Assembly (NCBI GenBank): GCA_012841165.1
Contig: DUVF01000006.1
Coordinates: forward strand, 1 to 36,379
Reading direction: 5' to 3'
Length of the DNA: 36,379 nt
Origin: Clostridiales bacterium
Lineage (GTDB): Bacteria; Bacillota; Clostridia; Peptostreptococcales; Anaerovoracaceae
Below are positions 1 through 36,379 of the stretch, piece by piece. The notes under the pieces were generated by a model, which saw only the letters and a program-made list of their open reading frames with translations, was not told the origin of the DNA and did no database searches. Positions within the stretch are counted from its first letter, which is position 1. The number at the start of each line of letters is the position of its first letter. Both the position numbers and the translations under genes were made by a program.

Positions 1-3
1 TGT

Positions 4-1494
4 GTTTGAGAGAGGTGTAGTTCTATAAGGTAGTCAAACTATCGTATCAACTTCATAACCCCTATCCGAGTTTGAGAGAGGTGTAGTTCTATAAGGTAGT
101 CAAACATAGGCGGGCGGGGTTGTATCCCTAATATGGTTTGAGAGAGGTGTAGTTCTATAAGGTAGTCAAACTTATAAGGCGATGAAAACTACCCTTGTTC
201 GTTTGAGAGAGGTGTAGTTCTATAAGGTAGTCAAACCCATGGTTGTTCTGGTGCCAGTCGAATCTGGTTTGAGAGAGGTGTAGTTCTATAAGGTAGTCAA
301 ACAATCACTATGCCTGATCCAACCTTTACCACGTTTGAGAGAGGTGTAGTTCTATAAGGTAGTCAAACGGTTCATTCGGTGACATGGCGGCAATTGTTGT
401 TTGAGAGAGGTGTAGTTCTATAAGGTAGTCAAACCAACTTTCTGGTTTTGACCCCAGCTTGATGGTTTGAGAGAGGTGTAGTTCTATAAGGTAGTCAAAC
501 CCATAACCAGCCGGAGTTTCGGAATCGTCAGTTTGAGAGAGGTGTAGTTCTATAAGGTAGTCAAACAAAAGTCATATATAAGTATGTATAGAGTGCGTTT
601 GAGAGAGGTGTAGTTCTATAAGGTAGTCAAACTAGACATAGAGTAATAAAACGACGGCTTATTGTTTGAGAGAGGTGTAGTTCTATAAGGTAGTCAAACC
701 GCTGAGTCTTCGTTAAGACTACGAACATAGTTTGAGAGAGGTGTAGTTCTATAAGGTAGTCAAACCCAACTGTGTTGACCGTTGCACCTGTAATGTGTTT
801 GAGAGAGGTGTAGTTCTATAAGGTAGTCAAACGACACTGTTATCGACGAGTATTCGCCGGAAGTTTGAGAGAGGTGTAGTTCTATAAGGTAGTCAAACCG
901 TAAACATGATCGGTTCGCTCCTGGCCGGGTTTGAGAGAGGTGTAGTTCTATAAGGTAGTCAAACCGGAGACACGAAGGGAGCCAAGGACGAATAGTTTGA
1001 GAGAGGTGTAGTTCTATAAGGTAGTCAAACAATGCCGCCGCGATACTCAACCTTAAACGCGTTTGAGAGAGGTGTAGTTCTATAAGGTAGTCAAACCACA
1101 CCAAAAACCAAGGGCCCGAACGGAGAGTTTGAGAGAGGTGTAGTTCTATAAGGTAGTCAAACAAGGACAGAATCATCCGCTGCATCCGGACCTCGTTTGA
1201 GAGAGGTGTAGTTCTATAAGGTAGTCAAACCGCATGCATAGATGTTTGCTGCTGTGTTCGGTTTGAGAGAGGTGTAGTTCTATAAGGTAGTCAAACTCCT
1301 TTGAGTGCGAATATTCGCTTTCCTCGGTTTGAGAGAGGTGTAGTTCTATAAGGTAGTCAAACGCCCGGCTCGATTACTGGCCACGCCTGCTGGTTTGAGA
1401 GAGGTGTAGTTCTATAAGGTAGTCAAACTAACATCTGGGATGAAGACGACCCGGACATGTTTGAGAGAGGTGTAGTTCTATAAGGTAGTCAAAC
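4..1494 (+). CRISPR. CRISPR array, type II-like repeats, 23 repeats and 22 complete spacers (left end cut off)
   Basis: A 36-bp direct repeat (begins GTTTGAGAGAGGTG, ends AAGGTAGTCAAAC) starts at 4, 70, 136, 201, 267, 333, 399, 465, 531, 597, 664, 730, 797, 863, 929, 995, 1061, 1127, 1195, 1261, 1327, 1393 and 1459. By eye all copies are identical, including the last. Spacers are mostly 30 nt (range 29-32) and all differ. The length, the GTTTGAGAG start and the short GTTTGA/TCAAAC terminal inverted repeat fit type II (Cas9) arrays. In those families the strand beginning GTTTGAG is the crRNA strand, so the leader and cas genes should lie left of the window. Bases 1-3 are the end of another spacer, so the array continues leftwards. 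No cas gene or convincing tracrRNA anti-repeat is present in the window. The subtype (II-A or II-C) cannot be settled here. Confidence 0.98.
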
Positions 1495-1801
1495 TTAACC
1501 AGTCTGACCGCACTGTTCATTAGAATCGCTGCAATCGTTATAATCAAGCGGAGGTTAAACCTATGTTACAGTTAAAATCCGCACGAATACGGGATTGTTT
1601 GTGCCGGAAAAGGACAGGCGATTCCGTCTTCTTTCGGGGCATAAGCTATGTAGAAATTAAACCTATGCCTTCCTTTTATTGATACTATACACAATTATGC
1701 GAAAAAGGGCAGCCAAATGGCTGCCCTTTTGATACCCCATATACCCCGAGTCATGCGTTTTTAAGAAAGCGTTTCAGGGCTTCATGCAAATGAAAGTTAT
1801 C
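1495..1801. other. Array trailer and intergenic region without a gene
   Basis: No supportable gene is seen between the last repeat and the stop of the dehydrogenase gene. The stretch holds an 11-bp direct repeat TTAAACCTATG at 1555-1565 and 1657-1667 (102 bp apart). Between the two copies lies a long imperfect hairpin, with arms around TTTGTGCC (from about 1599) and GGGGCATAAG (to about 1647) and an inner GAC-A-GG/CCGTC stem. A strong terminator follows at 1703-1730. The sequence after the last repeat shows no further repeat copy, not even a degenerate one. Confidence 0.6.
1703..1730. terminator. Bidirectional intrinsic terminator
   Basis: A perfect 12-bp stem, AAAAGGGCAGCC (1703-1714) paired with GGCTGCCCTTTT (1719-1730), surrounds an AAAT loop. 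It carries A/T tracts on both sides, so it can terminate the leftward dehydrogenase transcript and any rightward read-through from the CRISPR array. Confidence 0.9.
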
Positions 1802-2779
1802 CTATTTGAAATCTTCTTCCGTGGTGTACATGACCAGACGATCATCGGCCTCGCCGCCTTCCAGCCGCTTAAGGCCATCGCCGACAGCGCTTAACGGAAT
1901 CAACTCCACGCCGATCTTAAGTTTGCCTTCACTGATCAGTTGGATGACATCGGCGATGTCTTCTTTGGTTCCACCCATGGAGCCCTCAAGTCGAACATCG
2001 CGAAGAATGAGTTCCGAGCCATTGACGGGAATTTCGAGGTTATGCATTCCGACCAGAACTACTTTGCCACCTGGTTTCACAGTCTCCATTGCGTCTCTGG
2101 TGGTAATTCCGGCGCCGGCGAAGTCGATTATGACATCCAGTTGATCGTCCTTAAATTCTTTTATGTTCGAAGCGACCTTGAATGCGCCATGTTCCCTGGC
2201 TTTTTGCTGAGCAGCTGCTTTTCTGGTCGCCACATATACTTCGGCGCCTTTGCTGATGGCCACATCCATTCCGACCGTTCCCAGTCCGCCCAGGCCGATA
2301 ATACCGACTTTGACGCCTTTTTTCGCTCCGCCCTTAACCGCCACAGCGTGGTAGGATGTCATTCCGGCGTCGGTAGAGGCTGCTGCCTGGTCGGAAGTTA
2401 CATTATCGGGAACCTTGATAAGCATCGAGGAGTGAGCGGAGGTGATGGTTCCATAACCGCCATCCCGACCATAGCCGGGGCCATATGCTCCATTGTAGGG
2501 CATGGGACAAATTGCGACCCTATCTCCGATTTTCCAGCCTTCAACATTTTTACCCAGTTCAAGAACTTCGCCGGCAATTTCATGCCCTAAAATACAGGGT
2601 ACGGTGATCAAAGCCATCCAGCTCGGATCATGCAGAGCGCCAACATCAGATGAGCACAGGCCCGCATGGTGTACTTTTATCCGCACATAGCCTTCGTCCA
2701 GTGGTTTCAAGTCCTTTTTCACAAAGTTCAAGGGTTCATTTGTGCCGGTAAATTCCCAGCCGCGAGTAAAGTTTGCCAT
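1802..2779 (-). CDS. Zinc-type alcohol dehydrogenase (MDR family)
   Basis: A 325-residue medium-chain dehydrogenase/reductase, probably NAD(P)-dependent oxidation of an alcohol or reduction of an aldehyde or ketone in the cytoplasm; the substrate cannot be told. Catalytic-zinc ligands are visible as C42 (in LCSSD) and H66-E67 (in GHE). The Rossmann motif GLGGLG lies at 162-167. The structural-zinc loop (about residues 91-110), which in classical members carries four Cys, has only C91 and is Gly/Tyr rich, so the structural zinc is probably absent, as in several MDR subfamilies. The start is supported by AAAGGAGG seven bases upstream of the ATG. It is a single-gene unit with its own extended -10 promoter and the strong terminator at 1703-1730. 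Confidence 0.9.
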   Translation of the reverse strand: MANFTRGWEFTGTNEPLNFVKKDLKPLDEGYVRIKVHHAGLCSSDVGALHDPSWMALITVPCILGHEIAGEVLELGKNVEGWKIGDRVAICPMPYNGAYGPGYGRDGGYGTITSAHSSMLIKVPDNVTSDQAAASTDAGMTSYHAVAVKGGAKKGVKVGIIGLGGLGTVGMDVAISKGAEVYVATRKAAAQQKAREHGAFKVASNIKEFKDDQLDVIIDFAGAGITTRDAMETVKPGGKVVLVGMHNLEIPVNGSELILRDVRLEGSMGGTKEDIADVIQLISEGKLKIGVELIPLSAVGDGLKRLEGGEADDRLVMYTTEEDFK

Positions 2780-2814
2780 TTCTGCCTCCTTTAATTAGAG
2801 TTATATTTGATAAT

Positions 2815-2825
2815 ATTATATCATA
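2815..2825 (-). promoter_or_regulatory. Extended -10 promoter of the dehydrogenase gene
   Basis: Read on the minus strand the element is TATGATATAAT: a perfect TATAAT preceded by TG and one base, i.e. an extended -10. No good -35 is seen. The start point would lie near 2808, giving a leader of about 30 nt that contains the AAAGGAGG ribosome binding site. Confidence 0.65.
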
Positions 2826-2853
2826 TTCTAAATGTTAACATATATTTTGTAAT

Positions 2854-4884
2854 TTACAAGGATTGAGAACCCTCCAGTAATTCTGCCAATGCATTCAGCT
2901 CATTCAGCCACAAAGTCGGCGCGATGTCGCCGGGCATGATAAAACCGTCTCGGGGGGACAGATCGACCGTTCCGATCCTGGCGTGGTCGGGCGAGCAGTT
3001 GCGCTTGAATTGCTGCGTAATGAAGCGGCGGTAAAAGTCCGTCAGCCAATGCAGGATTTCCCGTGAGCTGAACTCGCCGCCAAAGGCCTGTGCGGCCACC
3101 CTCAGCATCCGGGTCGGCGACCAGCCGTCGCGCAGGGTGTGATATATGAAGAAATCATGGAGGATATAGGGCCCTATCTTATCCTCTGTTTTTTGTTGGA
3201 TCTGCCCGTCGAGATCGGGAGGCAGGAGCTCTGGCGAGACCGGCGTTTCCAAAATGCTTGTGAGTGTCTGGGTCAATTCTTCGTCGTTCAGGCTGAAAGC
3301 CAGACCAGGGAGCGCTTCTTGTAAGCCGCCGTCGATCAGCCATTGCAGCTGTGCCTGAATAAAGGTTTTCGGGTTTCCGGCGTTCACATTGAACATCGCC
3401 ATGTGGTCACCGTTATAAGTGCTCCAGCCCAGCGCGTTTTCGGACAGATCGCCGGTGCCGATCTGCAGTCCGTTTTCCCGATTGGCCAGATCCATCAGGA
3501 TCTGCGTCCGCTCCCGGGCCTGAGCGTTTTCATAAACAAAGTTGTGGTCGTTTATATCATGTCCAATATCTTTGAAATGCTGGGTGACGGAAGCCTCGAT
3601 TGATATTTCTCGGCAGTCTGTCTCCAGCAGACGCATGAGGGTCAAAGCGTTTTGCCTGGTGTGATCTGTCGTGCCGAAACCGGGCATGGTGACTGCCATC
3701 AGGTCATCAGCCGGCCGGCCGGTCAGCTTTAAAGCTGCGGCAGCCACCAGCAGCGCCAGAGTCGAATCAAGACCGCCGGAAACTCCGATCACGATTTTCT
3801 TTGAACCGGTGCGGGCCAAACGGCCCATCAGACCGTGCACCTGAATAGCGAAGGCTTCCCGGCAGTTCGACCGGCGTTCGCTTTCATTGTCCGGCACAAA
3901 GGGGCGGGTAGGAAAAGTACGCTTGAGCAGAGCGCTGTGCGGCAGCATATAAAGCGGGGACAGGGTGACTGTCGCTCTGCCGTTCGTCTGGCCGCGCTTT
4001 GCCGCCAAAGCGCTTGCGTCTCTGAACAAACTGCTGGTCATGCGCTCGTAAAGCAGGCCGCTGACATCGATATCGCCGTAGGCAATAGTGCTGCCGGCCG
4101 TCAGTGGTTCGGTTTCAGCGATCAATCGCCCTCTTTCGGCTACCAGGCAGTGGCCACTGTAAACGGCTCTGCCGGTCGATTCTTCTGCTCCGGCGGAAGC
4201 AATGCAACAGGCGGTCACGGCAGTTTGGCTGAAGGCCAGACACTGGTTTCTGCGGAAGGCCGGGCTGCCGACTAATTGTTTGAAGGCAGCCGGACAAAGC
4301 GTCAGCAGGCCGCTGGCTTCCGCCGCTGCCGGCAGGAACAGATCCTGCCCGATGCGCAGGCTGAGGCTGACTTCGTTTTCATCGTCTTGAAACAATAAGT
4401 CGCCGAACGGCGCGCGCAAACCGTCAATGCAAAGCTGGTCAACTCCGGTGGGTGCATTAGTTGTGCCGGGAGCGCTTTCTGAGCCGGTCGGGGCAGGATC
4501 AAACCAACGTTCCAGTCCTTCGGCAGCCGGCGCGGCCTGGGGAACGACTCCGAACAAGTGGCCGCCTTTCGCTAAGCCAGCGCAATTATATAGTCTTTGC
4601 CTATGACGCACATAGAAGCCAAACACCAGGGCGGAGGGTATCGAAGCTGTCAGTTCGACTAGCTTGCGCGCAGCCTCCAGCTGAGCCTGATAGAGCTGGT
4701 TCTGCCGGAACAGATCGCCTATGGTCACGCCGGTCAGACATAGTTCCGGCAATACGATCAGACCGGCTTTTTCTTCCGCCGCGGCAAGGATCTTGCGCTC
4801 AGCCTGTTCAAGATTATAGGAAACATCGGCCGGTTTCAGCGTCGGTGAGAGAAGAGCCACTCTGAGAAAACCCTTATCCTGCAT
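2854..4884 (-). CDS. nadE: NAD+ synthetase with degenerate glutaminase domain
   Basis: Two-domain NAD+ synthetase (676 residues): an N-terminal carbon-nitrogen hydrolase fold (about 1-290) and a C-terminal ATP pyrophosphatase domain that amidates deamido-NAD+. The synthetase half is well conserved: PP-loop VSGGLDST near 368-375, the ENAQARERTQ helix, and GTGDLSENALGWST. The hydrolase half keeps the Glu of LPEL (E47), but the usual VVPK motif reads VVPQ (Q116) and the usual EICED nucleophile motif reads RIGQD (G179), so two of the three catalytic residues (Lys, Cys) are missing. I infer an ammonia-dependent enzyme. The start is set at 4884 because AAAGGAGG lies nine bases upstream; an in-frame ATG at 4911 would put that site inside the coding region. 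Confidence 0.93.
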   Translation of the reverse strand: MQDKGFLRVALLSPTLKPADVSYNLEQAERKILAAAEEKAGLIVLPELCLTGVTIGDLFRQNQLYQAQLEAARKLVELTASIPSALVFGFYVRHRQRLYNCAGLAKGGHLFGVVPQAAPAAEGLERWFDPAPTGSESAPGTTNAPTGVDQLCIDGLRAPFGDLLFQDDENEVSLSLRIGQDLFLPAAAEASGLLTLCPAAFKQLVGSPAFRRNQCLAFSQTAVTACCIASAGAEESTGRAVYSGHCLVAERGRLIAETEPLTAGSTIAYGDIDVSGLLYERMTSSLFRDASALAAKRGQTNGRATVTLSPLYMLPHSALLKRTFPTRPFVPDNESERRSNCREAFAIQVHGLMGRLARTGSKKIVIGVSGGLDSTLALLVAAAALKLTGRPADDLMAVTMPGFGTTDHTRQNALTLMRLLETDCREISIEASVTQHFKDIGHDINDHNFVYENAQARERTQILMDLANRENGLQIGTGDLSENALGWSTYNGDHMAMFNVNAGNPKTFIQAQLQWLIDGGLQEALPGLAFSLNDEELTQTLTSILETPVSPELLPPDLDGQIQQKTEDKIGPYILHDFFIYHTLRDGWSPTRMLRVAAQAFGGEFSSREILHWLTDFYRRFITQQFKRNCSPDHARIGTVDLSPRDGFIMPGDIAPTLWLNELNALAELLEGSQSL

Positions 4885-5059
4885 TTGGATGAACCTCCTT
4901 TGGATGAACACCTTTGGCCTTCATGCGTTGGTCTTCATGAATTATAGTCACATAATGTTCATATTGCATTATATCGCATCAGCCGGCAACCGGCAATCGC
5001 CCAGCTGGCTGAGCCGACCAGTTTATCCAACATTTTTCAGCGCCGATCTTCCGACAAAG

Positions 5060-5090
5060 TTGTCCTGCCGATGTCATTTTGGTATATAAT
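5060..5090 (+). promoter_or_regulatory. Probable promoter of the yhaM-recD2-comF unit
   Basis: TTGTCC at 5060-5065 is followed by overlapping -10 candidates: TATATA at 5083-5088 (17-bp spacer) and TATAAT at 5085-5090 (19-bp spacer). The leader would be about 30 nt and contains an AAGGAAGGAAAA ribosome binding region before the ATG at 5126. Confidence 0.55.
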
Positions 5091-5125
5091 AAAAACAATC
5101 ACTTTAAGGAAGGAAAACACCTGAC

Positions 5126-6109
5126 ATGAAAGAATTTTATATCGCCTTTTTAACCACCGGATCAGAGATACAGGACTTTTATCTGGTGAAGTCTATTGCT
5201 GTCCGGGTCGGTTCGAATAAAAAGCAGTACCTTGATCTTCAGGTTGGCGACAAAACCGGCGAAATAAATGGAAAAAAATGGGATATACCAGATACCGAAT
5301 TGCCGGCGCTGAACGAGATCAAAGTCGGCGACATTGTGAAACTGAAAGCGCAGGTTACCGAATGGAACGGTCTCAAACAATTAAGAGTAACCAGGATCAG
5401 GAAGGCGGTGCGGCAGGATGGCGTGGAACTGAGCGATTTTTATCGGACAGCGCCGGAGAAACCGGAAGAGATGTTTGCTTTTCTTGAAGAAACGGTACAG
5501 CGGATGACCGATCCCGAACTGCGGGCGATATCCGATGCTGTTCTCACACGTAACCGCGAAAAGCTTATGTATTACCCGGCGGCCATGAAAAACCATCATG
5601 CGGAAATTGGCGGATTGCTTTACCATATGAAGCGGATGGTGCAGATGGGAGAATACTATTGCAGTGTTTATACCAACCTGAATCGCGATCTGCTGCTGAC
5701 CGGCGTACTAATTCACGATATTGAAAAACTGACAGAGATTGTCTGCGATGAAACAGGGATAGCGAGCAGCTATTCGTTTGAGGGACAACTATTGGGACAT
5801 ATCGTGCTGGGAGTCAAGACGCTGGCTCGTCTGGCTGCCGAGCTTAATATTTCTTCGGAAAAGGCCGTAATGCTGGAACACATGATACTTTCTCACCACT
5901 ACGAGCCGGAATTTGGCAGTCCTAAGAAGCCGCTCTTCCCTGAAGCGGAACTCCTGCACTATTTGGATATCGTTGACGCCAGAATGTATGATATGGCAGA
6001 CGCGTTGATCGGGATCCAGCCGGGAGATTTTTCCGATCGGATCTGGAGATTAGAAAACAGGAGCCTATACAAGGATACATTCAGTGATCGTAAACAAACG
6101 GAAAAATGA
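5126..6109 (+). CDS. yhaM: 3'-5' exoribonuclease YhaM-like (OB fold plus HD domain)
   Basis: A 327-residue protein with an N-terminal OB-fold nucleic-acid-binding part (about 15-95) and a C-terminal metal-dependent HD phosphohydrolase domain. Likely metal ligands are visible: H157-H158 in KNHHAEIGG, H197-D198 in LIHDIEK, a second histidine pair in LSHHYEPE, and the aspartates of LDIVDARMYDM. In B. subtilis YhaM trims RNA 3' ends and can degrade single-stranded DNA. The common HDIGK motif here reads HDIEK; the metal-binding HD pair itself is kept. It is the first gene of a tight unit: the next start lies inside its 3' end. Start ATG with AAGGAAGG upstream. Confidence 0.85.
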   Translation: MKEFYIAFLTTGSEIQDFYLVKSIAVRVGSNKKQYLDLQVGDKTGEINGKKWDIPDTELPALNEIKVGDIVKLKAQVTEWNGLKQLRVTRIRKAVRQDGVELSDFYRTAPEKPEEMFAFLEETVQRMTDPELRAISDAVLTRNREKLMYYPAAMKNHHAEIGGLLYHMKRMVQMGEYYCSVYTNLNRDLLLTGVLIHDIEKLTEIVCDETGIASSYSFEGQLLGHIVLGVKTLARLAAELNISSEKAVMLEHMILSHHYEPEFGSPKKPLFPEAELLHYLDIVDARMYDMADALIGIQPGDFSDRIWRLENRSLYKDTFSDRKQTEK

Positions 6110-8339
6110 AGTAAATATGAGTAGCCAGGTTATTATAGGCAGCGTAAAGGAAATGATTTTCCGGAATCCTGACAGCGGATACACAGTGGCCGAGATCTTA
6201 CCGGATGGAGAAAACGAAACCGTTACAGCGGTCGGCTATTTGCTTCAGGTGGAGTGTGGCCAGTCTGTCAGGCTGACAGGATCATGGAAACAGCATCCGG
6301 TTTATGGAAAGCAGTTTGCGGCCAGTGCCGCCGAGACACTCATGCCTCAAAGTGCCGCGGGCATTGAAGATTTTCTGGCGTCCGGCTTGCTCAAAGGCAT
6401 CGGCCGAAAAACAGCGGCGGCTCTGGTTGCCTACTTTGGCGATAAAACTCTTGAAGTCATAGAAACACAAGCCGAGCGGCTGACCGAAGTTGATGGCATC
6501 GGGCCGGTCAAGGCGGCGGCGATTAGCGAGGCTTTTCAGGCGCATAAAGAATTAGCAGCGGTGATTTTGTATTTCCAACAAAACGATATACCGTCTAATT
6601 ATGCCCTGAAGTTCTATCCTGCCTATGGCGATGAAACGATCGCCCGAATTGAGGAAAATCCCTATCGTCTGATTAAAGAAGTGCAGGGGGTAGGATTCCG
6701 CACGGCAGATCAGATCGCGTCTCGCTTGGGTATGGCAGCCGATTCACCTGAACGTCTGCGCAGTGCGGCTCGCTATCGTCTGTGGGCGTATGTCAACGAA
6801 GGACATGTCTTTGTGCCTGTTCGGGAACTATGTGAAGCCACAGCGCAGATGATCGAACAACCGTCTGAGGAAATCAGAGAGCAATTGGTTGAGCTGGCCT
6901 TTGCCGGCGAGATTCGGATCGAAAATCTGGAGAACCGGCCTGTCGTCTATCCGATGGTCTATTATATTGCCGAGCAGGTGGTCAGCGGCAAACTGGCCGA
7001 CTTGGCCGATGCGCCGCTTGATCCCATCCCTGGAGAACCGGACAGTTTGGTTGAGAGGGCGGCTTCGGATATGGCTCTGACTTTGTCCGAGGATCAACGC
7101 CTGGCTATCCGCACGGCTTTGCTGAACGGCGTGACAGTGATCACCGGCGGTCCCGGCACCGGAAAGACTACGATCATCAATGTGATAATGAAAATCCTCC
7201 AAGAAGCCAGGCTGGAAATAGCCATTTGCGCTCCGACCGGCCGGGCAGCCAAGCGGATCACCGAAACCTGGGGCTACGAAGCAAAGACCGTTCACCGCCT
7301 GCTGGAATACAGCTTTGCCGACTCCGATGAAACGATGTTCTTCGGCAGAAACCGCGATAATCCGCTGGAAGTGGATGCTGTGATCGTCGATGAGGCTTCC
7401 ATGATCGATATACTGTTGATGAAGGGCCTGCTTGAAGCGATACCGGCCGGCGCCCGGCTGATCATCATCGGTGATGCCGATCAGCTGCCTTCGGTCGGAC
7501 CGGGAAATGTTTTGCGCGATATTCTTGAGAGCGAATGGATACCGGCAGTCCATCTGAAAGAGATATTTCGTCAGGCAGGCGAGAGCCTGATTGTGGTGAA
7601 TGCCCACCGCATAAATCGCGGCGAGCATCCTGACTGCAATCAGCCGGATCGAGATTTTTTCCTGCTGCGTCGCCCCACTGAGCGCGACATGCAGTCCTCT
7701 ATCCTCGATCTCTGCCAGCGCCGGCTGCCGGCATACTATGTAGACATTGAGCCATTTCGGGACATTCAGGTCCTGACGCCGGTGCGCAAAGGCCCGATCG
7801 GTGTGCGTGAACTGAACCGTGAATTGCAGGCTTTGTTAAACCCGCCCAAGGCCGGTAAAAATGAGAGAAAAACGGGTGAGCGGATTTTCCGGGAAGGCGA
7901 CAAAGTGATGCAGATCCGCAACAATTACGAGATCGAATGGCGCAAGACAGATGATTTTTCCGAAGGGTGCGGTGTATTCAACGGTGATTTCGGAGTTGTT
8001 CATACGGTGGATAATGAGGGGGGCGAGTTGACAGTTTGCTTTGACGACAACCGCTTTGTCCGCTACGATTCGACTACTTTGGAAGAACTGGAACTCGCCT
8101 ATGCGATTACCGTACATAAAAGCCAGGGCAGCGAATTCCCGGTCGTGGTGATGCCTGTTTCCTGGTTTCCGCCGGTTCTGGCGACTCGCAATCTGCTCTA
8201 TACTGCCGTCACCAGAGCCAAGGAAGCGGTCGTGTTGGTCGGTTCGGAAGATCGCTTGCGCCAGATGGTCGACAACAACCAGACGACCAGGCGCTATTCG
8301 GGCCTGGCGACGCGCTTGAAACGCTTTTTAGAATGCTGA
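6084..8339 (+). CDS. recD2: RecD-like DNA helicase (RecD2/YrrC type)
   Basis: A 751-residue superfamily 1 helicase of the RecD2 type found in bacteria without RecBC, implicated in DNA repair and replication-fork processing. The N-terminal part (to about 330) contains a small OB-like region and helix-hairpin-helix repeats (LLKGIGRKTAAAL, LTEVDGIGPVKAAAI, VQGVGFRTADQIA). Walker A GGPGTGKTT lies near residue 355, Walker B VIVDEAS near 433, and the late SF1 motif AITVHKSQGSEF near the C-terminus. The GTG at 6084 has AAGGA eight bases upstream and would overlap yhaM by 26 nt. The ATG at 6117 (MSSQ...) is an alternative start with a poorer ribosome binding site. The last bases overlap comF, suggesting coupled translation. 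Confidence 0.92.
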   Translation: MIVNKRKNEVNMSSQVIIGSVKEMIFRNPDSGYTVAEILPDGENETVTAVGYLLQVECGQSVRLTGSWKQHPVYGKQFAASAAETLMPQSAAGIEDFLASGLLKGIGRKTAAALVAYFGDKTLEVIETQAERLTEVDGIGPVKAAAISEAFQAHKELAAVILYFQQNDIPSNYALKFYPAYGDETIARIEENPYRLIKEVQGVGFRTADQIASRLGMAADSPERLRSAARYRLWAYVNEGHVFVPVRELCEATAQMIEQPSEEIREQLVELAFAGEIRIENLENRPVVYPMVYYIAEQVVSGKLADLADAPLDPIPGEPDSLVERAASDMALTLSEDQRLAIRTALLNGVTVITGGPGTGKTTIINVIMKILQEARLEIAICAPTGRAAKRITETWGYEAKTVHRLLEYSFADSDETMFFGRNRDNPLEVDAVIVDEASMIDILLMKGLLEAIPAGARLIIIGDADQLPSVGPGNVLRDILESEWIPAVHLKEIFRQAGESLIVVNAHRINRGEHPDCNQPDRDFFLLRRPTERDMQSSILDLCQRRLPAYYVDIEPFRDIQVLTPVRKGPIGVRELNRELQALLNPPKAGKNERKTGERIFREGDKVMQIRNNYEIEWRKTDDFSEGCGVFNGDFGVVHTVDNEGGELTVCFDDNRFVRYDSTTLEELELAYAITVHKSQGSEFPVVVMPVSWFPPVLATRNLLYTAVTRAKEAVVLVGSEDRLRQMVDNNQTTRRYSGLATRLKRFLEC

Positions 8340-9082
8340 GGGAGTTGTTGGGCGAGCTGCTCGAATGGATATATCCTTCAGGCCTCTACTGCTTGCGTTG
8401 CAATAAGCCGATCGATCGTCGACAGCCTTATTCTTTGTGTCCGGACTGCGTTAAGCAGATCAATTGGGCCAACAGCGGAGTTTGTCCCCGGTGCGGGCGT
8501 CTGCTGGACAGATATGCAGGAAAAGAATTCTGTCATGATTGCGCGGCTGGAGAGAAACCTTTTTTGGCGGGCGCTGTGTGTACCGGTTACGGAAGGGTCG
8601 AACGGGAATGGCTGCATAGTTTCAAATACCGGAATCAAGCCTGGTTGAAGGAACCGCTTGGCCAGTTGTTGGCGGAACGAATCGCGGCAGAGAAATGGCC
8701 CCTTAATTGTGTCGTGCCGGTTCCTTTGCATCCGTCCAGGCAGCGCAGCCGCAGCTACAATCAGGCGGCCCTCTTGTCCGCCGTTGTTGCAAGGAGGCTG
8801 GAACTGCCGCATTTTCCGGATGCGTTGTTGCGCATCAAAAAAACCGAGGCGATGAGTCGTTTGTCGGCGGTCGAACGGCGAAGCTGCCTGACAGGAGCCT
8901 TTGGCATTAACCCTCTGCGGGGAACATGTTTACAGCATAAAGCGGTGCTGTTGATAGACGATATCTACACCACCGGATCGACGATGTCGGAATGCACGAA
9001 AGTATTGTTAGGATGTGGAGCGTCGGCGGTCTATGTTGCTGCCTTTGCCGCGGCTGCCGATATTCGGTCGGAAAGCATATAA
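8333..9082 (+). CDS. comF: ComF family phosphoribosyltransferase-like protein
   Basis: A 249-residue ComF protein. The N-terminal third is a zinc-ribbon region with CxxC pairs (CLRC, CPDC, CPRC, CHDC). The C-terminal part is a type I phosphoribosyltransferase fold with the PRPP-binding motif LLIDDIYTTGST near 204-215. ComF helps single-stranded DNA handling during natural transformation in competent bacteria. It overlaps the recD2 stop by 7 nt, forming a nucleic-acid-processing unit with yhaM and recD2. No other competence gene is in the window, so competence is not shown. Confidence 0.92.
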   Translation: MLRELLGELLEWIYPSGLYCLRCNKPIDRRQPYSLCPDCVKQINWANSGVCPRCGRLLDRYAGKEFCHDCAAGEKPFLAGAVCTGYGRVEREWLHSFKYRNQAWLKEPLGQLLAERIAAEKWPLNCVVPVPLHPSRQRSRSYNQAALLSAVVARRLELPHFPDALLRIKKTEAMSRLSAVERRSCLTGAFGINPLRGTCLQHKAVLLIDDIYTTGSTMSECTKVLLGCGASAVYVAAFAAAADIRSESI

Positions 9083-9507
9083 AAGTTGAGAAATCAACTG
9101 GGTAAACAAAACATGTGCCGGGTATATTAAACTAAAGATTTTCAAGAAGGAGCCGGACAAATTATCGATAATTATACAAGCAGTAGATAATAGAAACAGC
9201 AGGCGATGGCGGCGAATATACAAAAACAGGAAGCATATTTATACAGAAACTTGAGGGCGAAAATGTTTCCACAAAAGAAACCATGGATTTTCAATTATGC
9301 ACAGAGTTATTCACATTATCAACAGGCGCCAAAGAGCAATAAGAGGAGACGAAAGTTACGGCCTTTTGACTATGTTGAGAATACTCTTTGCGAACAAGCT
9401 TGATGTATTTGGGCTGTATATATTTATTACTTTTTTGACGTGTACTGGCACAACTTTTGAATAACAGAGTTTGGCCAAGCGCACAAAGCATGAAGGAGGG
9501 CCTGAAA
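9083..9507. other. Non-coding gap between comF and hpf
   Basis: A 425-bp gap without a convincing gene. It holds a small GNRA-loop hairpin (AGTTGA-GAAA-TCAACT, 9084-9099), a 14-bp perfect AT-rich palindrome AATTATCGATAATT (9160-9173), a weak DnaA-box-like GTTTCCACA (about 9265-9273), and the DnaA-box cluster at 9295-9324. A TTGACG at about 9436 could be part of the hpf promoter, but no matching -10 stands out. Confidence 0.6.
9295..9324 (+). promoter_or_regulatory. Cluster of DnaA boxes
   Basis: Two perfect matches to TTATNCACA (TTATGCACA at 9295-9303 and TTATTCACA at 9307-9315) are followed directly by a near match TTATCAACA (9316-9324). All are in the same orientation, with starts 12 and 9 bp apart. 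DnaA binds such 9-mers at oriC and at some regulatory sites. No dnaA or dnaN gene is nearby in the window. Confidence 0.65.
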
Positions 9508-10035
9508 ATGAAGGTTATAATCAGCAGTAAAAACATCAACCCAAGCGACCGCCTCAAAGAAACGATCGAGAAAAAACTGGAAAAACTGAGCAAATACTTT
9601 TCGGAGGACATCGTTGCCAACGTTACATTAGTCGGCGGGCAGAAAGGACGGCAGAAGATCGAAGCGACGATCAATGCCAAGGGTACTATTTTTCGAGCTG
9701 AAGAAGATGCAACAGATATATACACCGGTATAGACCGTATAATCGATAAATTGTCTTCGCAGATGTCCCGCTTTAAGACAAAGCTGCAGAGAAAGCACAA
9801 AGACCATCGCGATATAGACTTCTCAATGGTACCTGAAGTTGAAGAAGTGCCGAAGACCGAAGTCATACGGAAAAAAACCTTCGATATGATCCCGATGTCA
9901 CAGGATGAAGCCATTATGCAAATGGAGCTTTTGAGCCATAATTTCTTTGTTTTCCTAAACATGGAAACAGATTCGGTGGCTGTTGTCTACAAACGCAAAG
10001 ACGGCGGTTATGGTCTATTGGAACCCAGCTATTGA
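9508..10035 (+). CDS. hpf: Ribosome hibernation promoting factor, long form
   Basis: A 175-residue long-form HPF: an N-terminal S30AE domain (about 1-100, starting MKVIISSKNINPSD) that binds the decoding region of the 30S subunit, a linker, and a C-terminal dimerisation domain (about 115-175, KTFDMIPMSQDEAIMQMELL...). Long HPF pairs two 70S ribosomes into inactive 100S dimers in stationary phase. The ATG at 9508 is preceded by GAAGGAGG; an in-frame ATG at 9457 lacks such a site. It lies downstream of the DnaA-box gap and 75 bp before cdaA, possibly in the same transcript. Confidence 0.94.
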   Translation: MKVIISSKNINPSDRLKETIEKKLEKLSKYFSEDIVANVTLVGGQKGRQKIEATINAKGTIFRAEEDATDIYTGIDRIIDKLSSQMSRFKTKLQRKHKDHRDIDFSMVPEVEEVPKTEVIRKKTFDMIPMSQDEAIMQMELLSHNFFVFLNMETDSVAVVYKRKDGGYGLLEPSY

Positions 10036-10110
10036 ATAGTAGGCATTTTTTCGTTAGAATCAATATGTTAAGAGTGCACAGGCTAATGCAGACAGGAGCG
10101 TATATGAGCA

Positions 10111-10965
10111 ATGACTGATTTTTTTGCCAGTCTGGCGTCCGGGTTCGGGATATCCGACGTCTTTGATGTGGCAATCGTTGCGTTTGTCATATATAAGATA
10201 TTATGTTTTATTCGGGAGACACGGGCGGAACAGTTGGTCAAAGGCCTGCTATTTTTAGTCGCCGCTACTTTTCTATCCGATGTTTTGAACATGCATACTC
10301 TGAATTGGCTTTTCGAACGCGCTCTGACGCTCGGCGTCATTGCCCTGATCATCGTTTTCCAACCGGAGCTTCGCCGGGGCCTTGAGTATATCGGCCGCAG
10401 CAAGTTTGTCCGTCCAAGGTTTGTTGAAATTAAGAAAGAGAGTGCCAAGCAGGCGGTGGCCACTATCGTCAGGGCGACGGATTATTTTTCCGCCAATCGG
10501 ATCGGCGCACTGATAGTGATGGAAAGGGAAACCGCCCTGACTGATATTGTTGAAACCGGCACGCACATCGATTCGGAGATTTCGCTTGAATTGATCAAGA
10601 CCATTTTTTATGCCGGTGCTCCGTTGCACGATGGTGCGGCGATCATTCGCGGTGACCGGGTGATTGCCGCCGGCTGTGTGTTGCCGCTGACGACCAATCG
10701 CGGTTTGAGCCGTGATTTAGGGACAAGACACCGGGCCGGCATCGGGATAACTGAGCATTCCGACGCAATCGTCATTATTGTATCGGAAGAGACCGGCATT
10801 ATATCTATTGCCGTCGATGGCGAACTGTCGCGTTTTCTGGAGATCAAGACCGTCGAGAAGACCCTCCTCAATCTTTATTTGAACCGTTTCCCGGATGAGA
10901 CGTCAAAGCCGTTCCTGGCGCGTTTTTTCGGGAAGGCGCGCAAACAGGAGGGTGATGATGACTGA
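10111..10965 (+). CDS. cdaA: Diadenylate cyclase CdaA (c-di-AMP synthase)
   Basis: A 284-residue membrane diadenylate cyclase that joins two ATP into c-di-AMP. Three N-terminal membrane helices (about 17-33, 45-62, 67-85) precede the DAC domain. The two signature motifs are intact: DGA in LHDGAAII (about 173-175) and RHR in GTRHRAGIG (about 209-211). c-di-AMP controls potassium and osmolyte uptake and cell-wall homeostasis in Bacillota. The following genes cdaR and glmM complete the conserved cdaA-cdaR-glmM operon, whose products are known to interact. Its stop overlaps the start of cdaR. Confidence 0.97.
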   Translation: MTDFFASLASGFGISDVFDVAIVAFVIYKILCFIRETRAEQLVKGLLFLVAATFLSDVLNMHTLNWLFERALTLGVIALIIVFQPELRRGLEYIGRSKFVRPRFVEIKKESAKQAVATIVRATDYFSANRIGALIVMERETALTDIVETGTHIDSEISLELIKTIFYAGAPLHDGAAIIRGDRVIAAGCVLPLTTNRGLSRDLGTRHRAGIGITEHSDAIVIIVSEETGIISIAVDGELSRFLEIKTVEKTLLNLYLNRFPDETSKPFLARFFGKARKQEGDDD

Positions 10966-12196
10966 ATATATGCACCGGAGACAGAGCTCCGATAAAGAGA
11001 AAACTGTGCTGGTTGTGATATCTATTATCGCCGCCCTGCTGCTCTGGGCATATGTGGTAACACAGGTAAATCCTACCATTAGGCACATGATACCGAATGT
11101 TCCTGTTCAGCTTTTGAACACCGAATCGTTGGCTGCCCGCGGTCTGGCGGTAGCCGGCCCGACCGAGTATACGATCAATGTGACGGTAGAGGGCAGGCGC
11201 TCGGACATCCGCAAGCTGGAGGCAAATCAGATCCTGGCAGAAGTTGATTTGTTTGGCTGGAGCAAGGGAGAGAACTACATCCCGGTGACGATCCGGATGC
11301 CGGATTCGATTCGTTTGGCGGATGGCAAGGCCAATCGCATCAAAGTCGTCATCGAAGAATTAGTTGAATTGAACAAGCCGGTCACAATAGTATTGAAGGG
11401 TTCTCTGCCGGATCAAACCGAAGCCGGTGAAATCGTCATCCAACCGGATGAAATTAAGGTCAGCGGAGCCAAATCAGCTGTTGAATCGGTCCAGGATCTG
11501 CAGGCAATCATAGAAGCATCCGAACTGGGAGAAGAAGGCGCGCGGCTTCAGGCTGATCTGATCCCGGTGAACAAAGATGGTATAAAAGTAGACACAGTGC
11601 ATCTATCGGCCACTTTTGTCGACATTGATTACGAATTACTACGAATTAAGGAAGTTGGTCTGATCGTTAAATTGACCGGCGAGCTGTCAGGCGGCCGCCA
11701 ACCGCAACTGACATATCCGGAGACCATAAAAATCAAAGGGAGAAAAGATGTCATCAAAGACATTACTGAAATCAAGACCGACTCAGTCGATCTGACCAAG
11801 CATCCGGAAGGCGGCGCCGTTGATTTGAAATTACAGCTGCCGGATGGCATCCTGCCCATTGAGACCTACCAAAAGATTCAGCTTATCATCAAACCGGTGA
11901 GCCAGGGAACACGCAGCTTTCAGTACTCTGCCGAGCAGGTCCAGTTGCGGGGTTTGCCAGATGAATACAGCGCGACGTCAGAGCCTTCGACTATTAATAT
12001 CAGTGTCAGCGGGCCGAAGGAACAGGTCGACGAATTGACAGCCGGTCAATTGCAATTGTTTGTCGATGCGGCTAATGTGAAGGAGGGCCGGCAAACATTG
12101 CCCCTGCAAATCGAAGCCAAGCGAGGCGGACTGTCGTTTAAGCCGGATCCGTCGGCACTGGTCTTCAATGTGGGAGCTGCGAAAAATGAACAATAA
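10958..12196 (+). CDS. cdaR: CdaA regulatory protein CdaR (YbbR repeats)
   Basis: A 412-residue protein with one N-terminal membrane helix (about 16-37, VLVVISIIAALLLWAYVV) and an extracytoplasmic region of several YbbR repeats (for example around QILAEVDLFGWSKGENYIPVTI, split over residues 75-100, and a last one ending near the C-terminus). CdaR modulates CdaA activity at the membrane. The start is placed at the second of two adjacent ATGs (10955, 10958), five bases after AGGAGGG; either is possible. It overlaps the cdaA stop by 8 nt and ends 16 nt before glmM. Confidence 0.93.
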   Translation: MTEYMHRRQSSDKEKTVLVVISIIAALLLWAYVVTQVNPTIRHMIPNVPVQLLNTESLAARGLAVAGPTEYTINVTVEGRRSDIRKLEANQILAEVDLFGWSKGENYIPVTIRMPDSIRLADGKANRIKVVIEELVELNKPVTIVLKGSLPDQTEAGEIVIQPDEIKVSGAKSAVESVQDLQAIIEASELGEEGARLQADLIPVNKDGIKVDTVHLSATFVDIDYELLRIKEVGLIVKLTGELSGGRQPQLTYPETIKIKGRKDVIKDITEIKTDSVDLTKHPEGGAVDLKLQLPDGILPIETYQKIQLIIKPVSQGTRSFQYSAEQVQLRGLPDEYSATSEPSTINISVSGPKEQVDELTAGQLQLFVDAANVKEGRQTLPLQIEAKRGGLSFKPDPSALVFNVGAAKNEQ

Positions 12197-12212
12197 ACAG
12201 GAGAGCGCATAG

Positions 12213-13562
12213 ATGAGTAGGTTATTTGGAACAGATGGAGTCCGGGGCGTCGCTAATACAGAGTTGACCCCGGAGTTGGCATTTCAATTAGGCAGAGCGG
12301 GAGCCTATGTCTTAAGCAAGGATATTAAAGAACCGGTTATACTTATAGGCAAAGACACCAGAATCTCGGGTGACATGCTGGAAGACGCTCTCAGCGCCGG
12401 GATTATGTCGGTGGGCGGACATGTAGTCAAGGTTGGGGTAATACCAACGCCGGCGATTGCCTATCTGGTGCGGCATATGGACGCAGCTGCCGGAGTCGTC
12501 ATATCCGCCTCACATAATCCTTTTGAATTTAATGGAATCAAGTTTTTTAATCGGCAGGGCTTTAAACTTGACGATGCGATTGAAGATGAGATCGAAGCCT
12601 TGATCAGGACAAAAACCGATGTCAGCAGTATGATAGCCGGAAATCGTATTGGACGGATAATCCAGGCTGAAACCGCTGCCGCTGCCGCATACATTGATTT
12701 TCTGAAGACGACAGTTGATGAGAGCTTAGATCATCTGAAGATCGCCATCGATTGCGCAAACGGAGCTGCTTATCAGGTGGCGGAGCAGACGCTCAAAAGT
12801 TTGGGAGCCGATGTGGTCGTAATCGGCAATGAACCTGACGGAACTAACATCAATGATAACTGCGGATCTACTCACCCCGGCCGCTTGCAGGCCGCTGTCA
12901 GAGAATATCGGGCCGATATCGGGCTGGCCTTTGACGGCGACGCCGATCGCCTGATCGCGGTCGATGAACGCGGCGAGCTGGTTGACGGCGACAAAACGAT
13001 CTATATTTGTGCGCATATGCTGAAAAATGCAGGGCGATTACCTGATAACAGGGTAACCTTGACGATCATGAGCAATTTAGGAGTGCTGAAGACATTTGCG
13101 GAAGACGGCTGCGAGGTCGATCTGGCGGCGGTGGGCGATCGCTATGTGCTCGAAAACATGCTCAAAACCGGCAGTATGATCGGCGGTGAACAATCCGGAC
13201 ATATTATTTTCCTGGATCATAACACCACCGGGGACGGCATCTTGTCGGGGCTGCAGTTGTTGCAGGCAGTCCAGCGGAGCGGCCGCAAACTTTCCGAATT
13301 GGCGGACGAGATACCGGTGTACCCGCAGGTTTTAAAAAACGCCAGAGTCAAGAATGAAAATAAGAGTCGCTACCATAAAGACCCCGAAATTGCTGCCGCC
13401 ATTAAACAGCTCGAAGAACGAATGGCCGGCGAAGGACGGGTGCTTATTCGGCCTTCCGGTACGGAACCTTTAGTGCGAGTGATGATAGAAGGCAAAGATC
13501 TCGACCGGATCACAAAAATGGCTGATAGTCTGGTAAAATTATTGACGGAAAAGATGAATTAG
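12213..13562 (+). CDS. glmM: Phosphoglucosamine mutase
   Basis: A 449-residue alpha-D-phosphohexomutase that converts glucosamine-6-phosphate to glucosamine-1-phosphate on the way to UDP-GlcNAc and peptidoglycan. The N-terminus MSRLFGTDGVRGVAN is characteristic. The phosphoserine loop is ISASHNP (serine near residue 100), the metal-binding loop DGDADR lies at about 241-246, and the phosphate-binding loop RPSGTEPLVRV is near the C-terminus. The length is standard. A ribosome binding site AGGAGA precedes the ATG. In several Bacillota GlmM binds and inhibits CdaA, which fits its place behind cdaA-cdaR. Confidence 0.97.
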   Translation: MSRLFGTDGVRGVANTELTPELAFQLGRAGAYVLSKDIKEPVILIGKDTRISGDMLEDALSAGIMSVGGHVVKVGVIPTPAIAYLVRHMDAAAGVVISASHNPFEFNGIKFFNRQGFKLDDAIEDEIEALIRTKTDVSSMIAGNRIGRIIQAETAAAAAYIDFLKTTVDESLDHLKIAIDCANGAAYQVAEQTLKSLGADVVVIGNEPDGTNINDNCGSTHPGRLQAAVREYRADIGLAFDGDADRLIAVDERGELVDGDKTIYICAHMLKNAGRLPDNRVTLTIMSNLGVLKTFAEDGCEVDLAAVGDRYVLENMLKTGSMIGGEQSGHIIFLDHNTTGDGILSGLQLLQAVQRSGRKLSELADEIPVYPQVLKNARVKNENKSRYHKDPEIAAAIKQLEERMAGEGRVLIRPSGTEPLVRVMIEGKDLDRITKMADSLVKLLTEKMN

Positions 13563-13615
13563 GTGGAAAGGTGAATTAGGCTTGCTTGAAGAGCGGTCGG
13601 AACAGAAGGTACCAA

Positions 13616-14251
13616 ATGCGAAAAAACATGATGCGAAAACCCGGCGGTTTGCTGATATTGTTGCTGCTGTTGATGGCTGTAAGTCTGTTTGGACTGACAG
13701 CCTGCCAGCCGGAAAACCAGTCTCCGGCTGAACCTCCTGCGGAGCAGGCGGAAGAGCCGGTGGCAACAACGGACGAGTGGACGGCTAAGTTATATTATGT
13801 CAACCCGGCCTATGTCGATACCGGAGATGAATCACAGCCGCACTTCATCGTTATCGACGTCGCAATGAAAACCACGGCAGAGCAGGAAAGGCCTCTGGCT
13901 CTGCTTGAACAGCTGAAAGCGGCAGCATCGGAAGATGTTTTGACGATGTTGGGAGAGGATCTTCAGATATTAGGCGTCAAGCGGTCGGCCGATGACCCGG
14001 CTGTAATTGAAGTCGATCTTTCTTCACAAGATTTAATAGGCAGTTCGCTGACCGAACAGATGTTGATAGGACAAATCGCCGGCACATTGTTAAACAATCC
14101 GCAAGTCTGGACGGACAAAAATTCGGCCACTGTACCCCGGCCGGCTGGAGTCCGGTTTCTGGTCGACGGCCAGGCAGCCGAGAGTTTAATGGGCCATTTC
14201 GATGTCAGCGTTTTGATTACAATGGATGATACGATATTTAAAAATGAATGA
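13616..14251 (+). CDS. GerMN-domain lipoprotein
   Basis: A 211-residue predicted lipoprotein: Lys/Arg-rich start, a hydrophobic stretch (about 10-28), then a lipobox ending LTAC-Q, so the Cys should be lipidated and the protein anchored outside the membrane. A Pro/Glu-rich linker follows. The C-terminal region has the GerMN pattern: a helix LLEQLKAA, LLNNPQVWT, and GVRFLVDGQAAESLMGHFDVS. GerMN domains occur in the spore germination protein GerM and in non-sporulation lipoproteins, so a sporulation role is not proven. The ATG at 13616 follows AGAAGG; a TTG at 13586 is an upstream alternative. Its stop overlaps the start of the next gene. Confidence 0.82.
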   Translation: MRKNMMRKPGGLLILLLLLMAVSLFGLTACQPENQSPAEPPAEQAEEPVATTDEWTAKLYYVNPAYVDTGDESQPHFIVIDVAMKTTAEQERPLALLEQLKAAASEDVLTMLGEDLQILGVKRSADDPAVIEVDLSSQDLIGSSLTEQMLIGQIAGTLLNNPQVWTDKNSATVPRPAGVRFLVDGQAAESLMGHFDVSVLITMDDTIFKNE

Positions 14252-15299
14252 ACTGACTCCCAAGACCAGTAAAGATTATTACCGGGGCTGTCTGCTGGGC
14301 GGCGCGATCGGCGATGCTATCGGTTATCCGGTTGAATTTCTAAGCCTGGCGGAGATCTATGAACAATATGGCCCTTCGGGCGTCCGGGAACCGATAATCG
14401 ACCAAGCCTCCGGAAAAGCGCTTCTGTCCGACGACACACAGATGGCGATCTTCACGATCGATGGTCTGGTCTGGGCGGACAGCAAGGCGAAGCGCAAGGG
14501 GATATATGCCTATGTTCCCTGTATTTTCTATTCATATCAGAAATGGCTATATACACAGACCGGCTCCTTCGCCGATAAGAAATATGAGTTTCTTTTGAAA
14601 GGCGAAATATTACGTTGGGAAGAGCTGTTTGCCCGCCGGACTCCCGGCGAAAACATCCTGGCGGCCCTGGCCGGCAGTATTAAAGGAAAATACGGCAGCT
14701 TACGCAACCGCATTAACAACAGCAAGGGCTACGGTGCGACAGTCCGTTCGGCGCCGATCGGCCTGTATTTCTGGCGCGAGCCGCGCAAAGCATTTCAAAT
14801 TGGAAGTGAGACCGCTGCTCTTACCCATGGTCATATCGACGGCATCCTGCCTGCCGGTTTTTTTGCCTCGCTGATAGCTCTGATAATTCAGGGGCAGCCG
14901 CTGGATCTGGCAGTGATGGAGGCGTTGGCTATTTTGAAACGCTATAAAAACAGCGAGACGACTTACAAGGCTATCCGACAGGCAGTTGAGGCGGTCACTG
15001 AAGACAGACCGGAAGCCGAAATTATAGAAGCGATCGGCGAAGGCTGGGTGGCTGAAGAAGCGATGGCGATGGGAATATACTGCGCGCTCAGGCATCCCAA
15101 AGACATTCAGGCCGCTCTTTTGACAGCGATTCATCAAGGCGGCAACAGCAACGGCGTAGCAGCGATCACCGGCTATATCCTGGGCGCTTACCTGGGCAGT
15201 CTGGAGATCCCCTACACTTGGATCAGGGATCTGGAACTGTCGTCCCTGCTCATCAATGCGGCTGACCGTTTGCTGGAGATTCAATCTGATAAAAAGTAA
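14244..15299 (+). CDS. ADP-ribosylglycohydrolase family protein with altered metal site
   Basis: A 351-residue all-helical ARH/DraG-type protein. The family removes ADP-ribose from proteins, nucleic acids or small molecules using two divalent metals. The N-terminal GCLLGGAIGDAIGYPVE and the metal motif SDDTQMAIFT are intact, as are YGATVRSAPIGL and ALTHGHIDG. The C-terminal motif, usually GGDTDT with two aspartate ligands, reads GGNSNG here (codons near 15139-15156), so both aspartates are replaced by asparagine. The protein may be inactive, a binder, or use a changed site. The ATG at 14244 overlaps the GerMN gene stop; translation is probably coupled since the upstream ribosome binding site is weak. 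Confidence 0.85.
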   Translation: MNELTPKTSKDYYRGCLLGGAIGDAIGYPVEFLSLAEIYEQYGPSGVREPIIDQASGKALLSDDTQMAIFTIDGLVWADSKAKRKGIYAYVPCIFYSYQKWLYTQTGSFADKKYEFLLKGEILRWEELFARRTPGENILAALAGSIKGKYGSLRNRINNSKGYGATVRSAPIGLYFWREPRKAFQIGSETAALTHGHIDGILPAGFFASLIALIIQGQPLDLAVMEALAILKRYKNSETTYKAIRQAVEAVTEDRPEAEIIEAIGEGWVAEEAMAMGIYCALRHPKDIQAALLTAIHQGGNSNGVAAITGYILGAYLGSLEIPYTWIRDLELSSLLINAADRLLEIQSDKK

Positions 15300-15325
15300 T
15301 GAACGATATGACCCAAAGGAGCGGT

Positions 15326-16594
15326 ATGAACCATATGAACCATTTTGACCATGATATCCGTGACCTGACGCTGGCGCCGGCGGGGAGGCAGAAAATTGAA
15401 TGGGTCCGCGCCCATATGCCGCTGCTGCGCGGACTGGAGGAAGAATTGCGCCAGAACCGGCCGCTGACCGGTGTTAAGATCACATTATCGATCCATTTAG
15501 AGGCGAAGACCGCTTATCTCTGCGAAGTGCTGGCGGCCGGCGGCGCCGAAATGGCTGTCACTGGCAGCAATGTGCTTTCTACCCAGGATGATGTGGCGGC
15601 GGCTCTGGCGGTGGCCGGCATCAGGGTTTTTGCCTATCACGGAGCTACCGAAGAGGAGTATTGGCGGCACATTGAACAGGCGTTGGCTCATCGCCCGAAT
15701 ATCGTGATTGATGACGGCGGCGACCTGGTGCACTTTTTACATACTAAGCGTCCGGAATTGGCGGAAGAAATCTGGGGAGGCTGTGAAGAAACTACCACCG
15801 GCATCCTCAGACTGAAAGCGATGGAAGCGGAAGGAGTGCTGCGATTCCCGATGATAGCGGTCAACGATGCCAAATGCAAGCATTTGTTTGATAACCGTTA
15901 CGGAACAGGTCAGTCGGTTTGGGACAGCCTAATGCGCAACACCAATCTGATCGTGGCGGGCAAGCAGGTCGTAGTGGTTGGTTACGGCTGGTGCGGCAAG
16001 GGGATTGCCTTGCGCGCCAAAGCGCTGGGAGCCCGGGTGATTGTGACCGAGGTCGATCCGGTCGCGGCACTTGAAGCAGTGATGGACGGGCATACTGTCA
16101 TGACTATGGACGAAGCAGCCTCGCTGGGCGACTTCTTTATCACGGCGACAGGAAACATCAAAGTCATAACGCTTAAGCAAATGCAGAAAATGAAGGAACT
16201 GGCCATTCTGGCTAATGCCGGCCATTTTAATGTCGAGATCGACATGGCGGAACTGGAAGCTAAAGCAGTTGAAAAAACCGAACTGCGAAAGAATTTGACT
16301 GGCTATACCTTGCCCAATGGCCGCCGAATCTGCGTTGTAGCGGAGGGTCGCCTGGCCAATATCGCAGCGGCGGACGGGCATCCGGCGGAGATGATGGATA
16401 TGAGCTTCGCGGTCCAGTGCCTTTCGGCGCTGTACGTTAAAGATAACCGGGGCGGGTTGCCAAAGCGACTGATCGACGTATCGGCTGAAATCGACAGTCT
16501 GGTCGCCCGGCGGATGCTGAAAGCGATGACAGTGACCATAGACAGCCTGAGCGATGAACAGTCTGCCTATCTTAAAAGCTGGATGGTCGAATAG
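15326..16594 (+). CDS. ahcY: S-adenosylhomocysteine hydrolase
   Basis: A 422-residue NAD-dependent enzyme splitting S-adenosylhomocysteine into adenosine and homocysteine, thereby relieving methyltransferase inhibition. Visible landmarks are SIHLEAKTAYL and TGSNVLSTQDDVAAAL, the active-site segment VNDAKCKHLFDNRYGTGQSVWD, and the NAD-binding VVVGYGWCGKGIA with TEVDP. The C-terminus stops at SWMVE and lacks the KPDHYRY-type tail of eukaryotic and many proteobacterial enzymes, resembling short thermophile-type forms. The ATG at 15326 follows AAAGGAG; in-frame ATGs at 15299 and 15308 lie upstream but lack such a site. Its 3' end overlaps gltX, which is convergent, by 28 nt. Confidence 0.95.
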   Translation: MNHMNHFDHDIRDLTLAPAGRQKIEWVRAHMPLLRGLEEELRQNRPLTGVKITLSIHLEAKTAYLCEVLAAGGAEMAVTGSNVLSTQDDVAAALAVAGIRVFAYHGATEEEYWRHIEQALAHRPNIVIDDGGDLVHFLHTKRPELAEEIWGGCEETTTGILRLKAMEAEGVLRFPMIAVNDAKCKHLFDNRYGTGQSVWDSLMRNTNLIVAGKQVVVVGYGWCGKGIALRAKALGARVIVTEVDPVAALEAVMDGHTVMTMDEAASLGDFFITATGNIKVITLKQMQKMKELAILANAGHFNVEIDMAELEAKAVEKTELRKNLTGYTLPNGRRICVVAEGRLANIAAADGHPAEMMDMSFAVQCLSALYVKDNRGGLPKRLIDVSAEIDSLVARRMLKAMTVTIDSLSDEQSAYLKSWMVE

Positions 16595-18219
16595 AGCCGC
16601 CGTTTCGTCATGTCTTCACCCATGATCTGCTGTATTTCCCATAAATCAGGAGAGTTAGACCGCCCCATCAGGGCGATTCGGATTACCGTGCTGACATCCC
16701 CGACATGTCCCTTGTACTGATCGGGGTTTTTCTTGTAATCTTTTGGTCTGGCGGCAAAGCCGTTGGCTTCAGCCAGACTGCGGATCTTATCGAACCATGT
16801 CGTTCTATCGTCGGTCTGGTCGTAGCCGGCCAAATAGGCTTCGAGGATGGCCAGGCGATCTGTCTCCTGAACAGTTTCGGGGAAGGCGTCTCTTTGGACG
16901 AACCATTCGTCATAAAAATAATCGATGTGTTCTAAAATCTGTTCGCCATATATTAAATCTTTTCGCGGTTTTTCGCTGTGCCTGTCCATTCCTAAAATGC
17001 GCGTCAGCTTTGCCGGATCAGCCGCCAGAATGTTTGCCCGCTCCGGCTGCCACTGCCCGGCCCACTCCAGCAGAAAGTCACAAAGAACGGAGTCGTTCAG
17101 CCGGGCCAGCGTTTCTTTGCTGACGTCGTTCAGCTTGTCGATATCGAACAGCATGCCGGAGGAACTCATCTTATCCGTGGTGAAGGCGAAGTCGGTCAGC
17201 GGCAGCTCGGGGTTTGCCAGCCGCCATTCCTCATAGTTGGAATTCAGTATTGTCATCAGGTATTCGCGCACTGCCGCGGGATGGTAGCCGAGCGAGCGAT
17301 AGTAGCTCAGCGCCATCTCAGGATCATTGCGTTTGGATAGTTTGCGGCGGACGCCGTCTTCCATCTTCATCAGGACGGTGGTATGGCAATAAACCGGCGG
17401 TTGCCAGCTCAGCGCCTGGAAAAGCTGGATGTGAATCGGCAGTGAAGATAACCATTCCTCACCCCGGATGCCATGGGTGGTGCGCATCAGATGGTCGTCG
17501 ACGACATGGGCGAAGTGATAGGTCGGAACGCCGTTTTGTTTGAGCAGGACGATATCCTGGATGTTCTCCGGCATACTCAGTTCGCCGCGGATGCCGTCGG
17601 TCAGCGTGAAGTTTTTCTCCGCAGAACCCGGGGAGCGGAAGCGCAGCACATAGGGCTGCCGCTTCGCCAGCCGGCTTTCTATGTCATCAATCGAGAGAGT
17701 TGTTCTGCACAGGGCCCATTCTCCGTAATAACCGGGATTGTCGCCGGCGGCCTCTTGTTTGGAGCGCTGATTGGCCAATTCCGCTTCGGAGCAGAAACAG
17801 GGATAGGCCAGCCCCCGCCGCACCAGGTCGCGGGCGAAACAGTGGTAAATATCAGTCCGGTCGCTTTGCCGGTAGGGTCCATAATCACCGCGTTCGCCGG
17901 TTTGACAGACGCCTTCGTCAAACTGTATTCCAAAGTAGTTCAGCGCTTCGATGATGGCTTCGGCGGCTCCGGCGACCTCGCGTTTAGAGTCGGTATCCTC
18001 TATGCGAAGAAAAAAAACGCCGTCGCTCTGGTGGGCCAGGCGCTCGTCGGCCAGCGCCCCATATAGATTGCCTAAGTGAATAAAGCCGGTCGGACTCGGG
18101 CCCAGGCGGGTGACCAGAGCGGTCGGCGCTAAGCGTCGCTCAGGATAGAGGGCCTCATAATCAGACGGCAGTTTTGTGATATCGGGAAACAGCAAGTCGG
18201 CCAGGTGTTCGTGATGCAT
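16567..18219 (-). CDS. gltX: Glutamate--tRNA ligase
   Basis: A 550-residue class I aminoacyl-tRNA synthetase charging tRNA-Glu. It has an N-terminal extension of about 35 residues before the catalytic fold (HEHLADLLFPDI...), as in the long clostridial type. The HIGH-type motif PSPTGFIHLGN spans about 41-51, LRIEDTDSKREV follows, and the KMSKS-type motif is RRKLSKRND near residue 290. The helical anticodon-binding domain fills the C-terminal third. Whether it is discriminating or also charges tRNA-Gln cannot be told. The start is supported by GGGAGG six bases before the ATG and by the promoter at 18288-18316. Confidence 0.96.
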   Translation of the reverse strand: MHHEHLADLLFPDITKLPSDYEALYPERRLAPTALVTRLGPSPTGFIHLGNLYGALADERLAHQSDGVFFLRIEDTDSKREVAGAAEAIIEALNYFGIQFDEGVCQTGERGDYGPYRQSDRTDIYHCFARDLVRRGLAYPCFCSEAELANQRSKQEAAGDNPGYYGEWALCRTTLSIDDIESRLAKRQPYVLRFRSPGSAEKNFTLTDGIRGELSMPENIQDIVLLKQNGVPTYHFAHVVDDHLMRTTHGIRGEEWLSSLPIHIQLFQALSWQPPVYCHTTVLMKMEDGVRRKLSKRNDPEMALSYYRSLGYHPAAVREYLMTILNSNYEEWRLANPELPLTDFAFTTDKMSSSGMLFDIDKLNDVSKETLARLNDSVLCDFLLEWAGQWQPERANILAADPAKLTRILGMDRHSEKPRKDLIYGEQILEHIDYFYDEWFVQRDAFPETVQETDRLAILEAYLAGYDQTDDRTTWFDKIRSLAEANGFAARPKDYKKNPDQYKGHVGDVSTVIRIALMGRSNSPDLWEIQQIMGEDMTKRRLYSTIQLLR

Positions 18220-18287
18220 GGGGGACCTCCCGGAAAATGCAGGATATAAGGATAAATGATATGTACGATATACGGATCGCAGACCCT

Positions 18288-18316
18288 ATTATACATGTTT
18301 TGTTCGCCAGCGACAA
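18288..18316 (-). promoter_or_regulatory. gltX promoter
   Basis: On the minus strand: -35 TTGTCG (18311-18316), 17-bp spacer, -10 TATAAT (18288-18293). The start would be near 18281, giving a leader of about 60 nt. Confidence 0.75.
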
Positions 18317-18354
18317 GAAATGCGCGATCCGCCAGCGACAAGAAACGTGCGACC
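18305..18354. repeat. 25-bp tandem duplication in the gltX-tilS intergenic region
   Basis: CGCCAGCGACAAGAAA occurs at 18305-18320 and again at 18330-18345, each followed by a similar 9-bp tail, so the period is 25 bp. Each copy contains the minus-strand -35 sequence TTGTCG; the left copy is the one correctly spaced from the gltX -10. Confidence 0.85.
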
Positions 18355-18389
18355 AGCCGGAAACATTGTATCATAGTAAAGCCCGTGCC

Positions 18390-18400
18390 TATGATATAAT
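18390..18400 (+). promoter_or_regulatory. Extended -10 promoter of tilS (predicted leaderless)
   Basis: TATGATATAAT holds a perfect -10 (18395-18400) with an extended TG. The ATG of tilS begins at 18408, only seven bases after the -10, which is where transcription should start. No ribosome binding site exists between them. Confidence 0.7.
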
Positions 18401-18407
18401 AATATTT

Positions 18408-19925
18408 ATGGACAACTTATTTGAACAGTTCTGTAAAACTATCGCCGTTCGTGATCTGCTGAACGACGGAGATCAGGTTGTGGTAGGCGTATCGGGTGGC
18501 GCGGATTCGATCTGCCTGTTGGATTTGTTGGTTCGCTGGTCGGCCGACCGATCAGTGCGGATTTATGTTGCCCACATCAACCACCAGCTGCGCGGGGAGG
18601 CGGCAGACGAGGATGCCGCGGCGGTCATCAGCCTGGCGGAGAGCTATGGCCTGCCTGTTCGGGTTTTGAATTATGATGTGGCCGGCCAGGCAGCGGAGCA
18701 GGGGCGGACTATTGAAGAAATGGCTCGCCTGGTTCGCTATAAGGCTTTTTTTGAATGGAAAAGCTCGTTGGAAGATGAAACAATACGGGGAGATAGAACA
18801 ACAAAAAAAGACGGAACAACACAGAAAGATAGAACAAGCGGGCGGGTGCGAGTGGCTGTAGCGCACAACCAGAATGACCAGGCGGAAACGGTTCTGCTCA
18901 GATTGATTCGGGGGACAGGTCCGGCGGGGCTGGCCGGAATGGAATATCTGCGCGAAGATGGCCTGATCCGGCCCCTGTTAGACATTCCCCGGAAACAGAT
19001 CGAAGCCTATGTTTCTGCGCGGGGGCTGCCGGTATGTCAGGACGCCACCAATCTGCAAGCGACATATGCCAGAAACCGTCTCCGTTTGGAGTTGATTCCG
19101 CTATTAGAACAAGACTACAATCCGGCTATTGTAGAGGCGCTGTGCCGGCTGGCGGAAAATGCAGCCGAAGACCGTGAGTTTTTTGCTGGACAGGTCGGGC
19201 AGGCGGAAAGGGAGCTGGAGCGTGATCTCGGCGTTGCTTCGGAAATTTTGCGAGTCGATGACCGGAGCGCATACAAGACATTACCGGCAGCCGTGGCCAA
19301 GCGTCTTTTGATTCGCCGCTTTCAAACTTTAGGTCTGGATCAGGATCTCACGGCAGCGCACCTTAACGCCGCCGATCAGATGATTCGCAGTCATAAATCG
19401 CCCGGTATGATTGAGTTGCCGCGCGGCTATAGTTTATCTGTCGAAAGCGGGCGGATTCGCTACCGGACGCCGTCTGAGCGAGCAAAGCCCGCCGTCAGGC
19501 AGCGACGAAGCAGGACTTTCACAGATTATGGTTCATATACGGATTTTGAAACCGGCGAAACAGTTATTATCAAGCCGATAGATAGAGACCAATATCTGCG
19601 GCAGATGCGGCAGAACGAAACCGGCGGCGAAAAAGTCAACCGCGCCTGCTTTGACGCAGATCGCCTGGTAATTGACGCGGGTCTGGTCCTGAGGGGACGA
19701 CAAGCCGGCGATTACATAATGCCTTTAGGCATGGCAGGAACAAAAAAAATTCAGGATCTGTTCACCGATGTTAAAATCCCTCTTTCCGCAAGGGACGGGT
19801 GGCCACTGCTGTGTCGCGGCTCGGAAGTGATCTGGGCAGTCGGGCTGCGTCAGAGTGAGAAATACAAGGTTTCGCCTGAAAGTCAGCGCATTGTCCTGGT
19901 TGAATTTTCACCATCAGTCTGTTAA
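18408..19925 (+). CDS. tilS: tRNA(Ile)-lysidine synthetase
   Basis: A 505-residue TilS, which attaches lysine to C34 of the CAU-anticodon tRNA-Ile so it reads AUA. The N-type PP-loop SGGADS is at 29-34, followed by HINHQLRGEAADEDA, NQNDQAETVLLRLIRGTG, and the C-terminal domain with LRGRQAGDYIMPLGM and QDLFTDVKIP. An unusual insertion at about 129-146 consists of three hexapeptide units (DRTTKK, DGTTQK, DRTSGR) coded by an in-frame 18-nt tandem repeat, placed between core segments of the catalytic domain. The ATG at 18408 is chosen because family similarity starts there (MDNLFEQF); no ribosome binding site precedes it. tilS lies directly upstream of ftsH, as in many Bacillota. Confidence 0.94.
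   Translation: MDNLFEQFCKTIAVRDLLNDGDQVVVGVSGGADSICLLDLLVRWSADRSVRIYVAHINHQLRGEAADEDAAAVISLAESYGLPVRVLNYDVAGQAAEQGRTIEEMARLVRYKAFFEWKSSLEDETIRGDRTTKKDGTTQKDRTSGRVRVAVAHNQNDQAETVLLRLIRGTGPAGLAGMEYLREDGLIRPLLDIPRKQIEAYVSARGLPVCQDATNLQATYARNRLRLELIPLLEQDYNPAIVEALCRLAENAAEDREFFAGQVGQAERELERDLGVASEILRVDDRSAYKTLPAAVAKRLLIRRFQTLGLDQDLTAAHLNAADQMIRSHKSPGMIELPRGYSLSVESGRIRYRTPSERAKPAVRQRRSRTFTDYGSYTDFETGETVIIKPIDRDQYLRQMRQNETGGEKVNRACFDADRLVIDAGLVLRGRQAGDYIMPLGMAGTKKIQDLFTDVKIPLSARDGWPLLCRGSEVIWAVGLRQSEKYKVSPESQRIVLVEFSPSVC
18791..18844 (+). repeat. 18-nt tandem repeat inside tilS
   Basis: Three consecutive 18-nt units begin AGATAGAACAAC (18791), AGACGGAACAAC (18809) and AGATAGAACAAG (18827). The second and third differ from the first at several positions. 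The unit length keeps the frame and encodes a charged, Thr-rich hexapeptide repeat. Confidence 0.85.
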
Positions 19926-19999
19926 AATATTAAATTGCTGTAGACTCATTTATGTACTCTATGTGCCTTGACAAACCTGAAATCTAGGAGGTAACATTT

Positions 20000-21976
20000 T
20001 TGAACAGAAGAGCAAAGAGTTTAACGATATATATCTTGATCTTTGCGATTGTCCTGATCATCGCCTGGACGTACACCGGCAGCAACGCGCCCAGAATCGA
20101 GCCGGTTGAATTTTCCAAGTTTGTGTCTCAGCTCTCGGACAAACAAATTAAAGAGATCCGCATAGTTGAGGGAACGCACCAGCTGATCGGCACGCTTAAG
20201 TCCGGCAAACAGGTATCGGCGTATTCGCCTGATTGGATGCTGCTCAATCTGCTTGAAGAAGAATATATTTATCCGCAGGCGAAGGACGGTACGCTGGTGA
20301 TTAAGAGTGTCAAACCGTCCAACTCCTCTTGGCTGTTTCAAATTTTACCGACAATGGCCATGATTTTTATTTTCGTGTTCTTCTGGTTTGTGTTCATGCA
20401 GCAGGGGCAGGGCGGCGGAAAAGGCGTCATGTCCTTTGGCAAGAGCCGGGCCCACTTACACAAAGAAGATGATTTGAAGAAGGTGACTTTTGCTGATGTG
20501 GCAGGGCTTGATGAAGAAAAAGCGGAACTTGCCGAAATCGTTGATTTTCTGAAGTATCCACGTAAATATTATAATCTGGGCGCCCGCATCCCCAAAGGCA
20601 TCCTGCTGGTCGGGCCTCCGGGAACCGGCAAGACATATATTTCAAAGGCGACAGCCGGTGAAGCCGGCGTGCCATTTTTCACGATCAGCGGCTCTGATTT
20701 TGTCGAGATGTTTGTCGGTGTCGGAGCGTCCCGGGTGCGTGATTTATTCGAGCAGGCTAAGAAGAACTCACCCTGTATTGTATTCATCGACGAGATCGAT
20801 GCAGTCGGCCGAAAGAGAGGCGCCGGCCTCGGCGGCGGCCATGACGAGAGAGAGCAGACGCTTAACCAGTTACTGGTAGAAATGGATGGTTTTGGCGACA
20901 ACAGCGGCATCATCATCCTGGCTGCTACAAATCGGCCGGATATCCTGGATCCCGCCTTGCTCCGGCCTGGTCGTTTCGACCGCCAGGTCGTGATCGGGAT
21001 TCCCGATATCCGTGGCCGGGAAGCGATCTTCCGCATCCATTCGCGCAATAAACCGCTTGACAGCAGTGTCGATCCCAAGGTGCTGGCCCGGCGGACGCCC
21101 GGTTTCACACCGGCAGATATTGAGAACATGCTCAATGAGGCTGCATTGTTGACTGCCCGCCGAAATGGCCGGAAGATCCGCATGGATGAGATCGAAGAAG
21201 CGATCACTAAGGTGATTGCCGGTCCGGAAAAGAAAAGCCGTGTCATCAGCATGCCGGAGAAGCGTCTGACGGCATATCATGAAGCCGGTCACGCTCTGGT
21301 CGCCCGTTTGATGCCGGGTAACGATCCGGTCCATCAGATCACTATCATTCCGCGCGGCCTGGCCGGCGGCTTTACTATGATTTTACCTAAAGAAGATAAA
21401 TATTACAAAACCCGTCAGGAGATGGAAGACATGATTGTCCATCTGCTGGGCGGCCGGGTCGCCGAGAAACTGGCCTTGAACGATATCAGCACCGGCGCCA
21501 GCAATGATATTGAGCGGGCGACAGAGATCGCGCGCGCCATGGTGACAAAATATGGCATGAGCGAACGGCTGGGACCCGTCAATTACAGCTCAGCGGATGA
21601 GGTTTTTCTGGGCAAGGATTTCTCCACCCGAAAGAATTATTCGGAGGAGATGGCCAAGGAAATCGATGAAGAGATTCGACGCATCATTGAAGATGCTTTC
21701 ACTAGAGCGGAGCAGCTGCTGCAGGAAAACATCGATAAACTGCATTTGGTAGCAGGTGCTTTGCTCGAGCTTGAAACACTTGACGCGGCTCAGTTTGAAA
21801 AGCTCTTTACCGGAGAGGTGACAGCCGAAGAATTGATCGCCGATACTCGGGAGCAGGAAAAGGCTACCGAAGAGATCAATGCCCGCGAAGCTGAAGAGCA
21901 CCTTCGTGAATTGGAAAGAGCTCAAGCCGTGACAGACGAAGAAGCTGAAGAAGGCGAGCCGCCGGCGGGAGATTAA
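20000..21976 (+). CDS. ftsH: ATP-dependent zinc metalloprotease FtsH
   Basis: A 658-residue membrane AAA+ protease for quality control of membrane and regulatory proteins. Order: membrane helix about 7-24, extracytoplasmic part, second helix about 113-133, AAA+ domain with Walker A GPPGTGKT (about 203-210), Walker B IVFIDEID and the second region of homology [21 protein letters not shown], then the zinc protease domain with HEAGH (about 427-431). The C-terminal tail is acidic. The start is a TTG with AGGAGG nine bases upstream; no better ATG is available. The gene is followed after 20 bp by the carboxyltransferase gene, probably co-transcribed. Confidence 0.97.
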
Positions 21977-21996
21977 AGACCGGCGCAGGGGGGATT

Positions 21997-23538
21997 ATGA
22001 GCAAGTTAGAAGAACTGAAAAAATTAAAGACAGAGATCGCTTTGGGGGGCGGAGAAAAACGCATCGCCGCGCAGCATAAGCGGGGCAAACTGACCGCCAG
22101 AGAGCGTTTGACGCTGCTGTTCGACGAGGGAAGTTTTGAAGAAATCGATACTTTTGTGTCACATCGCTGCCAGAATTTCGGCATGGATAGTGTCAGCGCG
22201 CCCGGTGACGGCGTGGTGACCGGTTACGGCAAGGTTGATGGGCGGACAGTGTTCGCCTTCGCCCAGGATTTTACTGTATTGGGCGGCTCTTTGGGTGAAT
22301 ATCACGCGGAAAAAATTGTTAAAGTCCAACAGATGGCTCTTGATGTGGGCGCGCCCATAATCGGTCTGAACGATTCCGGAGGCGCCCGTATCCAGGAAGG
22401 CGTCAATTCATTGTCGGGCTTTGGCAAGATTTTTTTCAATAACACCATATCCTCCGGCGTCATTCCGCAAATCGCTGTGATTATGGGACCATGCGCCGGC
22501 GGAGCCGTCTATTCGCCGGCTATCATGGATTTTATATTCATGGTCGACCAGACCAGCCAGATGTTTATCACAGGGCCGCAGGTCATCCAGGCGGTTACCG
22601 GAGAAGAGATCGATTCCGAATCGCTGGGCGGCGCGTCAGCGCATAATAAAATATCCGGTGTAGCGCATTTTATGGGCAAGACCGATGAAGAAACAATTGC
22701 TGCGGTTAAGGACTTGCTGTCTTATTTGCCCTCCAGCAACCGACAAAAGGCACCCAGGAAGGAAACCGGAGATCCGGCAGACCGATCGATACCGGAATTG
22801 AACGAGCTGATACCGGAAAATCCGGCGAAAGCCTACGATATGTATAAAGTGATCCGCCACTTAGCGGACGGAAGCGAAATCTGCGATGTTATGCCGCACT
22901 ATGCTAAGAACATCATCACCTGCCTGATTCGGATGGACGGTCAGACAGTGGGCGTGATAGCCAATCAGCCGCGGATTAAGGCGGGCTGCCTGGATATAAA
23001 CGCTTCCGACAAAGCGGCTCGCTTTGTTCGACGCTGCGACGCTTTCAATATTCCCCTGCTGACGCTGGTCGACGTGCCCGGATTTTTGCCAGGAGTCAAT
23101 CAGGAGCACGGCGGTATAATTCGCCACGGCGCCAAACTGCTGTACGCCTACTGCGAGGCAACGGTTCCAAAGGTGACTCTGATAATTCGGAAAGCATATG
23201 GCGGAGCATATATAGGCATGTGCAATAAAGAACTGGGCGCTGATCAGGTGTTGGCCTGGCCGACCGCCCAGATCGCGGTGATGGGAGCCGAAGGGGCGGC
23301 CAACATTGTATTTCGCAATGAAATCAAGGCGGCCGAGAATCCTGATGCCCGACGACAGGAGTTGATTGAGGAATATGAAAAAAAATTCAACAATCCCTAT
23401 CGGGCGGCAGAAATGGGTTATGTTGATGATGTGATCGAACCGGCGACCAGCCGGCAGCGCATAATAGGAGCTTTTGCCATGCTCGAAGGCAAACTTCAGA
23501 GTCGACCGGTCAGGAAACATGGAAACATTCCTCTTTGA
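21997..23538 (+). CDS. Acyl-CoA carboxyltransferase subunit (MmdA/PccB type)
   Basis: A 513-residue biotin-dependent carboxyltransferase of the crotonase-like fold. It matches the family of methylmalonyl-CoA decarboxylase alpha, propionyl-CoA carboxylase beta and glutaconyl-CoA decarboxylase alpha subunits: KLTARERLTLLFDEGSFEE at the N-terminus, the two oxyanion regions NDSGGARIQEGV with GPCAGGAVYSPA, and in the second half DVPGFLPGVNQE with KAYGGAYIGM. Such a subunit needs a biotin carrier plus either a sodium-pumping decarboxylase subunit or a biotin carboxylase; none is in the window, so substrate and direction remain open. It lies between ftsH and a dus gene, overlapping the latter by 20 nt. 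Confidence 0.9.
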   Translation: MSKLEELKKLKTEIALGGGEKRIAAQHKRGKLTARERLTLLFDEGSFEEIDTFVSHRCQNFGMDSVSAPGDGVVTGYGKVDGRTVFAFAQDFTVLGGSLGEYHAEKIVKVQQMALDVGAPIIGLNDSGGARIQEGVNSLSGFGKIFFNNTISSGVIPQIAVIMGPCAGGAVYSPAIMDFIFMVDQTSQMFITGPQVIQAVTGEEIDSESLGGASAHNKISGVAHFMGKTDEETIAAVKDLLSYLPSSNRQKAPRKETGDPADRSIPELNELIPENPAKAYDMYKVIRHLADGSEICDVMPHYAKNIITCLIRMDGQTVGVIANQPRIKAGCLDINASDKAARFVRRCDAFNIPLLTLVDVPGFLPGVNQEHGGIIRHGAKLLYAYCEATVPKVTLIIRKAYGGAYIGMCNKELGADQVLAWPTAQIAVMGAEGAANIVFRNEIKAAENPDARRQELIEEYEKKFNNPYRAAEMGYVDDVIEPATSRQRIIGAFAMLEGKLQSRPVRKHGNIPL

Positions 23539-24610
23539 TCGGCCGCGGCCAATAGGCGAACTGACTTTGGAATCACCTTTTTTGCTGGCTCCGCTGGCCG
23601 GTATATCGGACAGCCCCTTTCGACGCATCTGTCGGGAACAGGGGGCGGCAATGGTTTATTCCGAGATGGTAAGCGCCAAAGGATTGTACTACAATGGCGC
23701 CAGAACTCAGGATTTGCTACGCCATTCAGTTGAAGAAAAGCCGATCGCGTTTCAGCTTTTTGGCTCTGAGCCGGCGATGATCGAATATGCCGTGCGCGAG
23801 CTGGCAGATCATGAACATGAATTGATTGATATAAATATGGGCTGCCCTGTGCCCAAAGTCGTGCAGAACGGTGACGGCGCGGCGTTGATGAAGGATCCGG
23901 GTCTGGCGGCTGAACTGGTTCGCCGGGCAGTGGAGACAGAAGATGAAAACTCAAGGCGGCTCGGCCGGCCGGCTCGGCCGGTGACCGTCAAATGTCGGAG
24001 CGGCTGGGATGCCAGGCCTTACGATCTGATTGGCTTTGCCAGACGCATAGAAGAAGCCGGCGCGGCAGCATTGGCCATACATGGCAGGACACGCGAACAG
24101 TACTACAGCGGTAAAGCCGATTGGGGAGCGATCGCTCGTCTGAGGCAGGCGCTGGATATCCCGGTGATCGGCAGCGGAGATGTGTTGAGCGGCAGCGCAG
24201 CTGTCGCCATGATCGTTCAGACGGGTTGCGATTATGTTATGATAGCCCGCGGCGCACTGGGAAATCCGTGGATATTCAAAGAGGCCGGAGATATGTATGA
24301 GGCCGCTCAGAGAAACTGTCAGTTAGAAAACTTCATCCCGACTGAGCAGACGACAAGGCGAGCAAGACCGGCGGCGGAGGAAGTGCGGTCGGTGATCGAC
24401 CGGCAGCTGGCCTGGGCGATCGAAGAAGCCGGAGAAAAACGTGCCATCCCGGAGATGCGCAAGCATATCGGTTGGTATCTGAAAGGCTGGCCCGGCGCGG
24501 CTGCGGCCCGCGAAAAAATCAATCGGGCCGCCAATCTGACAGAACTGAAACAAGCGTTGGCGGCAACACCGCTTACCCGGCGCACAAAATTCCAAGATTT
24601 CTCTGATTGA
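23519..24610 (+). CDS. dusB: tRNA-dihydrouridine synthase (DusB-like)
   Basis: A 363-residue FMN-dependent reductase making dihydrouridine in tRNA D-loops. A TIM barrel carries LAPLAGISDSPFRRICREQGA, the catalytic Cys in DINMGCP (C109), VTVKCRSGWD, IHGRTREQYYSGKADW, IGSGDV and the FMN phosphate site MIARGALGNPW. The C-terminal helical tRNA-binding part follows. The ATG at 23519 lies inside the end of the preceding gene with a modest AGGA site, so translation is probably coupled. The stop codon overlaps the -35 box of the rplM promoter. Confidence 0.94.
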   Translation: METFLFDRPRPIGELTLESPFLLAPLAGISDSPFRRICREQGAAMVYSEMVSAKGLYYNGARTQDLLRHSVEEKPIAFQLFGSEPAMIEYAVRELADHEHELIDINMGCPVPKVVQNGDGAALMKDPGLAAELVRRAVETEDENSRRLGRPARPVTVKCRSGWDARPYDLIGFARRIEEAGAAALAIHGRTREQYYSGKADWGAIARLRQALDIPVIGSGDVLSGSAAVAMIVQTGCDYVMIARGALGNPWIFKEAGDMYEAAQRNCQLENFIPTEQTTRRARPAAEEVRSVIDRQLAWAIEEAGEKRAIPEMRKHIGWYLKGWPGAAAAREKINRAANLTELKQALAATPLTRRTKFQDFSD

Positions 24611-24635
24611 CTTCCGGCTGCGGCTTCGGTATAAT
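24607..24635 (+). promoter_or_regulatory. rplM-rpsI promoter
   Basis: -35 TTGACT (24607-24612), 17-bp spacer, -10 TATAAT (24630-24635): nearly consensus. The -35 contains the dusB stop codon. The start point should be near 24642, giving a leader of about 106 nt. Confidence 0.88.
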
Positions 24636-24692
24636 TTTACCTGCATTATGTGCCAAAATCCATTAGCCCCGGACAAATGTACATTTTGGAAG

Positions 24693-24722
24693 GGTTCTGT
24701 GTGGGGTGAAACGCACAGAACC
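24693..24722 (+). promoter_or_regulatory. rplM leader hairpin, likely ribosomal-protein autoregulation
   Basis: A perfect 9-bp stem GGTTCTGTG (24693-24701) with CACAGAACC (24714-24722) stands in the untranslated leader 26 nt before the rplM start. rplM leaders in Bacillota often carry a hairpin thought to bind L13 for feedback control. Position and size fit, but no covariance search was possible here. Confidence 0.6.
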
Positions 24723-24747
24723 GATATCGAGATAAAAGAGGAAAAAG

Positions 24748-25176
24748 ATGAACACATTTTCAGCCAAGCCTCATGAAGTCGAGCGCAAGTGGTATCTGAT
24801 CGATGCAGAGGGAAAAACCCTCGGCAGACTGTGTACTGAAGCGGCTTCTATCCTGAGAGGCAAGAAAAAACCCATCTTCACGCCGCATGTCGATACCGGT
24901 GATTATGTCATCATTATCAATGCTGAGAAAATCGAAGTAACCGGACGGAAGCGTGAAAAAAAGATTTATAAGCATTATACAGGCTATCCCGGCGGTCTTC
25001 GAGAGGTAACTTTCGAAAAGCTACAAGCTAAGAAGCCGGAGGAAATCATCCGTCATGCGGTCAAAGGCATGATGCCGAAAGGCAAGCTGGGCAGAGAGAT
25101 GTTTCGCAAACTCAAAGTCTACACCGGTACCGAGCACAAGCACGCCGCTCAAAAGCCGGAAGTTTGGGAATTTTAA
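24748..25176 (+). CDS. rplM: 50S ribosomal protein L13
   Basis: A 142-residue L13, an early-assembling 50S protein. The typical N-terminus ([25 protein letters not shown]), [15 protein letters not shown], and the end [18 protein letters not shown] are all present and the length is standard. An AGAGGAAAA site precedes the ATG. It forms the conserved rplM-rpsI pair with its own promoter, leader hairpin and terminator. Confidence 0.98.
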
Positions 25177-25193
25177 GGAGGGGAGCAGTCTAA

Positions 25194-25586
25194 ATGGCAA
25201 AGATTCAGCATTATGGAACCGGCAGGAGAAAATCGTCGGTTGCCCGAGTCAGATTAATCCCCGGCAAAGGCAATGTCACCATCAACAAACGTCCAATGGA
25301 CGACTACTTCGGCATGGAGATCGTCAAAAAAGAAGTCCAGAGGCCTTTTGAAATAGCAGGTGTGGAAGGCAAGTTTGATGTACTCGCAACCGTTCGCGGC
25401 GGCGGGTTTACCGGTCAGGCCGGTGCTCTCCGGCACGGAATCTCCCGGGCGCTCTGCCAGGCGGATGCGGAATTGCGTCCGGCGTTGAAGGCTGCCGGTT
25501 TCCTGTCTCGCGATCCGAGAATGAAGGAACGGAAAAAATACGGCCTGAAGAAAGCCCGGCGGGCTTCTCAGTTCTCCAAACGGTAA
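25194..25586 (+). CDS. rpsI: 30S ribosomal protein S9
   Basis: A 130-residue S9 of standard length: [20 protein letters not shown] at the N-terminus, [19 protein letters not shown] in the middle, and the conserved basic tail ending QFSKR, which reaches the P-site tRNA. It starts 17 nt after rplM with an AAGGAGG site 13 nt before the ATG and is followed by the terminator at 25642. Confidence 0.98.
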
Positions 25587-25641
25587 ACTCACAGCTCGGC
25601 ATTGCAGCAAATTGCCGGTTGGAATTAAGAAAAACCGCTTT

Positions 25642-25673
25642 AAAAAGGATGTTGGAAAACATCCTTTTTTTAT
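25642..25673 (+). terminator. Intrinsic terminator of rplM-rpsI
   Basis: A 12-bp stem AAAAAGGATGTT (25642-25653) with AACATCCTTTTT (25658-25669), GGAA loop, followed by more T residues. Confidence 0.92.
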
Positions 25674-25691
25674 GCCATGACGATAGTGCTG

Positions 25692-26297
25692 TCAGTCTGT
25701 GAGCAAGGAGGTGTTCTTATGTCCTAAGCTGTCGCTGAGGGACAGTCCTAGTTGGCGGGCCTGTTCGCCCCACGCTGAGGCAGTGATATCTTCGCGATTG
25801 ACAACGCCGGAAACATAAATCTGTCCGGCGTCCTTCCATTTAAGGTAGCGCAGCAGAGCCTGGTAGTGGAGCTTGAGCGTGTTAAAGGGCCAATCTCTGG
25901 GGATGCCGCAGGTCGCCAGCATAACAGCTTGTTTGGAAGGCATTTCGCGAAGTTGAGGGCTGACCATATAGAAGCGGTCGAGCACTTTTTTCAACTGCGA
26001 GGTCATATCAAAAAAGTACAGAGGGGTTACGAAAGCAACCAGATCCGCTTCCAGCAATAATCGTTGGATCGGCGCATAATCGTCTTTTATGATGCAGACA
26101 CCGGAGACTTGCCGGCAATGCCCGCAGCCGCGACAGCCTTCCAGCTACATAAAGGCAGTATCGAAGCGAGTGATATCATGTCCGGCTGCGGCCGCACCGC
26201 TTTGAAAGTGGTCGGCCAGCCAGGCGGAGGTCCCTTCCCGGCGTGGGCTGCCCGTCAGGAGCAGGATATTCATTTTGGCGTTTAGAGCTTGTTCCAT
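25692..26297 (-). pseudogene. NADPH-dependent FMN reductase / flavodoxin-fold gene with an in-frame amber codon
   Basis: Read from the ATG at 26297 (AAAGGA eight bases upstream) the frame encodes a flavodoxin-like protein: MNILLLTGSPRREGTSAWLA (flavin phosphate loop), then a TAG at codon 51 (26145-26147), then without any frame change LEGCRGCGHCR, CIIKDDYAPIQ, VAFVTPLYFFDMTSQLKKVLDRFY and on to a TGA at 25692. The total would be 201 residues plus the amber. The remainder looks intact, with the CxxCxxC-type cluster typical of this family. It is either a recent pseudogene, a read-through gene or a sequencing error. It starts 29 nt behind the radical SAM-PadR gene on the same strand, so it was probably the third gene of that operon. 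Confidence 0.85.
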
Positions 26298-26326
26298 AGC
26301 GAGATTCCTTTACCACTTTGACCCTA

Positions 26327-27661
26327 TCATACATCAGGTGATATTTCCAACTGTCCGATCAGGCATGTCAATGTAGAAATATATTCTTTCAATGTTTCTT
26401 TCCAGTCGTCAAGACAGTGAAGGCCTGCATTGGTAATGGCATATGCCGTTCCGTCATAATGTACCAGGCCGCGCTGTCTCATTATCTTTAAGAAACGGTA
26501 TGTGGCAGCCATGTCCGGTATAGCCTGCTGATATGTCGCGTATTCTCTCATTTGTTTCTGAACGGCATAACCGGTCTGGTCTCCGCGGCTTAAAATATCC
26601 AAAATAATGGGCTGCATAAATTTTTCCAAATTCCCGCCCTGGCAGGCGCATTTCTGCCGCTTAGTATTCTGAGCCGGGGGTGCTGAAATATGATAACCAG
26701 CCTTTTCAAGAAGCTTACGGGCATGCTGCATATCTGTACCAGCCCAGTCTTTTTCTGAAAATCCAGCGTCTCTCGGTATGGCGCCGGACTCTACGACCAC
26801 AACATTTGCGCCGCTGTTTACGGCTTCTTGTGATGCGGGATGGGCACAGATATCTCTCACGCTGTTGCCGCCTGAAAGACGAAGCACAGCAATAACATGA
26901 GCCAGATAAGCTTCATCTACCATAGAAGTATCATCGCCAAGGGGAGTTCCTTTGACCGGAAACCGCGCCATGGCGCCGCAGATCTTCGCGCCGCAGGATA
27001 CCGCGTTCAGAAAGCAGTCTGCGATCTCCTGTGCGCTATGCTCCGGGCCAAGCGGTTCCACAAGGCTGATGAGCGACATTTGTGTGCTGGTGACGCTGTT
27101 CATCGTGTAGATTCGCTTTTCGGGTGAAAAGGGCGTGTCCGCCCCTTCTCTGAGCCTGAGCGCGTGATAGACGCCGTATACATTCGCAGCGGCAACGCGG
27201 TTTGCGGTAACGAAGTCGAGTTCGCCCGTGTTTAATATGATGCCGTAATTTCCGGGGATCTCTTCGCGGATGCGGGGAATCTGCTTTAAAAGAGTATCAA
27301 GACTGTAAAACTCCGTGGTTCGCAGCACGATATATGCTGCTCCTTCGGCAACATAGCCGCGTACACGATTAAAGATTTCCTCTTCGGTAACCTGGCGGCT
27401 CTGCTCAATCAGTCCCCACTTCTCACCAAAAGAACAGAATTTGCAATTCATAGCGCAAGGCGCATAATCCATACCGATGGCGCACCACAGATACCCTTTA
27501 TCCAAAGCAATAAGAGAGGCTGCGCGCCGCGCGGCCTCTCTGAGTTTTTGATCTTCCGGGCTACCGACCGGGATTTCCAAAAGGGCAATGGTCTCATTTC
27601 GCGATAACACCTCGCCCTTAAGACATTTTTCTTCACAAAGCCGGATAAGTTTTTCAGTCAT
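26327..27661 (-). CDS. Radical SAM protein fused to a PadR-like winged-helix domain
   Basis: A 444-residue fusion. Residues about 40-325 form a radical SAM domain related to the BioB/HydE/PylB group: the [4Fe-4S] ligands C69, C73 and C76 (CAMNCKFC) lie after a hydrophobic strand, followed by EGAAYIVLRTTE, NTGELDF, RFPVKGTPLGDD and GGNSVRDICAHP. A short link holds a CxC (about 336-338). Residues about 345-440 match the PadR type of winged helix (FMQPIILDILSRGDQTGYAVQKQM ..., TYRFLKIMRQRGLVHYDGTAYAITNAG). The start codon overlaps the end of the C_GCAxxG gene by 8 nt. The reaction is unknown. I infer that the DNA-binding tail acts on the palindrome at 28126-28148. Confidence 0.8.
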   Translation of the reverse strand: MTEKLIRLCEEKCLKGEVLSRNETIALLEIPVGSPEDQKLREAARRAASLIALDKGYLWCAIGMDYAPCAMNCKFCSFGEKWGLIEQSRQVTEEEIFNRVRGYVAEGAAYIVLRTTEFYSLDTLLKQIPRIREEIPGNYGIILNTGELDFVTANRVAAANVYGVYHALRLREGADTPFSPEKRIYTMNSVTSTQMSLISLVEPLGPEHSAQEIADCFLNAVSCGAKICGAMARFPVKGTPLGDDTSMVDEAYLAHVIAVLRLSGGNSVRDICAHPASQEAVNSGANVVVVESGAIPRDAGFSEKDWAGTDMQHARKLLEKAGYHISAPPAQNTKRQKCACQGGNLEKFMQPIILDILSRGDQTGYAVQKQMREYATYQQAIPDMAATYRFLKIMRQRGLVHYDGTAYAITNAGLHCLDDWKETLKEYISTLTCLIGQLEISPDV

Positions 27662-28103
27662 TTAATATATCCTCTAAGATTATGCATGAATCTATGACCG
27701 CTTTGCAGCATACCTCTTCGAATAAATTTTCCTGCATGACTTTTTCCCTTTCAGCGGGCTTGCTCAGATCATAACCGAGGATCTCTTTGCAGATGCAGCT
27801 TCCGTATTTTTCTGTAAAAGCGGCTTCAAAGCGATCCTGTACGGCGCGCATGTGGTTTTTCGCCTCTAGATTACACACATCGCCCTGACCATATTTTAAT
27901 CCTATTACCATCAGCGCACCAGTGACGCAGCCACAGGTCTCGCCGTGCCGCATACCGCCACCAAATGGCGCGGCTATCTTGAGAGCTGTCTGTCTATCCA
28001 AACCGAGATATTCAGAAAATTCGCCGAACACTGCCTGAGAACAGTCTATGCCTTTATTAAAATCCTGAAGAGCCTTTTCTTCTGTGAGAGATGTTTTTAT
28101 CAT
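27654..28103 (-). CDS. C_GCAxxG_C_C family redox protein
   Basis: A 149-residue cytoplasmic protein with the family's cysteine pattern: C21 in GIDCSQAVFGEF, the pair C57 and C59 in GETCGCVTGALMVIG, then CIC near 97 and a CC in the C-terminal helix. The family is believed to be redox- or metal-cofactor-related, but no reaction is established. The ATG at 28103 is preceded by AAAGGAG; an in-frame ATG at 28196 lies upstream of the predicted promoter and can be excluded. It is the first gene of the unit with the radical SAM-PadR gene. Confidence 0.88.
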   Translation of the reverse strand: MIKTSLTEEKALQDFNKGIDCSQAVFGEFSEYLGLDRQTALKIAAPFGGGMRHGETCGCVTGALMVIGLKYGQGDVCNLEAKNHMRAVQDRFEAAFTEKYGSCICKEILGYDLSKPAEREKVMQENLFEEVCCKAVIDSCIILEDILND

Positions 28104-28125
28104 GGGATCGGTACTCCTTTGAATA

Positions 28126-28148
28126 TATATTAGATTAAATCTAATATA
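28126..28148. promoter_or_regulatory. 23-bp palindromic operator over the -10 and start point
   Basis: The perfect inverted repeat has 11-bp arms, TATATTAGATT and AATCTAATATA, around one central A. It covers the -10 (28143-28148) and the expected start (about 28136) of the minus-strand promoter, the classical place for a repressor site. The PadR-like domain encoded in the same operon is the obvious candidate to bind it. Confidence 0.75.
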
Positions 28149-28171
28149 ATATTTTGGAATTGTTTCGTCAA
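28143..28171 (-). promoter_or_regulatory. Promoter of the C_GCAxxG / radical SAM-PadR operon
   Basis: On the minus strand: -35 TTGACG (28166-28171), 17-bp spacer, -10 TATATT (28143-28148). The leader of about 33 nt carries AAAGGAG. Confidence 0.82.
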
Positions 28172-28272
28172 TGCAAAAAGGAGATTTGCGAATCATTTTG
28201 GGGTCTGAGTACTGCTCCGGCGCAGATACCGCAGGCGGTAAGTTGCATTACCATAAGTGCTAAAATAAACGA

Positions 28273-28314
28273 CAAATCCGAATCCTCCACCTCTCGGTCT
28301 TGGGTTCGGATTTG
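28273..28314 (-). terminator. Hairpin after the tRNA-Val/tRNA-Ala unit
   Basis: A 13-bp stem: CAAATCCGAATCC (28273-28285) pairs with GGGTTCGGATTTG (28302-28314), with one G-T pair. It follows tRNA-Ala on the minus strand. The T-tract after it is poor, so it could be a processing or weak termination structure. Confidence 0.5.
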
Positions 28315-28321
28315 ATTGTTG

Positions 28322-28397
28322 TGGTGGACTCGAAGGGATTCGAACCCTCGGCCTCCGCGTTGCGAACGCGGCGCTCTCCCAGCTGAGCCACGAGCCC
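28322..28397 (-). tRNA. tRNA-Ala (anticodon CGC)
   Basis: A complete 76-nt cloverleaf including encoded CCA. Acceptor GGGCTCG/CGAGTCC contains the G3-U70 pair that is the alanine identity element. The anticodon stem is CCGCG/CGCGG with loop TTCGCAA (anticodon CGC, reads GCG). The T arm GAGGG-TTCGAAT-CCCTT is good. It sits 12 nt behind the tRNA-Val locus and shares its promoter. Confidence 0.95.
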
Positions 28398-28409
28398 AAA
28401 CAAAAAAAT

Positions 28410-28487
28410 TGGTGGGGACAGCGGGACTCGAACCTGCGACCTCATGCTTGTGACGCATGCGCTCTAACCAACTGAGACTATGCCCCC
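28410..28487 (-). tRNA. tRNA-Val (anticodon CAC), degenerate in the D and T stems
   Basis: The acceptor GGGGGCA/TGTCCCC and an encoded CCA are good, and the anticodon stem CATGC/GCATG with loop GTCACAA gives CAC (valine, GUG). Three deviations stand out: one extra T in the 5' half of the D stem (TAGTCTCAG where TAGCTCAG is usual), an A-C mismatch in the T stem (GCAGG against CCCGC), and G rather than a pyrimidine at position 32. It may be a decaying gene. CAC is dispensable when a UAC-anticodon tRNA-Val exists. Confidence 0.75.
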
Positions 28488-28522
28488 ATATCCTCCTGCA
28501 AACAAAAACCTGTGCACGAAAT

Positions 28523-28551
28523 ATTTTAATATAGATTATAATGACTGTCAA
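28523..28551 (-). promoter_or_regulatory. Promoter of the tRNA-Val/tRNA-Ala unit
   Basis: On the minus strand: -35 TTGACA (28546-28551), 17-bp spacer, -10 TAAAAT (28523-28528). The transcript would start near 28516, about 28 nt before the tRNA-Val 5' end. Confidence 0.8.
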
Positions 28552-28593
28552 TCCGGGAAAGCCCCTGCCGGACCGGAAATTATGAATTAGTAG

Positions 28594-28623
28594 TTGAAAT
28601 CCCCTGATGTACTATGCTATTAT
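28594..28623 (+). promoter_or_regulatory. Promoter of tRNA-Ala (GGC)
   Basis: -35 TTGAAA (28594-28599), 18-bp spacer, -10 TATTAT (28618-28623), about 17 bp before the tRNA 5' end at 28641. Confidence 0.65.
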
Positions 28624-28640
28624 AAGGAAGTCCGCAAAAT

Positions 28641-28716
28641 GGGGGTATAGCTCAGCTGGGAGAGCGTTTGACTGGCAGTCAAAAGGTCAGGAGTTCGAGC
28701 CTCCTTATCTCCACCA
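28641..28716 (+). tRNA. tRNA-Ala (anticodon GGC)
   Basis: A complete 76-nt cloverleaf with encoded CCA. Acceptor GGGGGTA/TATCTCC has the G3-U70 alanine identity pair. The anticodon stem TTTGA/TCAAA with loop CTGGCAG gives GGC (reads GCC). T arm AGGAG-TTCGAGC-CTCCT. A strong terminator follows directly. Confidence 0.95.
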
Positions 28717-28720
28717 AAAA

Positions 28721-28754
28721 AACAAAGAGAGCCTTGAGGCCCTCTTTGTTTTTT
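28721..28754. terminator. Terminator shared by tRNA-Ala (GGC) and the GGDEF gene
   Basis: A 13-position stem (one A-C mismatch): AACAAAGAGAGCC (28721-28733) with GGCCCTCTTTGTT (28738-28750), loop TTGA, A-tract before and T-tract after, so it can work in both directions. Confidence 0.88.
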
Positions 28755-29930
28755 CTATTTTATCAAATGCTGCCTTCTATCGGGAATTATTCCTTCATCG
28801 ATCTTTTTCTTTTTGTCTTCATACATAAAAACATCGAGTTTCCTCAAAAAATCATCTATTGACTCATGATTACTTTCGTATGTACTGTAACCGATTGAAA
28901 AATTTATACTATAAGGTTTCTCTTCCGATTCATTAAACAATGTTGTTTGTGTTTTAATGCTGTCGATCATATCAATGATTTCTTTCTGAGAGTTTATATA
29001 CATCAATATGATAAACTCATCACCCCCAAATCTAAAGATTGATCCTTTATCCCCCACCGTTTCGCGTAACATCTTTCCAGTTAGGGAAATAACATCATCC
29101 CCTACAATATGTCCAAATCTATCATTAATACTTTTGAAGTCATTAATGTCTAACATAATTCCTGCAAGTGTACCGGCAGTATTTTCTTTTTTATTTTTAC
29201 TATGAGTTAACAAGATACTATTTAAGTACTGTCTGTTAAATAATCCCGACAGCATATCTACATAAGACGCTTCATTTTGAACATTAATGAATAACGAGAT
29301 CATCCCTATAGACACGCCAAGCCATACAATAGAGTATCCGTAAAAAAAGAACTGCAACAGACTTCCGATTATAATGGGAACCATAAACATAATAGCAGGA
29401 AGAAACAAATATTTATGTACCTTCTCACGATACAAATAGATTAACAAAACTCCATATAACAGATAAAAATAAGTTACAGCATATGGAATTATAAAGAAGT
29501 CTGCTCTTTGATAAATATTATATTCATCGACTACAAAAAACACAGGTGTCGCGAAGTTTATCAAGCAGCCTAATATAATTAACATGGCAGGTATAGCCAC
29601 AAAGGGATATATTCGCCTGATTCTTTCCATGTCTGCAAACAATTTATAGTCTGCATATACTACCCAGAAATAGGCAAATATAATGGTGTTGATAAATAAA
29701 ATTTCATTTAGCACTATCGACAAAGTACGATATCCATATATCATTTTGCCATCCAGGAAAAAAACCGTCGACTCAATTAAGCATTGCAGAATATTTAGAA
29801 TAACCATCGCATAGAATATCTTTTCTTCAAACAGTCCATGACGTAGTGGCTTTTTCAAACTAAATAAAACAACCAATAACAACAATATCGCTGTTCCATT
29901 TGCAATATAGATGGCTGGGTAATTAATCAT
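28755..29930 (-). CDS. Membrane diguanylate cyclase (multi-TM plus GGDEF)
   Basis: A 391-residue protein. The N-terminal half (to about 220) is a membrane domain with about seven or eight hydrophobic helices and no recognised sensor motif. The C-terminal half is a GGDEF domain beginning DMLSGLFNRQYL, with DINDFKSINDRFGHIVGDDV and the signature FGGDEFII, so it should make c-di-GMP at the membrane. No EAL or PilZ domain is present. The ATG at 29930 is preceded by GAGAGG; in-frame ATGs at 29957 and 29954 lack a site. It has its own extended -10 promoter. Confidence 0.88.
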   Translation of the reverse strand: MINYPAIYIANGTAILLLLVVLFSLKKPLRHGLFEEKIFYAMVILNILQCLIESTVFFLDGKMIYGYRTLSIVLNEILFINTIIFAYFWVVYADYKLFADMERIRRIYPFVAIPAMLIILGCLINFATPVFFVVDEYNIYQRADFFIIPYAVTYFYLLYGVLLIYLYREKVHKYLFLPAIMFMVPIIIGSLLQFFFYGYSIVWLGVSIGMISLFINVQNEASYVDMLSGLFNRQYLNSILLTHSKNKKENTAGTLAGIMLDINDFKSINDRFGHIVGDDVISLTGKMLRETVGDKGSIFRFGGDEFIILMYINSQKEIIDMIDSIKTQTTLFNESEEKPYSINFSIGYSTYESNHESIDDFLRKLDVFMYEDKKKKIDEGIIPDRRQHLIK

Positions 29931-30240
29931 TTGCAATATCCTCTCTGCACCCATCATTTATGTTGTGTTTTCAAAACTTATCAAATGATAAATTCCCCAA
30001 AAACTGTGTGAGACAGACACAATTATTATATCATAGAATATCTTATGTATACACTAGGCTCTTAAGCTTCTCGCGCATTCGGCGCCACCAAAATAGAACG
30101 CAGTTATTAATATGATTTCATGTGTTGATAACTGCTCTCTTTTTGCTTAGAATAAAGAGAATACGGAAAACGTGCACGAAAGGTGCAAAATTATACGATT
30201 CATAATCTTTAATAATTTACATAGAAAGGTGCGGGAAATC
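29931..30240. other. Divergent intergenic region between the GGDEF gene and the small membrane protein
   Basis: It carries the leftward extended -10 (30025-30035) and a hairpin GCAGTTAT (30100-30107) / ATAACTGC (30128-30135) with a 20-nt loop, followed by TCTCTTTTTG, which may act as an attenuator for the rightward gene. I see no c-di-GMP riboswitch consensus and no gene. Confidence 0.5.
30025..30035 (-). promoter_or_regulatory. Extended -10 promoter of the first GGDEF gene
   Basis: TATGATATAAT on the minus strand, the same 11-mer as in front of the dehydrogenase gene and tilS. No clear -35. The leader would be about 90 nt. Confidence 0.6.
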
Positions 30241-30522
30241 ATGAAAAAGAAGTTCTATTCTGAAACGATGGCCGGGAAATGGGCGGCCGCTTTAACAGTA
30301 TTTTTTATTGCCTCAGTGGCTATAAAATTATTAGCTTCGACCATGCAGGCCAGACAACCTATTCCAACTCCTATTCTTGCGGCTATAGGAATTGCCGGAG
30401 CCGTATTGGGAGTTATATCATTCGTGCGGAATAAAGACAGAACTATATTGACCTTGCTTTCCATACCGGTTGGCCTGTTAATCATTTTTTGGATGGCAGC
30501 AGAAATGGCGATCCCCCATTAA
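30241..30522 (+). CDS. Small membrane protein of unknown function
   Basis: A 93-residue protein that I do not recognise. Three hydrophobic segments (about 12-33, 44-62 and 69-89) are joined by short basic or polar links, so it is an integral membrane protein with little outside the bilayer. No catalytic motif is visible. The ATG at 30241 follows AAAGGTGCGGG; an in-frame ATG at 30172 has no clear site. Its stop is 3 bp from the stop of the convergent second GGDEF gene. Confidence 0.7.
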   Translation: MKKKFYSETMAGKWAAALTVFFIASVAIKLLASTMQARQPIPTPILAAIGIAGAVLGVISFVRNKDRTILTLLSIPVGLLIIFWMAAEMAIPH

Positions 30523-30525
30523 TCT

Positions 30526-31866
30526 CTAACCATATATGGTTATTTGATTTTTTCCGTTTTCTTTTGATTGATATAGGGCTTCGTCGGCCTCTTTATAGAG
30601 GGAGTCGAAGCTCTTGCCTTTGTTGTAGAAGCTTACGCCTATACTGCTGCTTACGGTCACGCTTCCTTCGGCATCTTTGATTTCTCGATTCATTTTTATG
30701 CGAATTTCCTCAAGCTTTTTTTCTAAAAAATCGGAACTGCTCTCAAACGGGAGATATAACATAAATTCATCTCCGCCGAGCCGGGCTACTATATCTGTCT
30801 CGCGGATTGAATTTTTAAGGATGGCGGCTGTGGTCACAAGCACTTCGTCTCCCATTTGGTGTCCCAGTACATCATTGACGCTCTTAAAGTTGTCTAAATC
30901 CATAATTATAAAAGCGCCGCCTTTATATAAATTGTTTTTCAGTATTGAAGTTATCGCGTGGGTACCACCTGCCCGATTATATATTCCCGTCAGCGCGTCA
31001 GTTCTTGATTTTTCGATCAGTTTCTGTCTGGCAGAGAAGATGAAACCCATAACTACGCCTACGGCCAGGGATACAGCTAAGAAAGCGAATATTCTGAGTA
31101 TGATTCCCAACTTATTATGCCAGCCATTTTGAGGCACGATGGATAATCTGAAGTCAATGTTGGATATAGAAAAGTCGGAGGATATAAAATCGTCGTATTC
31201 AGAAACTCTGCCGGAATAGATTTCAACATACTCTTCGCTATCCGGCAGCTTTTTCTCTAAAATAAAATCATATTTTAAATTGTCATGCAGGTTATTTGTA
31301 CTTTTAGATATAACATCCGGGAAATCCATTGTTACAGAGACCAGGCCGCTGTATTTCATTTCGGAGTTTTCATCGGAAGTTCTGATCGCTAGTCTCGCGG
31401 AAAAGGCTTTGCCGCCTTGCTTTAAATCATATGGCCCCGTAAGGATTGCATCTTCGGATTTTACCGCCAATATGGCATCCTCATAGCTTTTATTTTCCGG
31501 GCTGAGCAAATTTAATCCGAGAATACCCTCATTACCTTTTAGCGGATATACATTTGATACTACAGAGTTGGGAGCATATAATATGTTGCGGATATTGGGG
31601 TTTTTCAATATTCGTTCACCTATTATCTGCGGATCTACATATTTTCCGTCAGCCCCGAAGATCAAGGCTCTGAGCTCATAGACAGCACTTATATTGATCA
31701 TAAATTCATTTTTTATAAAAGCGACCTGATTGTGCAGGATAGAAGTCGCCTCCAGCCTGTGAAGCTTAATTTCATCAGCTGCCAGGCTATGCATGTACAA
31801 AGCGCTGATGAACATGGCAATAAGCGTTGATATAAATATTATTTTAACTCTCTTGTTTTTCCGCAT
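30526..31866 (-). CDS. CHASE-type sensor diguanylate cyclase
   Basis: A 446-residue membrane protein: an N-terminal helix (about 9-29), an extracytoplasmic sensor of about 220 residues resembling CHASE domains (NILYAPNSVVSNVYPLKGNEGILGLNLL in pieces, LTGPYDLKQGG, VSVTMDFPDV), a second helix (about 256-280), then a GGDEF domain starting RTDALTGIYNRAGG, with DLDNFKSVNDVLGHQMGDEV and the signature LGGDEFML. It should convert an external ligand signal into c-di-GMP. Together with the gene at 28755 it gives two cyclases within 3.2 kb. The ribosome binding site is a modest GGGGG; the promoter lies at 31965-31992. Confidence 0.88.
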   Translation of the reverse strand: MRKNKRVKIIFISTLIAMFISALYMHSLAADEIKLHRLEATSILHNQVAFIKNEFMINISAVYELRALIFGADGKYVDPQIIGERILKNPNIRNILYAPNSVVSNVYPLKGNEGILGLNLLSPENKSYEDAILAVKSEDAILTGPYDLKQGGKAFSARLAIRTSDENSEMKYSGLVSVTMDFPDVISKSTNNLHDNLKYDFILEKKLPDSEEYVEIYSGRVSEYDDFISSDFSISNIDFRLSIVPQNGWHNKLGIILRIFAFLAVSLAVGVVMGFIFSARQKLIEKSRTDALTGIYNRAGGTHAITSILKNNLYKGGAFIIMDLDNFKSVNDVLGHQMGDEVLVTTAAILKNSIRETDIVARLGGDEFMLYLPFESSSDFLEKKLEEIRIKMNREIKDAEGSVTVSSSIGVSFYNKGKSFDSLYKEADEALYQSKENGKNQITIYG

Positions 31867-31964
31867 ATTGACAAGCCCCCATGGGTTATTTATATTGAAT
31901 TTCAGGGAAGTTCAGCGATAAAAGTCTGTATATTGGGTAAAGTTCAAATAAGTAGTCTTCTAAA

Positions 31965-32013
31965 ATATTACACTAAATTCCGATCTTGTCAAAATGTTAT
32001 TCATAATTATATT
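31965..32013. promoter_or_regulatory. Divergent promoters with overlapping -35 boxes
   Basis: Minus strand: -35 TTGACA (31987-31992), 16-bp spacer, -10 TAATAT (31965-31970), for the CHASE-GGDEF gene. Plus strand: -35 TTGTCA (31986-31991), 16-bp spacer, -10 TATATT (32008-32013), for the hydrolase gene. The two -35 boxes overlap by five bases. Confidence 0.65.
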
Positions 32014-32050
32014 TGTGCCCCCAAACCCAACTTCAAGGAGAATATTTGAG

Positions 32051-32968
32051 ATGATAAAGGGAAGAAAAAAGATCAAAAATGGGAAAATAAAGTGGTTGTT
32101 GGGTGCTTTTTTAGCAATAATTATCTTATATTTTTTGGTTCAGGGCGTCCGTTGTGCCGCCGGCCTACATAAAGCCCAGGATAAACTGAACTCATATGAA
32201 ACAAAGGTGGCGGATCTGTCATATGGTTCGATGGCCTATGTCGATGTGGGGGAAGGAGTGACTATTTTATCCATTCACGGTATTTTCGGCGGATATGATC
32301 AGGCGTATGACAGTGTAAAAAACAGAGAATCAAAAAACCGCTTGCTGGCGCCGTCACGATTCGGCTATCCTGGCTCTGAAGTAAAGGGAAACGGAACACC
32401 TGCGGAACAAGCCGCTGCCTTTAAGGAATTGCTTGATTATTTGGAAATAAATCAGGTCTTTGTTTTAGGAACCTCCGCCGGAGGCACTCCGGCGATTCGG
32501 TTTGCGCTGGATTATCCGGAACGTGTAAAAGGCCTGATACTATTTTGCTCAGCGATGCCGGTCAATGAAAAGCCGGATACTTATATTGAATATCAAGCGC
32601 CGCCTGAGCCGCTGATATCCGACTATGCCATGTATTTAATCAGCCCGCTGATGCCTTCATTGATGGGGATGCCGGCCTCAACCGTAAAAAGCATCCAGCC
32701 TGTTTCTGAGAGAAAAACCGGGGTTATACTTGATGGCAAGCTGACCAATCCGGACATGGAAAGAAATTTTGAGCAGTATTCCATCGAAGAGTTGGAAGTA
32801 CCGGTTTTGATCCTGCATTCGGAAGATGATCCGGTAGCCAGTTTTGAGAAAGTAAAAAATATCCAACATCGCTTTCCTAAGCTCACACTCGTTTCTTTCC
32901 CTGACGGCGGACATATGATGACAGGACACGGTGAAGAAATCGATGAAGCCTTAGACAATTTCATGAAT
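32051..32968 (+). CDS. Membrane-anchored alpha/beta hydrolase
   Basis: A protein of 306 residues ending in LDNFMN, with stop codon TAA at 32969-32971. An N-terminal helix (about 15-32) follows a Lys-rich start, so the enzyme is tethered with its catalytic domain outside. The alpha/beta hydrolase core has SIHGIFGGYDQA (oxyanion), the nucleophile elbow GTSAGG, an acid in LHSEDDPVA and the His of GGHMMTGH, so the triad is complete; the substrate is unknown. The ATG at 32051 follows AAGGAG ten bases upstream. Confidence 0.86.
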
Positions 32969-32989
32969 TAAAATGATTTGAAATATATA

Positions 32990-33014
32990 AAAACATGCTT
33001 CAAAATCATGTTTT
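32990..33014 (+). terminator. Weak hairpin between the two hydrolase genes
   Basis: An 8-bp stem AAAACATG (32990-32997) with CATGTTTT (33007-33014), followed by ATT. It is AT-rich and weak and may only partly stop transcription. Confidence 0.4.
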
Positions 33015-33036
33015 ATTAAGCTGAACGGAGCCGGGT

Positions 33037-34173
33037 ATGAGTAAAAAAATTAAGCTTATTGTGGCGCTGGGAATAGTTGCGCTGACAGCAATAATAGCCG
33101 TCGGTATTTTCGCGTATAGAAATATGAACTATGATATTTTAAACGAGAATTTTTTGGAAAAGAGGGGATACAAATCAGGCTTTACTGAAAACATGGCTGA
33201 ATTGGACGACGGGTCGGAAATTTATTACTTGGAAGGTCCGGATAATGGCCCGAAACTTTTGTTGCTTCATGGCCAGCAAGTAAGTTGCTATGATTACGCA
33301 AAAGTATTGCCCAAATTATCGGAAGAATTTCATGTGTATGCCCTTGATTACTATGGCCATGGAAACTCGTCTAAAAATCCCGACAAGTATAAAGCGGTAA
33401 AAACAGGGAATGATATCATTTGGTTCCTCGAAAATATTATTGGCGAAGAGGCTTATATATCCGGTCATTCTTCCGGAGCCCTGCTTGCCGCCTATGTTTC
33501 AGCCAAAGCGGCTGACTACATTAAAGCCACTGTTTTAGAAGATGGACCGTTCTTTTCCACTCTTCCCGGGAGAGCGGAAAAAACCATCTCATGGCTGGGG
33601 TTTAAAAACATGCATGATTACCTTAACCAGAATAAGACAGGCAGCTTCATGGAGTATTCATTAGAAAATGACTATATGCAGGAGATTTTTAATGCTGAAG
33701 ACCCCAATGCCTGGAACAAAATTGTCAAAGATCCGGCTTTAAAATATTTGGGCAGGCGTCCCGGAGAGATACCTAAAATATGGTTATATCCGCCAGAATT
33801 AGGAATAAACTCCATCTATGCACTGAACGCTAACATGCAGGACGGAACCGGCAGCTATGATTTGCGGTTTGGCGTAACATTTTATGATTTTTCCTGGTTT
33901 ACAGGATTTGAACAGGAAGAAATTTTGAAAAGCATTAAATCTCCTACTATTGTTATGCATGTAGCGCCCAATGAATTTACGGCTCCCGGCTACTATGATA
34001 AAAACGGAATTTTACTTGCCGCCATGGATGAAACAGACGCCCGAAAAGTTGTCAGCTTAGTGCCGGACAGTAAATACCTTGGCGGTTTTAAATCCGCCCA
34101 CGATATACATGCCGACCTGCCTGACGAGTATATTGAGGTGTTGCTTGATTTAAAAAATAAAATTGAAAATTAA
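33037..34173 (+). CDS. Membrane-anchored alpha/beta hydrolase, second copy
   Basis: A 378-residue protein with an N-terminal helix (about 5-27) and an alpha/beta hydrolase domain: LLLHGQQVSCYDYA (oxyanion), LDYYGHGNSS, the nucleophile elbow SGHSSGALLAA, and a C-terminal SAHDIHADLPDEY that may supply the His. It is diverged from the preceding hydrolase and longer, with an inserted cap region (about 180-270). GGAG precedes the ATG by seven bases. The substrate is unknown. Its TAA overlaps the stop codon of the convergent flavodoxin-fold gene. Confidence 0.84.
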   Translation: MSKKIKLIVALGIVALTAIIAVGIFAYRNMNYDILNENFLEKRGYKSGFTENMAELDDGSEIYYLEGPDNGPKLLLLHGQQVSCYDYAKVLPKLSEEFHVYALDYYGHGNSSKNPDKYKAVKTGNDIIWFLENIIGEEAYISGHSSGALLAAYVSAKAADYIKATVLEDGPFFSTLPGRAEKTISWLGFKNMHDYLNQNKTGSFMEYSLENDYMQEIFNAEDPNAWNKIVKDPALKYLGRRPGEIPKIWLYPPELGINSIYALNANMQDGTGSYDLRFGVTFYDFSWFTGFEQEEILKSIKSPTIVMHVAPNEFTAPGYYDKNGILLAAMDETDARKVVSLVPDSKYLGGFKSAHDIHADLPDEYIEVLLDLKNKIEN

Positions 34174-34820
34174 TCCGGCCCCTGTTCCCGCAGGTACCAA
34201 TTAGGCGCCTTCGGATCGTGTCCGCATTTCTTAATGTGTTTTTCTACCATAAAAGTCAGCAAGCTGGCGAAGATACGGGTCATCAGCTTGCCGGGAGGTG
34301 ACTGTGCCTGTTCATACAGGCTGTCAGAAGACGGGGTTCCCTCCTTGATGTGCAGGATAAACTGAGCGAAAGCCGGCACGACTGTCTTGCGGTTCATGTG
34401 CTTTTCCAGAGGCTTTCCGTCCAGCATGGCGCCGCAGCCCAGTACGAAACCGCCTTGCCACAAGAGATGATTCCGCTCTGCGAATAATTGCAGGCAGAGC
34501 AACCCGTGCCGGTGGGTGTGGATATAAGGCATGCCCCCGTTGATGACGCCGTAGAGTTTCTGTCCGGAAAATCCGCCCGCTGAGGCTGCCGTCTCCAGCA
34601 GCTCAATCAGTCTGGCCGGGTAGGTATTGATGTAGCAGGGACCGGATATTATGATGGTGGTTGCTTCTTGCATGGCCAGTATCAAATCATCCAGGCTGTC
34701 TTTCTGGGGCAGAAAAATCACTTCGCCGCCGGTGACAGCGCGGATGCGTTCCAGCAACATAGCGCTGGTTCCTTTGGGCCGGGGACTGGCACAGATTAGT
34801 ATTATATCTGCTTTATTCAT
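34170..34820 (-). CDS. Flavodoxin-fold NAD(P)H-dependent reductase, second of a pair
   Basis: A 216-residue protein beginning MNKADIILICASPRPKGTSAML: a first beta strand followed by an SPRPKGTS phosphate-binding loop typical of NADPH-dependent FMN reductases. Later ISGPCYINTYPARLIELLETAA and YGVINGGMPYIHTHRHGLLCLQ occupy the flavin-loop positions. No iron-sulfur-type Cys cluster is visible. The ATG at 34820 overlaps the stop of the upstream partner by 8 nt, with GGGAG before it, so translation is coupled and the two may work together as reductases. Confidence 0.78.
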   Translation of the reverse strand: MNKADIILICASPRPKGTSAMLLERIRAVTGGEVIFLPQKDSLDDLILAMQEATTIIISGPCYINTYPARLIELLETAASAGGFSGQKLYGVINGGMPYIHTHRHGLLCLQLFAERNHLLWQGGFVLGCGAMLDGKPLEKHMNRKTVVPAFAQFILHIKEGTPSSDSLYEQAQSPPGKLMTRIFASLLTFMVEKHIKKCGHDPKAPNWYLREQGPD

Positions 34821-35349
34821 GAGCAATCTCCCGTGCGATTTTATCAAGCGAGACCTTGTCCAAGCTGCTGTCAAGGATAAAAGTTCGCCCTTTGACGTTC
34901 ATGATGTTTCGGTTTTCTTCATTAAGAAAGAGGAAGGCTGAGCGCTCCGCTTCGCTCAAATCATCACCGACGCCCACCAGGTAGAAGTTCAGGCTCGGTA
35001 TGTTCATGCCCTTTACTAATTCACCACCCCTCATCTGATAGCGGGGATTGCCCAGAGCCGACATCCGGTCCATCACTTTCTTGATGTGGGAGCTGACGCC
35101 GCCGAAGATCACCGGGGAAACCAACACCAAGGTTCGGCAGCCCACAATTTTGGGCAGCAGCAGCTGCATGTCATCCGGGATGACGCAGCGGCCATAGGTT
35201 TTTCCACTGCAACTGCTGCAGGCGGTACATGGCTTGATGTTGAGGGTGTCGGCAGTGAAACGGACAAGCTGAGTTCCCGCATGAGAGAATGCTTTCTCCA
35301 GGGCTTGACCCCAATCTCCTATGCTGTCGTCTGAAATGATCACCATCAT
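34813..35349 (-). CDS. Flavodoxin-family protein with Cys cluster, first of a pair
   Basis: A 178-residue flavodoxin-fold protein. The N-terminal strand is MVIISDDSIGDWGQALEKAF, where the usual GSPR-type loop is altered. IKPCTACSSCSGKTYGRCVIPDDMQ carries the CxxCxxC plus distal Cys pattern common in iron-sulfur or redox flavodoxins, and TLVLVSPVIFGGVSSHIKKVMDRM matches the flavin-contact helix. The ATG at 35349 follows AGGAG by eight bases; the ATG at 35346 is an alternative start. Confidence 0.8.
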   Translation of the reverse strand: MMVIISDDSIGDWGQALEKAFSHAGTQLVRFTADTLNIKPCTACSSCSGKTYGRCVIPDDMQLLLPKIVGCRTLVLVSPVIFGGVSSHIKKVMDRMSALGNPRYQMRGGELVKGMNIPSLNFYLVGVGDDLSEAERSAFLFLNEENRNIMNVKGRTFILDSSLDKVSLDKIAREIAHE

Positions 35350-35543
35350 ATATTCTTCTCCTGCCTGATCCAAAAATATTTTCTTGCCGCCGGCGAGTAC
35401 ATAGTAATTATAAATAAAACCAGACATGGCGTCATCGGCTTCTCAGGTAAATTTTCTGTAAATTCAGGGGTCGCATTTTGATGGCGTACGGCTCGCGCTG
35501 TGCTTACCGACTGTACCCGCATCGTTCTTACCTGCTGTATTGC

Positions 35544-35573
35544 TTGACAGCGTTTTCGGATAAAGTTTATAAT
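35544..35573 (+). promoter_or_regulatory. copA promoter
   Basis: Consensus -35 TTGACA (35544-35549), 18-bp spacer, consensus -10 TATAAT (35568-35573). The start would be near 35580, inside the CsoR-type operator. Confidence 0.88.
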
Positions 35574-35576
35574 CAA

Positions 35577-35595
35577 AATACCCCTACAGGGTATT
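35577..35595. promoter_or_regulatory. CsoR-type copper operator
   Basis: The inverted repeat AATACCC-CTACA-GGGTATT closely resembles the known CsoR sites of B. subtilis copZA (TACCC/GGGTA arms with a CTAC centre). It sits at the predicted transcription start, so copper-free CsoR would block the promoter. Confidence 0.8.
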
Positions 35596-35668
35596 CGAGA
35601 AGCCAAATATCTAATAAAACAGCTTATGAAACCCAGGTATCGCAACGCAAAAGAAAGGTATAAATTTA

Positions 35669-36379
35669 ATGATAAAAGAGATTTACGACATAGACGGGAT
35701 GCGCTGCGCGGCCTGTTCGAGTGCGGTTGAGAGAGTTACCCGCAAATTACCGGGCGTAGAGAGCAGTGAAGTGAACTTGCCGCTGAACCGGCTCACCATA
35801 TGTTACGACGAGGGAGAGACCTCTTCTGAAGATATAATATCTAAGATAGAAAAGGCGGGTTTTTCCGCGAATATCCGCCAAGAGGAAGAAAAGTCTTTTA
35901 CCTCTGCCAAGCCATCTATCATCTCCGAGGCGGGAGATAATCTTGTCAGGGAGAAGAAATTGCTAATAGCTTCAGTAATTCTGGCCGGATTTCTGCTCGC
36001 GATATCCATGGGACATATGATAATTCCGCACTTTCCGCTGCCGGATATCATTTCTCCGGAGACTCACCCTGTAAATATGGCCATTGTTCAGATGGTCCTG
36101 GCCTTACCGGTGCTTTTTATCGGGAGAAGGTTTTTCACCGGCGGGTTTTCCGCGCTCTTTCATGGCAGTCCCAATATGGATACCCTGGTCGCCCTCAGCG
36201 CTGGCGCATCTTTTATATACAGCCTGGTCACCACCTTTCTCATCACGGATAATCCCCAACTCGTTCACAAGCTCTATTACGAGTCTGCCGCGGTTGTAGT
36301 GGCCCTGGTTTCCGTGGGCAAGTATATGGAGGCTAACAGTCAGGAAAAGACAAAGGGGGCGATCGTAAAGCTGATGGAA
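35669..36379 (+). CDS. copA: Copper-translocating P-type ATPase, N-terminal part (cut by the window edge)
   Basis: The open frame runs to the last base: 237 residues of a P1B ATPase that exports Cu(I). An N-terminal heavy-metal-binding domain (about 3-70) has the metal site GMRCAACSSAVE (CxxC at 13 and 16). Membrane helices follow at about 93-110 and 135-153, and the segment PNMDTLVALSAGASFIYSL and YESAAVVVALVSVGKYME is typical of CopA just before the actuator domain. The CPx motif and phosphorylation site lie beyond the window. AGAAAGG precedes the ATG by ten bases. The CsoR-type operator upstream supports copper rather than another metal. Confidence 0.93.
   Translation, partial: MIKEIYDIDGMRCAACSSAVERVTRKLPGVESSEVNLPLNRLTICYDEGETSSEDIISKIEKAGFSANIRQEEEKSFTSAKPSIISEAGDNLVREKKLLIASVILAGFLLAISMGHMIIPHFPLPDIISPETHPVNMAIVQMVLALPVLFIGRRFFTGGFSALFHGSPNMDTLVALSAGASFIYSLVTTFLITDNPQLVHKLYYESAAVVVALVSVGKYMEANSQEKTKGAIVKLME

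Follow-up and report, generated by a model that had tools for sequence, protein, structure and literature searches.

The radical SAM–PadR operon and its surroundings

The window, that is, the whole stretch of 36,379 nucleotides analysed here, carries a two-gene operon on the minus strand. The operon comprises a gene for a putative redox protein and a gene in which a radical SAM domain is joined to a PadR-type winged helix, with a promoter-like site and a palindrome in front:

26327..27661, minus strand: radical SAM-PadR fusion protein, 444 aa (ORF, profile and fold matches)
26330..26635, minus strand: PadR winged helix and C-terminal dimer-type helix, residues 343-444 (profile, AlphaFold2, Foldseek)
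26642..26650, minus strand: N-terminal CxC motif of the PadR part, C338 and C340, invariant in 12 relatives, fused and separate
26678..27661, minus strand: radical SAM domain, residues 1-328, BioB/HydE/PylB fold (profile and fold matches)
27434..27457, minus strand: CxxxCxxC cluster motif, residues 69-76 (C69, C73, C76), the three Cys invariant in 30 relatives
27654..28103, minus strand: first operon gene, encoding a C_GCAxxG_C_C putative redox protein of 149 aa (PF09719, E 4e-28)
28126..28148, no strand: predicted operator, a perfect palindrome with a conserved 19-bp core (28128-28146) reading TATTAGATTTAATCTAATA on the minus strand
28143..28171, minus strand: promoter-like site, -35 TTGACG, 17-nt spacer, -10 TATATT (28143-28148); a match to consensus alone, 0.9 expected by chance

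The two genes overlap by 8 nt (27654-27661), and the palindrome, with 11-bp arms around a 1-nt centre, is the longest in the window; on Markov shuffling, arms of this length arose once in 20 shuffles of the entire window and never in 2000 of the local region. The -10 TATATT lies inside the palindrome, which is where a repressor site would be expected. The initial annotation, made from the letters alone, had described both the overlap and a 23-bp perfect palindrome across the -10, and both hold at these coordinates.

Several neighbouring features were recorded alongside the operon. Directly downstream of the fusion gene is an NADPH-FMN reductase-like gene (25692-26297, minus strand) with one in-frame TAG, which may reflect a pseudogene, a sequencing error or recoding. 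Just upstream of the operon promoter are tRNA genes for Ala and Val (28322-28487, minus strand), tRNA genes being a common kind of insertion site for transferred genes. At the other end of the window (399-1498) is a CRISPR array with 17 copies of a 36-nt repeat, GTTTGAGAGAGGTGTAGTTCTATAAGGTAGTCAAAC, spaced 66-68 nt apart, with spacers of ~30 nt.

Searched on its own, the fusion protein matched Pfam families weakly (Radical_SAM 9e-5, PadR 3e-3, HTH_45 2e-3), and its PadR part as a single sequence fell under the Pfam cut-off. Family profiles were far more telling: the profile of the radical SAM part retrieved the solved structures of biotin synthase (7e-17), HydE (3e-14) and PylB (9e-10), and that of the PadR part the PadR structures 3elk (3.5e-15) and 2esh (1e-14). 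AlphaFold2 modelled the whole protein with a mean pLDDT of 91.4; a joint alignment that included PadR-only rows, in which those rows were misaligned, was not used for folding. In the model, residues 343-440 form a winged helix followed by a long C-terminal helix, and the joint (residues 334-345), which holds the invariant CxC, has a pLDDT < 50. Foldseek matched the radical SAM model to HydE, BioB and PylB, and the PadR part to TA0346, LmrR and CdPadR_0991. By family profile, AlphaFold2 and Foldseek alike, the C-terminal part belongs to the PadR transcription factor family, with its winged helix and C-terminal dimer helix, and the CxxxCxxC on a barrel fold places the N-terminal part in the radical SAM superfamily, BioB/HydE/PylB type. 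The cluster motif at residues 69-76 and a PadR-type winged helix from about residue 345, both read from the sequence in the initial annotation, were thereby corroborated, the latter also by the structure prediction proposed for that part.

The scores of the fusion lie far below the curated equivalog cut-offs for PylB (29 bits versus 348) and BioB (23 versus 225), and HydE is absent from its NCBIfam match list. We therefore treat the radical SAM part as a separate, unnamed family rather than filing it as BioB, HydE or PylB proper. It shares with these enzymes the fold and the CxxxCxxC motif, and they are its best profile and Foldseek matches, but it has invariant residues of its own and a C-terminal DNA-binding domain. 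The PadR part resembles the short, single-helix type of PadR protein (LmrR, TA0346/3elk, CdPadR_0991), with a winged helix and one long C-terminal helix, from which it differs by an invariant CxC-x-G-x-x-L ahead of the winged helix and by being joined to an enzyme. Winged helices joined to radical SAM enzymes also occur as RRE domains, and the C-terminal part might accordingly be a peptide- or protein-binding module, like the PqqD-like RRE of radical SAM peptide maturases, instead of a DNA binder. We regard this as highly improbable, given that profiles and fold comparison alike lead to PadR regulators with a long dimer helix, that free-standing versions of the domain exist and go with a palindromic site, and that the enzyme matches BioB, HydE and PylB, which act on small molecules, rather than peptide maturases.

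Fused and separate relatives

A search for the same domain order in other genomes, as the initial annotation had suggested, recovered the fusion in three genomes in all: that of the window, a Synergistota metagenome-assembled genome (MAG; locus L001, 444 aa, 84% identical to the window protein) and a Clostridia genome (L012, 452 aa). These three are the only fused examples found, two of them being close relatives, and they span two phyla. In most relatives PadR is encoded by a gene separate from the radical SAM gene, often directly upstream, in keeping with the earlier remark that PadR proteins are usually separate; what that remark lacked is that the separate gene is often an adjacent operon partner. 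At seven loci (L010, L049, L051, L052, L054, L057 and L060) the PadR gene directly precedes the radical SAM gene, often overlapping it, and L062 and L110 likewise have a separate PadR gene before the radical SAM gene. The pair is usually followed by genes for an SsuABC-like binding protein, permease and ATPase. The domain order of the fusion, with PadR last, is the reverse of the gene order in these operons, where PadR comes first.

In the radical SAM tree, the window and L001 proteins group with the unfused L002, L003 and L004, and L012 is placed elsewhere. A single clade of the three fusions was rejected by this tree (AU test, p 4e-30) and was not rejected by the PadR tree, which rests on a short alignment (p 0.43), so that either two fusions occurred or one fusion was followed by fission or loss. 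Comparison of the window with L001 gave a dN/dS of 0.26 over the radical SAM part and of 0.14 over linker and PadR part together, indicating that selection maintains both. Recurrence in three genomes and two phyla, with purifying selection on both parts, led us to reject an assembly error or a chance fusion. Since the domains are often operon partners and the fusion recurs, the architecture is better seen as the joining of established partners than as an artefact; judged from the sequences, it most likely arose when a radical SAM gene was joined with the gene for PadR, in relatives a separate regulator encoded in the same operon.

The fused operon of L001 (4735-6335) has 85% DNA identity with the window over 1431 bp. 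Its fusion gene has a G+C of 0.526 within a contig of ~0.6, a difference which suggests lateral transfer of the operon between phyla; alternatively, the operon came to lie in a Synergistota MAG through misbinning. The C_GCAxxG gene of this operon is decayed, lacking the start codon and the middle portion, with operator and fusion intact, and a C_GCAxxG gene is absent beside most PadR-radical SAM operons, for which reasons we rejected an obligatory C_GCAxxG partner. The idea that fused homologues always sit behind a C_GCAxxG gene and a similar palindrome thus holds for the palindrome and fails for an intact C_GCAxxG gene.

A conserved operator and a second candidate target

The palindrome is found beyond the window. 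The same 19-bp inverted repeat, with the consensus TATTAGAC-n3-GTCTAATA, precedes the operons of L001, L012, L003 and L002; in L001 it reads TACTAGACTTAGTCTAGTA, with both half-sites altered symmetrically. Operons from genomes with and without the CxC-motif PadR subfamily were then scored by one uniform test. At P <= 0.02, a site was present in 14 of the 16 operons from genomes with the subfamily versus none of 14 from genomes without it (Fisher 8e-7), and after removal of the five loci in which the motif was first sighted, at P <= 0.05, in 9 of 11 versus 1 of 14 (2.4e-4), with the proviso that several of the sites at separate PadR genes overlap homologous start codons and hence are not independent. 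Two operons, L052 and L057, missed the threshold in this test (P 0.06). In the genomes of L002 and L003, the PadR gene is set apart from the radical SAM operon and has a copy of the operator to itself (sites in G675 and G676); the PadR genes of G368 and G923, also set apart, have no clear site of their own. Another site, G675:C103, was taken as a chance match, being next to the ends of two unrelated genes (L082).

Where PadR and radical SAM are separate genes of an operon, most operons have sites 51 and/or 34 nt ahead of the CxC codon, on or close to the start codon of PadR and 17 bp apart if both are present, and at several separate PadR genes (L115-L122) the operator is doubled at 17-bp spacing and overlaps the start codon, so that coding and operator sequence constrain each other. 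Overall, related operons have the palindrome conserved in front of them, and it accompanies PadR whether fused or not, which bears out the expectation that it would recur there. By co-occurrence, then, the operator goes with the CxC-motif PadR subfamily. None of the fused genomes has a close member of that subfamily besides the fused domain, yet all keep the operator, which makes the fused PadR the natural candidate binder of the site. Palindromes near promoters can serve any dimeric regulator, and the operator could in principle belong to an unrelated one, with the fused PadR a passenger or bound elsewhere; this we judge quite improbable, because the site goes along with the PadR subfamily from genome to genome, also where a PadR gene outside the radical SAM operon has a site to itself, and because the PadR part is under purifying selection.

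The 1.3-Mb genome of the window (G000) was scanned with TATTAGAN5TCTAATA, allowing <= 2 mismatches, with the reversed pattern as a control. Five places matched, one of them the window site. The reversed pattern gave 14 chance matches at 2 mismatches, so that the number of sites is not enriched and only the position of a tandem pair is striking: a second radical SAM gene, 33% identical and the only other member of the fusion's radical SAM family found in this genome, is preceded at 44 bp by two sites 17 bp apart (G000:C68:36705-36740). From the reversed control we estimate that ~0.001 such placements would be expected per 120-bp stretch. The sites on C17 and C39 were taken as chance matches. 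The tandem sites before the second radical SAM gene make it probable that the fusion also acts in trans, beyond its own operon. Divergent from that gene is an ABC exporter, and upstream of the exporter, at ~10370-10440 of L066 (G000:C68), is another pair of inverted repeats (TTAG...CTAA type), perhaps the sites of a different regulator.

Proposed function and related systems

Computation shows two domains in one protein, their pairing in relatives, a conserved operator that co-occurs with the PadR subfamily and selection on both parts. On these grounds we consider it likely that the fusion works both as a radical SAM enzyme and as an autorepressor with a small regulon; it would bind DNA, repress and catalyse. 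The original suggestion that a radical SAM domain and control of the operon encoding it are united in one polypeptide is thus supported computationally, by domains that are elsewhere separate but often adjacent, by the PadR fold and by the conserved palindrome. In the proposed mechanism, the PadR domain, probably as a dimer via its last helix, would bind the operator over the -10 of the C_GCAxxG/fusion promoter and block transcription until a signal releases the dimer, and would also bind the two tandem sites before the second radical SAM gene in the same genome. Autoregulated PadR proteins likewise have a palindrome at their own promoter. Being fused may fix the ratio of regulator to enzyme, or allow DNA binding to respond to the state of the enzyme.

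To judge from the invariant CxC, the signal may be a metal, an iron-sulfur cluster or a thiol; a small molecule in an LmrR-type pocket is equally possible. As the CxC is common to fused and separate PadR proteins, sensing of whatever kind probably predates the fusion. More tentatively, and on balance doubtfully, the radical SAM enzyme may be its own transcription factor, reading cluster integrity, SAM or product by direct coupling to the Cys-bearing PadR, in which case enzyme supply would follow cofactor status without a separate sensor. The radical SAM part might instead be a sensor only, with bound SAM or an oxygen-sensitive cluster gating PadR and no turnover of a small molecule. A sensor of this kind, working through an iron-sulfur cluster or SAM, would fit with the retained CxxxCxxC and with an operator at the promoter of the protein itself. 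Yet the domain closely resembles unfused relatives, of which many belong to transporter operons, has kept every one of the invariant residues and is under purifying selection, and separate PadR proteins with the same CxC do without such a domain, which renders a pure sensor improbable.

Bifunctional enzyme-repressors are exemplified by PutA and BirA (PMC6978683). The bifunctional reading of the fusion resembles them in that one polypeptide would hold an enzyme and a DNA-binding domain controlling its own operon or pathway, as fits the architecture and the operator here, and differs in enzyme class (radical SAM) and DNA-binding domain (PadR). A literature search found no published example of a radical SAM and PadR domain pair, and searches for DUF5714 and for PadR with an iron-sulfur cluster returned nothing relevant. 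Enzyme-repressors are few, and the fusion would bring a radical SAM protein into this group, one for which the operator is defined and both a second candidate target promoter and unfused relatives are at hand, making the coupling of radical SAM or iron-sulfur status to transcription directly testable.

Also among the closest counterparts are the unnamed PadR-radical SAM-SsuABC-like transporter operons found here, which share the two protein families and the operator. They have two genes with PadR first, whereas the fusion is one gene with PadR last, and the window operon, unlike them, has a C_GCAxxG gene and no transporter; an SsuABC-like binding protein was not found in the window's genome. 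The unnamed radical SAM family, the Cys-motif PadR subfamily and the SsuABC-like transporter form one conserved, probably regulated module. Genes in the neighbourhood across loci (the SsuABC-like transporter, DUF5714, a CobW-type GTPase, an ArsR-type HTH and a DVU_1551-like cluster) point to metal or redox metabolism; they settle nothing as to the substrate, and naming it from them was rejected.

Beside the L012 fusion (7121-10803) lies a DVU_1551-1556-like cluster, near a molybdopterin aldehyde oxidoreductase, with genes for a TrsS-like radical SAM protein, a DVU_1556 methyltransferase, a DVU_1555 C_GCAxxG protein and a DVU_1553 CoA ligase.
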